Source: Thiolapillus brandeum (GTDB taxonomy: Bacteria > Pseudomonadota > Gammaproteobacteria > Chromatiales > Chromatiaceae). From it: a stretch of 64,000 nucleotides of DNA. Shown here piece after piece: positions 1-64,000 of this stretch. The stretch is from assembly GCF_000828615.1 (NCBI RefSeq), contig NZ_AP012273.1, positions 682,001 through 746,000 on the forward strand. The letters are read 5' to 3'. The notes under the pieces were generated by a model. The model was not told where the DNA came from. It did no database searches and was given only the letters and a program-made list of their open reading frames with translations. Made by a program: the position numbers and the translations under genes. Numbering within the stretch: position 1 is the stretch's first letter; each line of letters begins with the position of its first letter.

Positions 1-641
1 TCCAGACCAAAAGCCTTGAATTCTTCATGTACCACGCAGGAGCCGGGCCAGAGCAGCATATCGGCACCAGTCTCCGACTGGATGTAGTGGCCCAGATGTT
101 TGTCAGGAGCCCAGAGAATCTTTTCTCCCTGTTCCTTGAGATGCTGGACGATGGGCAGGGCAATGCCTGAGGTGACCATCCAGTCGGCCCTGGCCTTGAC
201 TTCGGCGCTGGTGTTGGCGTACACCACCACCGTGTGATCAGGATGGGCATCGCAAAAAGCGCTGAACTCAGCCGCCGGGCAGCCTTCATCCAGGGAGCAT
301 GTGGCGTCCAGGTCAGGCATCAACACGCGCTTTTCCGGGTTCAGGATCTTGGCGGTCTCTCCCATGAAGCGCACGCCGCAGACGATCAGGGTGTCGGCAT
401 TGGATTCCGCGCCGTAGCGCGCCATCTCCAGGGAGTCCGCTACACAGCCGCCGGTTTCCTCGGCCAGTTCCTGGAGGTCGCCATCCACATAATAGTGAGC
501 GACCAGCACGGCATTGTTCTTCTTCAGGAGTTCCCTGATGCGATCCTTCAGGCCGTGTTTTTCTTCTGGGGTGAGTTCCGGCCATTTGGGATGGGCGGGT
601 ACCTGGATTTCCTTGGCGCTGGTGGGTTCGCTGGTAGTCAT
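1..641 (-). CDS. nadA: Quinolinate synthase NadA (5' part, runs off the window)
   Basis: Condenses iminoaspartate with dihydroxyacetone phosphate to quinolinate in cytoplasmic NAD biosynthesis, using a [4Fe-4S] cluster. The first 213 residues are present; the family is usually about 350. Visible family motifs are [17 protein letters not shown] with the following CVADSLEMA (first cluster cysteine), then [31 protein letters not shown], and near the window edge [11 protein letters not shown] (second cluster cysteine). The ATG at 641 is preceded by MTTSEP-type non-conserved residues, a normal N-terminus. It is the third gene of a minus-strand run after the ROK kinase, 51 nt away. The C-terminal third, with the last cluster cysteine, lies outside. 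Identification is secure. Confidence 0.95.
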
Positions 642-692
642 TGGAGAAAACGGGTTGCAGTGATATGCCCTTATTATGAACGACGCAGAGCC

Positions 693-1586
693 TTACCGCC
701 ACAGCCAGGCAGCGCCGCGTACGCCGCTGCTGTCTCCGTGCGTGGGAGGCAGCAGTCGGGTGGTGCAGACATCGGAAAACACATAGGGCTCCCACAGGCG
801 GGGAACATTCTCATACAGGCGTTCGATTCCGGACAAGCCTCCGCCCAGGACGATGACATGGGGGTCGAGGATATTGATGATCCCGGCCAGGCTCCTGGCC
901 AGGCGGTGCTCGTAGATGGCCAGAGTCTCCCGGGCCAGGGCGTCGTCTTCAGCAGCGCTGGCCACGATGTCCGGTCCTGCGAGCGCCTGTCCGGTGCGGC
1001 GCTGATGCTCTGCCGCCAGTCCCGGGCCTGAGAGAAAGGTCTCGATACAGCCCTGTTTGCCACACCAGCAGCCGGGACCGGGAAGCTCATCCCTGTCAGG
1101 CCAGGGCAGAGGATTGTGCCCCCATTCGCCGGCAATGGCATTGGGGCCATCCAGCAAATGGCCATGAACGGCAATGCCGCCGCCTGTGCCCGTGCCGATG
1201 ATGACGCCAAAGGCGGTTGGCGCACCCTGGCCGGCGCCGTCCACGGCTTCGGACAGGGTGAAACAGTCAGCATCATTGGCCATACGCAGAGGCCTGTTCA
1301 GGAGATCTTCCAGATCAGCCTTGAGGTTGTGTCCATTCAGGCAGGTGGAGTTTGCATTGCGCATGAGCCCGGTAGCGGGAGAGAGGGATCCTGGTGTGCC
1401 CAGTCCCAGAGGAAGCTGCCTGCCCGCCCTGGTTTCCATTTGCCTGTGCAGGGCGGCAATGGCTTTCAGAGTAGCCGGGTAATCACCCGCTGGCGTAGGA
1501 CACCGGGTGCGCAGCAGTTCAGTGCCATCCCCGCCCAGGAGGATGGCTTCGATCTTGCTGCCGCCCAGATCCACCCCGGCCAGCAT
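693..1586 (-). CDS. ROK-family sugar kinase (fructokinase/N-acetylglucosamine kinase type)
   Basis: ATP-dependent cytoplasmic sugar kinase of the ROK family, 297 aa, close to the usual 300 of Mak and NagK. The phosphate-binding DLGGSK is at residues 6-11, the catalytic NDAD at about 104-107, the adenosine motif GTGTGGG at 131-137, and the zinc site GEWGH plus CWCGKQGC at 153-180. These motifs predict an active enzyme. The substrate cannot be fixed from sequence; fructose, N-acetylglucosamine and N-acetylmannosamine are all handled by close relatives. It starts 6 nt after the stop of the GTPase gene and lies 51 nt before nadA, so the three are probably co-transcribed, although no metabolic link is obvious. 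Confidence 0.88.
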   Translation of the reverse strand: MLAGVDLGGSKIEAILLGGDGTELLRTRCPTPAGDYPATLKAIAALHRQMETRAGRQLPLGLGTPGSLSPATGLMRNANSTCLNGHNLKADLEDLLNRPLRMANDADCFTLSEAVDGAGQGAPTAFGVIIGTGTGGGIAVHGHLLDGPNAIAGEWGHNPLPWPDRDELPGPGCWCGKQGCIETFLSGPGLAAEHQRRTGQALAGPDIVASAAEDDALARETLAIYEHRLARSLAGIINILDPHVIVLGGGLSGIERLYENVPRLWEPYVFSDVCTTRLLPPTHGDSSGVRGAAWLWR

Positions 1587-1592
1587 AATGGA

Positions 1593-3080
1593 TCATTCCC
1601 GGGCTTCTGTGGCAGGGGATGTGTCCCCGGCTTCATCTCCCGGTGCTTCTACGGCTTCTTCTGTTTGGCCGGAAGGATTGGTGAAGCGGTCGTTGAGTTG
1701 TTGTACGAACTTGTCAGCCCGGTTGACGAGTGCAGAGAGCTTGCGCCGGGTGCCGCGTCCCCAGCCAGCCGGAGTCTTTGCCATCAGGCTGCGCCAGGGA
1801 CGGGTGCTCCTGTGGAAGGCAGCTGCCAGATTGATTTTCACGGGCAGCCCCTGTTCCTGCTTGACCAGCCATCCCGTCAGGCTGCGGGCCGCCAGCCGGC
1901 GCAGTGCCAGATGCAGGGCAAAACCGCCGCCAAGAACCACGGCCAGTACAATGCCGCTGTGCAGGGTGCTTTCGTGCGTCCATTGCCACCAGGTGCCCAG
2001 TTGGCCGTTGCTGGCGCCCAGACCCAGCACCAGAGCTGCAATCAGGCCAAAGGCAATGCCGTCCAGCCAGAGTACGCGCTTTTTCCAGCGGGCCAGGGCC
2101 TCAGTGAGCGTGGGAATGACCTGCTCCCCGATTTCCCGGCTGGTTTTTTCCAGGGCAGCGACGATGCGGTAGGCGCGCTCGACTTCCACCTGGGCCATGC
2201 GGTCGTATATTTCCGCCAGATCCTTGTCCCGCTTGCTTTCATAGCGCTGACGCAGCTTGTCATCCTCGATCTGGTTGGATGCCGTGTGGCTGTAGATGGT
2301 ATAGAAACGACCGGCGGTCAGGCCATGTTCCCCCAGGGCGCGTTGCCAGGCGGCGATTACTTCCTCAGGGTTGTCTTCCTTGGCAGTCGTGTCTATCTGA
2401 TTGAGAATAAACATGAACTTTCCGGAATCCGGACGGTGAATGGTTTTGGCAACCAAATGTTCCAGGGTATCGCGCATGGCGCCGGGTTCCGGGTGTCGGG
2501 CATCGAAGAACACCAGCACCAGGTCTGAGAGATCCACCATGTGGTCGGTGATGCGCAGGGTGGAAGTACGTTGGGCGTCCGCGTCGAAGCCCGGGGAATC
2601 GATGAGAATCTTGCCCTTGAGGCGTTCGCTGTTGCAGCTCTTGAGCTGCAGATAAGCGTCGATACGGTCGCCTTCGCCTTCTGCTACCAGTTCGATTTCA
2701 CGGCTGATCTTGTAAAAAGGGAAGCGTGGATCGGAATCCAGGGCTACACCGGGCAGGGTGTGGGGAGTGGGATCCTCGCTGTAGCAGAGTACGGTGAACT
2801 TGTCGTCCACGGCCTGGTTGCCGCTGCGTTGCAACTGGGTTTCCAGGTAATTGTTGATGAAGGTCGATTTGCCTGCGGAGAATGTGCCCAGAATGGAGAT
2901 CAGGGGCCACCAGGGAATCTGCGTGGCAAAGGACTCGCTACGGCTCAGAAGCCCCATGCGATAGGCCACCTTGTCCAGCTCGCGGAAACTCTGTACGGCG
3001 TTGAGCAGCACGGGGTTTTCCTTTTCCAGGTGGGATTCCAGTTGTTTCAGTCGGTTTTCGATAATATCTTGGTCGGCCAT
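1593..3080 (-). CDS. Dynamin-like membrane GTPase
   Basis: Large GTPase of the dynamin superfamily, 495 aa from the ATG at 3080. The P-loop GTFSAGKS is at residues 65-72, the G3 motif DSPG at 162-165 and the G4-like NQID at 228-231. Two hydrophobic segments near residues 337-357 and 376-395 form a membrane hairpin, followed by a basic C-terminal region. Bacterial members of this type are associated with inner-membrane remodelling or repair; the role here is inferred. An in-frame upstream extension to 3329 exists but is low-complexity and Ser/Thr/Arg-rich, and the MADQ start gives a normal N-terminus. First gene of the minus-strand run leading to nadA. Confidence 0.82.
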   Translation of the reverse strand: MADQDIIENRLKQLESHLEKENPVLLNAVQSFRELDKVAYRMGLLSRSESFATQIPWWPLISILGTFSAGKSTFINNYLETQLQRSGNQAVDDKFTVLCYSEDPTPHTLPGVALDSDPRFPFYKISREIELVAEGEGDRIDAYLQLKSCNSERLKGKILIDSPGFDADAQRTSTLRITDHMVDLSDLVLVFFDARHPEPGAMRDTLEHLVAKTIHRPDSGKFMFILNQIDTTAKEDNPEEVIAAWQRALGEHGLTAGRFYTIYSHTASNQIEDDKLRQRYESKRDKDLAEIYDRMAQVEVERAYRIVAALEKTSREIGEQVIPTLTEALARWKKRVLWLDGIAFGLIAALVLGLGASNGQLGTWWQWTHESTLHSGIVLAVVLGGGFALHLALRRLAARSLTGWLVKQEQGLPVKINLAAAFHRSTRPWRSLMAKTPAGWGRGTRRKLSALVNRADKFVQQLNDRFTNPSGQTEEAVEAPGDEAGDTSPATEARE

Positions 3081-3388
3081 TGATCTCTCTGAGGATGCTT
3101 CGGTGTTTGATTGAGGGATGTCGTCTATGGTGGCTACACCCACAGTACGGAACCCGTATTTACAAATAGTAACCCGAGTCGGACGGGCGCGGGTAGTGCG
3201 GACTGTTGATGTGGACTCCCGAATACCGCTTTCAGTTCCCTGATTTTGAGAAGAATCGAAGACGATATGGTTCTCAATGATGGAAAAATCGGCTGGAATA
3301 TTGGATAATCCTGGGTCACATGTCGGCACTCCCCCCGGAGGGTCGACAGTTGTCAGTGGATAATGAGAATTATTAGTGGAGGTGTAAC
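3081..3388. other. Divergent intergenic region, GTPase gene / RND cluster
   Basis: Separates the minus-strand GTPase gene from the plus-strand RND cluster. It holds the Fur-box-like sequence at 3359-3377 and otherwise no gene that can be supported. An in-frame extension of the GTPase reading frame crosses most of it, but the encoded residues do not look like a folded protein. Confidence 0.6.
3359..3377 (+). promoter_or_regulatory. Putative Fur box
   Basis: The 19 bases GATAATGAGAATTATTAGT match 15 of 19 positions of the classical Fur consensus GATAATGATAATCATTATC. The first six bases, GATAAT, could also serve as a -10 hexamer, giving the usual overlap of operator and promoter. It ends directly before the ribosome binding site GGAGGTG of the SCP2-like gene. 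Seen by eye; no matrix score was computed. Confidence 0.5.
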
Positions 3389-3784
3389 ATGGCTGACCTG
3401 TTTTCTGCGGATTGGATGGCCGCTTTTGCGGACCATTGGAATGCTGAAGATGATTTGACTGGCCCCCTGGGGGATATCGGCTTCAACAGTGTGATCGGCT
3501 ATGGCTTTCCCGATGATGATCAGCCTGCGGGGGTATTGGTTGTCGAGAATGGCAAGGCAGTCTCCGGTGGCGCTTACAATGGTGAAGATCTGAACTGGGA
3601 TATCCGCGCATCGGCTGACCAGTGGAACAAGTGGATCGCCAAACCTCCCGGCATGATGGGGCTGGGCGCGGCATTCACCACCGGCAAAATGAAATTCAAG
3701 GTGGGTGACTATGGCTCCATGCTCAAGGATCCGCGCATGGCCAAGCCCTTCATCAAGAGCTTTTCCGTTATGGGAAAGGTGTAG
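3389..3784 (+). CDS. SCP2-like small protein (sterol-carrier/lipid-binding fold)
   Basis: 131-aa cytoplasmic protein without signal peptide. The C-terminal half, GLGAAFTTGKMKFKVGDYGS followed by a FIKSFSVMG ending, matches the typical SCP2 pattern of a small hydrophobic-ligand-binding domain (a TGKxKxxGD core near residues 97-107, then a helix ending in FxxxFxxMG). SCP2 proteins bind lipids or other hydrophobic molecules; the ligand here is unknown. Strong GGAGGTG ribosome binding site 5 nt before the ATG. It opens the plus-strand cluster that encodes an RND adaptor and permease, which suggests a hydrophobic substrate. It lies just after a Fur-box-like sequence. Confidence 0.7.
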   Translation: MADLFSADWMAAFADHWNAEDDLTGPLGDIGFNSVIGYGFPDDDQPAGVLVVENGKAVSGGAYNGEDLNWDIRASADQWNKWIAKPPGMMGLGAAFTTGKMKFKVGDYGSMLKDPRMAKPFIKSFSVMGKV

Positions 3785-3896
3785 CTGCCTTGTCAGCGCC
3801 AGCAACTGGCCTCTTCAGGGTTGGCGGATCCTTTGCTGTTTATCTAAACTACCCGGGCGGCATGCCCGGCTTTCAGGAATCTTGGGAATCACGTAT

Positions 3897-5048
3897 ATGA
3901 GCAATATCAGGATAGTGCGGGCGGCGGTTGTGGCTTTCGTCATTTCGCTCGGAAACCCAGGCTCGGCACTGGCAGAGGATAAGAATTCTTTTGGCGAAAT
4001 CTTCGTGGTTCAGGCTTCGGACCGCCAGCCTACCGTCTCCATTGGCGGCACCGTGGTGCCCTACAAGCAGGTGACCCTGGCGGCGCAGATCCCCGGGCGG
4101 GTCAAATATATTGCCGGCATCGAGGGTGATGCCTTCAAGGAAGGCACGCTACTGGTGGCCATCGATGATTCCGAGCTTCTGGCCAAGCGTGCTGCTGCCT
4201 ACGCCCAGTTGTCCTCCGCAGAAGCCGAACTGCGCAATGCCGGGGTGCAGTATTCCCGGGAACTGTGGTCGCCCAAGTCCAAGGCAGCTCCTGGTGGTAT
4301 GGGAATCCCGAATCTGTTTGATCAGATGTTTACCGCACCCGCAGAGGACTTCATGGGGGAGCGTGACCGGGGCGCGGAGCGCAGTGCCGATTTGTACGCC
4401 TCCACAACCCGTATCGAGCAGGCGCGTTCGGCCATCATGCGCGCCCGTTCAGAAATTCAGGCCATCGAAGCCAAACTGCGCGATGCCAAGAGCCTGGCGC
4501 CTTTTGATGGTGTGATCATGAACAAGATGGTGGAAGTTGGCGATACGGTGCAACCTGGCGTTCCCATGCTGCGCTTTGCCGATATCACCTGGTTGCAGGT
4601 GGAGCTGAATATCCCCGCCCGTCTGGTCACCGGACTTCAGGAAATGATGGTGCTGAAGAAAGCAGCAACCTTCGATGACTATGCGGAACCCGTGGACGTG
4701 CGTGTCGCCCAGATCTATCCCATGGCGGATGCCCAGCGTCACACCATCAAGGTCAAGTTTGATATACCCCAGGGCATATCCCAGCCTGGTATGTATGCCA
4801 AGATCAATATCCCGGATACCAGTCATGCTGCAGAAACCGGTAGTCTGCCGGTCATTCCGGCCACGGCTATTCGATATCGTGGCAGTTTGCCCGTGGTCTA
4901 TGTACAAAATGAAGAAGGCAAGGCGGAATTGCGCCTGATTCGTGAAGGCCGCCGCATGGGCAATGGGATGGTCACTGTGCTCTCTGGTCTGGCGCCGGGG
5001 GACAAGGTCTGGGTCAACCCGCGGCCAGGGATGATTTCCGGTTCCTGA
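3897..5048 (+). CDS. RND efflux periplasmic adaptor (membrane fusion protein)
   Basis: 383-aa periplasmic adaptor of the HlyD/AcrA family. A signal peptide covers about residues 1-26 (cleavage after SALA). The first half of the lipoyl-like barrel-sandwich domain is at about 50-95, an interrupting helical hairpin at about 95-205, and the second barrel half at the LAPFDGVIMNKMVEVGD segment, followed by a beta-barrel and a membrane-proximal domain. It would link the RND permease encoded next to an outer-membrane channel; no channel gene lies nearby. The ATG at 3897 is chosen because the signal peptide begins there; the open frame extends upstream without meaning. The hairpin contains a Gly/Pro-rich insertion (near PGGMGIPNLFDQMF). 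Confidence 0.85.
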   Translation: MSNIRIVRAAVVAFVISLGNPGSALAEDKNSFGEIFVVQASDRQPTVSIGGTVVPYKQVTLAAQIPGRVKYIAGIEGDAFKEGTLLVAIDDSELLAKRAAAYAQLSSAEAELRNAGVQYSRELWSPKSKAAPGGMGIPNLFDQMFTAPAEDFMGERDRGAERSADLYASTTRIEQARSAIMRARSEIQAIEAKLRDAKSLAPFDGVIMNKMVEVGDTVQPGVPMLRFADITWLQVELNIPARLVTGLQEMMVLKKAATFDDYAEPVDVRVAQIYPMADAQRHTIKVKFDIPQGISQPGMYAKINIPDTSHAAETGSLPVIPATAIRYRGSLPVVYVQNEEGKAELRLIREGRRMGNGMVTVLSGLAPGDKVWVNPRPGMISGS

Positions 5049-5221
5049 TTGGGGAACGGTATCGCTTCCTGCGGGGAAAGAACAGCCGTTCGGGGCTGGA
5101 TTGTGAAATTGGGGGCGGATGTTGCGGATTCCGGTGCAGTTTCACCTGATTGTCCCATACACGAATATGGCTCCGCCAGGGGCCATGAACTACAAAACAA
5201 CTTACACAGGTTATTGATGGT

Positions 5222-8200
5222 ATGAGTGATCTCGATACCAAGCCCCACAATCCCCCCCTTTCCGGTGTCGTGGAAGAGTCAGAGAATCTCGGGATAGCAG
5301 GGCGTACAGCGCGCTTCTTCATCAATTCCCCCCTGTCTCCATTGTTGTACCTCACCATGTTCCTTCTGGGGATGGCGGGCCTGATTATGACGCCGCGCCA
5401 GGAAGATCCACAGATCTCCGTGCCGCTCATCGATCTTTTCGTTCAATATCCGGGTGCTCCCGTGGAAGAAGTGGCCTCCCTGGCCATTCAGCCCCTGGAG
5501 CGCATGATGTGGGAGATACCGGGCGTCAAACATGTCTATTCCGCGTCTCAGCGCGGTGGTGGCATGGTGACCGTGCAGTTCGAGGTGGGTGAGGAAATGG
5601 AGCCTTCCCTGGTGAAGGTCAACGAACAGTTGGCCTCCAACATGGACAAGATTCCCAACGGTGTTTCGCCGCCTCTTGTACAGGCCAAGGGTATCGATGA
5701 TGTGCCTGTGGTCACCCTGACTCTTTGGTCTGACAAGGACTACAACGGTGATGGTATTCCTGACGTGGATGACAGCCAGTTGCGCCGCTTGGCGTTGTCT
5801 GTGCTTCAGTCCATCAAGGAGATTCCCGATACCGGCGAGGGCTTTGTGGTGGGAGGGCGCGCCGAGCAGGTCACTATCGAAGTGTTGCCCGAACGCCTGG
5901 CGGGTTATGGCATCAGCCTGGGACAGGTGGCGCAGGCCATTCAGCAGGCCAACGTGGAGCAGCAGGCGGGCAACGTGGAAGCGGCTGGCACTCACTTCAC
6001 CGTAGTAACCGGCAGGTTCCTGAGAACCGCTGATGATATCAATCAGCTCAAGGTAGGCAGTCATAACGGGGTTCCCGTATACGTGCGGGATGTGGCTCTG
6101 GTTCATCAGGGCCCTGAAGATGCCAAGCGCATGGTGGCCTATTACACGGGAGCTGCATCCGAGAATCCGGATCTTGCTGTCAGCGTACCGGCGGTGACTG
6201 TCGCTATCGCCAAGAAGAAAGGCACCAATGGTGTTGATGTTGCCAACAAGGTACTGGAACGAGTGGAGGAACTCAAGGGGCGCCTGATCCCCAGCAATGT
6301 GCAGGTGAGTGTTACCCGCAACTATGGCAAGACTGCAAATGACAAGGTCACCGCCCTGATCTTCAAGCTGTTTGTGGCCACTTTCTTCGTATTCATTCTG
6401 GTGTGGTGGGCCTTCCGTGCCCTCAAGCCGGCCATTGTGGTGCTGCTGGTTATCCCTGTCGTTCTGTTGTTCACGGTTTTTGGCGCCTGGATGTTGGGCT
6501 TTACTATCGACCGGGTGTCCCTGTTCGCCCTGATTTTTTCCATAGGAATCCTGGTGGATGATGCCATCGTGGTAGTGGAAAACATCTACCGGCGCTGGCT
6601 GGAAGAAGGCAAGACAGATGCGGAGACTGCCGTGGATGCGGTGCGGGAAGTGGGCAACCCCACGATTCTCGCCACCTTGACCGTTATCGGCGCCCTCCTG
6701 CCCATGGGCTTTGTGTCCGGCATGATGGGGCCCTATATGATGCCCATTCCGGCCCTGGGTTCAGTGGCCATGGTCATATCCCTGTTTGCGGCTTTCGTGT
6801 TTACCCCCTGGCTGGCTATCCATCCTGTATTCCGGCCTTCAATGGAATATCTGGCGATTGCGGAAAAACGCGAGCACAGGGAAGCGGAGAAACTGGAGAA
6901 GGTATTCCGCCGCATCCTCATGCCCATGATCGAAAATCCACGCAAGGCGCGGCGTTTTCGCCTGGCCATGTGGGGGGTTTTCCTGCTCATGTGTTCCATG
7001 TTCTATTTCAAACTGGTGGTAGTGAAGATGCTGCCCCTGGACAACAAGCCGGAATATTCCGTGGTGCTGGATATGCCCGAAGGCACAGCCCTGGCAGAGA
7101 CAGCGAACCGCGCCAACCAGATTGCCAACCTGGTGCGCAAGCTGCCGGAAGTGACTGCGGTACAGGTCTATGTGGGCACCGCCAAGCCCTTTGATTTCAA
7201 TGGCATGGTGCGGCATTACTACCTGCGCAACAAACCCTGGCAGGCAGAAATACAAGTACAACTGCTGGACAAGCATGAGCGCAAGCGCAGCAGCCACGAG
7301 ATTGCCGTAGAGACCCGGGCACGGGTCAAGGAGCTGTTCAAGGATGTGAATGCCAATTTTGCGGTGGTGGAAATGCCACCGGGGCCGCCGGTGCTTCAGT
7401 CCGTGGTGGCTACGGTTTATGGGCCTGATGCGCCGACCCGGCACAAGGTCGCGGCGGATCTGACCGAGATATTCTCTGAAGCACCGAACCTGACCGATGT
7501 GGACAACTACATGGTCAAACCCCACGACTACTGGCGCTTTGTGGTGGATCGGGACAAGGCCGATATGCGCGGCATTTCCGTGGATTCCATTAACAAGAAT
7601 CTGGCCATGGCCCTGGGGGGCATGGTTTTGGGCGACGTCAAGCAACGGGCCGGCCATGAACCCGTGAATATTGTTATTCAGGTTCCTCTTGCAGAACGTT
7701 CTCAGATTACGCGATTGGGAGATCTGCTCATCCAGTCTGTGGATGGTGTGGGCGTGCCTTTGCGTGAGTTGGGCGAATTCAAGCGCGTCCCTGTGGAGCC
7801 CACAGTGTTCAACAAGGATCTGCGTGCCGTGGAGTACGTGGTGGCAGATGTAGGTGGACGCCTGGCGGCCCCCGTGTACGGCATGATGCAAGTGGAAGAT
7901 CTGCTGGGCCATTGGAAGGATGACAAACCCTATGTCACGCCGGACAATATCAAGCTGGAGGACAATACCTTCTGGACAGGGCCGCCTCCTACGGACGGGC
8001 ATTCCGGTTTCGAGTGGACGGGTGAATGGACGGTTACCTATGAAACCTTCCGGGATATGGGCGCCGCTTTTGCTGCGGCCCTGGTACTGATCTACATCCT
8101 GGTGGTGTGGGAGTTTGGCAACTTCCGCATTCCTGCACTCATCATGTCTCCCATTCCCTTGACTTTGCTGGGCATTCTTCCCATGCATGCCATTTTCTTT

Positions 8201-9451
8201 GCGCTGGGGTTGGGCGGGGAATTTACGGCCACTTCCATGATTGGCTGGATCGCCCTGGCGGGCATTATCGTGCGTAACTCCATCCTGTTGGTGGATTTCT
8301 CCATTCATGAAGTACAGAAGGGAGTTAGCGTACCGGAGGCGGTGATACGAGCCTGTAAAACCCGTACACGCCCTATTTTGATCACGGCATTTGCCCTGGT
8401 TTTCGCTTCTTCGGTGATCTTTTTTGACCCTATCTTCCAGGGCATGGCGATTTCTCTGGCTTCCGGTGTGCTGGTATCCACGATTCTTACCCTGGTAGTC
8501 ATACCCCTGGGCATGGTGGCTGCTTCGGATTCCCTGTGTGAGGCAGCCGGACGCCGTTGTCCCAAGGCGCCCAAGGGCAGGAAAGGACCCCAGGGGGGCG
8601 GTTCCGGAGGTGGTGGCAGAACGTTTCTCAAGCGTGGCTGGAATGCAGTGGCAACCGTTCTGATTGGCGCTATTGGCTTGTTTGCATCAGTGATCCGCAT
8701 GTTTCGTGGCAAGAACAAGGCTCAGCCCCATAGACATGTAGCAACGGAATCTGCCAGTACCCCACAAAAGACCGCTGCTCAGAAGTCCGGCGCACAGAAA
8801 ACGCCTGAAGAGCGAGCTGTTGGGCAAAACCGTGCCGATACGGTTTCTGATGAGGAAGAAGGAAAGTCGCTGGATGTGGAGCGTGTCGAGAAGGACCTGG
8901 AGATAATCGCCCAGCCTTTGCGTAAATCTGCCGCATCGGCAGTGATTCTGGAAGAGTCGAAGAAATCCGTACCCCCACGCAAGAAAACAGTGAAAAAGCA
9001 GGCGGCCAAAAAAGTTGCCGCCAAGGCGAAGCCAGCCCTTGAAGTGGACAGCAAAGCGACAGACAAAGGGGCTACAGACAAAAAATCAAATAAGGTGGTA
9101 ACGAAGAAGCCTGGGGCTAAGAAAACAGTGGTGAGAAAAGCGGCTGCCAAAAAGCCGGCCACCAGGCAATCGGCACCAAAGAAAGCCACTGCCAAGAAGA
9201 CTGCCGCCAAGAAGGCTGTTGCCAAGAAGGCTGTTGCCAAGAAGGACGCCACCAAGAAGGCTGTTGCCAGGAAGACACCGGTAGTGCAAAAGGGCGCACC
9301 CGGCAAATCGCCGGTAAAAACCGCCACAGCTGCGCCACGCAAAAAAGTCGCCAAGAAAAAAGTGATGCCATTGGCTGTGGCCAGGAAAAATGGCCGGCGG
9401 GGTATCCGCTTGAAAAGTCTGGACAGTAGTGATGATGGTCTGTCATCCTGA
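5222..9451 (+). CDS. RND permease (AcrB superfamily) with histone-H1-like C-terminal tail
   Basis: 1409-aa inner-membrane proton-driven exporter. The first 1100 or so residues form a standard RND permease: N-terminal TM, two large periplasmic loops and the proton-relay TM4 motif ILVDDAIVVVENIYRR near residue 445. Beyond the last TM (about 1098) it continues for some 310 unusual residues: a Gly-rich linker (1125-1133), an extra hydrophobic segment (about 1143-1159), an acidic stretch with SDEEEGKSL (about 1209-1217), then a long Lys/Ala/Pro tail (about 1250-1385) built of AKKAVAKKA-type repeats as in histone H1. Normal RND permeases end near 1050 residues. The tail is in frame with no stop and the upstream domain is intact, so it looks like a true fusion. 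Partner of the adaptor encoded before it. Confidence 0.88.
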   Translation: MSDLDTKPHNPPLSGVVEESENLGIAGRTARFFINSPLSPLLYLTMFLLGMAGLIMTPRQEDPQISVPLIDLFVQYPGAPVEEVASLAIQPLERMMWEIPGVKHVYSASQRGGGMVTVQFEVGEEMEPSLVKVNEQLASNMDKIPNGVSPPLVQAKGIDDVPVVTLTLWSDKDYNGDGIPDVDDSQLRRLALSVLQSIKEIPDTGEGFVVGGRAEQVTIEVLPERLAGYGISLGQVAQAIQQANVEQQAGNVEAAGTHFTVVTGRFLRTADDINQLKVGSHNGVPVYVRDVALVHQGPEDAKRMVAYYTGAASENPDLAVSVPAVTVAIAKKKGTNGVDVANKVLERVEELKGRLIPSNVQVSVTRNYGKTANDKVTALIFKLFVATFFVFILVWWAFRALKPAIVVLLVIPVVLLFTVFGAWMLGFTIDRVSLFALIFSIGILVDDAIVVVENIYRRWLEEGKTDAETAVDAVREVGNPTILATLTVIGALLPMGFVSGMMGPYMMPIPALGSVAMVISLFAAFVFTPWLAIHPVFRPSMEYLAIAEKREHREAEKLEKVFRRILMPMIENPRKARRFRLAMWGVFLLMCSMFYFKLVVVKMLPLDNKPEYSVVLDMPEGTALAETANRANQIANLVRKLPEVTAVQVYVGTAKPFDFNGMVRHYYLRNKPWQAEIQVQLLDKHERKRSSHEIAVETRARVKELFKDVNANFAVVEMPPGPPVLQSVVATVYGPDAPTRHKVAADLTEIFSEAPNLTDVDNYMVKPHDYWRFVVDRDKADMRGISVDSINKNLAMALGGMVLGDVKQRAGHEPVNIVIQVPLAERSQITRLGDLLIQSVDGVGVPLRELGEFKRVPVEPTVFNKDLRAVEYVVADVGGRLAAPVYGMMQVEDLLGHWKDDKPYVTPDNIKLEDNTFWTGPPPTDGHSGFEWTGEWTVTYETFRDMGAAFAAALVLIYILVVWEFGNFRIPALIMSPIPLTLLGILPMHAIFFALGLGGEFTATSMIGWIALAGIIVRNSILLVDFSIHEVQKGVSVPEAVIRACKTRTRPILITAFALVFASSVIFFDPIFQGMAISLASGVLVSTILTLVVIPLGMVAASDSLCEAAGRRCPKAPKGRKGPQGGGSGGGGRTFLKRGWNAVATVLIGAIGLFASVIRMFRGKNKAQPHRHVATESASTPQKTAAQKSGAQKTPEERAVGQNRADTVSDEEEGKSLDVERVEKDLEIIAQPLRKSAASAVILEESKKSVPPRKKTVKKQAAKKVAAKAKPALEVDSKATDKGATDKKSNKVVTKKPGAKKTVVRKAAAKKPATRQSAPKKATAKKTAAKKAVAKKAVAKKDATKKAVARKTPVVQKGAPGKSPVKTATAAPRKKVAKKKVMPLAVARKNGRRGIRLKSLDSSDDGLSS

Positions 9452-9576
9452 TCCAGCAAAGGCCCGGTTCAGTGGGGGTGCCGAGCCATGGCCTGTGTTT
9501 TATACGCCGCTGAATTCCTGCCTTTTACGCTCAGGATGAATCAGCAGTTCTTCAATGACTTAGGGAGATACCGGCA

Positions 9577-10215
9577 ATGATTACCCTCATTGGAAGCCTC
9601 AAGGGTGGATCCGGAAAAAGCACCATTACTTTCAACCTGGCCGTATGGTTGTCTCTGGCTGAACAGAATGTGCTTGCCATAGATGCTGATCCCCAGGCTA
9701 CTTTGACGGATGTTGTGGATGTGCGTACGGAGGAGGGTTATGAACCCCCGGTTATTCTGGGGAACAAAAAATTGCTCACGAATCGCAAGGAACTCGACCA
9801 GTATGATGAAGTGCTGGTGGATGTGGGCACTGCAGATCTGCACAGTTTCAAGCAGGCCATTGCCGTGGCTGATCGTATCGTGGTTCCGGTACCCCCCAGC
9901 CAGGCGGATATCTGGTCTACCCAGCGTTTTCTGCGCCTCATAGATTCCGTGGTTTCAGACAGCCGCAGGCCGGAAGTCATGGGCTTCATCAATCGGGCCG
10001 ATACCCATCGCGCCATTCGTGAAAGTGATGAAGCCGCCGCAGCCCTGGTATCTTTGCCGGGTATCAAGTTTATCAAGGCGCGTCTTGCCCAGCGCACGGC
10101 TTTTCGGCGTTCCTTTAGTGAGGGTCTGGGAGTGTTTGAGATGGATCCCCGTAGCAAAGGGGCTCTGGAGTGGAATGCTTTGGCAGCCGTGCTTTACGCC
10201 CATGTGGTCGGTTGA
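9577..10215 (+). CDS. ParA/MinD-type ATPase
   Basis: 212-aa cytoplasmic P-loop ATPase. The deviant Walker A box KGGSGKST is at residues 9-16 and the IDADPQ motif at 35-40, both hallmarks of ParA/Soj proteins; a short switch segment EVLVDVGT follows at about residue 80. It is close to the small ParA types that position cargo rather than segregate a replicon: there is no N-terminal HTH and no parB gene beside it. It sits 125 nt after the RND permease and before a membrane-anchored coiled-coil protein, so a role in positioning that membrane complex is possible but inferred. Confidence 0.85.
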   Translation: MITLIGSLKGGSGKSTITFNLAVWLSLAEQNVLAIDADPQATLTDVVDVRTEEGYEPPVILGNKKLLTNRKELDQYDEVLVDVGTADLHSFKQAIAVADRIVVPVPPSQADIWSTQRFLRLIDSVVSDSRRPEVMGFINRADTHRAIRESDEAAAALVSLPGIKFIKARLAQRTAFRRSFSEGLGVFEMDPRSKGALEWNALAAVLYAHVVG

Positions 10216-10347
10216 ACCTGATTTTTTTGCGCGGTTGTGCGGCAAATCAGCACAGTTTTGTTGTGCATAAGAAAAATCATAAGTAGAATCAGTATGAGTT
10301 TCGATCATTTGCCGTTATTTGGTAAAGGATGAAACAGGCTTAACTCA

Positions 10348-10854
10348 GTGGTGACGGTATTGAATTCCCAGGAAGAAGACAAGCAGCAGGTGAGCGACCA
10401 GGAAGGCATTACCCGCCTTTCGGAAGTCTTCGAAACCAGTGCCCGGCGCTGGGAACTGATCATTTACCCTTCCATGTTTGCTTTCGTGGTGCTGGCGGCC
10501 TATGGTTTCTTTCTAATCTATCGCCTGGCGGGCGATATGCATTATATGGTCATCAGCGTGGATACGCACATGTCCGTGCTCTCCAGCAACATGCAAAGCA
10601 TGTCGGAGAACATGGGGCAGATGACCACCAATATCCGCACCATGACGGTGAGCCTTGATTCCATGGAACACAAGATGGGAACACTGCAGCCGATACTGGC
10701 CAGCATGGAATCCATGGATGATTCCATGAAATCTCTGAATGCCTCTACCCGGGCCATGACTTTCGCCACCCAGGGGATGCAGCAGGATATGTCGCGTCTG
10801 AATACCAATGTTGGTCGCCCCATGTCCTTTATGAACAGTTTCATGCCCTGGTAG
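10348..10854 (+). CDS. Methionine-rich membrane-anchored coiled-coil protein
   Basis: 168 aa, unknown function. A soluble N-terminal 35 residues precede one TM helix (about 37-58); the remaining 108 residues carry 19 methionines in a regular SMxxNMxxM-type spacing, predicting a long amphipathic helix or coiled coil, probably on the periplasmic side. The start is GTG (10348, or GTG 10351); the first ATG lies inside the TM, so a GTG start is needed. It follows the ParA-type gene by 132 nt and ends 2 nt before the nucleotidase start. Methionine-rich periplasmic helices sometimes bind copper or act as oxidant sinks, but no function is established here. Confidence 0.7.
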   Translation: MVTVLNSQEEDKQQVSDQEGITRLSEVFETSARRWELIIYPSMFAFVVLAAYGFFLIYRLAGDMHYMVISVDTHMSVLSSNMQSMSENMGQMTTNIRTMTVSLDSMEHKMGTLQPILASMESMDDSMKSLNASTRAMTFATQGMQQDMSRLNTNVGRPMSFMNSFMPW

Positions 10855-10856
10855 CC

Positions 10857-11783
10857 GTGGGAATAATCGAATCACGGCCAAGTCTGGTTGTTGCCATATC
10901 CTCCCGCGCCCTTTTTGACCTGGATGAATCCCACCAGGTCTTTCAAACTCAGGGCGTCGATGCCTACTATGAGTACCAGATTCAGCATGAAGAGGACATT
11001 CTTGCTCCCGGAGTGGCTTTTTCTCTGGTGCGGAAGCTGCTCAATCTGAACGAGTTGTTCCAGGGACGTGTCAAGGTGGAAGTGGTACTGCTGTCCAGAA
11101 ACAGCGCCGATACGGGGTTACGGGTATTCAATTCCATTGAGCACCATGGTCTGGATATTACCCGGGCAGCGTTTACTGGTGGCCGCAGTCCCTTCGAATA
11201 TGCTTCGGTTCTGGATGCCCACTTGTTTCTGTCCGCAGATTCTGATGATGTGGCCCGGGCCCTGCAATCCGGTGTGGCGGCAGCAACCATTGCGCCGGCC
11301 CATCCGGGAGATGCGCAGGAACGGCCTTTGGATGAGGGAGTTGACCAGCTGCGGATTGCCTTTGATGGCGATGCGGTATTGTTTTCGGATGAGGCGGAAA
11401 AGATATACCGGCAGCAGGGGCTGGAAGCTTTTGAAGCCAGTGAAAAAGCTGCCGCCAAGCGCCCCCTGGAAGCGGGCCCTTTCCGCTGTTTTCTGGAAGT
11501 GTTGCACAAGTTGCAGTCCCTGGCACCGGAAGGCACGGCTCCTATCCGTACCGCCCTGGTAACAGCTCGGGGGGCACCCGCACACGAACGGGTAATTCGC
11601 ACCCTGCGGACCTGGGGTATTCGTATCGATGAAGCCCTGTTTCTTGGAGGTATGGAGAAGAGTGCCTTTCTCAAGGCCTTTCAGGCCGATATCTTCTTCG
11701 ATGACCAGACTCATCATGTGGAGTCGGCCGCCCAGTTTGTTCCCGCAGGACATGTGCCCCACGGAGTGGCGAACAAGGGCTGA
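10857..11783 (+). CDS. 5'-nucleotidase (cytosolic NT5C1-like family)
   Basis: 308-aa cytoplasmic protein resembling the bacterial 5'-nucleotidase family related to eukaryotic cN-I. Supporting segments are VVAISSRALFDLDESHQVF at the N-terminus (HAD-like nucleophile region), LLSRNSADTGLRVFNSIE, IAFDGDAVLFSDEAEK in the centre and IFFDDQTHHVESA at the C-terminus, a HAD motif IV. It would dephosphorylate nucleoside monophosphates. Start GTG at 10857, 2 nt after the stop of the membrane coiled-coil gene, so the two are translated from one transcript. Convergent with the FimX-like gene. Confidence 0.82.
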   Translation: MGIIESRPSLVVAISSRALFDLDESHQVFQTQGVDAYYEYQIQHEEDILAPGVAFSLVRKLLNLNELFQGRVKVEVVLLSRNSADTGLRVFNSIEHHGLDITRAAFTGGRSPFEYASVLDAHLFLSADSDDVARALQSGVAAATIAPAHPGDAQERPLDEGVDQLRIAFDGDAVLFSDEAEKIYRQQGLEAFEASEKAAAKRPLEAGPFRCFLEVLHKLQSLAPEGTAPIRTALVTARGAPAHERVIRTLRTWGIRIDEALFLGGMEKSAFLKAFQADIFFDDQTHHVESAAQFVPAGHVPHGVANKG

Positions 11784-11791
11784 GCGGCCGG

Positions 11792-13894
11792 TTACAGCTC
11801 CGCGTCGTAGATGATGGTGTCCACAGGCTTCTGGATAAAATTGCCCTGGATGAAATCAACACCAACGTTCCATAGCAGGGTCAGCTGAGCAGCCTCCTCG
11901 ATATGGGTGACGATGGTTTTGACCTTCTCTTTGTGCAACTGCTCGTTATAATCCTTGAGCAGCTCCTGCTGTTCCTTGTCCTGGGACAGCTTGCCGGAAA
12001 TTTCCGGGGTGAAACATACCATGTCGGAATTCAGATGCCGCACCACGTTGACGGCTTCCTGCTCGAAAGGGAAATGGGTGAGAGTGATGCGGCAATTGAT
12101 CTTGCGCAGGCCTTCCGCCAGTTGCTCCATTTTTTCCAGGTGAGCGATAACATCATTGTGAGCCACTGCAAAAGCCAGCCATGCACCCTTGGCTTTGAAC
12201 TCCCGCAGGCAATCACAAATCCATAGAAGCAGCGAGTCGTCTTCTATGCCAGCGGCTGACAAGGTGATCAGGAAATTGAGCTTGTGGCCATCGGCCCGGT
12301 GGCTGGCCACTTCTCGAATGGCATTGCGGATCACCCAACGGTCAATTTCGGCCATGCGTTCGGAACGAATCGCATCCTCCATGAACTCCTCCGGGGATAT
12401 CTGCTGGCCTTCTTCATTCAGCATGCGCACATAGATGGCATAGTCTTCCCGGCTGTTGCCATGCAGGCTGACCACAGGCTGATATACGAGATGGAACTGA
12501 TCATTGGACAAGGCCTGATCGATCAGTTGCACCACGCTTTCATTTCCGTTGTTCTGTTCTGCAGCCTGTTGCCCGCCTTTTTCAAACGACACAATGGCAG
12601 TATTGTTGGCCAGTCCCTGTTTCCGGGCTTTGACCGCGTGAGAGATAAGGTCGGTAGCACTTTTGGCTGGTGGCGCATCCGAATGGGAGATGCCGAACAC
12701 GAACTGTGGAGAAATGGATGTCCCGTCTTCCTCAAAGCTGTGATCATTGAGGGCTTTGGCCAAGCGGTTGGCCAGTGATTCGGCATCCGTGCCGGGTGTA
12801 CACAAGATGGCAAATTCATGCTCGCCAAACCGGGAAACCAGGTCTGTGTCATAGGTGGTTTCATTGAGAATGTGGGTCACCTCCTTGAGGACGGTTTCTC
12901 CAGCATCCAGATTGAAGTCAGTCTTGATATCGGGGAAGTTTACGATATTGAGCAGTATCATGCTGAGCCGCTGATTGGTATCGCGGGCTTCTGCAAACTG
13001 TAGCTCAAGGTTTTCATTGAAATATTTGCGATTGTGCAGGCCTGTATCAGTATCGTAGTTGGCCAGCTCGGCCAGGCGTTGCTCGATATCCATGTCGGAA
13101 GCCTGGCTACGGATGATCACCTGGGTGCAGTCCTCGCCATCGATGGTTGAAGGGGCAAAATCCATCGTGACAGACAGGTCTTTGCCCTCATTGGTCACGC
13201 AGGTGATGTCGATCTGCTCTGCGGTATGTTCCTCGTCCAGTTTGTGCAGTACGGGCTTGAACTTGAGCCGGTCGTCACTGGCAATGAGATCCATAAATGG
13301 AAGACCTTCCAGCTCATCAGGGTTGTTGAAACCAAACAGGGAAACGTAGGCCGGATTGGCATAGACATGCATGCCCTGGTGTATATAGGCGATGGCGTCA
13401 CGTGCGGTTTCCGTGAGAGTTTCATAACGCTGTTTGGTCTCTTTCAGCTCCTGGGTGACGGCCAGCAGCTTTTTCTTGGTGATCATGTTCTGCTGTTCGC
13501 GATTCACCACGTAGATGAGATGTGCATGATCATTGCGCTCAATAATGTCCTGAGCCCGGGTTTCAGCCGCAAAAAACAGTTCTTCGTCAGGATCGTCGGA
13601 AAGCAGGATGAAAGCCGCCAGGGGGGACACTTCCCGTATCTGGCGTATGGCGGTGGTAAAATCGATTTCCTCCGCATCCGTGTTCACAAGAACCACATCT
13701 GCGTCCAGGGTTTGCACCAGAGTATCGAGTTCATCGGGTGTGTAAGCAGTATTCAGGTGTACCGCCATGCCGGAATTGCGCAGGGTTTGGGAGTATATGT
13801 TGGCATCATCGATGGAACACCCAAGCACCAGGAGTTCCACAATGTCACTCAGGGGAGTAACGATCTGAATAATTCTTTCTGCATTGGTGCTCAT
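11792..13894 (-). CDS. FimX-like protein: receiver-like, PAS, degenerate GGDEF and EAL domains
   Basis: 700-aa cytoplasmic signalling protein. Order: receiver-like domain (about 18-130), PAS (about 155-270), GGDEF-like (about 285-450) and EAL-like (about 455-695). The GGDEF active-site loop reads RFGEHEF instead of R-x-GGDEF, and the EAL signature region reads YAIYVRML instead of EALLR, so neither cyclase nor phosphodiesterase activity is expected. This combination is that of FimX, a c-di-GMP receptor for type IV pilus function. An AGGA ribosome site precedes the ATG at 13894. It lies 27 nt after a PilZ-like gene on the same strand, so the pair is probably one c-di-GMP effector operon. No pilus genes are in the window. 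Confidence 0.82.
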   Translation of the reverse strand: MSTNAERIIQIVTPLSDIVELLVLGCSIDDANIYSQTLRNSGMAVHLNTAYTPDELDTLVQTLDADVVLVNTDAEEIDFTTAIRQIREVSPLAAFILLSDDPDEELFFAAETRAQDIIERNDHAHLIYVVNREQQNMITKKKLLAVTQELKETKQRYETLTETARDAIAYIHQGMHVYANPAYVSLFGFNNPDELEGLPFMDLIASDDRLKFKPVLHKLDEEHTAEQIDITCVTNEGKDLSVTMDFAPSTIDGEDCTQVIIRSQASDMDIEQRLAELANYDTDTGLHNRKYFNENLELQFAEARDTNQRLSMILLNIVNFPDIKTDFNLDAGETVLKEVTHILNETTYDTDLVSRFGEHEFAILCTPGTDAESLANRLAKALNDHSFEEDGTSISPQFVFGISHSDAPPAKSATDLISHAVKARKQGLANNTAIVSFEKGGQQAAEQNNGNESVVQLIDQALSNDQFHLVYQPVVSLHGNSREDYAIYVRMLNEEGQQISPEEFMEDAIRSERMAEIDRWVIRNAIREVASHRADGHKLNFLITLSAAGIEDDSLLLWICDCLREFKAKGAWLAFAVAHNDVIAHLEKMEQLAEGLRKINCRITLTHFPFEQEAVNVVRHLNSDMVCFTPEISGKLSQDKEQQELLKDYNEQLHKEKVKTIVTHIEEAAQLTLLWNVGVDFIQGNFIQKPVDTIIYDAEL

Positions 13895-13921
13895 AAACTT
13901 GATCCTGAGTTATTCTGATTT

Positions 13922-15787
13922 TCAAAGATCATTCCATAGATCCTGGAAGTCGTCTGTAGGGTCACCGGACTTTTTCCGGGATTCTTCCTGTTCCACATAA
14001 GTGAAATGATAGTGGATGAAGTTGTTGTTTGACTCCACCCATTTGGTCAGTTTGATCTGATGTTCGCCAAATTCTGTGACCATGGTCATGATTGTGTTCA
14101 ATTCAAAGGCGCGGGTGTTGGTGAGTATGCCCTGCCTCTCGCTGTCTATGCCGCTCCCGGACAACAGCAGGCAGCGATACTGGTTCTGTCGATTGGAGGA
14201 TGCCTTCGTGCCTGGGGTGAGGGTAATAGGCGAACAATTGGAAGCCATGACCTGTATGCCCAGATACAGCTGATCATCCTCAATATCCTTGAGCCAGCGC
14301 GTGACTGCAACACTGAATTCCTCAGGGTTATTGGGAGAGCGGATGCCCAGTATGTCACCTACTCTGACTTTCATGGGATAGGAATCCTTCCAGCCCAGGC
14401 AGTATCCTTCTACGCTTTCGTTGTAAGTGAGTACGGAAAAGGCGGCATTTGGATCACGCTTCATGGCGTCGAACAGGTTGGCCGGTTCGTGTTCCATGGG
14501 CGTACCCAGTAGAGCGCTTGCCAGATTCGAGGAGGATTCGGCAAATATGGAATCTCCGCCAAGGCTGTTGGTGGGAGAGGCGATGGCCAGGGTGCTGAAT
14601 ACACTATCATTCCAGGTCAGATGGCTGGAAGGGTTGGCGTTGCCTGATTGTGCCCCCTTGTCCTGCTGTTGTTCCTGTCCGCTTTCAATATTTTGCTCCA
14701 GCAGATGCAGAAGATTGGTCAGGCCGACGATAGCGTACATCTCATGGTGCAGGTTGTTGCGTGCAAATTTGCGTTCCAAAGATTTGTTCCAGCCTCTTAT
14801 CAACGATGTCAACAATGAGCGGGACAAGTGATGCGGGTTCTTCTCCATGTGTGCAGGAGATTCCCATTCTGCATCATCATATTCCTCCCGGGCGCGGGAG
14901 AGCACGCCGTTCAGATCAAATGCACGGTAACGGCTGTCGTTGCGTTGTGCCGGGCTGATGGTTTTCTGTGGTGGCTCATCGGACCACAGGTTGAGATAGA
15001 AAATCCCGGCGCTGTGGTTGTCCATGTCGCTGATCAGGCCGATCTCCGTATGCTTGTCCCATTCCTGCAGTTTGTCATGCAGTAGACGCAGCTGGGTTTG
15101 GGTCAGACGATAAGGGCTGGTGGTGGCGATCAGAACCATATCCTTATAGACATCTTCGATGCTCTGTGCGTTCTTGCGGCGCCATAGAAACTTGCTGGTT
15201 TCCTTTACGCCAATATGATGCACATGGTTCTGCGAGGCCCATGCATACAGGTAATGGGCTTCGCGCCACAGGCCCTTTTGATAGTCCCGGTAGATCAGCA
15301 GGTTGTGGAACATGCGCTGCTTCATGTACTGAAGTGCCCGTTGCGCGGCAACAATGACCAGTTTCTGGTTGAAGTTCTTTTCATTACCCATGACCTGTTC
15401 GAGAAACAGAATCTTGTAGGAAATGGCAATTTCGTTGCACAGCTCCGTAGCCAGTCTGGCCGCCTTTTTGGACTTGGGGGACAGGGGAAAACCGACGTTC
15501 AGATAGTGCTTGGTGATATTGGTATTGATATAACGGACGGGTTCCCGGAATAGCTCGATGATCTCTGCACGAACCAGGGTGGGGATCCTGATGCGATTGA
15601 AGGTGGCAAGGGTTTTGTATACCTGGCGTGCTGTTTCACCAATATTGGCTACGGGCAGCTGCTCGGCCCAACGTTTGACCTCCCGTGGATTCAACAAAAA
15701 GCTGTCCTCGGGCGCCTCTGTCTGTTTGGGGATGGACAGTTCTACCCGTGGCGGCTTGCTGTTTTCATCGTGTCTACTGTCGGCCAT
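13922..15787 (-). CDS. Large protein with C-terminal PilZ-like domain, partner of the FimX-like protein
   Basis: 621 aa from the ATG at 15787, which has an AAGGA upstream; an in-frame ATG at 15826 lacks a ribosome site. The first 400 residues are helical and unassigned. The region around residues 470-550 (VRVGDILGIR, then AVTRWLKDIEDDQLYLGIQV) has the layout of a PilZ beta-barrel, in which a strand on W-x-x-V/R-x-W-L precedes a G-I/V-x-hydrophobic strand; the arginine pair of canonical c-di-GMP binders is not evident. The gene precedes the degenerate GGDEF-EAL gene by 27 nt. A role in c-di-GMP-dependent surface behaviour is inferred from that pairing. Confidence 0.6.
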   Translation of the reverse strand: MADSRHDENSKPPRVELSIPKQTEAPEDSFLLNPREVKRWAEQLPVANIGETARQVYKTLATFNRIRIPTLVRAEIIELFREPVRYINTNITKHYLNVGFPLSPKSKKAARLATELCNEIAISYKILFLEQVMGNEKNFNQKLVIVAAQRALQYMKQRMFHNLLIYRDYQKGLWREAHYLYAWASQNHVHHIGVKETSKFLWRRKNAQSIEDVYKDMVLIATTSPYRLTQTQLRLLHDKLQEWDKHTEIGLISDMDNHSAGIFYLNLWSDEPPQKTISPAQRNDSRYRAFDLNGVLSRAREEYDDAEWESPAHMEKNPHHLSRSLLTSLIRGWNKSLERKFARNNLHHEMYAIVGLTNLLHLLEQNIESGQEQQQDKGAQSGNANPSSHLTWNDSVFSTLAIASPTNSLGGDSIFAESSSNLASALLGTPMEHEPANLFDAMKRDPNAAFSVLTYNESVEGYCLGWKDSYPMKVRVGDILGIRSPNNPEEFSVAVTRWLKDIEDDQLYLGIQVMASNCSPITLTPGTKASSNRQNQYRCLLLSGSGIDSERQGILTNTRAFELNTIMTMVTEFGEHQIKLTKWVESNNNFIHYHFTYVEQEESRKKSGDPTDDFQDLWNDL

Positions 15788-16233
15788 TGTCTTTGTTTTC
15801 CTTGTCCCTGAATCGATCTCTGGCACTTGCTGACCAGCGGATTGCTCAGCTGGGTTGCTGCAGTTGAGGTGTCATAAATCCAGGCTCCGGCCTGACTGTT
15901 ACAGTCGGAACCAATGATTTGTAAGTCCCCGGGAGATCCTTCGACCCCTGCTCGTACTGCACAGGACGACGCAAGAAAACCTCTGCTGCTAAATATCGCC
16001 TAAAAAGGCTTTTATTCCAAGCACTAAAGATAACAAATTATATATGAAATCAATAGTTGGGCACAGGGGATAGTACCAGGACAACGGAGAGTTTCCTGTC
16101 CACAGGGAGATTGCTTTGTTGTTTGTGTCGTATTAGACATGATGTTTTGACCTGCCCAACCTCAACGAACGTGGATTATGCTGGGGTTGGGAAATACACT
16201 CCCGACACAGAGCCACATTGAGGAGGACAGGTC
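15788..16233. other. Intergenic region upstream of the IS110 transposase
   Basis: No gene can be supported. The left end of the IS element must lie here. A hairpin with arms at 16155-16164 (CCCAACCTCA) and 16182-16191 (TGGGGTTGGG) lies 42 nt before the transposase start, with a 17-nt loop. The middle part, about 15990-16060, is AT-rich. Confidence 0.5.
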
Positions 16234-17442
16234 ATGAAAGAGTCTATCGCAAAAGCCATTGATAAACAGACAAAAGCGGCGCAGGTGAACACGGCGGATG
16301 CAGGCAGCTACGCGGCCTACATCGGGTTGGATGTTCACAAAGACACCATTGCGGTGGCTATCGCGTTACCGGGCCGGGAAGAACCGGTCTACCGGGGTGA
16401 AATTGCCCATGAAGGCCGAAAGGTGGAAAAATGGCTGAATCGCCTGAGTGTCGAGTTTGATGGTCAGGTGCTGCAATTCTGCTATGAAGCAGGGCCCTGC
16501 GGCTACGGGCTGTATCGCCGCCTGGTGGGGGCGGGTCATGACTGCCAGGTCGTGGCCCCCTCACTGATTCCGAGGAAGGCTGGTGAGCGGATCAAGACCG
16601 ATCGGCGGGATGCACTGAAGTTGGCGCGGCTGTTACGGGCCGGTGAGCTGACAGCAGTGTGGGTACCGGATGCTGAGCAGGAGGCCATGCGGGATCTGAC
16701 CCGGGCCCGGGACGACATGAAGAGCCAGGAGCGCAAGGCGCGTCAGCAGCTTAATGCTTTTGTGTTGCGTCACGGCCACCACTGGCCCCGGGGCAAGAAG
16801 CGCTGGACCCAGGCGCATTTCAACTGGCTGGAATCGATCCAATTTGAGCAGCCCTGGCTGCAGATTGTGCTGCAGGAATACATCGATGCAGTCAAGGCGG
16901 CGACCCGGCGGGTCACCGACCTGACCGAGCAGCTGATGCAAGCCTTACCGGGCTGGTCATTGGCCCCGGTGGTGGACGCCCTGGTGGCCCTGCGGGGGGT
17001 CGACAAGCTGGCCGCTACCGTCCTGCTGGCGGAGTTGGGCGATATCAGCCGTTTCGATTCCCCGAAACAGCTGATGGCCTACCTGGGACTGGTGCCGAGC
17101 GAGCATAGCAGTGGCGGCCGGCGACGTCAGGGCGCGATCACCCTGACCGGCAACGGTCATGCGCGCCGGATGCTGGTGGAGTGTGCCTGGAGCTACCGCT
17201 TTCCGGCGCGCCAGACGATGCATCTCAAACGAAAGGCCAAGGCGGCACCAGAACGGGCCAAGGCGATCGCCTGGCGGGCCCAGAAGCGTCTCTGCGGTCG
17301 CTATCGTCAGCTCACGCAGGCCGGCAAGAACGTCAAGTTGGTGTGTGTCGCGATTGCCCGGGAATTGGTCGGCTTCATCTGGGACATCGTACGGCAGGAG
17401 ATGCCCCGCCTGATGGTCAAGAGTGGATCGGCGGCTGGATAA
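16234..17442 (+). CDS. IS110-family transposase
   Basis: 402-aa DEDD recombinase. The N-terminal RuvC-like domain begins YIGLDVHKDTIAVAI (first Asp), followed by CYEAGPCGYGLYRRL (Glu) and IKTDRRDALKLARLL (two Asp). The C-terminal part carries the Tnp_20 domain with a helix-hairpin-helix-like VALRGVDKLAATVLLAELGD and the SSGGRRRQG segment that holds the conserved serine. Full length, no frameshift, with a strong GAGGAGG ribosome site. These elements move as circles and are guided by a structured bridge RNA from a flanking non-coding end. The ends cannot be placed by eye because the family has no terminal inverted repeats. Confidence 0.93.
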   Translation: MKESIAKAIDKQTKAAQVNTADAGSYAAYIGLDVHKDTIAVAIALPGREEPVYRGEIAHEGRKVEKWLNRLSVEFDGQVLQFCYEAGPCGYGLYRRLVGAGHDCQVVAPSLIPRKAGERIKTDRRDALKLARLLRAGELTAVWVPDAEQEAMRDLTRARDDMKSQERKARQQLNAFVLRHGHHWPRGKKRWTQAHFNWLESIQFEQPWLQIVLQEYIDAVKAATRRVTDLTEQLMQALPGWSLAPVVDALVALRGVDKLAATVLLAELGDISRFDSPKQLMAYLGLVPSEHSSGGRRRQGAITLTGNGHARRMLVECAWSYRFPARQTMHLKRKAKAAPERAKAIAWRAQKRLCGRYRQLTQAGKNVKLVCVAIARELVGFIWDIVRQEMPRLMVKSGSAAG

Positions 17443-17513
17443 GCCGTGTGCCGCACGATACGACTGCTACCATAGGGAGGAGGAACGACAGGCACCTTGA
17501 CTCAGGGTCTATC

Positions 17514-17559
17514 TGGCCGGTGTGGAGAACCCTTGTCCGGGTTATAACGGCATCGGCCA
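17514..17559 (+). ncRNA. Candidate bridge-RNA stem of the IS110-family element
   Basis: Downstream of the transposase a nested fold is visible: outer arms TGGCCG (17514-17519) and CGGCCA (17554-17559) enclosing an inner hairpin AACCC (17528-17532), loop TTGTCC, GGGTT (17539-17543). IS110-family bridge RNAs come from a non-coding flank and show such stems with internal loops. Whether this element uses the upstream or downstream flank is not known, so this is only a candidate. Confidence 0.25.
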
Positions 17560-17755
17560 TGACGGGATAACCTCAAGCGAGCATTCCCGGTCGATGATCC
17601 CTGACATTAGAGAAAGGCCAGCTCTGCGACGCAGTGAAGTCCGGTGGTAACCAATCCACGCATATCAGCATGATCCACCGTTGCAATCTGCTGGATGGAC
17701 CCTGAGCCAAGGTGCTTGAACAATACACCACGAGACTGACAGATAGATCGAGCAT

Positions 17756-17832
17756 GGGCTTATCCACCCTTTGCCCACCGCTGCGCAATAAGCCAAAGGT
17801 TGCTACGCCGTGGACAAAGCGTGGATAAGCCC
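17756..17832. repeat. 23-bp inverted repeat
   Basis: Arms 17756-17778 and 17810-17832 read GGGCTTATCCAC plus 11 further bases and pair with two mismatches; the loop is 31 nt. Each arm contains TTATCCAC, which is eight of nine bases of a DnaA box in opposite orientations. It lies between the IS110 transposase and the larger palindrome. Confidence 0.75.
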
Positions 17833-17874
17833 TCGGGGCAGTATTAGCCAGGGGTTGACAGGTCAAAACATATC

Positions 17875-18149
17875 AACCCGGCAACCAAATATATCGTCCT
17901 CAGCCGCCCTGTCTGCGCTGGTGGCAAGGCATCAACGCGCCGCTGTAGTCATTCTACAGCAAGTGTTGATAACGCAGTCCAGCAGCGCAGACAGGGCGGC
18001 CTTTCTATGTTTATCAATTGGTTAGGTGCTTCAAACAAGGCGCGTATCCGTGTTGCGGCTTTTGACAAGGGCTTGCCATTGCCTGCAAGCCGCGCCTTGA
18101 TACGCGCCTTGTTTGAAGCACTGAGGGCGACATATTTGGTCGCCGGGTT
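17875..18149. repeat. 275-bp nested inverted-repeat element
   Basis: The outer arms (17875-17903 and 18121-18149) are 29-bp inverted repeats with three mismatches. Inside, a perfect 18-bp inverted repeat (17903-17920 with 17983-18000) encloses a 7-bp hairpin (17942-17948 with 17954-17960), and next to it a perfect 23-bp inverted repeat (18026-18048 with 18099-18121) encloses another hairpin (18055-18061 with 18087-18093). The whole can fold into a branched cruciform or cloverleaf. No coding frame. It resembles a miniature inverted-repeat transposable element or a very structured RNA. Confidence 0.8.
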
Positions 18150-18234
18150 AATAGTAAACACCTGATTTGAAAGGAAAGATGTTTTTCCGTGTGAAATCCC
18201 GGGAAGGACAGGCTGGATCTGTGCGGGTTTTCAG

Positions 18235-19257
18235 TTACCTGTTTTGTGACACGGGCAACGTGGTCTTGCTTTGCGCCCCGGGAATTTCCCTGACCAGGCG
18301 GGGGAGTAGATAGCCGGGGAGTCTGGCCTGCATAAGAGTATAAAGGGCTGCCGCTTCCTGATCATCCACGGCAAAATGGGCAGCGCCCCGGACGAGATCC
18401 AGTTGGTGCAGGTAGTAAGGCAGGATGCCTGCCTCGAACAGTTCTTCGCTCAAGGCAATTTGAATGTGGGCGCGATCATTGATTCCCTTGAGCAATACGG
18501 CCTGGTTCAGCAAAGGGATACCGAGATGGCGCAAAGGTAACAAAGCCTGCGTCAATTCAGTACTGATCTCCCTCGGATGATTGATATGCAATACCAGGCT
18601 GGCAGACAGTCTGCAGTCTGCCAGGATGTCCAGCAACGTACTGTCCAGCCGATCAGGGAGCACTACCGGCAAGCGGCTGTGAATGCGCAGGCGTCGCAGA
18701 TGAGGAATATCCTGAAGATCCTCGATCAAAGTGTGCAGGCGCCCATTCGCCAGGCTCAGGGGATCGCCACCACTGAGTATGACTTCACTCACCGTTCTGT
18801 CCCTGTGAAGCTGCCCGACCAGGGACTGCCATTGGGAAGGGGTGACCTGGTTGTCGGCGTAAGGAAAATGCCGACGAAAGCAGTACCGGCAGTTGATGGC
18901 GCAGGCGCCCGTGGTGATCAGCAATACCCGCCCATGATATTTGTGCAGCATGCCGTATCCGGTGTGGGCTGACTGGTCGGAAAGCGGATCGGTGCTGAAA
19001 CCGGGGGTGTTTTCCATTTCCGCGCCCAGAGGCAAGACCTGGCGCAACAGAGGGTCGTCAATGTTGCCCTTTTCCATCAGGGACGCAAAAAAGTGTGTAA
19101 CGCGGATACTGAAATCATTGTCGGCAGCCGCCATCCCGGGTTCCTGACAAGCCTTGAGATCGAGAAAGCTCAGCAGGTCTTCCACGCAGTTGAAAGCTCC
19201 CGCCAGCTGCTGCTGCCAGTGATCGGTTTTCATGCTTGGGGCGGAAAGAGGTATCAT
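18235..19257 (-). CDS. epmB: EF-P beta-lysine synthase: lysine 2,3-aminomutase EpmB
   Basis: Radical-SAM, PLP-dependent enzyme that converts L-lysine to (R)-beta-lysine for EF-P modification. The radical-SAM cluster motif CAINCRYC is at residues 119-126 of the 340-aa product; the following RRHFPY and the glycine-rich [10 protein letters not shown] are typical of the aminomutase family. The ATG at 19257 gives the usual length of about 340; the frame continues 18 codons upstream without conservation. It is divergent from efp, only 66 nt away, which fixes the assignment to EpmB rather than catabolic KamA. Confidence 0.93.
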
Positions 19258-19323
19258 AGACGTTTTTGCAATGGGGGCAGGGTCATTGGCCTGGTGGCTC
19301 CAGCGGTACATGGTGAGGAAAAC

Positions 19324-19893
19324 ATGGCAACCTATAGTACAAACGAATTTCGTGGCGGACTCAAGCTGCTTCTGGATGGTGATCCCTACGTAATCATAGA
19401 AAACGAATTCGTCAAACCCGGCAAGGGGCAGGCGTTCAACCGGGTCAAGCTGCGCAATCTCAAGACCGGAAGGGTACTGGAAAAGACCTTCAAGTCAGGG
19501 GAATCCGTGGAAGCTGCTGATGTCATGGATCGCGACCTGCAATATTTGTACAACGATGGCGAATACTGGTACTTCATGGACAACGACAGCTTCGAGCAGT
19601 ACCAGGTGGACGCCAATGCCATGGGAGACGCAGTGAAATGGATCAAGGATCAGGATCAATGCAACGTCACCCTGTGGAACGACCAGCCCATCCTGGTGGA
19701 GGCGCCCAACTTTGTGGTGCTGGAAATCACCGATACTGATCCGGGTCTCAAGGGTGATACATCCGGTGGTGGCGGCAAGCCTGCGACTCTGGAGACTGGC
19801 GCCGTGGTGCGTGTGCCCCTGTTCGTGCAGATTGGCGAGAAGATCAAGGTGGATACGCGCAAGGGTGAGTACATCAGCCGCGCCAAGGATTGA
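19324..19893 (+). CDS. efp: Translation elongation factor P
   Basis: 189-aa factor that enters the ribosomal E site and relieves stalling at polyproline. The KOW-like N-terminal domain carries the loop PGKGQA with Lys34 at the tip, the residue that receives beta-lysine. Two OB domains follow; the conserved [14 protein letters not shown] segment and the C-terminal YISR are present. Length is the usual 188-190. The frame is open far upstream, but the ATG at 19324 begins the conserved MATYSTNEF. Encoded between its two modification genes. Confidence 0.97.
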
Positions 19894-19898
19894 CAGCG

Positions 19899-20840
19899 GT
19901 GAAAGACAAGCTGCGGACCCGTGCGGACCTGTTGCGCCGGGTGCGCAGCTTTTTTGATGGTCGTGGTGTGCTGGAAGTCATCACCCCCGTGCTCAGCCGT
20001 GCTGCGGGTACGGATCCGGCCATAGAACCGCTGAAGACCCGCTATACCGGCCCCGGGCATCCCCAGGGGTTGGAGCTGTACCTGCAGACTTCTCCCGAGT
20101 TCCCCATGAAGCGTCTGCTGGCGGCGGGTAGTGGCCCGGTTTACCAGATTGCCCAGGTGTTTCGCGATGGCGAATACGGTCCGCGTCACAATCCTGAGTT
20201 TAGCCTTCTGGAATGGTATCGCCCCGGCTTTGATCATCATGCCCTCATGGGTGAGGTGGCAGAACTGGTGATCGAGGTTCTACAAATGGATCTGCCGATC
20301 GAGAAGATCGCTTATGTGGATCTTTTCCGTGAACATCTGGGCTGGCACCCTCTGGAAGCAGAGCTTTCAATGCTGGAGGCAAGGGCTCGGGAACTGGATC
20401 TGTTGGTGGAAGGGATCACTACCCGGGATCAATGGCTGGATTTGTTCATGAGCCTGGTTATCGAACCGCAGCTGGGAAATGAATGCCTGACTTTCATTTA
20501 CGACTATCCCGCCAGCCAGGCCTCGCTGGCGCGTATCAGTCCGGATGATTCAGCCCTGGCCAGCCGGTTTGAGCTGTACTACCGGGGAGTGGAATTGGCC
20601 AATGGTTTCCATGAACTGACAGATGCCCGGGAACAACGCCGGCGTTTTGAACAGGAGAATCTTCAGCGGCAACACCAGGGGCAGCGCCCGATGCCGGTTG
20701 ACGAATATTTTCTGGCTGCCCTGGAGGCAGGTCTTCCGGATTGTGCGGGGGTGGCCCTGGGCCTGGATCGGCTGCTTATGCTGAAGCTGAATGTTTCCTG
20801 TCTGGACGATGTCTTAAGCTTTTCTTTGAAAAACGCCTGA
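19899..20840 (+). CDS. epmA: EF-P--(R)-beta-lysine ligase EpmA
   Basis: Paralogue of the lysyl-tRNA synthetase catalytic domain that adenylates beta-lysine and attaches it to Lys34 of EF-P. Class II motifs are visible: motif 1 around VLEVITPVLSRAAGTDP, motif 2 as FRDGEYGPRHNPEFSLLEWY and motif 3 as GLDRLLML near the C-terminus. The tRNA anticodon-binding domain is missing, as in all EpmA. GTG at 19899 is preferred because AAGGA stands 9 nt before it; an in-frame TTG at 19890 overlaps the efp stop. 313 aa. The 3' end overlaps convergent psd by 65 bp. Confidence 0.94.
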   Translation: MKDKLRTRADLLRRVRSFFDGRGVLEVITPVLSRAAGTDPAIEPLKTRYTGPGHPQGLELYLQTSPEFPMKRLLAAGSGPVYQIAQVFRDGEYGPRHNPEFSLLEWYRPGFDHHALMGEVAELVIEVLQMDLPIEKIAYVDLFREHLGWHPLEAELSMLEARARELDLLVEGITTRDQWLDLFMSLVIEPQLGNECLTFIYDYPASQASLARISPDDSALASRFELYYRGVELANGFHELTDAREQRRRFEQENLQRQHQGQRPMPVDEYFLAALEAGLPDCAGVALGLDRLLMLKLNVSCLDDVLSFSLKNA

Positions 20841-21699
20841 CCCTGCCGATGCGCTGACCCATGCGCACACGTACTCCAGGGGCGAATGCCTTGTCCCATT
20901 CCACTGCATCTTTGGTGAACAGGGTTATGACGGTGGAACCCATATTGAAGCGTCCCATTTCCGCGCCTTTTTTCAGGGTGATTTGCTGCTTCCCCTCGTA
21001 TAGCCAGGTGGTTGGACTCTTGCCGGAGGCACGCACTTCACCGGCCCAGACCGTTTCCATGCTGCCCACGAATATGGCGCCCACCAGGATGACCAGCATG
21101 GGGCCTGCGATAGTATCGAAGCCACAGATCAGGCGCTCGTTGCGGGCATACAGGCCGGGAATGAGCTGGGCCGTGGCATCACTGACGCTGAACAATTCCC
21201 CGGGGACGAAGATCATGCCTTTGAGCTTGCCACTGAGGGGCATATGCACCCGGTGATAATCCCTGGGTGACAGATAAATGGTGGAATAGGCGCCATCTTC
21301 GAAGGTTTCCGCAAGATCCTTGTCTCCCCCCAGCAGGGCCAGAAGATCGAAGTCATGCCCTTTCGCCTGAATCAGTTTGCCCCGGGCAATGTAACCCGCC
21401 TGGCTGACCTTGCCGTCACAGGGGCTGGCTATGGTATCCGGCTGGTGGGCGATGGGTCTGGCATCGGCTTTCAGCGCACGGGTGAAAAAGGCATTGAATG
21501 TCGGATAGCTGGTGGGCCGGGGATTGACGGCATCGAACATGTCCACGGCATAACGGGAGACGGCTTCCCTGATGAGCATGTTTTTCAGGGGTTTCCATGT
21601 AGATCGGGTAAGCCGGTACATGCCCGCTGCCAGCAGGTGCTGGGGCAGTATCTTCAGCAGGGCGGTGTTGAGCTTGTCCTTGAATTGCGGTGGCTGCAT
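20776..21699 (-). CDS. psd: Phosphatidylserine decarboxylase
   Basis: Makes phosphatidylethanolamine at the inner membrane. The 307-aa proenzyme carries the self-cleavage site as NMGSTVITLF near residue 263, where the serine becomes the pyruvoyl cofactor (the usual LGST reads MGST here). Also visible: ASPCDGKVSQAG, YHRVHMPLSG with the catalytic histidine and FVPGELFSVS. The last 20 or so residues are a basic extension (RRFSKKSLRHRPDRKHSASA) that is encoded inside the overlap with convergent epmA and is longer than in E. coli. Confidence 0.95.
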   Translation of the reverse strand: MQPPQFKDKLNTALLKILPQHLLAAGMYRLTRSTWKPLKNMLIREAVSRYAVDMFDAVNPRPTSYPTFNAFFTRALKADARPIAHQPDTIASPCDGKVSQAGYIARGKLIQAKGHDFDLLALLGGDKDLAETFEDGAYSTIYLSPRDYHRVHMPLSGKLKGMIFVPGELFSVSDATAQLIPGLYARNERLICGFDTIAGPMLVILVGAIFVGSMETVWAGEVRASGKSPTTWLYEGKQQITLKKGAEMGRFNMGSTVITLFTKDAVEWDKAFAPGVRVRMGQRIGRVRRFSKKSLRHRPDRKHSASA

Positions 21700-21704
21700 G
21701 AGTC

Positions 21705-22316
21705 TCAGTTGAAAAATTGCTGGTCGTGGGCAATCACGGCCGGATCTGTCAGGCCGGTGAACAAGGCTACCAAAAAACCGTCGGGATTGATAAGCGCCAC
21801 CACACTCTTTTCCATATTGCAGGAAGAAGGCAGCGAATCGGACTCAGGCAGTCCCATTGGCCGGGTAAGCCTTTTCAGCATTTTTTCTTCCCCCCTGAGG
21901 GCCGTGAATGCGGGGTTGAAAAACTCAATGACCTGTTTCATATCAGGCGTGGACATGGAAGTGGTCTGCAGGAAAACCACCCGGGTCTGTTGTTGCAATT
22001 GCCTGTTTTGGGCCAGCCGGTTCCAGGCAAACACATACAGGCGCAACAGTTCCCTGCAGCCGCTATCTTCCAGATCACCGGCCATGAGGAAGTTCCAGTG
22101 GTGTCTGAAAGCCTTGGGGCCGAAGGGGGCGCCATTTTTGTCCTCGAGAGTGAAATCTTCAATGCTCTGTGGCTGGGGGAATATCCAGATCTGCAAATCT
22201 GTCATCAGAGGTCTGCCGTAACGGTTGCCCAGGTAATAGCTCAGGGCAAAGATCAGGGCGGCCATGACGGCGAGAAGCAGTTTGAGAGTGAGGCGCTGTG
22301 GACGTTTGGCAGGCAT
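21705..22316 (-). CDS. Sco-like thioredoxin-fold membrane protein lacking the copper cysteines
   Basis: 203 aa with an N-terminal TM (about residues 9-27) and a periplasmic domain. The pattern FTLEDKNGAPFGPKAF, then VVFLQTTSMSTPDMKQ and LINPDGFLVALFTG follows the SCO1/SenC fold. The CxxxC copper motif is absent: only single cysteines occur (SGCREL and SSCNME), so a copper-chaperone role is doubtful. It ends 5 nt before psd on the same strand, so the two are probably co-transcribed. The frame extends far upstream through the tRNA gene; ATG 22316, just before the TM, is taken as start. Confidence 0.7.
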   Translation of the reverse strand: MPAKRPQRLTLKLLLAVMAALIFALSYYLGNRYGRPLMTDLQIWIFPQPQSIEDFTLEDKNGAPFGPKAFRHHWNFLMAGDLEDSGCRELLRLYVFAWNRLAQNRQLQQQTRVVFLQTTSMSTPDMKQVIEFFNPAFTALRGEEKMLKRLTRPMGLPESDSLPSSCNMEKSVVALINPDGFLVALFTGLTDPAVIAHDQQFFN

Positions 22317-22349
22317 GGGAACCGCTTCAGTGTAAAAGGCCAGGAGGAT

Positions 22350-22384
22350 AAAAAAACCGCAGCCACCCAAGGCGGACTGCGGTT
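22350..22384 (-). terminator. Rho-independent terminator after tRNA-Leu
   Basis: On the minus strand, AACCGCAG pairs with CTGCGGTT (plus-strand arms 22355-22362 and 22377-22384), with further pairing of GCC and GGC inside, followed by a run of T residues (A-run at 22350-22356 on the plus strand). It lies just downstream of the tRNA gene. Confidence 0.85.
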
Positions 22385-22400
22385 GACGTACCTGAAATAT

Positions 22401-22487
22401 TGGTACCGAGGGCCGGACTCGAACCGGCAAGGCCGTGAAGCCGGTGGATTTTGAATCCACTGCGTTTACCAATTTCGCCACCCCGGC
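22401..22487 (-). tRNA. tRNA-Leu (CAA)
   Basis: 87-nt class II tRNA. The acceptor arm GCCGGGG pairs with CCTCGGT, including the G1-U72 pair typical of bacterial tRNA-Leu, followed by encoded ACCA. The anticodon arm is GTGGA, loop TTCAAAA, TCCAC, giving anticodon CAA (reads UUG). D-loop sequence AAATTGGTAAACG, a long variable arm and the T-loop GGTTCGAGTCC are present. A terminator follows it. Confidence 0.96.
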
Positions 22488-22562
22488 AGCAGGCTGGAAG
22501 TATAACCAACATTTTGCTCGTGGCAAGTAATCATTCGTGGCATAAGGTAGAATCCGGTTCCC

Positions 22563-23579
22563 ATGCAGACATCCGATTTCAGCTATGAACTGCCGGAGGA
22601 ACTGATTGCCCAGTATCCGGCCCGCAACCGCACGGACAGCCGCCTGCTGGTGCTGGACCCGTCCCGGGGTGTGCTGGACTCGGTGTTTGCCGGTTTTCCG
22701 GATCTGCTCCGGGAAGGGGATCTGCTGGTATTCAACGACACCCGGGTCATGGCGGCTCGCATGTATGGGCGCAAGGAAACCGGCGGGCGGGTGGAGCTGC
22801 TGCTCGAACGCCTGCTGGCAGAAGACAGGGCTCTGGCGCAGATACGCGCCAGCAAGGCACCCAAGGCGGGAACCCGGATCCGGGTGGGTGACCGCTGGCT
22901 CATCGTGGAAGGCCGTGAAGACGATATGTTTGTGCTGGCACTGGAAACCGGCCGGTTTACCCGGCTCATGGATGCTCATGGTCATATGCCGCTTCCTCCC
23001 TATATCCGGCGTGAGGACGAATCTTTCGACGAATCCCGCTACCAGACGGTTTACGCGCAACGTGAGGGATCGGTGGCGGCTCCTACAGCGGGCCTGCATT
23101 TCGACAAGGCGCTGCTGGATGCCCTGTCACGAAAAGGCGTGGACACGGCACGGGTGACTTTGCATGTGGGTGCGGGAACCTTTCAGCCTGTCAGGGTAAA
23201 AAATCTGGATGAGCATGTTATGCATGCCGAATGGGTGGAAGTGTCGGAACAGGTGTGCCGCAGGATCGAACAGACCCGGCAGCGGGGGGGGAGGGTGATT
23301 GCCGTGGGAACCACCAGCGTGCGCAGTCTGGAAACAGCCGCCGCTGACGGAATCTGCCGACCCTACAGGGGTGATACCCGCCTTTTCATAACCCCGGGAT
23401 ATTCGTTCAAAGTGGTGGACGCGCTACTCACCAACTTCCATCTGCCGGAATCCACCCTGTTGATGCTGGTATGCGCCTTTGCCGGGTACGAGCCGGTGAT
23501 GAGTGCCTATCGCCATGCCGTTGAAAAAGGTTACCGCTTTTTCAGCTATGGTGATGCCATGTTTTTGACCCGGGCATAA
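22563..23579 (+). CDS. queA: S-adenosylmethionine:tRNA ribosyltransferase-isomerase
   Basis: Transfers and rearranges the ribosyl group of SAM onto preQ1 in tRNA to give epoxyqueuosine. 338 aa, typical length. Conserved segments: [14 protein letters not shown] at the start, [46 protein letters not shown] and [17 protein letters not shown]. The ATG at 22563 matches the family start. Followed by tgt on the same strand, as in most gammaproteobacteria; the 251-nt gap contains a hairpin. Confidence 0.97.
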
Positions 23580-23583
23580 AAAA

Positions 23584-23606
23584 GGCGCGGCAGGGGGTGC
23601 CGCGCC
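23584..23606. terminator. GC-rich hairpin after queA
   Basis: GGCGCGGCA (23584-23592) pairs with TGCCGCGCC (23598-23606), loop GGGGG. On the plus strand it is followed by AAAAG, not a T-run, whereas on the minus strand it is followed by five or more T residues. It may end or attenuate transcription, but its plus-strand efficiency is uncertain. Confidence 0.45.
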
Positions 23607-23767
23607 AAAAGTTCCACCAAAGGAGGATGGAGGAGTGTACTGAGTGTGTCAGCACGGAAGCATTGTCGGAGATAACCGCCAGGCACTCATTGATAATCCT
23701 CAATGATGAGGTGAATTAATATTGTGCTGATAGGTGAAATGCTCCTTAAGTATTTGTTAAGCAATGA

Positions 23768-25182
<1,415 letters not shown>

Positions 25183-25200
25183 TGCTGCTGTTTTGCGCTT

Positions 25201-25244
25201 GGGCTGTTGAAAAACACTGTTTTTCGGCAGCCTGGTCGCCGCGC
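25201..25244 (+). repeat. Fragment of the CTAG-bounded palindromic repeat
   Basis: The sequence GGCTGTTGAAAAACACTGTT continuing TTTCGGCAGCCTG matches the end of the repeats at 37862-38033 and 60619-60787 (one C/T difference in the hairpin loop region). Only about 44 nt are recognisable; the rest is absent. It forms a hairpin GGCTG ... CAGCC. Confidence 0.7.
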
Positions 25245-25284
25245 AGTCTCATTCTTGGGTACATGCGCCCATGGAGCATGAAGC

Positions 25285-27006
25285 ATGGCTGTCAGCAACA
25301 GCGAAATAGCGGCCGTTTTTGAACGTATTGCGGATCTGCTGGAAATCCAGGGGGACAATCCCTTTCGCATCCGGGCCTATCGCAATGCGGCCCGCACGGT
25401 ACAGGGGTTGTCGCGCTCTCTGGCGGATATGGTGGCAAAGGATGAGGCACTCGAGGAGCTGCCCACCATCGGCAAGGATCTGGCGGCCAAAATTCGCGAG
25501 ATCGTAAAAACGGGGTCTTTGCGCAAACTCTCCCAGCTGGAGAGCAGCGTATCCCCCGGCATGGTGAACCTGCTCAAGGTCCCCGGGCTGGGGCCCAAGC
25601 GCCTGCGCAAACTGCGTGATTACCTGAACGTCCATGACCTGGATACCCTGGAGAAAGCCGCCCGGCAGGGCCGGCTGCGCCAGGTGCCGGGATTCGGGGC
25701 AAAGACAGAAAAAAACATCCTGCGGGAATTGCAGGACTTACAGCTGCGCACCCGGCGTTTTCTCTGGGCCGAGGTGGAAGACCTGGCGGAACAGCTGGTG
25801 GCTTACCTGCGCCGCCAGCCCGGCGTGAAACAGGTGGAGATGGCGGGCAGTTACCGGCGCCGCCGGGAAACCGTAGGTGATCTGGATATCCTGGTCAGCG
25901 CCTCCAGGGGTTCGGGCATCATGGATGCCTTCATTGGTTTTGCAGCGGTGGAGCGGGTGATTTCCAGGGGAAGCACACGTTCCACGGTAGTGCTGCGCAC
26001 GGGGCTGCAGGTGGATCTGCGCGTCGTACCCCAGGTCAGCTTTGGTGCCGCCTGGCATTATTTCACTGGCAGCAAGGCGCATAATATCGCGGTGCGGGTC
26101 ATGGGAATACAGCGCGGCTGGAAGGTGAATGAGTACGGTATCTTCGACAAAGAAGGCCAGCGTATTGCAGGGCGTACCGAGAAAGAAATCTATTCCCTCA
26201 TGGGCATGGAATGGATTCCCCCGGAACTGCGGGAAAAGCGTGGCGAGCTGGAAGCGGCGGCCGAGGGGCGTCTGCCCCGCCTCATCGTCGAGGAGGATTT
26301 GCGGGGTGACCTGCATTGCCATACCACCCGCAGTGATGGCCAGGACAGCCTGGAAGCCATGGCCAGGGCGGCCCGGGACCTGGGACATGATTATCTGGCC
26401 ATTACCGAGCACAGCCAGCATTTGCGGGTGGCCGGCGGTCTGACTGCTGATGAGTTGCTGGCGCATTGTGATGCCATCGACGCCCTCAACGAAAGGATGA
26501 AAGGCATCCGCCTGCTCAAGGGGCTGGAAGTGGATATTCTTGAGGATGGCTCTCTGGACATGCCCGATCAGGTGCTGCAGCGACTGGATATCTGCCTGGG
26601 AGCCATTCATTCCGGTTTCAGTCTGGCTGCGGACCAGCAGACCGAGCGCGTGATCCGCGCCATGGACCATCCCGCTTTCAATGTTCTTGCGCACCCCACC
26701 GCCAGGCTCATGGGCAGGCGGGCCGCCTGTGCCCTGGACATGGAGCGCATCATGGATGCGGCCCTGGAGCGGGGCTGCTACCTGGAACTCAACGCCCAGC
26801 CCCGGCGCCTGGACCTCAATGACGTGTATTGCCGCATGGCAAAGGAGCGGGGTCTCAAGGTGGCCTTGTCAACGGATGCCCACAGCACCGGTCAGCTGTC
26901 CTATCAGCGCTACGGTGTGGCCCAGGCCAGACGTGGCTGGCTGGAAAAGAAGGATGTACTCAACACGGCAGATCTGAAGCATTTGCTCAGGGCCCTCAGA
27001 CGCTGA
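25285..27006 (+). CDS. polX: DNA polymerase X family protein with PHP domain
   Basis: 573 aa. N-terminal helix-hairpin-helix lyase-like region (about 1-90, with LPTIGKDLAAKIREI), a second HhH (LLKVPGLGPKRLRKL), then the nucleotidyltransferase palm with GDLDILV and the third aspartate in LQVDLRVV, and a C-terminal PHP phosphoesterase domain (about 335-573) with DLHCHTTRSDG, HLRVAGGL and STDAHSTGQL. All catalytic acidic residues are visible, so both gap-filling polymerase and 3'-5' exonuclease/AP endonuclease functions in base-excision repair are plausible. ATG at 25285 has GGAG before it. The 3' end overlaps the convergent HAD gene by 11 bp. Confidence 0.93.
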   Translation: MAVSNSEIAAVFERIADLLEIQGDNPFRIRAYRNAARTVQGLSRSLADMVAKDEALEELPTIGKDLAAKIREIVKTGSLRKLSQLESSVSPGMVNLLKVPGLGPKRLRKLRDYLNVHDLDTLEKAARQGRLRQVPGFGAKTEKNILRELQDLQLRTRRFLWAEVEDLAEQLVAYLRRQPGVKQVEMAGSYRRRRETVGDLDILVSASRGSGIMDAFIGFAAVERVISRGSTRSTVVLRTGLQVDLRVVPQVSFGAAWHYFTGSKAHNIAVRVMGIQRGWKVNEYGIFDKEGQRIAGRTEKEIYSLMGMEWIPPELREKRGELEAAAEGRLPRLIVEEDLRGDLHCHTTRSDGQDSLEAMARAARDLGHDYLAITEHSQHLRVAGGLTADELLAHCDAIDALNERMKGIRLLKGLEVDILEDGSLDMPDQVLQRLDICLGAIHSGFSLAADQQTERVIRAMDHPAFNVLAHPTARLMGRRAACALDMERIMDAALERGCYLELNAQPRRLDLNDVYCRMAKERGLKVALSTDAHSTGQLSYQRYGVAQARRGWLEKKDVLNTADLKHLLRALRR

Positions 27007-27613
27007 GCCTTTCCTGCAACGCCTCCTCGAACTGCCCGCGATTGCGAAACAGAATGCCTTGCAGGCCCGCCTGCCGGGCGCGTTGAACATTGCCGGGGGA
27101 ATCATCCACGAAGAGTACCTGTTGGGGAGGCAGATGCAGACTGTCAGCGGCCTTGAGGAATACTTCCGGGTTACGCTTTCCCATGCCCAGGTGATAGCTG
27201 TTGAGCACCAGGTCGAAGTGTTTGAAGAAATGATCACGTTCGTCCAGCTTCTCCAGCCAGTCCGTCTGGTCGCTGAGGATGCCCACCCGGTACCCCTTTT
27301 CTCTCAGCGTATCCACCAGGTTCAGCATCCATGGGCGTAAGCGGAAACGTTGCAGGATGTCCTGTTTCACCCGGTGGCGGTCTCCCCGGATGCCGGTCTT
27401 TTTCTGCAGCAGCTGCCAGAATTGTGTTTCACTACCGGTTCCCAGTACATAGCCGCTCTCATATACCGCATCCATGGCTTTTTCGAGCACATCCCGAGGG
27501 TCTTTGCCGTGGCGTCTGGCCCACTCGGACAGGCCATCGCGGAAACCTTCTTCGGCGAGTACCCCGCCGTAGTCGAAGAGTATGGCGCGGGGTTTGTCCG
27601 TGCTTTCTGTCAT
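26996..27613 (-). CDS. HAD-family hydrolase (YihX-like)
   Basis: 205 aa from ATG 27613 (MTESTDKP); an in-frame ATG at 27649 would overlap the divergent NUDIX gene by 19 bp. Motif I reads LFDYGGVLAEE, with glycine in place of the second aspartate, as in the YihX type (FDLGNVI); motif II GILSDQT, motif III GKRNPEVF and motif IV VLFVDDSPGNV are present. Predicted small-molecule phosphatase, cytoplasmic; substrate unknown. Confidence 0.85.
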   Translation of the reverse strand: MTESTDKPRAILFDYGGVLAEEGFRDGLSEWARRHGKDPRDVLEKAMDAVYESGYVLGTGSETQFWQLLQKKTGIRGDRHRVKQDILQRFRLRPWMLNLVDTLREKGYRVGILSDQTDWLEKLDERDHFFKHFDLVLNSYHLGMGKRNPEVFLKAADSLHLPPQQVLFVDDSPGNVQRARQAGLQGILFRNRGQFEEALQERLSV

Positions 27614-27630
27614 GGGAGTAAGATTGGGGG

Positions 27631-28083
27631 ATGCAAGAGCATTATTCAAGACCAGACAGGATCTTGTCGGCGGGGGTGGTCATCCTGCGTCGGGAAGGGG
27701 ATCGTTGCTGCTTTCTGTTACTGCGCGCCTGGAATTACTGGGATTTTCCCAAGGGGGAAGTGGAAGGCGGGGAAGCGCCTCTGGATGCAGCCATCCGGGA
27801 AGTGAAGGAAGAAACAGGTATTGGCGGCCTGAACTTTGCCTGGGGCGATGTTTTCATCGAAACCCCGCCCTATAGGAGCGGACGCCGGTGGAAAACAGCC
27901 CGTTACTACCTGGCGGCCACCGACGAGAAAAGCGTGAATTTGCCCGTTAGCGAAGCACTGGGCAGACCGGAGCATGATGAATACCGCTGGGTGCGCCCCG
28001 CCCAGGCGCGAATGTTACTGGGCAAGCGCCTGCAGCCGGTTCTCGACTGGGCGCTTGAACTGTCGCAATGCACAGAAAACTAG
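27631..28083 (+). CDS. NUDIX hydrolase
   Basis: 150 aa. A complete Nudix box GX5EX7REUXEEXGU lies at about residues 42-64 (begins KGEVEGGEAPLD, ends REVKEETGI). Preceded by ILSAGVVILRREGDR and WNYWDFPKG, as in MutT/Ap4A-hydrolase-like proteins. Substrate unknown; a diadenosine polyphosphate or other nucleoside diphosphate derivative is likely. Divergent from the HAD gene with 17 nt between start codons. Confidence 0.87.
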   Translation: MQEHYSRPDRILSAGVVILRREGDRCCFLLLRAWNYWDFPKGEVEGGEAPLDAAIREVKEETGIGGLNFAWGDVFIETPPYRSGRRWKTARYYLAATDEKSVNLPVSEALGRPEHDEYRWVRPAQARMLLGKRLQPVLDWALELSQCTEN

Positions 28084-28151
28084 CGGCACTTGATAAAGAT
28101 GCTGCCAGGCGCCATGTGTAGTAAATCAGTAATCTATAGAGGTTCTACAGT

Positions 28152-28589
28152 ATGCCAATCTCATGGGTATTGGCTGCGGACAGCAGCCACGCAAAAATCC
28201 TCCAGGCAGACAATCGTGCCACTCCCCTGGTGCTGGTGGAGGAAATGGAACATCCGGAAGCCCGCATGAAAAACGCGGATTTTTACAGCGACAACGCCGG
28301 TCGCAGCTTCGACAGTGGGGGCCAGGGGCGCCATGCCATGGAACCTGAAGTGGACGCCAAGAGTACCGAAGCCCAGCGTTTTGCCAGGACGTTGTGCGAC
28401 CGGCTGCGCCAGGCGGCAACCGATGGCCGGTATGACAAACTCTATGTGCTGGCGGCGCCGGCGTTTCTGGGTATTCTGCGTGAATGCCTGGATGACAATG
28501 TGAAGGGACGTATCGCCGGTGAGGTTCCCAAGGACGTGGTCAGACAGACAGCAGAGGATATTCGCAAGAAGCTCCCTGACTTTCTGTAA
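28152..28589 (+). CDS. Host-attachment-type protein (eRF1-like/baeRF fold)
   Basis: 145-aa soluble protein matching the family named protein required for attachment to host cells: it begins with ISWVLAADSSHAKILQAD, continues with FAADLCDRLRQA-like residues around RFARTLCDRLRQAA and KLYVLAAPAFLGILRE, and ends in DVVRQTAEDIRKKLP. The name comes from a plant-associated bacterium; in free-living bacteria the function is unknown, and the fold relates to release-factor-like RNase domains. ATG at 28152, AGAGG upstream. Confidence 0.82.
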   Translation: MPISWVLAADSSHAKILQADNRATPLVLVEEMEHPEARMKNADFYSDNAGRSFDSGGQGRHAMEPEVDAKSTEAQRFARTLCDRLRQAATDGRYDKLYVLAAPAFLGILRECLDDNVKGRIAGEVPKDVVRQTAEDIRKKLPDFL

Positions 28590-28747
28590 ATGAACGGGAA
28601 GGGATGTTTTCCGGTTACCAGGGATTTCCTGTGGAACCCTGAACCGGGATACCGGGAGTCATGCCTGGATGACGCATGAGCCTGTTCCCAATCCGACTGG
28701 AAGAGCAGCTTCCCGCCAGGGTCTCTCCGCAGGGCTGTGGATGTGGC

Positions 28748-30097
28748 CTACTCGCTTCCCGGGTCAACAACCACGGACAGAAGGGCGCCCTGGTGTAAGC
28801 GGGTCTTTATTTCACTGCCCACTGCGGTTTCCGACGCCCTGGTGATCACCTTGCCTGTTTTGGCGTCGGTCGTGATGGAATAGCCCCGGGCCAGGGTCTG
28901 CAGCGGGCTGACAGCATGCAGTTCCCCCGACAGGGCCTGTAACTGCAGCCTATGGTGGGAAAGGACATGATTCATGGCCGTTTGCAGCCGCTCATGTTGC
29001 CTGGTGAGGCTTTCACCCAGGGTTTCCAGCCTGCGTGAGGGAGAGAGCAGATAAAGACGGCTCTGCAGTGCTTCGAGTTGCTGTGAGTGGCTGGCCAGGC
29101 GCCGCTGCATGACGGTTTCCAGGCGCATGCCAAGGTCATCCAGACGCTGCTGCTGTTCCTGGATACGTCGTAAAGGGTGCAACAGCCTCAGCTTGTGGTG
29201 GCTGTGCTCCAGGTGTTGACGCTTTTCATCCAGGAGGCGTCGAAGGGCCAGCTCCAGGCGTTTTCCCAGGGTATTCAGTTGCTGTTCGAGCTGTGTGCTG
29301 TCCGGGGTGGCCAGTTCGGCGGCGGCGGAGGGTGTGGGTGCGCGGCGGTCTGCAACGAAATCGCAGATGGTGAAATCCACCTCGTGACCGACGGCGGATA
29401 TCACCGGAGTTTTCATGGCGGCGAGGGTACGGGCCAGGGTTTCGTCGTTGAAGGCCCACAAGTCTTCCAGAGATCCGCCTCCGCGCGCCAGGATCAACAG
29501 GTCGCAGTCTCCCCGCTCATCCGCCAGTTTCAGGGTCTGAGTGATTTCAGCAGCGGCATCTTCACCCTGTACCAGGGTGGGATAGATGATGACCGGCAGG
29601 CCGGGAAATCGGCGTTTCAAAACCTGCAGAATGTCCCTGACGGCAGCTCCGGTGGGAGAGGTGACCACGCCAACGCAGCGGGGGAAAGGCGGCAGGGGTT
29701 TCTTGAGTTTACTGTCGAACAGGCCTTCCTGCTCCAGCTTTGCCTTGAGCGCCTCGAAGGCACGCTGCAGGGCGCCTTCCCCGGCAGGCTCCATGTGTTC
29801 GATGATGAGCTGAAAATCCCCCCGGGCCTCGTACAGGCTGATGCGTGCGCGCACCAGCACCCGGTTGCCGTCCCTGGGTTGAAAGCGCAACAACATGCGT
29901 TTGTTGCGGAACAGGGCGCAGCGCACCTGGGCATGTTCATCCTTGAGGGAGAAATAACTGTGTCCGGAGCGGGGCGTGGCCAGGTTGGAGATTTCTCCCT
30001 CCACCCAGAGCAGGGGAAAACTCCCCTCCAAAACGGCGCGGATTTCGCCGTTGAGCCGTGAAACAGACCAGATATCGCGATTGGGAGTATGTGGCAT
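28748..30097 (-). CDS. xseA: Exodeoxyribonuclease VII large subunit
   Basis: 449-aa subunit of the ssDNA exonuclease. The N-terminal OB fold (WSVSRLNGEIRAVLEG, LWVEGEISNL) is followed by the catalytic region GVVTSPTGAAVRDILQVLKRR and LARGGGSLEDLWAFNDE, then SAVGHEVDFTICDFVADRR and a long coiled-coil region to the C-terminus (LARGYSITTD). ATG at 30097 with AAGG upstream. Divergent from guaB; the small subunit xseB is not nearby. Confidence 0.95.
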   Translation of the reverse strand: MPHTPNRDIWSVSRLNGEIRAVLEGSFPLLWVEGEISNLATPRSGHSYFSLKDEHAQVRCALFRNKRMLLRFQPRDGNRVLVRARISLYEARGDFQLIIEHMEPAGEGALQRAFEALKAKLEQEGLFDSKLKKPLPPFPRCVGVVTSPTGAAVRDILQVLKRRFPGLPVIIYPTLVQGEDAAAEITQTLKLADERGDCDLLILARGGGSLEDLWAFNDETLARTLAAMKTPVISAVGHEVDFTICDFVADRRAPTPSAAAELATPDSTQLEQQLNTLGKRLELALRRLLDEKRQHLEHSHHKLRLLHPLRRIQEQQQRLDDLGMRLETVMQRRLASHSQQLEALQSRLYLLSPSRRLETLGESLTRQHERLQTAMNHVLSHHRLQLQALSGELHAVSPLQTLARGYSITTDAKTGKVITRASETAVGSEIKTRLHQGALLSVVVDPGSE

Positions 30098-30154
30098 GAA
30101 ACAGAACCTTTGGAAAAACTGCTGTTGAGTTTAGCGCGGCAGCCGGAAATTTTA

Positions 30155-30160
30155 TATAAT
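30155..30160 (+). promoter_or_regulatory. Perfect -10 hexamer upstream of guaB
   Basis: TATAAT; an acceptable -35 is not clear (TTAGCG at 30131-30136 gives an 18-nt spacer with a 3-of-6 match). The inverted-repeat element begins only 8 nt after it, so a transcript from here would carry the element in its leader before guaB. Confidence 0.45.
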
Positions 30161-30167
30161 CGCCCGA

Positions 30168-31851
<1,684 letters not shown>

Positions 31852-31904
31852 CAGGCAGGGCCGGGCTTGCTGTCCGGCACTGCGTTTGATTGAACTGTCA
31901 TCGT

Positions 31905-31918
31905 CGGGCTTCGGCCCG
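31905..31918 (+). other. UUCG-loop hairpin between guaB and guaA
   Basis: CGGGC, loop TTCG, GCCCG: a 5-bp stem with an exceptionally stable tetraloop, followed by GGCTTTGCATTTTTC. It may reduce readthrough or stabilise the guaB message; the T-rich stretch is interrupted, so it is not a clean terminator. Confidence 0.5.
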
Positions 31919-31943
31919 GCTTTGCATTTTTCGGGTTCCAGAC

Positions 31944-33521
31944 ATGACCGCCAATATTCATGACCATCGCATCATCATTGTCGATTTCGGCTCTCAATAT
32001 ACCCAGCTCATCGCCCGCCGCGTGCGTGAGGCGGGCGTGTACTGCGAGATCTGGCCCTGGGACAATTGCGAAGACGCCCTGAATAGCCAGAAGCCCCGGG
32101 GCATCATCCTGTCGGGTGGTCCGGAGACCGTGACCGGCGACAACCCGCCCCGGGCGCCCGAACAGGTGTTCAACATGGGGGTGCCGGTGCTGGGCATCTG
32201 TTATGGCATGCAGACCATGGCCGCCCAACTGGGTGGCGAGGTAGCCAGCTCCGCCAAGCATGAATACGGCTATGCCCAGGTGCGCGCGCGGGGACATTCA
32301 AAGTTGCTGGTGGATATCGAGGATCATGTCACTGAAGAGGGCTATGGCCTTCTGGACGTATGGATGAGTCATGGCGACCGGGTGGAAACACTGCCCCCCG
32401 GATTCAGCGTCATTGCCGAAACCGACAACGCGCCCCTGGCCGGTATTGCCGATGAGAGCCGGGGCTTCTACGGCCTCCAGTTCCACCCGGAGGTGACTCA
32501 CACCACCCAGGGCAAGCGCATCATTGGCCGTTTCCTGCACGAGATCTGCGGCTGCGAATCCCTGTGGACCCCGGACAATATCATCGAAGACAGCATCAGC
32601 GCCATCCAGGAACAGGTGGGAGAGGGCAAGGTGCTGCTGGGACTTTCCGGCGGCGTGGATTCCTCTGTGGTTGCTGCCCTGCTGCACCGGGCCATCGGCG
32701 ACCGTCTGACCTGCATCTTCGTGGACAATGGCCTGCTGCGCCTGGATGAAGGCGACCAGGTCATGGCCACCTTTGCCAGGCACATGGGAGTGAAAGTGAT
32801 CCGCGTGGATGCGGAGCAGCGTTTTCTCGACGCCCTGAAAGGCGAGACTGATCCCGAGAAGAAGCGCAAAATCATCGGCAATATGTTTATCGACATCTTT
32901 GAAGAGGAAGCGGCCAAGATCAAGGATGTGGATTTCCTCGCCCAGGGAACCATCTATCCCGACGTCATCGAATCCGCCGGCGCCAAGTCTGGCAAGGCCC
33001 ACGTCATCAAGTCCCACCACAATGTCGGTGGTTTGCCGGACTACATGAAGCTCAAGCTGGTGGAGCCACTGAAAGAATTGTTCAAGGACGAGGTGCGGGA
33101 GATCGGTGTCAAGCTGGGCCTGCCCTCGGAAATGGTTTACCGTCATCCCTTCCCCGGACCGGGTCTGGGAGTGCGCATCCTTGGCGAAGTAAAGAAGGAG
33201 TATGCCGACATCCTGCGCCAGGCGGACAACATCTACATCGAAGAGCTGTACAACTTCAAGCTCTATGATGAAGTCAGCCAGGCCTTCGCCGTGTTTCTGC
33301 CGGTCAGGTCGGTAGGCGTGGTGGGTGATGCCCGTCGCTACGAATATGTCATTACCCTGCGCGCGGTGAAGACCGTGGACTTCATGACCGCCCACATCGG
33401 CCACCTGCCCTGGGAGTTCCTGGAAAAGGTCTCCAGCCGTATCATCAACGAGGTAAGTGGCGTATCACGCGTCGCCTATGACATTTCCAGCAAGCCACCG
33501 GCTACTATTGAGTGGGAGTGA
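31944..33521 (+). CDS. guaA: GMP synthase (glutamine-hydrolysing)
   Basis: Aminates XMP to GMP. 525 aa, the same as E. coli. N-terminal class I glutaminase domain with the nucleophile in [11 protein letters not shown] and the His/Glu in QFHPEVTHT; the PP-loop is [14 protein letters not shown]; the C-terminal dimerisation domain ends [12 protein letters not shown] at 31944 begins [20 protein letters not shown]; the frame is open upstream but not conserved. Second gene of the guaBA operon. Confidence 0.98.
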
Positions 33522-34032
33522 GCTGAGTTTGTAACTTATTGATTGATAATAATAAAAATAACTCAGTTGATGATATATGCTGCATCATCAATGGTATTAT
33601 CGGTAAAGTGACTTATATTTGGTTTTCCAAAAATGTAAGCAGAATAGGTAAAGCTGTTGAATAGAGATCATCGAGCAGGCACCCTGAGGAAGATCCGTAG
33701 GATCTGGATCCTGGATATTTGATGTTCGATGATGTTCGGGATATGAGTAACAACTCCTACAGCATGCCCTGAGGGGGCAGAGAATCTGGCTGCTATGCCT
33801 GCTCTTATGGGGGGTATGTCCGAATTCTGGGCAGCTGGTACGAAAAATGCGAAGCCCTGTGGAACCCCCGCCTGGGGTGGGTCGAACAGGCTCGTCCCGA
33901 TAGGCCCGGGCGGTGCTGCCAGGAGGGGATGGAGCAAGGCTGCCGCCAATGCTTCCCTGAGCCCTGTAAAGGGTGTATCAATCCAAACCACGCTGCACAC
34001 AGCTTGCCCGGCGCAAGGCTGTGAGCCGGATT
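33522..34032. other. Intergenic region after guaA
   Basis: About 510 bp without a supportable gene. The first 140 bases are distinctly AT-rich and contain two inverted repeats: CTGAGTT (33523-33529) with AACTCAG (33560-33566), and TTGATGAT (33567-33574) with ATCATCAA (33584-33591). The rest is GC-richer; short open frames exist on both strands, but none has a ribosome site or recognisable protein pattern. Confidence 0.5.
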
Positions 34033-34623
34033 TCAGATTTCCGTTTCCTCCCCATGGGCCAGCCGATTCACCCAGCGGGCCAGGAGGTCGGTTTCCTGCA
34101 TGAGGAAGCGTCGATCCTGATAGACATGAGTGATCATGCTGATTCCCTGGCCCCGGGCGAGGATGCGCCGGGCAAATTCACGGGCGCGGCCCGCGTAGCC
34201 GAGTTCGGCAAACTGATCGGTGAGCCAGTCTTCGAACAACAGGAACATGGCTTTGGCCTGTTTTTGCAGTTCCGGTTCGTTCTTGCCCAGTTCTGCGTTC
34301 AGGGTGCCCATGGGGCAACCGTAGCGCACCAGGGAGTCGATGCTGTCGGGAAGGATTTCCAGAAAACGGTTCAGGCGCTCTATGGGAGTGCGGTACTGTC
34401 CTGACCAGTTCTGCAGCATGTGATCGATGCGTGATATGCGGTAGGCAAGGGCCGCCTTGAGGATTTCTTCCTTGCTCTTGAAGTAGTAATAGATATTGCC
34501 CCGGGGGACGCCGGATGCTTCCACTACGTCGGTGAAGGACGTGCTGTGATAACCCTGGTGGTAGAACAGCCGGTTGGCGGCTTCTACGATCTTCTGCCGG
34601 GTGCGTTCACTTTTTTTGGACAT
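34033..34623 (-). CDS. TetR-family transcriptional regulator
   Basis: 196 aa. N-terminal HTH: SERTRQKIVEAANRLFYHQG, then TSFTDVVEASGVPRGNIYYYFKSKEEIL, the standard TetR DNA-binding domain at about residues 4-55. The remainder is the helical ligand-binding domain; the pattern RYGCPMGTLNAELG resembles the YxGCPMGNLxxE signature of AcrR-like TetR_C_6 members. ATG 34623 gives MSKKSERTR; the frame extends 20 codons upstream without conservation. Downstream of the methyltransferase gene on the same strand, 78 nt away. Ligand unknown. Confidence 0.9.
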   Translation of the reverse strand: MSKKSERTRQKIVEAANRLFYHQGYHSTSFTDVVEASGVPRGNIYYYFKSKEEILKAALAYRISRIDHMLQNWSGQYRTPIERLNRFLEILPDSIDSLVRYGCPMGTLNAELGKNEPELQKQAKAMFLLFEDWLTDQFAELGYAGRAREFARRILARGQGISMITHVYQDRRFLMQETDLLARWVNRLAHGEETEI

Positions 34624-34661
34624 AATGCCGACCAAATGGGGTTTATGGGATGCTGTTTGTC

Positions 34662-34694
34662 CCAAGTATAACCCAAGATACATTATTTACTTGG
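34662..34694. promoter_or_regulatory. Candidate operator near the TetR gene
   Basis: CCAAGTA (34662-34668) and TACTTGG (34688-34694) form a 7-bp inverted repeat with a 19-nt spacer, directly upstream of the TetR start. It might be its autoregulatory site; a third ACCCAAG-type half lies between. Not tested. Confidence 0.35.
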
Positions 34695-34701
34695 ATGGTC
34701 G

Positions 34702-35418
34702 TCAGACTTTTTTCAGCAGATCCACCCGGTGGGGATTGATGAAGCGGGCGCCCTGGGGACCAAGATAGGGGGCAAAAGCTTCGCGTACCTGTTGGTGCCG
34801 CTTTTCGTCGATCTGATGATCAGAGTGGGTTGGAAAGAGAATGCGCTGTTCAAATTCTGCAAAACTGCCAAATTCGGACACTGACTGGAAAAAGATTTCC
34901 TGTTCCAGGACAAAATCTCTCCGGGCCACGGCGTTCTTCAGGGTATCGAAAGCGGCCTGGCGCACGATCTTTTCATCATTGAACAGGCGCAGAATGTCGT
35001 TGAACGGCCCTTCATACACGGGCTCGGAAATGTAGGCCAGACCGCCGGGACGCAGTACCCGGTGGATTTCCCGGAGTGCCTGATCCATGACTTCCATGGG
35101 CACATGGTGCAGGGATTTGAGCATGATGACGATATCTACTGAGGCATCGGGAAGATCGATGTCCTCGGCGCCGCCATAGACGAAGCGCACCCCGGGCAGG
35201 TCACTGATGGCCTGGTTTTTCCGGTGCTGTATGGGATCCACCTCTGTGGCCACTACGGAATTCACGGGGAAGCCCTCGGCAATGGTGCGTGTCCAGCGGG
35301 CGCGGCCACAGCCCAGTTCAAGCACATCGGCCCCGTTGAAAGGCAGCACTTCGCGCATGATGTCTATTTCCGTGGCATCCCGGTAGCCAGCAGGGGATTT
35401 GAGTTGCATTTCACTCAT
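34702..35418 (-). CDS. SAM-dependent methyltransferase (class I)
   Basis: 238 aa. Motif I VLELGCGRARWTRTIAEGFP (about residues 31-50), the acidic ATEVDP after beta-2, SVDIVIMLKSLHHVP for motif II and the post-II LREIHRVLRPGGLAYISEP. Typical Methyltransf_11/25 fold; the C-terminal part has no recognisable substrate domain. ATG 35418 (MSEMQLKSP) is preferred; the frame extends upstream into the start region of ilvD. Divergent from ilvD, 67 nt between starts. Confidence 0.87.
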   Translation of the reverse strand: MSEMQLKSPAGYRDATEIDIMREVLPFNGADVLELGCGRARWTRTIAEGFPVNSVVATEVDPIQHRKNQAISDLPGVRFVYGGAEDIDLPDASVDIVIMLKSLHHVPMEVMDQALREIHRVLRPGGLAYISEPVYEGPFNDILRLFNDEKIVRQAAFDTLKNAVARRDFVLEQEIFFQSVSEFGSFAEFEQRILFPTHSDHQIDEKRHQQVREAFAPYLGPQGARFINPHRVDLLKKV

Positions 35419-35485
35419 GGTGTTACCAAGGTATCCGTTATAATCAGTAAATTGTAACAACAAACGAATAGCAGGGATTTTCATC

Positions 35486-37339
35486 ATGCCCCAGTATCGC
35501 TCTCACACCACCACTCATGGCCGCAACATGGCCGGTGCCCGCGCCCTGTGGCGCGCCACCGGTATGAAAGACGATGATTTCGACAAGCCCATCATCGCCA
35601 TTGCCAATTCCTTTACCCAGTTCGTGCCCGGCCATGTTCATCTCAAGGACATGGGCCAGCTGGTGGCCCGGCAGATCGAAGCGGCGGGTGGCGTGGCCAA
35701 GGAGTTCGACACCATTGCGGTGGATGACGGCATTGCCATGGGGCATGGGGGTATGCTCTATTCCCTGCCATCCCGGGATCTCATTGCCGATTCCGTGGAA
35801 TACATGGTGAACGCCCATTGCGCCGATGCCCTGGTGTGCATCTCCAATTGCGACAAAATCACTCCGGGAATGCTCATGGCTTCTCTGCGCCTGAATATTC
35901 CGGTCATTTTTGTTTCCGGCGGCCCCATGGAAGCGGGCAAGGCCGTGGTGCATGACAAGGCGCTGGAGCTGGATCTGGTGGATGCCATGGTTATGGCTGC
36001 CGATGACCAGGAAAGTGATGAAGACGTGCTGGCCGTGGAACGCTCCGCCTGTCCCACCTGCGGTTCATGCTCCGGCATGTTCACCGCCAACTCCATGAAC
36101 TGCCTTACGGAAGCGCTCGGTCTGTCGTTGCCGGGCAATGGTTCCCTGGTGGCTACCCATGCCGATCGCAAGCGCCTGTTCCTGGAGGCCGGCAGTATCA
36201 TCGTTGGTCTGGCCCGGCGCTACTATGAAGAAGACGATGCTTCCGTGTTGCCACGATCCATTGCCACTTTTGAAGCCTTTGAAAACGCTATGGCCCTGGA
36301 TATTGCCATGGGAGGCTCCACCAATACGGTGCTGCACCTGTTGGCGGCGGCGAAGGAGGCGGAAGTGGCGTTCACCATGGCGGATATCGACCGCATGTCG
36401 CGCAAAGTGCCGCATTTGTGCAAGGTGGCACCGTCCATTCAGACCTACCACATGGAAGATGTGCACCGGGCTGGTGGTGTATTTGGCATCCTGGGGGAAC
36501 TGGATCGGGCGGGCCTGTTGCACCATGACCTTCCCACGGTTCATGCGCGGACCATGGCTGAAGCCCTGGCCTTGTGGGATGTGCGGTACACCGATGACCG
36601 GAAGCGCAAGGATTTTTATCGTGCCGCTCCCGGTGGTGTGCCGACCCAGGAAGCCTTCAGTCAAAACAGGTATTACCCGGATCTGGATCTGGATCGGGAA
36701 AGCGGTTGCATCCGCGACAAGGAGCATGCCTACAGCCAGGACGGTGGTCTGGCGGTGCTGTATGGCAATCTGGCTGAGAACGGCTGCATCGTGAAGACCG
36801 CCGGGGTGGATGAGTCCATTCTCAAATTCAGTGGCCCGGCGCGGGTGTTCGAGAGTCAGGAAGCGGCGGTGGAAGCCATACTGAATGATCAGATTCAGGC
36901 GGGAGATGTGCTTATCATCCGTTATGAAGGGCCCAAGGGAGGGCCGGGGATGCAGGAGATGCTCTATCCCACCAGCTATCTGAAATCCAAGGGGCTGGGC
37001 AAGGACTGCGCACTGATCACCGATGGAAGGTTCTCCGGCGGAACCTCCGGCCTGTCCATTGGCCATGTTTCTCCGGAAGCCGCCGGCAAGGGCAACATCG
37101 GCCTGGTGCAGGAAGGGGATACCATAGAAATCGATATTCCCGGGCGCAGCATTCGTATGCTGGTCAGTGATGAGGAACTCGGTCAGCGGCGCAATGCCAT
37201 GGAGTTGGCCGAAAAGCCCTGGAAACCGGTAAACCGTGATCGCCATGTGTCGGCGGCATTGCGTGCCTATGCTGCCATGACCACCGATGCTGCCCAGGGG
37301 GCAGTAAGGGATGTGAGCCAAATTGAAAACTGCATCTAG
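35486..37339 (+). CDS. ilvD: Dihydroxy-acid dehydratase
   Basis: Dehydrates dihydroxyisovalerate and dihydroxymethylvalerate in valine and isoleucine synthesis, using an Fe-S cluster. 617 aa, family length. Cluster and active-site segments: [58 protein letters not shown], and [18 protein letters not shown] at the end. ATG at 35486 with AGGGA 8 nt before. The following gene starts inside its last codons. Confidence 0.98.
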
Positions 37340-37841
37340 ATCAGCCTGGACTGCCGCCCTCATATTGTTGTGGGCGCTGTTTGCCCGGACTCAGGCAGCC
37401 TCCTTTGGCGGGCAGGCACCCCAGGCCCTGTGTGACCAGGCCGGATCCCTGGGTATCATGGGAACTCCCCGCTACCAGTACCAGTCAGGCGGGTTGTGGG
37501 AGTGCTCCAGTGTGCGCAAGAAACTGCCCCAGGGGGAGCCTGCCTCCGTCAGTGATCTGCAATACCGGGTGCAGGGCACTCAGAATGGGGTTGGGCGGGT
37601 GCTCCTGGAACTACGCATGCGTTCCTATCGCCAGCCCCAGGGAGTGCTGCGTGCATTTGCGGATGTTGCAGACAAGTTGTTCCAGACGCTGTTTCAGCGC
37701 GCACTTCCCGGTGACCTGCGTGAATCCATCCTGGGACCGGTGGAAGGTGAATGGCAGTTTGATGGGCATCGCGTGATGCTCAGGAAGCAGCATTCAAAGG
37801 GATCGGTTTATGATTTGTGGCTGATCCTGGAAGAATCTTAG
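37323..37841 (+). CDS. Exported protein of unknown function
   Basis: 172 aa from TTG at 37323, overlapping the ilvD end by 17 bp; no ATG or GTG gives a full signal peptide. The N-terminus [24 protein letters not shown] is a clear Sec signal sequence, so the product is periplasmic or secreted. The mature part has two cysteines (QALCDQAG and LWECSSV), possibly a disulfide, and a mixed alpha/beta pattern; I recognise no family. Probably translated from the ilvD transcript. Confidence 0.6.
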
Positions 37842-37844
37842 GCG

Positions 37845-38033
37845 TTAAATCCGACAGACTCCTAGCAGCAGGATGTTGAAAAAGTCCTTCCATGGGCTTT
37901 TTCAACTCAAAAAGACAAAAATGCGATTTTGTCTTTCCTCCATTTTCAATGACTTAAAGTCACTGAAAATGGCCGCACGTCCTTGTGCGGCAATCAGGCT
38001 GCCGAAAAACGGTGTTTTTCAGCAGCCAGCTAG
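37845..38033. repeat. Composite palindromic element, copy 1
   Basis: CTAG-bounded, 37862-38033, with the ends CTAGCAGCAGGATGTTGAAA and its counterpart TTTCAGCAGCCAGCTAG, containing a series of hairpins (GTTGAAAAAG/CTTTTTCAAC type, the AAGACAAAAATG/CGATTTTGTCTT pair, CATTTTCA/TGAAAATG, CCGCAC/GTGCGG). It is preceded by TTAAATCCGACAGACTCCTAG (37845-37865), the same neighbour that copy 2 at 60 kb has. Non-coding. The terminal CTA at 38030-38032 is read as the stop codon of the SH3 gene on the minus strand. Confidence 0.85.
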
Positions 38034-38710
38034 AGGGATCCCCAGGAATCCTTGCGTTTGCGCACCCGCAGGTGGGGCAGGAGCATTCCCAGGAGGATAC
38101 CGCCAAACAGCACTCCGCCACCGATAAGAAACCAACGTTGGGTAGAGTTGTTCTTGAGCTCACGGATTTCCTGTTCCTGGTTCGACAAGTCGCGGCTCAT
38201 GGTGGCTACCTGCTTGCGCAGGCGCTTGCGTTCCTGGGCGATCTGTACGGCATTGGCCGAGGTTCGCTTGAGTTCTTCCAGTTCTTTTTGAATGCGGTTC
38301 TTTTCCTGCTGCAAGGCCGTATGTTTCTGCTGCAGGTCATCATGTTCCCGGGACAGCTTGGCCAGCTTGGCGCTGAGCTCGCCAGGTGAGGCTTCCAGTT
38401 CCTTGATACGGGCTTCCAGCTTGACGATGCGATCCCTGGCCACGGGCTGGGTCAGTAGCTGTCGGGTAAGGACGTAGCCGGTTTTTCCGTCCGCCAGGCG
38501 CACCTTGCTGTAGCCGCTGGAAGCATTGGTGCTGAGTACGGTAACGGCCGTACCAGAAGACAGCATGCGCACAATGCGATGCTGGGAACTTTCGCCACTG
38601 CGCATGGTGATCTTGAGCTGATCCGTGACATAGCGGGTATCTGCCTGTGTGGTCAGGCTGGCCAACAGCAGAAAGATCATCAGAAGGAATTTTTTGAGCT
38701 TGAGGTCCAT
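38030..38710 (-). CDS. SH3/coiled-coil membrane protein (TIGR04211/YgiM-like)
   Basis: 226 aa. Signal peptide (1-23), then a bacterial SH3 domain with RYVTDQLKITMRSGESSQHR and SGYSKVRLADGKTGYVLTRQL (about 24-88), a long coiled coil (about 93-190) and a C-terminal TM (FLIGGGVLFGGILLGMLLP), ending in a basic cytoplasmic RVRKRKD. This matches the YgiM/TIGR04211 layout; the function is unknown but envelope-associated. The stop codon lies within the CTAG end of the palindromic element. Confidence 0.85.
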   Translation of the reverse strand: MDLKLKKFLLMIFLLLASLTTQADTRYVTDQLKITMRSGESSQHRIVRMLSSGTAVTVLSTNASSGYSKVRLADGKTGYVLTRQLLTQPVARDRIVKLEARIKELEASPGELSAKLAKLSREHDDLQQKHTALQQEKNRIQKELEELKRTSANAVQIAQERKRLRKQVATMSRDLSNQEQEIRELKNNSTQRWFLIGGGVLFGGILLGMLLPHLRVRKRKDSWGSL

Positions 38711-38762
38711 GACAGCTTGAAGTCCGATAAGTATTGGCGCTTATTGTACTGGGATGCCGGTT

Positions 38763-39662
38763 TCAGGTCAGCAGGAATTCCAGCAGGGCTTTTTGCGCAT
38801 GCAGGCGGTTCTCTGCTTCGTCCCAGACCACCGAATCCGGAGCATCGATGACGTCAGCAGCCACTTCCTCGCCACGATGAGCGGGCAGGCAGTGCATGAA
38901 CAAGGCCCGTTCATCGGCTCTGGCCATGAATTCAGTGGTGACCTGGTAGTTGGCGAAAGCCTTTTCCCGTTGTTTCTGTTCTTCTTCCTGGCCCATGCTG
39001 GCCCAGACGTCCGTGACCACCAGGTCAGCGCCTGCAACGGCTTCCAGTGGATCGCGGAACAGAGTGCAGCGCTCGCCTGCCGCGCTCAGGATTTCCGCAT
39101 CAGGATCATAGCCTTCCGGGCAGGCTATGTTGAGATGAAAATCCAACTGGCGTGCGGCATTGATATAGGAATGACACATATTGTTGCCATCGCCCACCCA
39201 GGTCACGGTCCGGCCCTGGATGTCTCCGCGGTGCTCGAAGTAGGTCTGCATATCTGCCAGCAACTGGCAGGGATGTACCCAGTCCGTCAGACCGTTGATC
39301 ACCGGCACCCGGGAATACTCGGCAAAGCGCTCGATCTTGTCATGTTCAAAAGTACGGATCATCACGCAGTCCACCATGCGTGACAGCACCCGGGCCGTGT
39401 CTTCGATGGGTTCGCCGCGTCCCAGCTGGGTATCATTGGGCGACAGGAACATGGCGGCGCCACCCAACTGTGTCATTCCGGCTTCGAAAGACACCCGGGT
39501 GCGCGTGGAGGATTTTTCAAAGATCATCCCCAGCACCTTGTGTTTGAGGGGCTCGATGATTGTGCCCTGGTGTTGCAGTTGTTTCAGTTCCCGGGCGCGG
39601 CTGATCAGGCCCCGGAATTCGTCTGGCGTGAGATCCAGCAGGGTGAGGAAATGCCGAGTCAT
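38763..39662 (-). CDS. argF: Ornithine carbamoyltransferase
   Basis: Makes citrulline from ornithine and carbamoyl phosphate. 299 aa. Carbamoyl-phosphate site [18 protein letters not shown] (about 52-70), [11 protein letters not shown], ornithine site [11 protein letters not shown] and [11 protein letters not shown]. Ribosome site GGAGG before the ATG; the start overlaps the argD stop by 4 nt. Second gene of argD-argF. Confidence 0.97.
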
Positions 39663-40840
39663 TGTTGGGCCTCCAGGAAATTCCTGATGAGGTTGCTCAG
39701 AACCTCGATCAGTTCATCGATCTGTTCATCGCTGATGATCAGGGGGGGCAGCAGGCGCACCACCCTGTCGGCGGTGACATTGATCAGCAGGCCGTTTTCC
39801 AGCGCTTTGCCTACCAGTTCGCCGCAGGGCTGTTCCAGTTCTATGCCCAGCATCAATCCGGCGTAACGGATCTCCCTGACACCCTCCTGATCGGCCAGGG
39901 CGGCGGACAGGCCCTGATGCAGCTTGTCTCCTGCCTGGGCGGCCCGATCCCATAAATTGCCGGTGTTCATTGCTTCGAGGACTGCCAGGCCTGCCGCGCA
40001 AGCGAGGGGGTTGCCGCCAAAAGTGGAACCATGGTTGCCGGGGGCAAACAGCTCTGCGGCTTCTCCCCGGGCCAGGCAGGCGCCAACGGGAACGCCGTTG
40101 CCCAGGGCCTTGGCCAGGGTCATCACGTCAGGCACCAGATCATGATGCTGGAAAGCAAAGGGTTTGCCGGTACGGCCCATGCCGGTCTGGATCTCGTCCA
40201 GCATCATCAGCCAGTTGTGTTCATCGCACAGGGCGCGGATGCCGGGCAGGTAATCCTCGGGTGGAATATTCACACCGCCTTCGCCCTGCACGGGTTCCAC
40301 CAGTACTGCAGCGATATCCCTGAGATTGCCGGCAGCTGTCTTCAGTGCCTCCAGGTCGCCAAACGGCACCCGGGCAAAGCCCTGTACCAGGGGTTCGAAA
40401 CCGGCTTGTACCTTGCGGTTGCCGGTAGCGGTGAGGGTGGCCATGGTGCGGCCATGAAAACTTTCCTCCATTACCAGGATCACCGGGTTGTCGATACCGC
40501 GTTTGTGCCCATGCAGTCGCGCCAGCTTGATGGCGGCTTCATTGGCTTCAGCGCCGGAGTTGCTGAAAAACACGCGATCCATGCCGGCGAGGGCGGTAAG
40601 TTGTTCGCCCAGCTGCTGCTGGTTGGCCACGCCATACAGGTTGGAGGTATGCACCAGCTTGTCCGCCTGCTCACAAATGGCCCGGGTGACAGCCGGATGA
40701 GCATGACCCAGGCTGCATACGGCAATCCCGGCAATGGCGTCGAGATAGGACTTTCCCTGGTCATCGTAAAGGTACATCCCCTCGCCCTTGACGAAAGTGA
40801 CGGGAAGCCGGTTGTAAGTGTTCATGAGTACGTCTTTCAT
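39659..40840 (-). CDS. argD: Acetylornithine/succinyldiaminopimelate aminotransferase
   Basis: PLP aminotransferase of arginine synthesis, often also used for lysine synthesis. 393 aa. Conserved: [44 protein letters not shown], the PLP lysine in [12 protein letters not shown] and [13 protein letters not shown]. Start ATG 40840 gives [16 protein letters not shown]; the ATG at 40825 is an alternative. Translationally coupled to argF. Confidence 0.97.
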
Positions 40841-41143
40841 AGCAGTATTTCAGCGAAATCCATAAAAACAAAAGGCAGCCCCGTTTCCGGCGCCACCTGT
40901 GCTTTGCGAACCCTATGCTCCAAAGCAAACAACGGACACTACCGAAACGGATGAGGAGTGTCAATACTCGTTCCGAATCATGGGAAGGGGTTGGCGGTTG
41001 CCCCGGGTGAAGGGTCGATGGGCTTCCGGAGGGCCCTTGCTGCCGGTCGGCTGTGGACGTGATCGTACGAAATTGTGTGAAGGAATCAGGGGGTGTTTCC
41101 TGAAAAACAGGATGGATCAGGCCGTGCCCGTAAGTTGAACCTG
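40841..41143. other. Intergenic region, argD / nosD-like gene
   Basis: About 300 bp. It must contain the argD promoter. No ArgR box could be recognised and no gene supported. Confidence 0.5.
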
Positions 41144-42388
41144 TTATTCATCATGGTGCGTATTTGCCGGGTCAACTGAACCAGACGGAGGTTGCATCAG
41201 AGGCGTCGGGTCGGCATACATGAGATCGGGTTCGGAAGAAGGAACCAGGCGCTGTACGAAGTCGATGAGGGTGAGGGCGGGTGAGCCGCGGTAAAAACGG
41301 GCCATGGACCGATCCATCCAGATGCGGTCGGCATACAGATAGACGCGATGGGGCTGGTCGCCGATGCCATCGCTGTCAAGATCGAAGCCGCTGTAATTGT
41401 CCCAGTAGTTGTGTTCCCAGTGATTCAGGCGTGAGGTATTCGTGGTACTGCCCATGACATCCACAAAATTGTCGATAAACAGGTTGTGATGGATTTCATG
41501 GCCTCCCCTTTCACCGTAGAAGTATGTGGCCACGTCATTGAAGGTAAACAGGTTGTTTTCGATGGTGAGTATATTTTCCGCTTCCAGGGGTGAGGTGGCC
41601 AGGAGGCCGATGGCGCAATGGGCAATCTCGTTGCCGGTGATATGGATCTGATAGCTTTCCTTGACGGAAATGCCGTATCCGGTGATTTTGCGCATGTCCA
41701 GCATATGGTTGTCGGCGATGATCAGTTCGTCGGAATAGATGACGGTGACACCGTTGTAGTTGTCTTCGAAGGTATTGCCGCGAATTTCATTCTCCGGGGA
41801 GAACACCAGCTCCATGCTGATGCGGCTGTGGCGCATGCTGTTGCCAATGATACGGTTCTCCCGGGAGTTGGAGATAACCATGTCCCGGGAGTTCTCGATC
41901 AGGTTGTCCTGGATGAAATTCTCGTGACTGTACCAAAGGCGTATCCCTTCACCGCGCAAGGTGACATCGTCGCCCCGGGAGCTTATCCGGTTGCCGATGA
42001 TCCGGTTTCCGTGAGCGTTGCTCAGGTGAATGCCAAACAGAGTGTCGCTGATGATGTTGTCCTGAATGACCGTATCATTGGCTTTGACCAGGATGCCGGC
42101 ATCCACCTTGTCGTGGGACTCGCCGGAATTGTGAATGTACAAACCCTTCACCACGGCCTGGTCGGCCTCCACGGTGATCACTGTGCCGCTGCCGCCACCA
42201 TCCACATGCACTTTTCCCTTGCCGTCCAGGGTGATCTGCTTCCTGATGACGACCGGCCCGGAATACTCGCCGGGCGGCGGGGTGAGGGTGCCGCCTTCAG
42301 GAGTGAGTTCCACGTACAACTGTAGCGGCGGAAGTGCCCAGGACGGCACTGCCAGAAACAGCAACAACAGGACAAGTAAGAATCCCAT
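41144..42388 (-). CDS. NosD-like periplasmic right-handed beta-helix protein
   Basis: 414 aa. Signal peptide (about 1-18, ends SWA), then many parallel beta-helix coils of the form NxIxxNxI (DTVIQDNIISD, NRIIGNRIS, NFIQDNLIENS, NRIIGNSM and others) and the C-terminal NHWEHNYWDNYSGFDLDSDGIGD that is typical of NosD. NosD helps assemble the copper site of nitrous oxide reductase, but no nosZ, nosF or nosY is in the window, so a general copper or carbohydrate-related role is equally possible. Start ATG 42388. Confidence 0.85.
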   Translation of the reverse strand: MGFLLVLLLLFLAVPSWALPPLQLYVELTPEGGTLTPPPGEYSGPVVIRKQITLDGKGKVHVDGGGSGTVITVEADQAVVKGLYIHNSGESHDKVDAGILVKANDTVIQDNIISDTLFGIHLSNAHGNRIIGNRISSRGDDVTLRGEGIRLWYSHENFIQDNLIENSRDMVISNSRENRIIGNSMRHSRISMELVFSPENEIRGNTFEDNYNGVTVIYSDELIIADNHMLDMRKITGYGISVKESYQIHITGNEIAHCAIGLLATSPLEAENILTIENNLFTFNDVATYFYGERGGHEIHHNLFIDNFVDVMGSTTNTSRLNHWEHNYWDNYSGFDLDSDGIGDQPHRVYLYADRIWMDRSMARFYRGSPALTLIDFVQRLVPSSEPDLMYADPTPLMQPPSGSVDPANTHHDE

Positions 42389-42447
42389 GAATTCCGGATG
42401 GATGAGCAGAAAAAGGAAAAGTTTGCGGCAATTGGTTTTTCAATGCA

Positions 42448-42648
42448 TTAACTCATGTCAACTGGACAACTTCGGCCATGCCTGCGGATCAGGGTTCTGG
42501 CGGCATTGCCATACCGCTTGATCCATTGAGCCAGCACTGCGTCGCTGATGCCGGAACTTGAAGTCAACTGGCGTTCCAGGCGTTGCAGGCCTTCTTCCGA
42601 TAGCCGTTGTTGACGTGATACACCGGGCCGGGGATGTCGCCCTGTCAT
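42448..42648 (-). CDS. Small ORF upstream of the nosD-like gene
   Basis: 66 codons with GGAG 9 nt before the ATG at 42648. Product basic and helical (GLQRLERQLTSSSGISDAVL, AQWIKRYGNAARTLIRRHG). No family recognised; it could be a real small protein or a remnant of a longer gene. It stops 60 nt before the nosD-like start. Confidence 0.35.
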   Translation of the reverse strand: MTGRHPRPGVSRQQRLSEEGLQRLERQLTSSSGISDAVLAQWIKRYGNAARTLIRRHGRSCPVDMS

Positions 42649-42680
42649 GATGGGCTGCTCCTTTTGGTATGTGTTGGATC

Positions 42681-43055
42681 TTCAGGGGGAAGGCGATGCT
42701 GGGAATACCGGGAGCCTTCCCAGTGTCCTGCTTTTGCACAGGGAAGTGCTTATGTCGCGGGAGGACAGGAAGTCCGTAGCGACCAGTGATGTACCTACAT
42801 CCCTTCCGGCGCATCGCTTCCGCATGACCCCCAGGGAAGGGGGAAATGCTGGAAATGTCGGGAACATTTCCAGTGCCCTGCTTTTGCACAGGGAGGTGCT
42901 TATGTCGCGGGAGGACAGGAAGTCCGTAGCGACCAGTGAAGTACCTACATCCCTTCCGGCGCATCGCTTCCGCATGACCCCCAGGGAAGGGGGAAATGCT
43001 GGAAATGTCGGGAACATTTCCAGTGCCCTGCTCACGCGATGTACCTACATCCCTG
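42681..43055. repeat. 150-bp tandem repeat
   Basis: Two complete units (42731-42880 and 42881-43030) differ at only two positions. A degenerate partial unit precedes them (about 42681-42730) and a short echo follows (43039-43055). Each unit has a perfect 10-bp hairpin CTGGAAATGT/ACATTTCCAG and a GATGTA-CC-TACATC dyad (GAAGTA in unit 2). The period is a multiple of three, so frames on both strands stay open. Confidence 0.9.
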
Positions 43056-43059
43056 CAGG

Positions 43060-43084
43060 CAAAAACCCGGCACGGGGCCGGGTT
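43060..43084 (-). terminator. Rho-independent terminator of sodB
   Basis: On the minus strand an 8-bp stem AACCCGGC/GCCGGGTT (plus-strand arms 43064-43071 and 43077-43084) with a 5-nt loop is followed directly by TTT and more T. It lies 24 nt after the sodB stop. Confidence 0.85.
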
Positions 43085-43107
43085 CTGGTGGGATGCTGAT
43101 GTGGTGA

Positions 43108-43689
43108 TCAGCCCAGGTTGTCAGCCACGAAGTCCCAGTTCACCACGTTGAAGAAGTCAGCAATGTACTGGGGACGTACGTTGCGCTTGTCGATGTAATA
43201 GGCATGTTCCCAGACATCGATGGTCAACAGAGGGGTTTGGCCGTCACGCATGGGGTTGCCTGCACCAGAGGTGTTGACGATCTCCAGGGAACCGTCGCTG
43301 TTCTTCACCAGCCAGGTCCAGCCGCAGCCGAAGTTGGTGGCGGCGGAAGTGGAGAACTTCTCCTTGAAATCGGCAAAGGAGCCAAAGGCGCTGTTGATGG
43401 CGTCTGCCAGAGCGCCGCCGGGTTCGCCACCGCCATTCGGGCTCATGCAGTTGAAGTAGAAGGTGTGGTTCCATACCTGGGCGCCATTGTTGAAGATGCC
43501 GCCCTCGGCCTTCATCACGATTTCTTCCAGGCTGGCGTTCTCGAACTCGGTGCCGGGAATCAGATTGTTGAGATTGTCCACGTAAGTGGCATGATGCTTG
43601 TCGTGGTGATAGTCAAGGGTTTCCACGGAGATGTGAGGCTGCAGGGCATCTTTGGCATAGGGCAGAACGGGTAATGTATGTGTTGTCAT
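43108..43689 (-). CDS. sodB: Superoxide dismutase, iron type
   Basis: 193 aa, cytoplasmic. Metal ligands: the histidine of HHDKHHATYVDNLN, the histidine of WNHTFYFNCMSP, and Asp/His of DVWEHAYYIDKRNVRPQYIADF. Length and the FYFNCMSPNGGGEP segment fit iron-type SodB. No signal peptide. AGGAG before the ATG; a terminator follows. Divergent from hyuB. Confidence 0.96.
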   Translation of the reverse strand: MTTHTLPVLPYAKDALQPHISVETLDYHHDKHHATYVDNLNNLIPGTEFENASLEEIVMKAEGGIFNNGAQVWNHTFYFNCMSPNGGGEPGGALADAINSAFGSFADFKEKFSTSAATNFGCGWTWLVKNSDGSLEIVNTSGAGNPMRDGQTPLLTIDVWEHAYYIDKRNVRPQYIADFFNVVNWDFVADNLG

Positions 43690-43948
43690 GAATATTCTCC
43701 TGAGTTTATTTTGCCCGAATTCGTGGGTTCATCAGGGCGCATCGCACTAGCACTTGATTGGTCAGGCTCTATGAAAAAGCTCACCAGACCCGAGGGTATG
43801 GCTGGGATTCTTCACACCGCCATTCAAATCCGTATCCTGCACTCTGCGCCAATTCTGAACCCATGGATTCAGGTTTTGGTTAATTCTTTAGTGAATTGCT
43901 TGGTTATTAGGCTGATAAGGTTATTCTGAATCACGGCAAAATGCAATA

Positions 43949-45562
43949 ATGCGTGCCATGAAGATGCCAACGGCAATAGACAATTTCCCGGATGCCCTGA
44001 CTCTGAGCCTGTTTGCCAGCCGGGTGGACGCCATCTGTGATGACATGGGTGTCGTGCTGCGCAACACGGCCTTTTCTCCGAATATCCGTGACCGCCTGGA
44101 TTATTCCTGCGCCATTTTCGATGCCCATGGCGAGCTGTGTGCCCAGGCGGCGCATATTCCCGTGCACCTGGGCAGCATGGCGTTTGCCATGGGTGATATC
44201 GTCAGCCGCCTGGAGTGGCGGGAGCATGACCAGGTGATTCTGAACGACCCTTTTCTCGGGGGTACTCATCTGCCGGACGTTACGCTCATCGCGCCTGTAT
44301 TCGTGGCGGGGGATTTAGAGGGTTTTGTCGTAAATCGCGCTCATCATGCCGATATTGGTGCGGATACACCGGGCTCCATGCCGGTTTCCTCGCGCCTGGA
44401 TGAGGAGGGGCTGGTCATCGAGCCGGTGCATCTGGTGCGCCAGGGGCAACGGGTGGAAGATGTTTGGGAGCGTATCCTGGACGCCACCCGCAATCCGCGT
44501 ACGGCGGAAGGGGATATCAGCGCCCAGCTCAGCGCCAACCGGACCGGTATCGCCCGCCTTCAGGCCTTCATTGCCGAGCAGGGCAGGGAGGGCTACCGGC
44601 AGGGGGTGAGGGCTCTGAACGACTATGGCCAGCGCATGGCGCGATCCGCCCTGGAGAAGATTCCCCAGGGGGAATACTATTTCGAGGATTTCCTGGATGA
44701 TGACGGCCAGGGACAGGCGGACCTGTTGTTGAAAGTGTGCATCAGGGTTGATCGCCAGGGAGTGCATGTGGATTTCACGGGTACTGCTGAACAGGTAAAG
44801 GGCAATGTGAATTGCCCTCTGTCCGTGGCGGCCGCCGGGGTGTATTACGTATTCCGTTGTATTATGCCGCCTCAGACACCGGCTTGTGCCGGGGTGTTCC
44901 GGGACATCAGCCTGCATGCGCCGGAGGGTTGTCTGCTCAATGCCTGTTATCCCTCCGCTGTGGCGGCAGGCAATGTGGAGACCAGCACCCGGGTGGTGGA
45001 TCTGGTCATGGGGGCTTTGGCCCAGGCCCTGCCGGAGGAGATTCCCGCCGCCAGCCATGGCAGTATGAACAATCTGGCCATGGGTTCCGCCAGAGCCGGG
45101 GAAACCTGGGACTATTACGAAACCATGGGTGGTGGAATGGGCGCAGGCCCCCGGGGTGGCGGCCTGAGCGCTGTGCAGACTCATATGACCAACACTTTGA
45201 ACACCCCCGTGGAAGTGTTGGAACAGCAATATCCCCTGCGGCTGCGCCAGTATGCCATCCGCCGGGGTTCCGGAGGGCCGGGACGCCGCCGGGGTGGTGA
45301 TGGGCTGATCAGGGAATTCGAGTTTCTTGGTGATGCCGAGATTTCCCTGCTGACGGAACGCCGCCATCATCGTCCCTGGGGCCTGGCTGGTGGAAAATCC
45401 GGTGCGCCAGGTATCAACCGGCTCAATAATGCGATTCTGCCCGCCAAGTGTCATCGCCATGTGCGGGCGGGTGATGTGCTGTGTATTGAAACTCCCGGTG
45501 GCGGCGGCTGGGGAGAAACGGAGGAGATGGTTACTCCTCTAAATGATGGATCTACCGGATGA
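43949..45562 (+). CDS. hyuB: Hydantoinase B/oxoprolinase family protein
   Basis: 537 aa, the length of HyuB. Conserved segments: RNTAFSPNIRDRLDYSCAIFDAHGELCAQAAHIPVHLGSMA region, LNDPFLGGTHLPD, NRAHHADIGADTPGSMP, the NVNCPLSVAAAGVYYVFRC region and the C-terminal RRGSGGPGRRRGGDG. In most genomes it works with HyuA in ATP-dependent hydrolysis of hydantoins, 5-oxoproline or N-methylhydantoin; no hyuA is here, so the activity is uncertain. The start could also be ATG 43958 or 43964. Followed by the asnO-like gene after 20 nt. Confidence 0.88.
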   Translation: MRAMKMPTAIDNFPDALTLSLFASRVDAICDDMGVVLRNTAFSPNIRDRLDYSCAIFDAHGELCAQAAHIPVHLGSMAFAMGDIVSRLEWREHDQVILNDPFLGGTHLPDVTLIAPVFVAGDLEGFVVNRAHHADIGADTPGSMPVSSRLDEEGLVIEPVHLVRQGQRVEDVWERILDATRNPRTAEGDISAQLSANRTGIARLQAFIAEQGREGYRQGVRALNDYGQRMARSALEKIPQGEYYFEDFLDDDGQGQADLLLKVCIRVDRQGVHVDFTGTAEQVKGNVNCPLSVAAAGVYYVFRCIMPPQTPACAGVFRDISLHAPEGCLLNACYPSAVAAGNVETSTRVVDLVMGALAQALPEEIPAASHGSMNNLAMGSARAGETWDYYETMGGGMGAGPRGGGLSAVQTHMTNTLNTPVEVLEQQYPLRLRQYAIRRGSGGPGRRRGGDGLIREFEFLGDAEISLLTERRHHRPWGLAGGKSGAPGINRLNNAILPAKCHRHVRAGDVLCIETPGGGGWGETEEMVTPLNDGSTG

Positions 45563-45582
45563 TTCCGAAAGGAGATAAATGA

Positions 45583-47361
45583 ATGTGCGGCATCTGTGGT
45601 GAATTGCGTTTTGATGGCCGGCCGGCGGATCTCACGGCGATCGGGCGTATGACCGAGCGTCTGCGTCCCCGGGGGCCGGATCACGGAGGCAGCTATTCGG
45701 ATGGTGAGCTGGGCTTTGGCCACCGGCGCCTGTCCATTATCGATCTGTCGGAAAAATCCAATCAGCCTCTGGTGGACCAGGAGCTGGGTCTGGCCCTGGT
45801 GTTCAATGGCACCATTTACAACTATCGGGAGCTGCGCCGGGATCTGCAGCAGCGCGGCTATCATTTCTTTTCCGAGGGGGATTCAGAGGTCATTCTCAAG
45901 GCCTACCGGGAATGGGGTGAGGACTGCCCCCGGCATCTGCACGGCATGTTCTCCTTTGCGCTTTGGGATATGCGGGACAAAACCCTGTTCCTGGCCCGGG
46001 ACCGGTTTGGCATCAAGCCCTGCTACTGGAGCCGGGATGGGCAACGGTTTCGTTTTGCGTCCAGTCTGCCGGCCCTGCTGGCCGGGGGTGGCGTGGATAC
46101 CTCCCTGGACGCCGCAGCCCTGCATTTTCAGTTCACCCTGCATGGGGTGGTGCCCGCGCCGCGCACGGTTCTCAATGGCGTGCGCAAGCTGGAACCCGCC
46201 ACCTGGCTGAAGCTGCAAGCCGACGGGCGGGAAAGCCGGGGATGTTACTGGGCCCTGGAAGCGACGCGCCCCGGCAGGCCATTGGCCGAGGAAGAATGGG
46301 TTGAAGCCGTCCATGAAAAGCTGCGGGCGGCGGTGGCCAGACGCAACGATGTTGCTGACGTGCCCGTGGGTGTGCTGCTGTCCGGTGGTCTGGATTCCAG
46401 CCTGCTGGTGGCACTGCTGGCCGAGTTGGGCCGGAGTGATCTGCATACCTACAGCATCGGCTTCGAGGATCAGCCCGAAGAAGCTGGCAATGAGTTCGAA
46501 TACTCGGATCAGGTGGTTGAACGCTACCATCCCCATCACCACAAGATGCTGGTGCCCAACGACCAGGTACTGGCGCGGCTGCCGGAGGCCGTGGACGCCA
46601 TGGCGGAACCCATGTTCGGCCAGGATGCCGTGGCTTTTTATCTGCTGTCGGAACAGGTGTCCAAAAGTATCAAGGTGGTGCAGTCCGGGCAGGGGGCTGA
46701 TGAAGTCTTTGGCGGTTATTTCTGGTTTCAGAAGATCATGGAGGATGACCAGGGCGACTGCGCCGACCGGCTGCGGCGCTATTACTTTGACCGGGATCAC
46801 CAGGAATACCTGAATATGGTGCAGGCGGCTTATCAGGTGGATGATGTCACCGGAGACTATATCCGGGAGCGCCTGGGCCAGGCCGGGGCGGATGAGTGCA
46901 TCGATGCCGTACTGCGCCTGGATGCCACCACCCTGATCGTGGATGATCCGGTCAAACGGGTGGACAACATGACCATGGCCTGGGGCCTGGAGGCCCGGGT
47001 GCCTTTTCTGGATCATGAACTGGTGGAACTGGCAGCGCGTTGTCCGCCGGACATCAAGTTTCAGTCCGGGGGCAAGCACCTGCTCAAGCGGGTTGCCCGG
47101 GGCATTGTGCCTGATGCCGTCATCGACCGGCCCAAGGGGTATTTTCCCATGCCTGCACTGAAATACGTGCGTGGTGAATTTCTGGAATTCATGCGCGATA
47201 TCGTGAACTCCCGGGCCTGCCGGGAGCGGGGGCTATACCAGCGAAAGTACCTAGAGCGCCTGTTGTCGGCTCCGGAGATGCACCATACCCGTATCCAGGG
47301 CAGCAAGCTGTGGCAATTGGCCCTGCTGGAGTTCTGGTTGCAGCGGCAGGTGGACGCCTGA
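45583..47361 (+). CDS. Asparagine-synthase-type amidotransferase (AsnO/NAGGN type)
   Basis: 592 aa. N-terminal class II glutaminase with Cys2 (MCGICGELRFDG) and PRGPDHGG, GHRRLSIIDLS and FNGTIYNYRELR; then the ATP-binding synthetase domain with LLSGGLDSSLLVALL. The N-terminal wording and the length match the N-acetylglutaminylglutamine amidotransferase group better than classical AsnB, which is about 550 aa. That group normally sits beside ngg and an M42 peptidase gene to make the osmolyte NAGGN; neither is adjacent. 20 nt after hyuB, with GAAAGGAG before ATG. Confidence 0.85.
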   Translation: MCGICGELRFDGRPADLTAIGRMTERLRPRGPDHGGSYSDGELGFGHRRLSIIDLSEKSNQPLVDQELGLALVFNGTIYNYRELRRDLQQRGYHFFSEGDSEVILKAYREWGEDCPRHLHGMFSFALWDMRDKTLFLARDRFGIKPCYWSRDGQRFRFASSLPALLAGGGVDTSLDAAALHFQFTLHGVVPAPRTVLNGVRKLEPATWLKLQADGRESRGCYWALEATRPGRPLAEEEWVEAVHEKLRAAVARRNDVADVPVGVLLSGGLDSSLLVALLAELGRSDLHTYSIGFEDQPEEAGNEFEYSDQVVERYHPHHHKMLVPNDQVLARLPEAVDAMAEPMFGQDAVAFYLLSEQVSKSIKVVQSGQGADEVFGGYFWFQKIMEDDQGDCADRLRRYYFDRDHQEYLNMVQAAYQVDDVTGDYIRERLGQAGADECIDAVLRLDATTLIVDDPVKRVDNMTMAWGLEARVPFLDHELVELAARCPPDIKFQSGGKHLLKRVARGIVPDAVIDRPKGYFPMPALKYVRGEFLEFMRDIVNSRACRERGLYQRKYLERLLSAPEMHHTRIQGSKLWQLALLEFWLQRQVDA

Positions 47362-47379
47362 TCGGAGCGGATGCCCATT

Positions 47380-47409
47380 CCAAGGCAGGACACCTCTGTC
47401 CTGCCTTGG
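47380..47409. terminator. Perfect 13-bp hairpin between convergent genes
   Basis: CCAAGGCAGGACA (47380-47392), loop CCTC, TGTCCTGCCTTGG (47397-47409). It lies between the asnO-like gene and the convergent secreted-protein gene, but without a T-run on either strand, so it may act through Rho or as an mRNA end stabiliser. Confidence 0.6.
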
Positions 47410-47420
47410 GTGACCGGGTA

Positions 47421-47870
47421 TCAGCGCTGGGGGCAGCTTACCAGGTTGCCGTTGATATCATAACAACTGCTGTTATGGGTCACGCTGGTGCTGCCGTTAC
47501 TGTGGTTCATGGAACTGTTTCCTTCGTAGCTGGCGCCGCTGTTGGTTGTGTACCGGGTGTTCCTGCTGCCAGAGGCGTTGCCTTGGCCGTCACTGGTGAA
47601 ACTGCCGCTGCTGTTGCCCTGACCGTAAGCACCTTTCCAGGAAGCGCCACTGTCGTGGATGGTGCTGCCATCCTTGGCATGTGTCGTATAGCCTGCCCTG
47701 CCGCCGTATCCGCCGTTGGGGCCGTGTATGCCACCAGCAGAAAAAGCGCTGTATCCACCGCTGGCGGTGGGTGTGACGCCACGGGCTTTGAACCGGGCTC
47801 CTGCCGCCGCGTCCAGTGTGGCCAGGGCAACAGAGGCGGTGAGTATGATTCCTGTGATTTTGTGGTTCAT
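47421..47870 (-). CDS. Secreted Gly/Ser/Asn-rich protein
   Basis: 149 aa. Signal peptide about 1-24 (ILTASVALATLDAAAG), then a low-complexity sequence rich in Gly, Ser, Asn, Thr (SSGSFTSDGQGNASGSRNTR) and a C-terminal pair of cysteines SSCYDINGNLVSCPQ. Similar short exported proteins occur in many gammaproteobacteria; the function is unknown. AAAGGAG ribosome site. Just downstream of the Spy-like gene on the same strand. Confidence 0.7.
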   Translation of the reverse strand: MNHKITGIILTASVALATLDAAAGARFKARGVTPTASGGYSAFSAGGIHGPNGGYGGRAGYTTHAKDGSTIHDSGASWKGAYGQGNSSGSFTSDGQGNASGSRNTRYTTNSGASYEGNSSMNHSNGSTSVTHNSSCYDINGNLVSCPQR

Positions 47871-47928
47871 GGTAATTCTCCTTTCGATGGGTTGCGCCGC
47901 ACGAGGGAGCGTGGCGCTGTTTACGTAT

Positions 47929-48420
47929 TCAACGGGCGAGAAGCAACTGCATCAGGAACTGGCGCAGGCGGTCCAGGCGTGTCAGGCTCAGTTCCATGCG
48001 ATCCGCCACCATGCGTTTCTGTTCCGGATCCAGGCTGTCGTAAAAATCCAGGCGCGTTTCACGTCCGAGATTGACTGCGTTGAGCACCGTTGCCTGACGT
48101 GCTTCCAGTCCATCTTCGAATGCCTTGCGCAGGTCGGGCACATCCTTGGCCAATTCCTTGTCCAGACGCTGGCGTAGCGCCTGCATTTCCTTTTGCACTG
48201 CGTGCACATTGGCCTGGGTCTGTTGGTGAATCTGCGCCAGGGCGGCTTGCTGTGTTTCGTTGAGATCCAGTTCATCGATGAGCTTCTGATCCAACATGTT
48301 GCCCAAAGGCGGCATGGCTGCCGTGCTGGAATTCCAGTAATTGCCCAGACCGGCCCAGGCGCTGCCCAGGCTGAGGATCAGGGCGGCCGTCAGAATAAGT
48401 TTGCGGGGTTTGCTGTTCAT
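47929..48420 (-). CDS. Spy/CpxP-like periplasmic protein
   Basis: 163 aa from ATG 48420, which has GGAGGC before it. Signal peptide about 1-23 (LILTAALILSLGSAWA); the mature part is all helical. LDLNETQQAALAQIHQQTQA contains the LTxxQ-type repeat of the CpxP/Spy family (LNETQ here); a second repeat is LDPEQKRMVADRM. Family members are periplasmic chaperones or stress sensors. Divergent from an OmpR/EnvZ-like pair, just as cpxP is divergent from cpxRA. Confidence 0.85.
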   Translation of the reverse strand: MNSKPRKLILTAALILSLGSAWAGLGNYWNSSTAAMPPLGNMLDQKLIDELDLNETQQAALAQIHQQTQANVHAVQKEMQALRQRLDKELAKDVPDLRKAFEDGLEARQATVLNAVNLGRETRLDFYDSLDPEQKRMVADRMELSLTRLDRLRQFLMQLLLAR

Positions 48421-48469
48421 TTGGATTGCCTCCGTGTGTTTTGGAGGCTCCAGTATCCAGTGTCCAGGT

Positions 48470-48515
48470 AAATGGCATTTGTCTGTAGACAGCCATTTGG
48501 TTAATGAATGGTTAA
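48470..48515. promoter_or_regulatory. Regulatory region between the spy-like gene and the two-component pair
   Basis: GGTTAA (48499-48504), TGAAT, GGTTAA (48510-48515): a direct repeat with an 11-bp period, the layout of OmpR/CpxR-family sites. Next to it an inverted repeat AAATGGC (48470-48476) / GCCATTT (48492-48498) surrounds the palindrome TGTCTGTAGACA. Likely operator of the adjacent response regulator. Confidence 0.5.
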
Positions 48516-48604
48516 CAGCCTTGTTGTCTGGGCTGGTGTTGGGAATAATGAAATCAAACAGCAGGCCGGGAATGCCACCCTGACAGGCACAGAGGAACAT
48601 AGTC

Positions 48605-49324
48605 ATGGTTGAACAATCCAGAATTCTGGTGGTGGACGACGACCAAAGGTTGAGAGGGTTGTTGCGGCGATATCTTGCCGATCAGGGTTTCCAGGTGGAT
48701 TGCGCTGAGGATGGCATTGGCATGGATCGGAGGTTGGCAAGGGAAGATTATGCAGCCCTGGTGTTGGATCTCATGCTGCCCGGGGAAGATGGCTTGTCCA
48801 TCTGCCGGCGGCTGAGGGCCACGGGAAATACTCTGCCCATTGTCATTCTTACGGCCAAGGGAGAGGAAATTGACCGTATTCTGGGGTTGGAAATGGGGGC
48901 GGATGATTATCTCCCGAAGCCTTTCAATCCAAGGGAACTGCTGGCTCGCCTGCGCGCCGTTCTCCGGCGGGCGTCACCCGTCCGGGTTGGGGCTGCCTGC
49001 AAGGAAGAAGAAACGCATCAGTTTGGTCCTTTCACGCTGGATACTGGCCAGCATCGTCTTTACAGGAATGGGGAAGTCGTGAAAATCACCGGCGGTGAGT
49101 TTGCCCTGCTGCGTGTGCTGGTGGAAAATGCGGGCCGCCCCCTGTCCCGGGATCGGCTGATGACCCTGAGCCAGGGGCGTGAATATAACCCTTTCGATCG
49201 CAGCATCGACGTCCTGATATCCCGGTTGAGACGCATCATTGAAGCGGATCCTGGTCATCCCCGTTACTTGCAGACCCTGCGTGGGGTGGGTTATTTGCTG
49301 GATCCTGAGGGCCGGCCTCGGTGA
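48605..49324 (+). CDS. OmpR-family response regulator
   Basis: 239 aa. Receiver domain with VVDDDQ (acidic pair), phospho-acceptor VLDLMLPGEDG (Asp at about 56), ILTAKGEE and the lysine of LPKPFNPREL; then a winged-helix DNA-binding domain (about 140-235) with GEFALLRVLVENAGRPLSRD and VLISRLRRIIE. Best described as CpxR/OmpR type. Good GAGGAA ribosome site. The stop overlaps the kinase start by 4 nt. Confidence 0.93.
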   Translation: MVEQSRILVVDDDQRLRGLLRRYLADQGFQVDCAEDGIGMDRRLAREDYAALVLDLMLPGEDGLSICRRLRATGNTLPIVILTAKGEEIDRILGLEMGADDYLPKPFNPRELLARLRAVLRRASPVRVGAACKEEETHQFGPFTLDTGQHRLYRNGEVVKITGGEFALLRVLVENAGRPLSRDRLMTLSQGREYNPFDRSIDVLISRLRRIIEADPGHPRYLQTLRGVGYLLDPEGRPR

Positions 49325-50634
49325 TAGGTTTTCCGCGCACATCATTTGGCCGTGTGGCATTGACCGTTGGGGTGGTCCTACTGCTGGTGCAACTGGCCAG
49401 TGCATTCTTGTTAAGGATCTACATGATAGAACCCACCGCGCATCAGTCCGGCATGATGATAGGGAAGCAGCTTGCGGCACTGCAAGATTTGCTCGGAAGC
49501 GAGCAGGGTAAATCCATACGCGCCGCCTTCCTGAAAAGAGGCATCATGCAATTGACACGGGAGCCTCCGGCATCTGCCAGGCAGAGACCCCGGCTGCGTT
49601 ACTTCGATACCGTGCTCGCGGGTGTCCGCAAGGAGCTGGGCGGGAGTCTTCCGGTGGTGGCTGGGGAAAGCGGCGGTCAAAAGGTGATATGGACCCTGCT
49701 GCCGGATACAGGGGAATGGGTGGGGCTGCCACTCCCTCACCCTGCCATTGACCCCATGGCCCTTGTTGGCCTGTGGCTGGGGGTGCTGCTGCTGATCGCT
49801 CTGGGTGCCGCCACGTTGTCGGTCTATTTTCTTGAACGCCCGTTGCGGCGCCTGGTGGGGGCCATGGGGCATTTTTCCCAAGGCTATACCCCTTCGCCAT
49901 TGCCTGTCACTGGGCCGGAGGAAGTACGGAAGCTGACCCGGGGGTTTAACCGGATGGTGCAGGAACTGTCCATCCAGGAACAGGACAGGGGCTTGTTTCT
50001 CGCGGGAATATCCCATGATCTTCGAACCCCTCTTACCCGACTCGGACTGGCCCTGGAGATGATGGAGAGCAAGGATCCGGAACTGACGGAAGAAGCCCTG
50101 CAAAATGTGGCGGACATGGAAAATATCGTTGCGCAGTTCATGGATTATCTGCAGGGTGAGGAGGAAGAGTCGCCCCGTCCCTGTGACCTCGGGGTGTTGT
50201 TCAGGCATACCCTTTCCCGGTATCGGGACCGGGGGGTGAATATCGATATGCAGTTTCCCCAAAACGCTTCACTTGGCATGCCCTGTCTGAGGCCCGGAGC
50301 CATCCGGCGCCTGCTCACCAACCTTCTGGACAACGCTCTGCACCATGGCGGCGGGGATATCTGCCTGGAAAGCGGTATCAGTTCAGATGGTCGGGAATAC
50401 TGGTTTCGGGTTGCTGACCGGGGGCCTGGTATTCCGCTTGGAGAACAGGAACGGGTGTTATTCCCCTATGTGCGCCTGCAGCACGGTATCCCGGTGCCGG
50501 GCAGTGGTTTGGGGTTGGCCATTGTGCAGCGTATCGCCCGGGCGGAAGGATTGAGTTTACGACTCTTCAACCGGGAGGGTGGGGGACTGGTAGTGGAATT
50601 GCGCGGGAGCCATGGAAAATGCCCGGATCCATAA
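49321..50634 (+). CDS. Sensor histidine kinase, EnvZ/CpxA type
   Basis: 437 aa from GTG 49321. TM1 about 12-33, a short periplasmic sensor, TM2 at about 145-170 (LVGLWLGVLLLIALGAATL), then a HAMP domain, H-box FLAGISHDLRTPLTRLGLALE, N-box LLDNALHHGG, G1 DRGPGIPLGE and G2 GSGLGLAIV. Partner of the response regulator encoded just before it, and convergent in function with the Spy-like protein. The HisKA and HATPase domains are intact. Confidence 0.92.
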   Translation: MIGFPRTSFGRVALTVGVVLLLVQLASAFLLRIYMIEPTAHQSGMMIGKQLAALQDLLGSEQGKSIRAAFLKRGIMQLTREPPASARQRPRLRYFDTVLAGVRKELGGSLPVVAGESGGQKVIWTLLPDTGEWVGLPLPHPAIDPMALVGLWLGVLLLIALGAATLSVYFLERPLRRLVGAMGHFSQGYTPSPLPVTGPEEVRKLTRGFNRMVQELSIQEQDRGLFLAGISHDLRTPLTRLGLALEMMESKDPELTEEALQNVADMENIVAQFMDYLQGEEEESPRPCDLGVLFRHTLSRYRDRGVNIDMQFPQNASLGMPCLRPGAIRRLLTNLLDNALHHGGGDICLESGISSDGREYWFRVADRGPGIPLGEQERVLFPYVRLQHGIPVPGSGLGLAIVQRIARAEGLSLRLFNREGGGLVVELRGSHGKCPDP

Positions 50635-50828
50635 TGGGCTGAAGAGGATGATAAATGCCAGGCACAATCACCCTGGCCGGCTTTCCCTTACGGACAATGA
50701 TGGAATTTCGGCTTGGTGGGCAGGGAACGGCGGGGGTAGAATGCCCCCTGAAAAATATGGAACGCTAACCTGATATTCTAAGGCGTATTATTCGTTCCCT
50801 ACCTACCAAACCAAGTGAGAACAGAATC

Positions 50829-51173
50829 ATGGATCCATTGGAAAGAATCAAAGAACAGGTGGAGAGCAATCCCATCATCATCTACATGAAAGGCACGCCC
50901 CAGTTTCCCCAGTGCGGTTTTTCCTCGCGCGCAGCTGCGGCCTTGCAGGATTGTGGCGAAAAGTTCGCCTACGTGAATGTGCTGGCAGATCCCGAGATCT
51001 TCGAGAGCCTGCCCCAGTTTGCCGACTGGCCAACATTTCCCCAGGTCTACATAGACGGGGAGCTGATCGGGGGTTGTGACATCACCCTGGAAATGCACGC
51101 CAATGGTGACCTGAAGAAGATGGTTCAGGAAGCCGCCAAAAAATGGCCTTCAGAGAAGTCCCCGGAAACTTGA
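50829..51173 (+). CDS. grxD: Monothiol glutaredoxin Grx4
   Basis: 114-aa cytoplasmic protein that carries a [2Fe-2S] cluster at its CGFS motif (FPQCGFSSRAAAAL, about residues 26-39). Also KGTPQFPQ, the cis-Pro region WPTFPQVYIDGELIGGCDI and a C-terminal extension rich in Lys. Length and sequence match E. coli GrxD. Terminator directly after the gene. Confidence 0.96.
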   Translation: MDPLERIKEQVESNPIIIYMKGTPQFPQCGFSSRAAAALQDCGEKFAYVNVLADPEIFESLPQFADWPTFPQVYIDGELIGGCDITLEMHANGDLKKMVQEAAKKWPSEKSPET

Positions 51174-51198
51174 ACCCAATGCCGTGAAGTATTATCAG

Positions 51199-51223
51199 AA
51201 AAGGCGGGTTTCCCGCCTTTTTT
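51199..51223 (+). terminator. Rho-independent terminator of grxD
   Basis: AAAAGGCGGG (51199-51208), loop TTT, CCCGCCTTTT, and a T-run to 51223. A textbook intrinsic terminator 25 nt after the stop. Confidence 0.92.
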
Positions 51224-51264
51224 AATGGCCTGATGGCCGGGAATCTGCCCAGGGAACAGAATAG

Positions 51265-52617
51265 ATGCGGGATAGGATCACAAGGGAGCTGAAACGCAAT
51301 GCCGCACTGGCAGGCCCTATTGTGCTTGCCCAGGTGGCCCAGGTAGCCATGGGCTTCACGGATACGGTGATGGCCGGGCGTATCAGTCCTCTGGATCTGG
51401 GTGCCATCGCCGTGGGCGTCAATCTTTGGATACTGCCCTACCTGTTTAGCCTGGGATTGCTCATGGCCGTATCCAGTATGACCTCCCACTACTTTGGCGC
51501 AGCGCGTTTTTCCGCCATTCGTGATCTCATGCGTCAGGTGGGCTGGCTGGCGCTGATCCTGGGTATCCTGTCCGTGGCGGTCATCGGGCTGATGATCCGG
51601 GGCCTGGGGTTATTGAACCTGGAGGACGGCATCGAACAGGCCACGGCTGCCTATGTGTCTGCGGTGGCGTTCGGGTTGCCCGCAGTGATTGGTTATCTGG
51701 CCCTGCGTTTTCTCAGTGAAGGCCTGGGCTACACCAAACCCATGATGCTGATCCAGCTCATTGCCCTGGGTGCCAATGTTCTGGGTAACTGGGTGTTCAT
51801 GTTCGGCAAGCTGGGTTTTCCTGCCATGGGGGCTGAGGGCGCGGGTTGGGCTACCGCCCTGGTCATGTGGCTGCAACTCATTCTGCTACTGGGCTACAGC
51901 TATCGGCACCGGCGTTATCGCTTTGTCTGGATCACCCCCCTGGCGCGTCGGGACTGGAGCCGGATCAGGGAACTGTTGCGCGTGGGTACCCCCATTGCGG
52001 TGACCCTGGTAGCCGAAGTGGGCATGTTTGCCGCTGTGGCCCTGCTCATGGGAACCCTGGGAGTGACGGAGGTGGCGGCGCACCAGGTGGCGCTGAATGT
52101 GGCAGCCATGGCTTTCATGATTCCCCTGGGCATCAGTTCCGCCACTACCGTCAGAGTCGGGCATGCCATTGGTGAAGGGCGGACCGGGGTGGTGCGCTTT
52201 CGGGGTCTGGTAGGCATCGGTTTTGCTGCGGCCTGCATGATGGTTACGGCTTCAGTATTGTTTTTGTTTCCGGAGCAGATCGTGGCCATCTATACCCGGG
52301 ATGCGGCAGTGCAGGCGCTGGCAGTGCAATTGCTGTTCATGGCGGCGGTGTTCCAGCTGTCTGACGGAATACAGATTAGTGCCAACGGCGCCTTGCGTGG
52401 CATGAAGGATACGCTTTTTCCCATGGGTATCACCCTGGGAGTGTATTGGCTCATGGGATTGCCCCTGTCCTGGTACCTGGGTTTTGAACGCCATATTGGC
52501 CCTCAGGGGTTATGGATGGGTCTGGTGGCAGGTCTTACTCTGTCGGCGGTACTGCTGGTGTGGCGCTTCCTGGCACTGAGCCGCCGGCCAGCAGGGTCAG
52601 TTCCCGCCAGCGATTGA
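51265..52617 (+). CDS. MATE-family efflux transporter
   Basis: 450 aa with about 12 predicted TM helices, the MATE length. Conserved: [24 protein letters not shown] at the N-terminus and [16 protein letters not shown] in the second half, with the internal repeat visible between the halves. Exports cationic drugs or metabolites by Na+ or H+ antiport; NorM-type. AGGGAA ribosome site. The last 83 bp overlap the convergent rnt gene. Confidence 0.9.
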
Positions 52618-53206
52618 CGATTGCGCAGAACAGTTCTGCGGTCTTTTGCGTATCGTACAGGGCTGAGTGGGCTTCATTGTTGTCCCAGTCCAGGCCTGCA
52701 GCGGCAGCGGCCTTGGCCAGGACGGTTTCACCATAGGCCAGCCCGGCAAGGCTGACCGTGTCAAAGGTGCTGAAAGGGTGAAAAGGGTTTCGCTTGATGC
52801 CGGTTCTTTCGACCGCCGAGTTGAGAAAGCCCAGGTCGAAAAACGCATTGTGTCCCACCAGAACGGCGCGGCTGCAGTTGTGCGCCTTGACCGCCTGGCG
52901 CACGGGTTTGAATATGCTCTCCAGGGCTTCTTTCTCAGGCTTGGCGAAACGAAAGGGATGATGGGGATCGATACCTGTGAAAGCCAGGGCCTTTGGATCC
53001 AGATTGGCATCGGGAAAAGGCTCCACATGAACGCTTACGGTAGTGCCCGGAACCAGCACACCCCTGGCGTCCATATCGATGACCACGGCGGCGATTTCCA
53101 GCAGTGCATCTGTGCTGGCATTGAATCCGCCGGTTTCCACGTCCACTACAACGGGCAGAAAACCGCGGAAACGCCGGTCTATGCTTGGAGAGCTGTCTGT
53201 GTTCAT
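52535..53206 (-). CDS. rnt: Ribonuclease T
   Basis: 223 aa from ATG 53206. DEDDh exonuclease: [14 protein letters not shown] (Asp, Glu), [12 protein letters not shown] (Asp) and [17 protein letters not shown] (His, Asp). Trims 3' ends of tRNA and other stable RNAs. The 3' end overlaps convergent MATE by 83 bp; the C-terminal tail after the last helix is thus partly encoded in the overlap ([16 protein letters not shown]). Confidence 0.93.
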
Positions 53207-53327
53207 GGAGGAAGGATATAGCAAGCACCATGGAATGGAAATCGGAACTCTGTTTGTGAGTCCTCAGAAATTTGTTGATACACTGTATCGCCCGGATCGG
53301 AACAAGCACTTTATGGAGATTGTAAGG

Positions 53328-54047
53328 ATGACGACAGTTGAAAACAGGTTGGCCAGGCTGGTTCCTCTGGCAGCTTTGCTGTTGTTGTCTGGCTGTGCCA
53401 CCACCCAGACCCCGGATCCCTGGGAACCGTTCAACCGAACCATGTATGGCTTCAATGAGAAACTGGATGAGTATGTGGCTACGCCTCTGGCCAAGGGATA
53501 TCGTGCGATTACTCCCAAACCAGTGGATAGGGGGATCACGCGATTCTTTGCCAATCTGGATGATGTTCAGGTGGCCCTCAACAATCTGCTGCAGGGCAAA
53601 CCCGGGCAAGCGGTTTCGGACGTAGGCCGGGTGCTCGTCAACTCGACCATCGGCTTTTTGGGCTTTCTTGATCCGGCCAGTGACCTGGGCCTGGAGAAGC
53701 ATGAGGAAGATTTTGGCCAGACCCTGGGAAAATGGGGATTTGCCAGTGGCCCCTACCTGGTGCTGCCGGTTATCGGTCCCAGCAATATCCGTGACAGTGT
53801 GGGCTTTGCCGGGGACTGGGTGGTCAATCCCATTTACCGACGCATCGACAGTGCCACTGTCAGCTGGTCCCTCTACGGGGTTCGCTATGTGGATCGAAGG
53901 GCGGATCTGCTGGGGGCGAGCCGGATCCTGGAATCCGCTGCCATGGATCCTTACAGTTTTGTCAGAGACTCTTATCTCCAACGCCGCCGCCACCTGATAT
54001 CCGATGGAAAACCTGCACAGGAACCTGACGATTTCTTTATAGAGTAA
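53328..54047 (+). CDS. mlaA: Phospholipid-binding lipoprotein MlaA (VacJ)
   Basis: 239 aa. Lipoprotein signal peptide with lipobox LLSGC (Cys at about 23). The mature protein has DPWEPFNRTMYGFNEKLDEY, then NLLQGKPGQAVSDVGRVLVNSTIG and EDFGQTLGKWGF-GPYLVLPVIGPSNIRD, the MlaA signature. Outer-membrane ring that removes mislocalised phospholipids from the outer leaflet; partners MlaBCDEF are not in the window. ATG 53328 chosen for GGAG spacing; ATG 53313 is an alternative. Confidence 0.95.
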   Translation: MTTVENRLARLVPLAALLLLSGCATTQTPDPWEPFNRTMYGFNEKLDEYVATPLAKGYRAITPKPVDRGITRFFANLDDVQVALNNLLQGKPGQAVSDVGRVLVNSTIGFLGFLDPASDLGLEKHEEDFGQTLGKWGFASGPYLVLPVIGPSNIRDSVGFAGDWVVNPIYRRIDSATVSWSLYGVRYVDRRADLLGASRILESAAMDPYSFVRDSYLQRRRHLISDGKPAQEPDDFFIE

Positions 54048-54083
54048 CTCTATGGACGGTATGCCAAAAATTGTGAAATCCGA

Positions 54084-54112
54084 TTGACTATATAAGCAAA
54101 AAAGCAAATACT
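54084..54112 (+). promoter_or_regulatory. Putative sigma-70 promoter of the sulfur globule gene
   Basis: TTGACT (54084-54089), 17-nt spacer, AATACT (54107-54112). It lies 114 nt before the start codon; the leader contains a dyad CCTGT...ACAGG around CGGGTGTTTCCCG. Confidence 0.45.
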
Positions 54113-54226
54113 AAAGCTTAAGAAAGCTGAGTCATAGAATAGCTTTCGCGGTGGAAACCAACCCGCCAGTATTCGATCCTGTCGGGTGTTTCCCGAATCA
54201 TGTTTCATCGAACAGGAGAGATATCC

Positions 54227-54583
54227 ATGAAAAAGATGATCAAAGTTGCTGCAGTTGCGGCTCTGGTTGCCGCTTCTGCGTCTGCATCCGCCTGGTGGGG
54301 CGGTCCTTGGGGTCACCGTGGCTGGGATAACAATGCCTGGGATGATGCCTGGGATGGCTGGGGCGATGGCTCCGGTGATTTCAGCTTCGGTTTCAGTGGC
54401 AATGCCCGGGGTTCCGGCTATGGCCGTGGTTATGGCTACAATCGTTACTATGACTATTATGGTCCTTACGGTTACCCTCCTTACGGCTATGCGCCCTATG
54501 GCTATGCACCCTACGCGCCTCCTGCGCCTCCTGCGCCTCCGGCACCCGCACAGCCCCAGGCTCCGGCACAGCCTGCCAAGTAA
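54227..54583 (+). CDS. Sulfur globule protein (Sgp type)
   Basis: 118 aa. Signal peptide [20 protein letters not shown], then a mature part starting WWGGPWG, with Gly/Trp/Tyr/Asp-rich repeats and a proline-rich end ([20 protein letters not shown], then [12 protein letters not shown]). This is the composition and opening of the sulfur globule envelope proteins CV1/CV2 of Allochromatium: small, exported and coating periplasmic sulfur globules. Strong AGGAGA ribosome site and an intrinsic terminator fit high expression. It places the organism among the sulfur-storing oxidisers. Confidence 0.85.
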
Positions 54584-54602
54584 GTCATAACATTCCGGCA
54601 GG

Positions 54603-54633
54603 AAAAACCGCACCCCGTCGGGTGCGGTTTTTT
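54603..54633 (+). terminator. Rho-independent terminator of the sulfur globule gene
   Basis: ACCGCACCC (54607-54615), loop CGTC, GGGTGCGGT (54620-54628), followed by a T-run to 54633 and preceded by an A-run. Confidence 0.92.
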
Positions 54634-54721
54634 TATGTACAGGATGTACGGCACTGGCAATGGCTTCCTGCATTACCAGCACTTCCGCCATCCCTGGCCG
54701 TCCTGTGCCGCGATTGTGTCC

Positions 54722-54929
54722 TATAGGGCACCTCTAACAATTAATGTCTGGCATCTCTGCGCTTGAGAAACTCAATAACTTCGTTGAATATCTTGCAAAT
54801 AGCCGGCTACAAGGTGAATCGCGCTTGCGCGAGAGAGGGTGCCTTGGGGCATTTGCTGCGATCTTCGCCTTGTTCTTGAGCTCCTCAAACACAGATCTGC
54901 TCAAACAGAATTAATAGAGATGCCCTATA
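54722..54929. repeat. MITE-like element, TAGGGCA ends
   Basis: 208 bp. Left end TATAGGGCACCTCTAACAAT and right end ATTAATAGAGATGCCCTATA are imperfect inverted repeats (TATAGGGCA-C/T-CTCT ... TTAAT). The interior is non-coding. The outer TA pairs may be a target duplication. Confidence 0.7.
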
Positions 54930-54994
54930 CTGAGTCCATACTCTCAACATCGGGCAGGTGTTGCGAATAATCAATGCGAAATGCTGTTTTTGGG

Positions 54995-55012
54995 TGTAAA
55001 AATATTTTTACA
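54995..55012. promoter_or_regulatory. Perfect 18-bp palindrome upstream of the Crp/Fnr regulator
   Basis: TGTAAAAATATTTTTACA, extended by GTTTTTG (54985-54991) and AAAAC on the right (ACAAAAAC overall). It lies 108 nt before the regulator start. A likely operator; which protein binds it is unknown. Confidence 0.6.
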
Positions 55013-55119
55013 AAAACAAGAAATCGCCTGATGTAGATTCCACCTGAAAAAGCAGCATTTGTCCGGGGCGGAGCAAGGCAAGAGATGATGTCTTTTAACC
55101 TTGTAGTCGGAAGAGAGCG

Positions 55120-55812
55120 ATGGATGCCTATACCATAGCCAATGTATTGAACCGTATGCCTGTTTTCGAGGGATTGGATCCGGAGATGCTGTACATGCTC
55201 TCCATGGGCGCCAAGGAACTCGTGGTGGACAAGGGGCAGCGTGTGTTCCAGAAAGGTGATCATGCCCGGGGTTTCTACTTCGTCATCGAGGGCAAATTCA
55301 AACTGGCTTTTACTTCCTCACGGGGAACTGAAAAGGTGGTGGAAATCGTCCACCAAGGCCAGAGTTTTGGTGAATCAGTGATTCTGGCCGACAGCGTGTG
55401 GCCTTATTATTCCCAGGCATTGCAGGACAGCCGGTTGCTCTATGTTTCCTCGTCCGCGTTTCTTGACGTGGTGAGTGCAGACCGGAAGGCTGCCGATATG
55501 CTGTTGCGCAGCATGGCCCGGCGCCTGTCACAGCTGTTTTCGGATATGGAGGCCTTCTGTCTGTTGACCTCCAAGGAACGGGTGGTGGGATATCTGCTGC
55601 GTGAAATCGAGCAGAAGCGCCAGCGCGGCGATGATGATATGACAGTGGATTTGCCGGATACCAAAGCCAATACGGCTTCTTTGCTGAATTTGACTCCAGA
55701 GACTTTCTCCCGGGTCATTCATACCCTGGAGCGCGAGCAGATCATTTCCGTTTCCCGGCGCAAGGTCGTGGTGCTGGACCTGCCGCAGTTGCAAAAGGGT
55801 GGGGGATGCTGA
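55120..55812 (+). CDS. Crp/Fnr-family transcriptional regulator
   Basis: 230 aa. Cyclic-nucleotide-binding-type beta-roll (about 15-125: FEGLDPEMLYMLSM, GQRVFQKGDHARGFYFVIEG, FGESVILADS) and a C-terminal HTH (about 175-222: DTKANTASLLNLTPETFSRV). No Fnr-type N-terminal cysteine cluster, so it resembles the Dnr/NnrR class rather than Fnr. GGAAGAG ribosome site. It lies between the sulfur globule gene and soeA and is a candidate regulator of one or both. Confidence 0.9.
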   Translation: MDAYTIANVLNRMPVFEGLDPEMLYMLSMGAKELVVDKGQRVFQKGDHARGFYFVIEGKFKLAFTSSRGTEKVVEIVHQGQSFGESVILADSVWPYYSQALQDSRLLYVSSSAFLDVVSADRKAADMLLRSMARRLSQLFSDMEAFCLLTSKERVVGYLLREIEQKRQRGDDDMTVDLPDTKANTASLLNLTPETFSRVIHTLEREQIISVSRRKVVVLDLPQLQKGGGC

Positions 55813-55860
55813 ACACCTGATTCACCCGGCTGGCTCAAGGTTTTCCGCAAGGCTGCGAAG

Positions 55861-55889
55861 TGTACATTAGCTCCGACTAATATTATACT
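55861..55889 (+). promoter_or_regulatory. Candidate soeA promoter with dyad
   Basis: -10 TATACT (55884-55889) with a weak TGTACA (55861-55866) 17 nt upstream. Between them the inverted repeat ATTAG (55866-55870) / CTAAT (55877-55881) with a 6-nt spacer could bind the adjacent Crp/Fnr protein. Confidence 0.4.
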
Positions 55890-55928
55890 TTGCTGATTGT
55901 CATCCAATTGTTGCTGCGGACCCCAATC

Positions 55929-58841
55929 ATGCTGGACCCACTGGAATACAACGATCAGGATCTGGGAGGGGTGGAGGTCAAGAACACCACCTGCTACATG
56001 TGCGCCTGTCGTTGTGGCATTCGTGTCACCCTGCGTGATGGTGAAGTGCGCCATATCGAGGGAAATCCTGAGCATCCCCTGAACAAGGGGGTGATCTGTG
56101 CCAAAGGTGCTTCAGGGATCATGAAGCAGTACTCCCCGGCCCGCCTGACCAAGCCCTTGCTGCGCAGAGCTGACGCCGAGCGTGGTGAATCCAGATTCGA
56201 GGAAATCTCCTGGGAGAAAGCCTTCGATATCATGGAAGAGCGCCTGGGGCGCATCCGCAAGGAAGACCCGCGCAAGTTCGCCCTGTTCACCGGCCGGGAT
56301 CAGATGCAGGCGCTGACCGGCATGTTCGCCAAGCAGTTTGGTACTCCCAACTATGCCGCCCATGGCGGGTTCTGTTCCGTGAACATGGCGGCCGGGCTGA
56401 TCTACACGATTGGGGGTTCCTTCTGGGAGTTCGGCGGGCCGGATCTGGAGCGCGCCAAGCTGTTCATCATGATCGGCACAGCCGAAGACCATCACTCCAA
56501 CCCCATGAAGGTGGAACTGTCCAAGTTCAAACGCCGGGGCGGCCGCTTCATTTCCATCAATCCCATTCGCACGGGTTATTCAGCCATTGCCGATGAATGG
56601 GTGCCTATCAAGCCGGGCACGGATGGCGCTTTGATTCTGGCCATCATCCGTGAACTCATCCAGCAGGGCCTGTATGACCGGGAGTTCCTCGTGCAGTACT
56701 CCAATGCTGCTGAACTGGTGATCAATGACCCCGAACGGGAGGATCATGGTCTGTTCAAGCGCGTGGAGATGCACATCGAGGAAGGCTGTTTCGATCCTGA
56801 GAACAAGCTCTGGTGGGACCGGGATCTGGATGTGGCCATGGGGACTCATACGCCGGGCTGTGATCCCTATCTGCTGGGGGAATTCGAACTGGAGGACGGT
56901 ACGCCGGTCAAACCCTCGTTCCAGTTGCTGAAAGAGCGGGTGGACGATTACACCCCGGAATGGGCGGAGGATATCACCGGGATTCCCGCTGAAACCATCC
57001 GCCGCCTCGCCTATGAAATGGGCGTTACCGCCCGGGATCAGAAGATCGAGCTGCCCATCCAGTGGCGGGATTGCTGGGGCAACGATCACGACACGGTCAA
57101 AGGCAATCCCGTGGCTTTCCATGCCATGCGCGGTCTGGCGGCCCATTCCAATGGTTTCCACAGCATTCGCGCTCTGGGCATCCTCATGACCCTGCTGGGC
57201 ACCATCGACCGCCCCGGCGGCTTCCGCCACAAGGCGCCTTTCCCGCGTCCCATTCCTCCCTGTCCCAAGCCTCCCAAGGGGCCGGAGGATGTGCAGCCGG
57301 AGACGCCCCTCAACGGCATGCCCCTGGGCTGGCCCGCGGATCCCAACGACCTGTTCGTGGACGAAGAGGGTGAGGCCGTGCGCCTGGACAAGGCCTTCTC
57401 CTGGGAATATCCCCTGTCAGTGCATGGCCTGATGCACAATGCCATTACCAATGCCTGGCGGGGGGATCCGTACAAGATTGACGCCCTGCTGCTGTTCATG
57501 GCCAACATGGCCTGGAACTCCTCCATGAACACCAGCGAGGTGCGCAAGATGCTGGTGGACAAGGATGAGAACGGCGATTACAAGATCCCTTTCATCATTG
57601 TTGCGGATGCCTTTCAGTCCGAGACTGCGGGTTTCGCCGATCTGGTTCTGCCGGATACCACCTATCTGGAGCGCCACGATGCCATGTCCATGTTGGACCG
57701 GCCCATTTCCGAGTACGATGGCCCGGTGGATTCCGTGCGTATCCCGGTCGTCCCTCCCCGGGGAGAGTGCAAGCCCTTCCAGGAAGTCCTCATCGAGATG
57801 GGCAGCCGCTTGAAATTGCCGGCTTTCGTCGATGAGGAAGGCAAGCGCAAGTTTCGGGATTACCCCGACTTCGTGGTCAATTTCGAGACTTCACCGGGGT
57901 CTGGCATTGGCTTTCTTGCAGGCTGGCGGGGCAAAGGGGGTGAGAAGTTTCTCAAGGGTGAACCCAATCCACGCCAGTGGGAGATGTACGCCAAGAACAA
58001 CTGTGTATTCCACTACAAGCTGCCACGTTCCTATCAGTACATGCGCAACTGGAACCAGGGCTACCTGGAATGGGCCAGAGCTCATGCCATGACGCGCTAT
58101 GCCGAGCCCATCACCGTGCATCTGTATTCTGAGGTGTTGCAGAAATTCCGCCTGGCGGCTCAGGGCAAGCGCCCGGGCAAGCAGCCGCCGGAGCGTCTGC
58201 GCAAACGGGTGGAGATGTATTTTGACCCCCTGCCTTTCTATCATGAAACCCTGGAATCACGGCTCATCGATACCCAGGCCTATCCTTTGAACGCCCTCAC
58301 TCAGCGCCCCATGGCCATGTACCATTCCTGGGACAGCCAGAACGCCTGGTTGCGGCAGATTCATACCCACAACTATCTGTTCGTGAATCCCCATCTGGGC
58401 AAGGTCAATGGTTTCCATGATGGCGACTGGGTGTGGATCGAGTCTCCCCATGGCAAGGTACGCTGTATGGCGCGTTTCTCAAATGCCGTGGAACCGGGGA
58501 CTGTTTGGACCTGGAATGCCATTGGCAAGGCGGCAGGCGCCTGGGGACTGACGCCCAGGGCCAATGAATCCCAAAAGGGATTCCTCCTCAATCATGTGAT
58601 TTCTGAAGAATTGCCTGAATGCGAAGCAGGTAAGCACATGTCCAATTCTGATCCGGTTACCGGTCAGGCCGCCTGGTTCGATGTGCGTGTCAAGGTGTAC
58701 AAGGCCAGCCCCGATGAGCCGGAAATCTCCTCCCCCCAGTTTGTGCCTCAAAAGCCCATGCCGGGACAGCAGGTGCGCAGGGGACGCTGGCAGGCATATT
58801 TTGCGGGCAGGTTCCGCAAGAAGGCAGGTATTTCAAAATGA
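55929..58841 (+). CDS. soeA: Sulfite-oxidising molybdoenzyme, catalytic subunit SoeA
   Basis: 970 aa, the length of SoeA. A CISM-family molybdopterin oxidoreductase: the N-terminal [4Fe-4S] site NTTCYMCACRCGIRV and GVICAKG, then the Mo-bis-PGD domains with GTPNYAAHGGFCSVN, DLERAKLFIMIGTAEDHHSN and a C-terminal dinucleotide-binding domain (RPMAMYHSWDSQNAWLRQIH). No Tat signal, so cytoplasmic. With soeB and soeC it oxidises sulfite to sulfate and passes electrons to quinone. ATG 55929 is preferred; the frame is open 13 codons upstream. The assignment over related polysulfide or tetrathionate reductases rests on the missing Tat signal, subunit set and sulfur context. Confidence 0.85.
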   Translation: MLDPLEYNDQDLGGVEVKNTTCYMCACRCGIRVTLRDGEVRHIEGNPEHPLNKGVICAKGASGIMKQYSPARLTKPLLRRADAERGESRFEEISWEKAFDIMEERLGRIRKEDPRKFALFTGRDQMQALTGMFAKQFGTPNYAAHGGFCSVNMAAGLIYTIGGSFWEFGGPDLERAKLFIMIGTAEDHHSNPMKVELSKFKRRGGRFISINPIRTGYSAIADEWVPIKPGTDGALILAIIRELIQQGLYDREFLVQYSNAAELVINDPEREDHGLFKRVEMHIEEGCFDPENKLWWDRDLDVAMGTHTPGCDPYLLGEFELEDGTPVKPSFQLLKERVDDYTPEWAEDITGIPAETIRRLAYEMGVTARDQKIELPIQWRDCWGNDHDTVKGNPVAFHAMRGLAAHSNGFHSIRALGILMTLLGTIDRPGGFRHKAPFPRPIPPCPKPPKGPEDVQPETPLNGMPLGWPADPNDLFVDEEGEAVRLDKAFSWEYPLSVHGLMHNAITNAWRGDPYKIDALLLFMANMAWNSSMNTSEVRKMLVDKDENGDYKIPFIIVADAFQSETAGFADLVLPDTTYLERHDAMSMLDRPISEYDGPVDSVRIPVVPPRGECKPFQEVLIEMGSRLKLPAFVDEEGKRKFRDYPDFVVNFETSPGSGIGFLAGWRGKGGEKFLKGEPNPRQWEMYAKNNCVFHYKLPRSYQYMRNWNQGYLEWARAHAMTRYAEPITVHLYSEVLQKFRLAAQGKRPGKQPPERLRKRVEMYFDPLPFYHETLESRLIDTQAYPLNALTQRPMAMYHSWDSQNAWLRQIHTHNYLFVNPHLGKVNGFHDGDWVWIESPHGKVRCMARFSNAVEPGTVWTWNAIGKAAGAWGLTPRANESQKGFLLNHVISEELPECEAGKHMSNSDPVTGQAAWFDVRVKVYKASPDEPEISSPQFVPQKPMPGQQVRRGRWQAYFAGRFRKKAGISK

Positions 58842-59560
58842 CGCAGATGGCCCTGGTTATCGATCTCAACGTCTGTGTGGGCTGCCATGCCTGCGTGACT
58901 TCCTGCAAGGAGTGGAATACCTCCGGCTGGGCGGGTCCACTCACGGATCACCGGCCCTATGACAAGGATCCCACGGGAACCTTCTTCAACCGGGTGCAGA
59001 CCTTCGAGGTGGGGGAGTTTCCGCGAACCGAGACCGTCCACTTCCCCAAGAGCTGCCTGCACTGTGAGGAGCCTCCCTGTGTGCCCGTGTGCCCCACAGG
59101 GGCATCCTACAAGCGGGAAGACAATGGCGTGGTGCTGGTGGACTATGACAAGTGCATTGGTTGCAAGTACTGCTCCTGGGCCTGTCCCTACGGTATGCGT
59201 GAACTGGACGAATACCAGAAGGTGATGAAGAAATGCACCCTGTGTATCGACCGTATTGCCAATGATGCACTGCCGGAGGCAGAGCGCAAGCCTGCCTGTG
59301 TGCTCGCCTGTCCCACCAGTGCGCGGCTGTTCGGTGATGTTCATGATCCGGATTCGGAAGTGTCCATGGCCATCCGCGAGCAGGGGGGCTACCAGCTGAT
59401 GCCGGAATGGGGCACCAAACCGGCCAATCACTACCTGCCCCGGCGCAAGACCCGCATTCAGATTTTCGAAGATGAACTGGAACGGGCGGACAATCCCTTG
59501 CGCAAGGAAGCCCCGCTACCGGCAGCGGAAGGCGAGACCCTGGACGACGTTACCTTCTGA
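58838..59560 (+). CDS. soeB: Iron-sulfur subunit SoeB
   Basis: 240-aa ferredoxin-like electron-transfer subunit with four cysteine clusters: CVGCHACVTSCKEW, CLHCEEPPCVPVCP, CIGCKYCSWACPYG, and CTLC...CVLACPTSAR. It overlaps soeA by ATGA. Transfers electrons from SoeA to the membrane subunit. No signal peptide, as in DmsB-like subunits of cytoplasmic complexes. Confidence 0.9.
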   Translation: MTQMALVIDLNVCVGCHACVTSCKEWNTSGWAGPLTDHRPYDKDPTGTFFNRVQTFEVGEFPRTETVHFPKSCLHCEEPPCVPVCPTGASYKREDNGVVLVDYDKCIGCKYCSWACPYGMRELDEYQKVMKKCTLCIDRIANDALPEAERKPACVLACPTSARLFGDVHDPDSEVSMAIREQGGYQLMPEWGTKPANHYLPRRKTRIQIFEDELERADNPLRKEAPLPAAEGETLDDVTF

Positions 59561-59584
59561 TCAGATTCATACCCGGAGAATTTC

Positions 59585-60565
59585 ATGCATCCCGCTTTTT
59601 CGGTCATTTTTCTCACCACTCTGATCGGCGTGGGCCAGGGGTTGTTTCTGGCCCTGGTTACCGGACAGGTCTATTCCCTGGCCAATCTGCTGCAACCCCA
59701 GGATAGTGTTCATTTCTATGCAATGGGTTCGGCTTTGAGCCTGGTGTTTCTGGTGGCCGGCCTTTTGGCGTCGTTTTTTCACCTGGGGCATCCCGAGCGT
59801 GCCTGGCGATCGGCAACGAAATGGCGGACTTCCTGGTTGTCCCGGGAAGTGATTGTGCTGCCGGTGCTGATGTTGTTCATCGCCCTGTTTGGCTTGGTGC
59901 ATTATTTTGGTCTGACTCAACCTCTTTTCACCATTCAGGGCGTGATTTCAGTGGATGGAAGCCTGATTCTCGGGGTATTGGGTGCGATTGCCGCTTTTGC
60001 CCTGTATTTCTGTACCGCCATGATCTATGCCAGCATCAAGTTCATCGAAGAGTGGCACAGTCCACTGACCCTGATCAATTTCACCCTGTTTGGCCTGTCT
60101 TCAGGCTTTATGCTGGCTGCGGCCTTCTCGGCCTGGTCTGGTGTAGGTCTGGTGGGTTTCTACGGGACCTGGGCCGTGATTTTCACCTTTGCTGCCGGTG
60201 TGAGCCGCTGGCTGTCCCTGCGCCGCAATCGCAATCTGATACACAAGAGCTCCCTGCAAACGGCCATTGGTATTCGCCATAACCGGATCGAACAAAAATC
60301 CCAGGGGTTCATGGGAGGTTCTTTCAACACCCGGGAGTTTTTCCATGGAGCCTCGGCGGGAATGATTCGCTGGGTTTACGGATTTTTCCTCCTGGCAGTG
60401 TTTGTGCTGCCGGTGCTGCTCCTGGGCGCCTCCTATTGGCTGGCTTCGCCCTATCTGCCCATTGCCGCTTTTGGAGTGCAGTATTTGGGGTTGATGGCTG
60501 AACGCTGGTATTTCTTCGTCGAGGCCAAGCATCCTCAGAACCTTTACTATCAGTCTATGGCATGA
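59585..60565 (+). CDS. soeC: Membrane anchor subunit SoeC (DmsC-like)
   Basis: 326 aa with about eight TM helices (for example VIFLTTLIGVGQGLFLALVT and SLVFLVAGLLASFFHLGHPE). The histidine in FFHLGHPERAW is conserved in the DmsC family. Anchors SoeAB to the inner membrane and reduces quinone. GGAGAA ribosome site, 24 nt after soeB. Last gene of soeABC; a palindromic element follows. Confidence 0.87.
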   Translation: MHPAFSVIFLTTLIGVGQGLFLALVTGQVYSLANLLQPQDSVHFYAMGSALSLVFLVAGLLASFFHLGHPERAWRSATKWRTSWLSREVIVLPVLMLFIALFGLVHYFGLTQPLFTIQGVISVDGSLILGVLGAIAAFALYFCTAMIYASIKFIEEWHSPLTLINFTLFGLSSGFMLAAAFSAWSGVGLVGFYGTWAVIFTFAAGVSRWLSLRRNRNLIHKSSLQTAIGIRHNRIEQKSQGFMGGSFNTREFFHGASAGMIRWVYGFFLLAVFVLPVLLLGASYWLASPYLPIAAFGVQYLGLMAERWYFFVEAKHPQNLYYQSMA

Positions 60566-60618
60566 AGGCTGCGGATATCTTTGCGCAGGCAGGCTATGCC
60601 AGGCATGCTCTTGGATTA

Positions 60619-60787
60619 CTAGCAGGCTGTTGAAAAACACCGTTTTTCGGCAGCCTAATTGCCGCACAAGGAAGTGCGGCCATTTTCAATGGCGATAAGT
60701 CATTGAAAATGGAGGAAAGACAAAATCGCATTTTTGTCTTTCCGAGTTGAAAAAGCCCAGGGAAGGGCTTTTTCAACATCCTGCTAG
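60619..60787. repeat. Composite palindromic element, copy 2 (opposite orientation)
   Basis: CTAG at both ends (60619-60622 and 60784-60787); the terminal repeats CTAGCAGG-C/A-TGTTGAAAAA pair with one mismatch. Interior: GTTTTTCGGCAGCC hairpin, CCGCAC/GTGCGG, CATTTTCAATG/CATTGAAAATG, GACAAAA/TTTTGTC, AAAAAGCCC/GGGCTTTTT. It has the same content as 37862-38033 in reverse, and a fragment at 25201. Confidence 0.88.
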
Positions 60788-60951
60788 GAGTCTGTCGGGT
60801 TTAACGCTGTTTGGCTGCAAATCCCTGGATGGAGATTCACTCAGCTTATCGAACTCGTTAAATAGTCCTGCTATTCGCCTCGCTCGATAAACTGATTTAA
60901 TTCGCCCCCAGTGATTTTCGCTTCAAACGGTCAAACCCGACAGACTCCTAG
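60784..60951. repeat. Second inverted-repeat element sharing CTAG with copy 2
   Basis: CTAGGAGTCTGTCGGGTTT (60784-60802) and AAACCCGACAGACTCCTAG (60933-60951) are perfect 19-bp inverted repeats, 130 bp apart, with a non-coding interior. One end of the same type also borders copy 1 (37845-37865). The two elements share the CTAG at 60784-60787. Confidence 0.85.
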
Positions 60952-61050
60952 GAAATTTCCCGGTTTGGGGTCGTCTATCCCGCTTATGAGAAGATCCAAA
61001 ATGCACAACATCGGCGGTGGTGACCGGAATTTTGATAGGATGTTCTTGTC

Positions 61051-61114
61051 TAAGGAATCTGATCAAGTCCGGACGAAGTAGCTGCGAGTTCACGACTTGA
61101 TCAGAGGTTCCCTA
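61051..61114. repeat. Short GGAACCTCTGA-type inverted repeat
   Basis: TAAGGAATCTGATCAAGTC (61051-61069) and GACTTGATCAGAGGTTCCCTA (61094-61114) are inverted repeats apart from two missing bases and small changes; loop 24 nt. Its ends resemble those of the element at 30168-30335, so it is probably a shortened relative. Confidence 0.7.
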
Positions 61115-61240
61115 ATCATCACCGGGGTGTAATCACAGGCCTATAACAGTTTTCACTATATTGTTTCACGGGAATGTAGGCAGGCTCCGGTGAAATATTG
61201 AGTATGCCTAACTATGTTAATAGAAACAAGGAGTTATAGA

Positions 61241-61819
61241 ATGAAAAAAATGAATGCACGTGGAATCTTCATCAGTCTGTTGCTGTTGATATTTTCAGTG
61301 GGTCAGGTTTGGGCAGATGAGTGTCAGGATGCTGCTCAGCTGTTCCAAAAGGCTGGTGATAGTGCTCGTTTCTTCGACAATAGCTATGGCTATGCTGTTT
61401 TTCCCAGTATCGGCAAGGGCGGCATCGGTGTGGGTGGGGCCTATGGCAAGGGCTGTGTCTATGCCCAGGGAAACAAGGTGGGTACCGCGACCATGACCCA
61501 GGTCAGTGTTGGTTTCCAACTGGGAGGAGAAGCTTATGCGCAGATTATCTTTTTCCAGGACAAGCGGGCATTTGATGAATTTACCAGTGGCAATTTTGAA
61601 TTCAGTGCCAATGCCCAGGCGGTGGCCATTACAGCGGGTGCTTCTGCCAGTGCATCCACTGCCGGGAATTCAGCAGGCGTCAGTGGTGGCAAGAATGACG
61701 CAAATACCATTGGCGCCAGCTACAACAAGGGAATGGCGACTTTTGTGATTGCCAAGGGTGGTTTGATGTATGAAGCGTCCCTTGCTGGCCAGAAATACAA
61801 GTACAAGCCCTTGCACTGA
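61241..61819 (+). CDS. SYLF-domain (Ysc84-like) lipid-binding exported protein
   Basis: 192 aa. Signal peptide (1-27: GIFISLLLLIFSVGQVWA). The mature part follows the SYLF/YSC84 pattern: FFDNSYGYAVFPSIGKGGIG, VGGAYGKGCVYAQGN, QVSVGFQLGGEAYAQIIFFQ, FEFSANAQAVAITAGASASA and a final KGGLMYEASLAGQKYKY. SYLF proteins bind membranes or phosphoinositides; the bacterial role is unclear. The AAGGAG ribosome site fixes ATG 61241. Confidence 0.87.
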   Translation: MKKMNARGIFISLLLLIFSVGQVWADECQDAAQLFQKAGDSARFFDNSYGYAVFPSIGKGGIGVGGAYGKGCVYAQGNKVGTATMTQVSVGFQLGGEAYAQIIFFQDKRAFDEFTSGNFEFSANAQAVAITAGASASASTAGNSAGVSGGKNDANTIGASYNKGMATFVIAKGGLMYEASLAGQKYKYKPLH

Positions 61820-61862
61820 GGCAGTTTGGCTTGACGGATAGCTCACATGAAAGGGGCGTGGG

Positions 61863-62363
61863 GTGAGGAGGCTGATCCTATTCCGGCATGGAAAATCCGA
61901 TTGGGATGCTGATTTCCGCAGCGACCATGAAAGGCCCTTGAATGGACGTGGCGCCCGTTCGGCGCGGCTCATGGGCAAGTTGATGGCAAGAACCGGTGAA
62001 CTGCCGACGCTGGTAGTGGCTTCCACCGCTGTAAGAGCCACTACTACGGCTGAGCTGGCGATCAAGGCCGGAAACTGGGACGTGGAGTTTCACCAGGATC
62101 ATGCCCTTTATGCCGCCTCGCCCTCTTCCATGCTCGAGTATATTCGGCAGCTGCCGGATCAGCATGGCAGCATCATGCTCGTGGGCCATGAACCCGTATG
62201 GTCTGGATTGGTATCCGCTTTTACTGGTGCCAATGCGCGGGTGCCAACCGCTGCCATGGTGGGAATGCGCTTTTCAGCGGCGCGCTGGGTGGATGTAAGA
62301 TTTGATGGAGGGGAGCTCTTGTGGTTGCTGAAACCCCGCCTGTTCGAATATTTTCCCCTATAG
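61863..62363 (+). CDS. SixA-like phosphohistidine phosphatase
   Basis: 166 aa from GTG 61863. Histidine-phosphatase (phosphoglycerate-mutase-like) fold with catalytic LFRHGKSDWD at residues 6-15 and the second histidine in LVGHEPVWSG. Close to SixA, which dephosphorylates phosphohistidine on HPt or PtsI proteins. The target is unknown; the window has no hybrid kinase. Confidence 0.87.
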   Translation: MRRLILFRHGKSDWDADFRSDHERPLNGRGARSARLMGKLMARTGELPTLVVASTAVRATTTAELAIKAGNWDVEFHQDHALYAASPSSMLEYIRQLPDQHGSIMLVGHEPVWSGLVSAFTGANARVPTAAMVGMRFSAARWVDVRFDGGELLWLLKPRLFEYFPL

Positions 62364-62439
62364 GCGTACATAATCTGGCCAGGCAGGCCGGGCTGATTGT
62401 TACAATGAGCTTTGTGTCCATCTTGCTATTCCCGTTTCT

Positions 62440-63717
62440 GTGAAAAAACCTGAACTGCTTTCACCTGCAGGCACTTTGCGCAATATGCGCTATGCCTTCA
62501 CTTATGGCGCCGACGCCGTGTACGCCGGGATGCCCCGCTACAGCCTGCGGGTGCGCAACAATGATTTCCTGCATGACAACCTGGCAACGGGCATTGCCGA
62601 AGCTCATGCACAGGGAAAACAGTTCTTTGTGGCGGCCAATACCATGCCTCACGGCGCCAAGCTTGATACCTTCATGGATGACATTCGTCCGGTGGTGGAG
62701 ATGGGGCCCGACGCCTTCATCATGGCCGACCCCGGCCTGATCATGAAAGTGCGTGAAGCCTGGCCGGATCTGCCGGTACATCTATCGGTGCAGGCCAATA
62801 CCATGAATGCCTGGAGCGTGGATTTCTGGAAAAGCATGGGGCTGACGCGGGTGATCCTGTCGCGGGAACTGTCACTGGATGAGATCGAGGTAATCCGCCA
62901 GGCCTGCCCGGACATGGAGATCGAAGTGTTCGTTCACGGCGCTCTGTGCATCGCCTATTCCGGCCGTTGTCTGTTGTCCGGTTATTTCAACCACAGGGAT
63001 GCCAACCAGGGCACCTGCACCAATGCCTGCCGCTGGGAATACAGGATGAACGAGGCCCCCAGTGTCAATCTGGATGATGTGGGGCGCCATCCCAGGGCGG
63101 ATCAGGTGTACTACATCGAAGAACCCGACCGCCCGGGAGAGTTCATGCCCATCGAGGAAGATGAGCATGGCACCTACATCATGAACTCCCGGGATCTGCG
63201 TGCCGTGGAGCATGTGCAACGATTGGTGGAGATCGGCGTGGACTGCCTGAAGATAGAGGGGCGCACCAAGTCTCATTATTATACGGCTCAAGTGACCCGG
63301 ATCTACCGGAAAGCCATCGATGATGCCGTGGCCGGACGGCCTTTCGACGTGGCGCTGATGGGGGCGCTGGAAAGTCTGGCCAACCGGGGTTACACCGATG
63401 GTTTCTTCCAACGCCATGAAACTCATGAGTTGCAAAACTATCGCCAGGGGGCATCCCTGGCCAGCCGTTCACAATTTGTTGGTGAAATACTGGATCAGGC
63501 GGATGGTTGGGCGTTGGTAGAGGTCAAGAACCGGTTTTCCGTTGGGGATCGTATGTCGTTGATCAGCCCTCATGGCAATTCCGACTTTATTCTGGAAACC
63601 ATGACAGACCGGGAGGGCAAACCACTGGAGGTCGCTCCGGGCAGTGGCTGGCAGGTACGGATTCCTCTGCAGGAAAAGGCTTCGGCGTTCTCCCTGCTTA
63701 CCCGGGAACTGGGATGA
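62440..63717 (+). CDS. trhP: tRNA hydroxylation protein TrhP (YegQ, peptidase U32 family)
   Basis: 425 aa from GTG 62440; E. coli YegQ is about 450. Near-identical N-terminus KKPELLSPAGTLRNMRYAFT and U32 signature: VHLSVQANTMN, TRVILSRELSLDEIEVIR, EVFVHGALCIAYSGRCLLSG, RDANQGTCTNACRWEY and CLKIEGRTKSHYYTAQVTR. Needed with TrhO-independent steps for 5-hydroxyuridine at the tRNA wobble position; cysteines for an Fe-S cluster are present. Confidence 0.93.
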   Translation: MKKPELLSPAGTLRNMRYAFTYGADAVYAGMPRYSLRVRNNDFLHDNLATGIAEAHAQGKQFFVAANTMPHGAKLDTFMDDIRPVVEMGPDAFIMADPGLIMKVREAWPDLPVHLSVQANTMNAWSVDFWKSMGLTRVILSRELSLDEIEVIRQACPDMEIEVFVHGALCIAYSGRCLLSGYFNHRDANQGTCTNACRWEYRMNEAPSVNLDDVGRHPRADQVYYIEEPDRPGEFMPIEEDEHGTYIMNSRDLRAVEHVQRLVEIGVDCLKIEGRTKSHYYTAQVTRIYRKAIDDAVAGRPFDVALMGALESLANRGYTDGFFQRHETHELQNYRQGASLASRSQFVGEILDQADGWALVEVKNRFSVGDRMSLISPHGNSDFILETMTDREGKPLEVAPGSGWQVRIPLQEKASAFSLLTRELG

Positions 63718-63942
63718 TCCAGGGAGCCTCTGATCAAATCGTGAATCCACATTTTGCGACTGGCAGGCCCGATAACCGCGTTGAAATTCCGGGCAACCGT
63801 CCCTGTGTTGCCCTGCCTCCTGCATTGGTTCTTATTATTTTTTCAGATGTTTAAGGAATATCAAGGACGTATTACCCGTAAAATACTATAAAGCCCATTG
63901 GAGAGAGGAGAAATTCCTGTTTCTTATTCGAGAGGGTGGATA
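63718..63942. other. Intergenic tail region with repeat end
   Basis: AGGGAGCCTCTGATCAAATC (63721-63740) resembles one end of the GGAACCTCTGA-type elements; its partner end is not seen. No gene supported. A TACTAT (63885-63890) could be a -10 for the next gene. Confidence 0.4.
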
Positions 63943-64000
63943 GTGATATTTTCGAACGCATCAAAGCGGTTTTTCAACAGTCTATTGTGGGCGTGCCTGT
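63943..64000 (+). CDS. Start of a further gene (partial, exported or membrane protein)
   Basis: GTG 63943 preceded by GAGAGG at 7-nt spacing encodes IFSNASKRFFNSLLWACL, a basic N-terminus then hydrophobic, as in a signal peptide. An alternative GTG at 63936 in another frame gives DSDIFERIKAVFQQSIVGVP but with no spacing for a ribosome site. Cut by the window edge. Confidence 0.35.
   Translation, partial: MIFSNASKRFFNSLLWACL

Follow-up and report, generated by a model that had tools for sequence, protein, structure and literature searches.

The conserved feature of the C-terminal tail on an RND permease of Thiolapillus brandeum is its extreme C-terminus, a heptapeptide (RRGIRLK) that was missed in a preliminary description centred on the histone-like repeats upstream of it. 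Because this tip mostly comes and goes with a gene for a ParA-family ATPase, our data suggest that, in sulfur-storing bacteria, ParA determines where in the cell the pump sits, and perhaps also the position of the associated sulfur granules. The pump gene lies in a window of 64,000 nucleotides (NZ_AP012273.1, positions 682,001 to 746,000), within which all coordinates below are given; the host genome comprises 3.15 Mb on 3 contigs.

The pump is encoded by a single, uninterrupted reading frame of 1409 codons on the forward strand (5222..9451). Residues 1-1099 form an AcrB-type RND permease (PF00873, 470.6 bits, cut-off 28), and the AF2 model of the protein (mean pLDDT 79.1) is similar to AcrD, CmeB and AcrB (AcrD TM-score 0.87 by target). 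Among the NCBIfam RND subfamilies listed, none came near its cut-off, the best reaching 420 of 1250 bits. The remaining 310 residues (1100-1409) constitute the tail, all on the forward strand. The last permease helix is followed by a Gly-rich stretch (8594..8617; pLDDT below 50 at residues 1116-1136), an extra hydrophobic, amphipathic helix (8621..8707, residues 1134-1162), a disordered linker (8708..9394) that is Lys/Ala/Pro-rich in this genus and contains an acidic patch at 8846-8881, and the tip itself (9395..9415), identified from motif counts in the tails of relatives. The preliminary description had listed the fusion to the permease, the Gly-rich linker, the hydrophobic segment, the acidic patch and the repeats, and each of these is present, although the start it gave, 8514, is out of frame (codons begin at 8513 or 8516).

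Related pumps carry the same fusion. Tails were sampled from 110 loci, the best 30 (from 55 genomes) and the best 80 of 286; omission of eight that ran off a contig end, two with internal stops and all identical proteins left 85 distinct tails, our own included, with lengths of 111-379 residues (median 265). Tail-less versions of the pump are present in more distant genomes. The closest named relatives among the best 80 of 286 loci are sulfur oxidisers labelled Sedimenticola and Thiolapillus. A sequencing error that removed a stop codon, raised earlier as a way in which the fusion could be spurious, is contradicted by these 85 tails, and the differing synonymous codons for the tip within the genus likewise rule out a frameshift. 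In the loci read, the tail was nowhere seen as a protein of its own, the other objection raised in advance. The anticipated length variation is seen from species to species within the genus, in 14 proteins of 1302-1410 residues.

Counted no more than 31 residues from the end of the tail, the pattern RRGI[RQ]LK occurs in 68 of the 85 distinct tails, and 74 fit a looser form; shuffled tails gave means of 0 and 0.01, respectively. Among the 11 tails that do not fit the looser form are evident variants (HRGIRLK, TRGIRLK and KRGIQLK). In a set of 140 tails, which includes near-identical rows, 117 could be aligned on the motif, and the seven positions were occupied by R (91%), R (96%), G (95%), I (94%), R (81%), L (93%) and K (92%). 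Acidic residues often follow. RRGIRLK has a single match in its own genome, which rules out a motif common to other proteins encoded there. DNA encoding the peptide was found once in each of 10 genomes and not at all in five of the 15 searched, our own among them, and its codons differ between genomes. One genome (G037) has an RRGIRLK match with no pump core in the stretch examined.

Downstream of the pump is a gene for a ParA-family ATPase of 212 residues with the deviant Walker A motif KGGSGKST (9577..10215, forward strand; CbiA, 58.6 bits, cut-off 25.4), in which K9 and K14 are present in at least 97% of 73 aligned orthologues. It belongs to the CbiA/ParA family, and its best solved match by sequence is ParF of a partition system (E = 3.4e-15). 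The Pfam cut-offs are also passed for MipZ (36.8 bits, cut-off 20.7), ArsA_ATPase (28.6, cut-off 24.3) and CBP_BcsQ (21.5, cut-off 21.3), all scoring below CbiA. Next on the forward strand comes mp168 (10348..10854), a coiled-coil membrane protein with one TM segment that is DUF948-like, below the DUF948 cut-off. Upstream lie the periplasmic adaptor (membrane fusion protein) of the pump (3897..5048, forward strand; HlyD_D23, 47.2 bits, cut-off 30), which adjoins the pump in related loci as well, and, on the reverse strand, a dynamin-family GTPase (1593..3080; PF00350, 48.8 bits, cut-off 27). A dynamin-type gene is also part of relatives' clusters, beside mp168 in L242 (PF00350) and, by eye, in L240 and L241. 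The gene at 3389-3784, named SCP2-like by eye, had no Pfam match. Outside the window's genus, variable secreted proteins are encoded between the pump and ParA, with mp168 further on.

The pump and ParA are associated across genomes of the class. In 229 class genomes the pump clade (at least 53% identity) was found in 46, ParA (E of 1e-30 or better) in 40 and both in 36 (Fisher's test, 2e-28, kinship ignored); that is, ParA is present in 36/46 genomes with the pump and 4/183 without it. Where a tail of at least 100 residues was seen, ParA accompanied the pump in 35/39 genomes, compared with 1/7 for shorter tails. The four genomes with ParA and no pump match are G075, G149, G218 and G219. The G149 protein shares 41% identity and has different neighbours, a tail end bearing the tip sits beside ParA near a contig end in G219, and in G075 (96% complete) no pump was found at E = 1e-40. 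Among the best 80 of 286 loci, 53 had an untruncated pump followed by at least 6 kb, and 46 of these had ParA downstream on the same strand. Of the other seven, L097 and L103 have ParA at another place in the genome, no ParA match was found for L052, L092 or L104, the ParA-like match of L085 is weak (32% identity, 8.5e-26) and was scored as absence of ParA, and L101 was left out of the genome-wide search. Fifteen of the 24 further genomes behind distant loci had a ParA match at 1e-15.

It is the tip of the tail with which ParA is associated. A set of 61 genomes, one pump each, was assembled from 43 of the class genomes and 18 best-listed loci (L001 being our own). Both tip and ParA were present in 41 and neither in 14, with the tip alone in three and ParA alone in three (Fisher's test, 1.7e-8), so that 55 genomes are concordant and six discordant. 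Left out were G195 (tail off the contig, no ParA), L098 and L109 (truncated tails), G215 (pump in two pieces, with an RRGIRLN tip and ParA), the duplicates L052 and L100, and loci with both tip and ParA such as L042, L043 and L047. Tip states were called by eye with ParA already known, and an automatic score served as a check. Borderline tips were called lost in L104 (TRGIRLDD) and L094 (RRGMELK), and kept in G240 (RRGIRAD), G247 (HRGIRLN) and G183 (ARGIRLK). The best-match score to RRGIRLK, free of hand calls, gave p = 1.6e-6 for all tails and p = 9e-5 for long tails (n = 54); three fixed regular expressions gave p = 1.7e-5 to 1.6e-7 and p = 6e-4 to 6e-5, respectively. The discordant genomes comprise G121, L080 and L092 (tip without ParA) and G186, G089 and L108 (ParA without tip). 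The G121 assembly is 88% complete, with pump and mp168 both close to contig ends; in G186, fragments of a second copy are found close to the end of a contig; and the G089 tail stops early relative to that of its near twin G225; each is a possible, unproven, effect of assembly.

Kinship was addressed with independent contrasts. The best tree, built from 1073 columns, has 11 changes of the tip and 10 of ParA. Ten supported independent contrasts could be drawn, of which on average 6.1 ran in the same direction, 0.1 in opposite directions and 3.8 showed no difference (sign test, median p = 0.03, range 0.016-0.22); 148 of 200 pairings had six or seven contrasts in the same direction and none opposite. 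A shorter tree of 209 columns yielded six supported contrasts, about 3.4 in the same direction and none opposite (median p = 0.25). Tip and ParA tend to be inherited together, consistently in direction and with few independent events behind the pattern. Such co-inheritance would fit direct binding as well as a third partner common to both.

Several genomes amount to natural experiments. G022 retains the pump, a tail of 217 residues and a nearby mp168; its tip has decayed to RKSVRIK, and no ParA match was found in its genome. The same tail is seen in Candidatus Thiobius zoothamnicola (L052). In G113 and G237 the pump ends 29 and 34 residues, respectively, beyond its core, with no tail, and ParA matches are absent from both genomes. 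Their clusters retain the adaptor, pump, secreted proteins, a PF17228 match, a TPR protein, mp168 and a dynamin-like gene (TPR by Pfam in G113 only; the dynamin-like gene by eye in both). A DUF4412-like gene (below cut-off) and the TPR gene lie 4 bases apart in G113; ParA sits between them in L242. Across the class, mp168 was found in 44/46 pump genomes, the matches in G142 and G258 being weak and possibly to a paralogue, and in 10/10 pump genomes that lack ParA. Since mp168 stays in all ten, it does not explain the tip, and a docking site for mp168 was rejected because the protein is kept where tip and ParA are lost. In short, mp168 follows the pump, and ParA follows the tip of its tail.

The pump is also genetically linked to genes for sulfur globule proteins (PF17228). 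Secreted proteins encoded between the pump and ParA or mp168 matched this family in L110 (30.6 bits), L242 (56.2) and L240 (27.7), with one in L082 slightly below the cut-off of 26.7 (25.7 bits); NCBIfam gave no sulfur globule match for four secreted proteins. PF17228 was found in 35 of the 229 class genomes at E = 0.001 (34 above the cut-off) and in none of 14 controls. The pump clade is present in 32 of the 35, and the other three (G075, G218, G219) have ParA. In 77 genomes with dsrA, 29 had both pump and PF17228, 11 only the pump, two only PF17228 and 35 neither (p = 9e-10, kinship ignored). A match lay no more than 5 kb from the pump or ParA in 15/35 genomes, four of them (G065, G100, G113, G165) below the cut-off, whereas 0.67 of 35 would be expected from even placement in 3 Mb genomes. 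Fourteen pump genomes had no PF17228 match. In T. brandeum the nearest such gene (54230..54583, forward strand; 80.6 bits) lies outside the pump cluster, 45 kb away. The link belongs to the pump and not to the tail, since the tail-less G113 and G237 also show it.

Taken together, we consider it fairly likely that the pump carries its own adaptor for ParA, in the form of a flexible cytoplasmic arm with a docking peptide, and is itself ParA cargo. AcrB works as a trimer, and the AcrB fold would give the complex three copies of the tail. The linker would be a mere spacer, free to drift in sequence, and the tip would dock on the cognate small ParA, most likely in its nucleoid-bound ATP dimer form, and stimulate its release, in the manner of the N-terminal peptides of ParB and McdB. 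Pump complexes would thereby be distributed over the nucleoid or given places along it. Recruitment of the adjacent ParA by the tail had been suggested in the preliminary description as a possibility, and the suggestion gains support from the co-inheritance of tip and ParA, from two clusters that lack both and from the likely cytoplasmic position of the tip. Given that many relatives encode sulfur globule proteins in their pump clusters, globules probably form at a site that the pump marks or serves. Positioning in the service of the sulfur globule machinery would be a bolder step than a pump trimer as cargo. Its fullest form, in which a nucleoid ParA grips the tip, globule proteins gather on the periplasmic side and the globule is positioned and segregated through the RND adaptor, is conceivable but doubtful.

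The alternative that survives best leaves the docking of ATPase and tip in place and changes its purpose. The ATPase might be a subunit for assembly or activity of the pump, which switches or energises transport and does not move the pump. BcsQ (in cellulose export) and ArsA (for ArsB) are ATPase subunits of transport systems. The same genetic data would fit, and the ATPase passes the ArsA_ATPase, CBP_BcsQ and MipZ cut-offs, though below CbiA. However, its nearest solved relatives are the partition proteins ParF and ParA, homology indicates a proton-driven pump, and G113, G237 and others keep it without any ParA. We regard such a subunit as unlikely.

A further alternative concerns the side of the membrane on which the tail lies. 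The extra segment (residues 1134-1162) is modelled by AF2 as a single helix of 29 residues, with pLDDT of 71-73 over residues 1141-1160 and lower values at its start. On a biological hydrophobicity scale it equals several of the 12 TM helices, and 39/85 segments from the best-listed loci score below zero and are TM-capable. If it were a 13th crossing, the tail would be periplasmic and might touch sulfur globule proteins or the adaptor, and the correlation with ParA would be indirect; sulfur globules of A. vinosum are extracytoplasmic (PMC10386293). Nevertheless, the segment is more amphipathic than the TM helices (mean moment of 0.19 over 85 tails of the best-listed loci, against about 0.08 for the 12), a charged residue falls mid-segment in 83/124 tails, and the mean net charge is greater beyond it (+3.1) than before it (+1.5; same 85 tails). 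Moreover, three tails (G150, G183, G156) lack any hydrophobic stretch yet carry the tip at their end, in genomes that encode ParA; this rules out a 13th TM helix as the general topology. The termini of AcrB-type permeases are cytoplasmic, so the tip of these three should be too; since it is common to the other tails, it is probably cytoplasmic there as well. Tails without the segment thus strongly suggest a tip on the cytoplasmic side, and the extra helix probably lies on the membrane's inner face. A periplasmic tail appears quite improbable.

The Lys/Ala/Pro repeats had originally been read as H1-like and able to tether the chromosome; with such a direct DNA tether, ParA would be a bystander or helper. 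The linker of T. brandeum is strongly basic (net +39) and weakly resembles HC2 and BpH1, and the tails of two odd relatives end in something like a helix-hairpin-helix domain instead of the tip (L093, just below cut-off; G095b, by eye). However, net charge of the linker ranges from -23 to +40 over the 85 tails, with the same range in the 74 that have a recognisable tip, and among the latter (from the best-listed loci) Lys content runs from 2 to 30%. Charge and Lys content vary while the tip is kept; therefore, H1-like composition is not the conserved property. Since linker length and net charge vary among relatives, the histone-like repeats are a lineage feature. AlgP is a bacterial H1-like protein with Lys/Ala/Pro repeats, and the pump tail is like AlgP, HC2 and BpH1 in this respect, but on its own it scored below the cut-offs for both HC2 (32.4 bits, cut-off 40) and Burkholderia H1-like proteins (38.1 bits, cut-off 80), and membership of the histone H1-like families was rejected. 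Nor would a tether predict the joint loss of tip and ParA. Very basic linkers of the Thiolapillus type may bind DNA; as the general function of the tail, a DNA tether is not supported, given the unconserved composition, and seems very improbable. Neutral drift of a low-complexity tail, or an artefact of assembly, can practically be dismissed: linker sequence and length do vary and tail-less pumps are known, but a tip at the end of 68 of the 85 distinct tails from the best-listed loci, and in many families of the class, already contradicts this.

A docking peptide on a drifting linker would have precedents. In FtsZ and SSB a disordered linker that drifts in sequence leads to a conserved peptide at the C-terminus; the layout is that of the pump tail, and the protein and partner differ. 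Partners of ParA use short peptides of basic and hydrophobic residues (PMC12204374, PMC12462528), and RRGIRLK on its drifting linker fits this description. In the McdA/McdB system for carboxysome positioning, a short N-terminal peptide with key lysines on the cargo-bound McdB contacts the ParA-family ATPase (PMC12204374), whereas here the peptide is C-terminal, the protein that carries it is an integral membrane pump and not a soluble adaptor, and the proposed cargo lies across a membrane. For ParB, PMC12462528 describes a disordered peptide with hydrophobic residues around one basic residue, which may be compared with I-R-L in the tip. ParF, of the ParF/ParG system of plasmid TP228, is the nearest solved relative of the pump's ParA, but unlike ParF/ParG and ParA/ParB the partner here would be a transporter, and no centromere-binding protein was seen. 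The tip thus resembles the partners of ParA in being inherited with the ATPase (55/61 genomes) and in being a short basic peptide on a disordered segment, probably cytoplasmic, and differs from those cited (of the ParB and McdB kind) in standing at the C-terminus and not the N-terminus. The multidrug pumps AcrB, AcrD and CmeB share fold and Pfam family with the pump, which is set apart from them by its tail of 310 residues, by the linkage to sulfur globule genes in relatives and by reaching no NCBIfam RND subfamily cut-off. SgpA-D of Allochromatium vinosum belong to PF17228, as do genes inside some relatives' pump clusters, and have no ParA or positioning role in the source passages, unlike what is proposed for the pump.

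Cargoes that ParA-type ATPases position include plasmids, chromosomes, carboxysomes, chemoreceptor arrays and flagella (PMC10241942), and a passing remark in PMC11773610 adds that carbonate inclusions are perhaps placed by ParA homologues. Among the matches listed from the open-access literature, neither a pairing of ParA with an RND transporter nor one of sulfur globules with RND proteins is described, and no description of ParA with sulfur globules was found in that literature. Nor do the matches listed from it explain how cells space their sulfur globules or share them out when they divide, which is weak evidence that no such account exists. The genes, and the tip's seven residues, are now named for testing. 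If the proposal is true, a proton-driven pump would be a new sort of ParA cargo, and a cytoplasmic motor could address something outside the inner membrane.

The RRGIRLK tip at the C-terminus of the pump is not found in every relative. The pump tails of two loci (L093 and L141, the latter in genome G095b) lack both the tip and the hydrophobic segment. At L093 the tail terminates in a helix-hairpin-helix-like domain, with a score of 26.8 bits, just under the cut-off of 27. A helix-hairpin-helix-like domain was also assigned by eye at the end of the G095b tail. DNA encoding RRGIRLK was also found in a genome without a match to the pump clade (G037:C50:23709, L165), and the stretch read there contained no pump core.

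In Thiodiazotropha-type and related clusters (L044-L087), secreted proteins rich in Pro and Tyr, with YRFRP or FRP repeats, are encoded between the pump and ParA; a Pfam search with one of these returned no match. Two paralogues of the one-TM coiled-coil membrane protein mp168 lie elsewhere in the genome (G000:C1:41300-42700, L237; G000:C1:528200-530000, L238), and resemble it in both layout and C-terminal end. Within the genus, the cluster is followed by genes for a PAS-GGDEF-EAL protein and a 634-aa protein (window 11792-15826, minus strand), the former being present in many other loci too, at 27-41 percent identity. Further along the window, the sulfur globule protein gene (54230-54583) lies near a molybdopterin oxidoreductase gene (55890-58841, PF00384 match), and a regulator-like frame was also seen nearby by eye.

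Two genomes, G117 and G240 (L132, L159), carry a variant tip, RRGIRADKK or RRGIRADRK, and a second pump in G117 carries RRGIRLK. The ParA that accompanies this variant has diverged unusually far, with 38 percent identity, which is what co-evolution of tip and ParA would predict.
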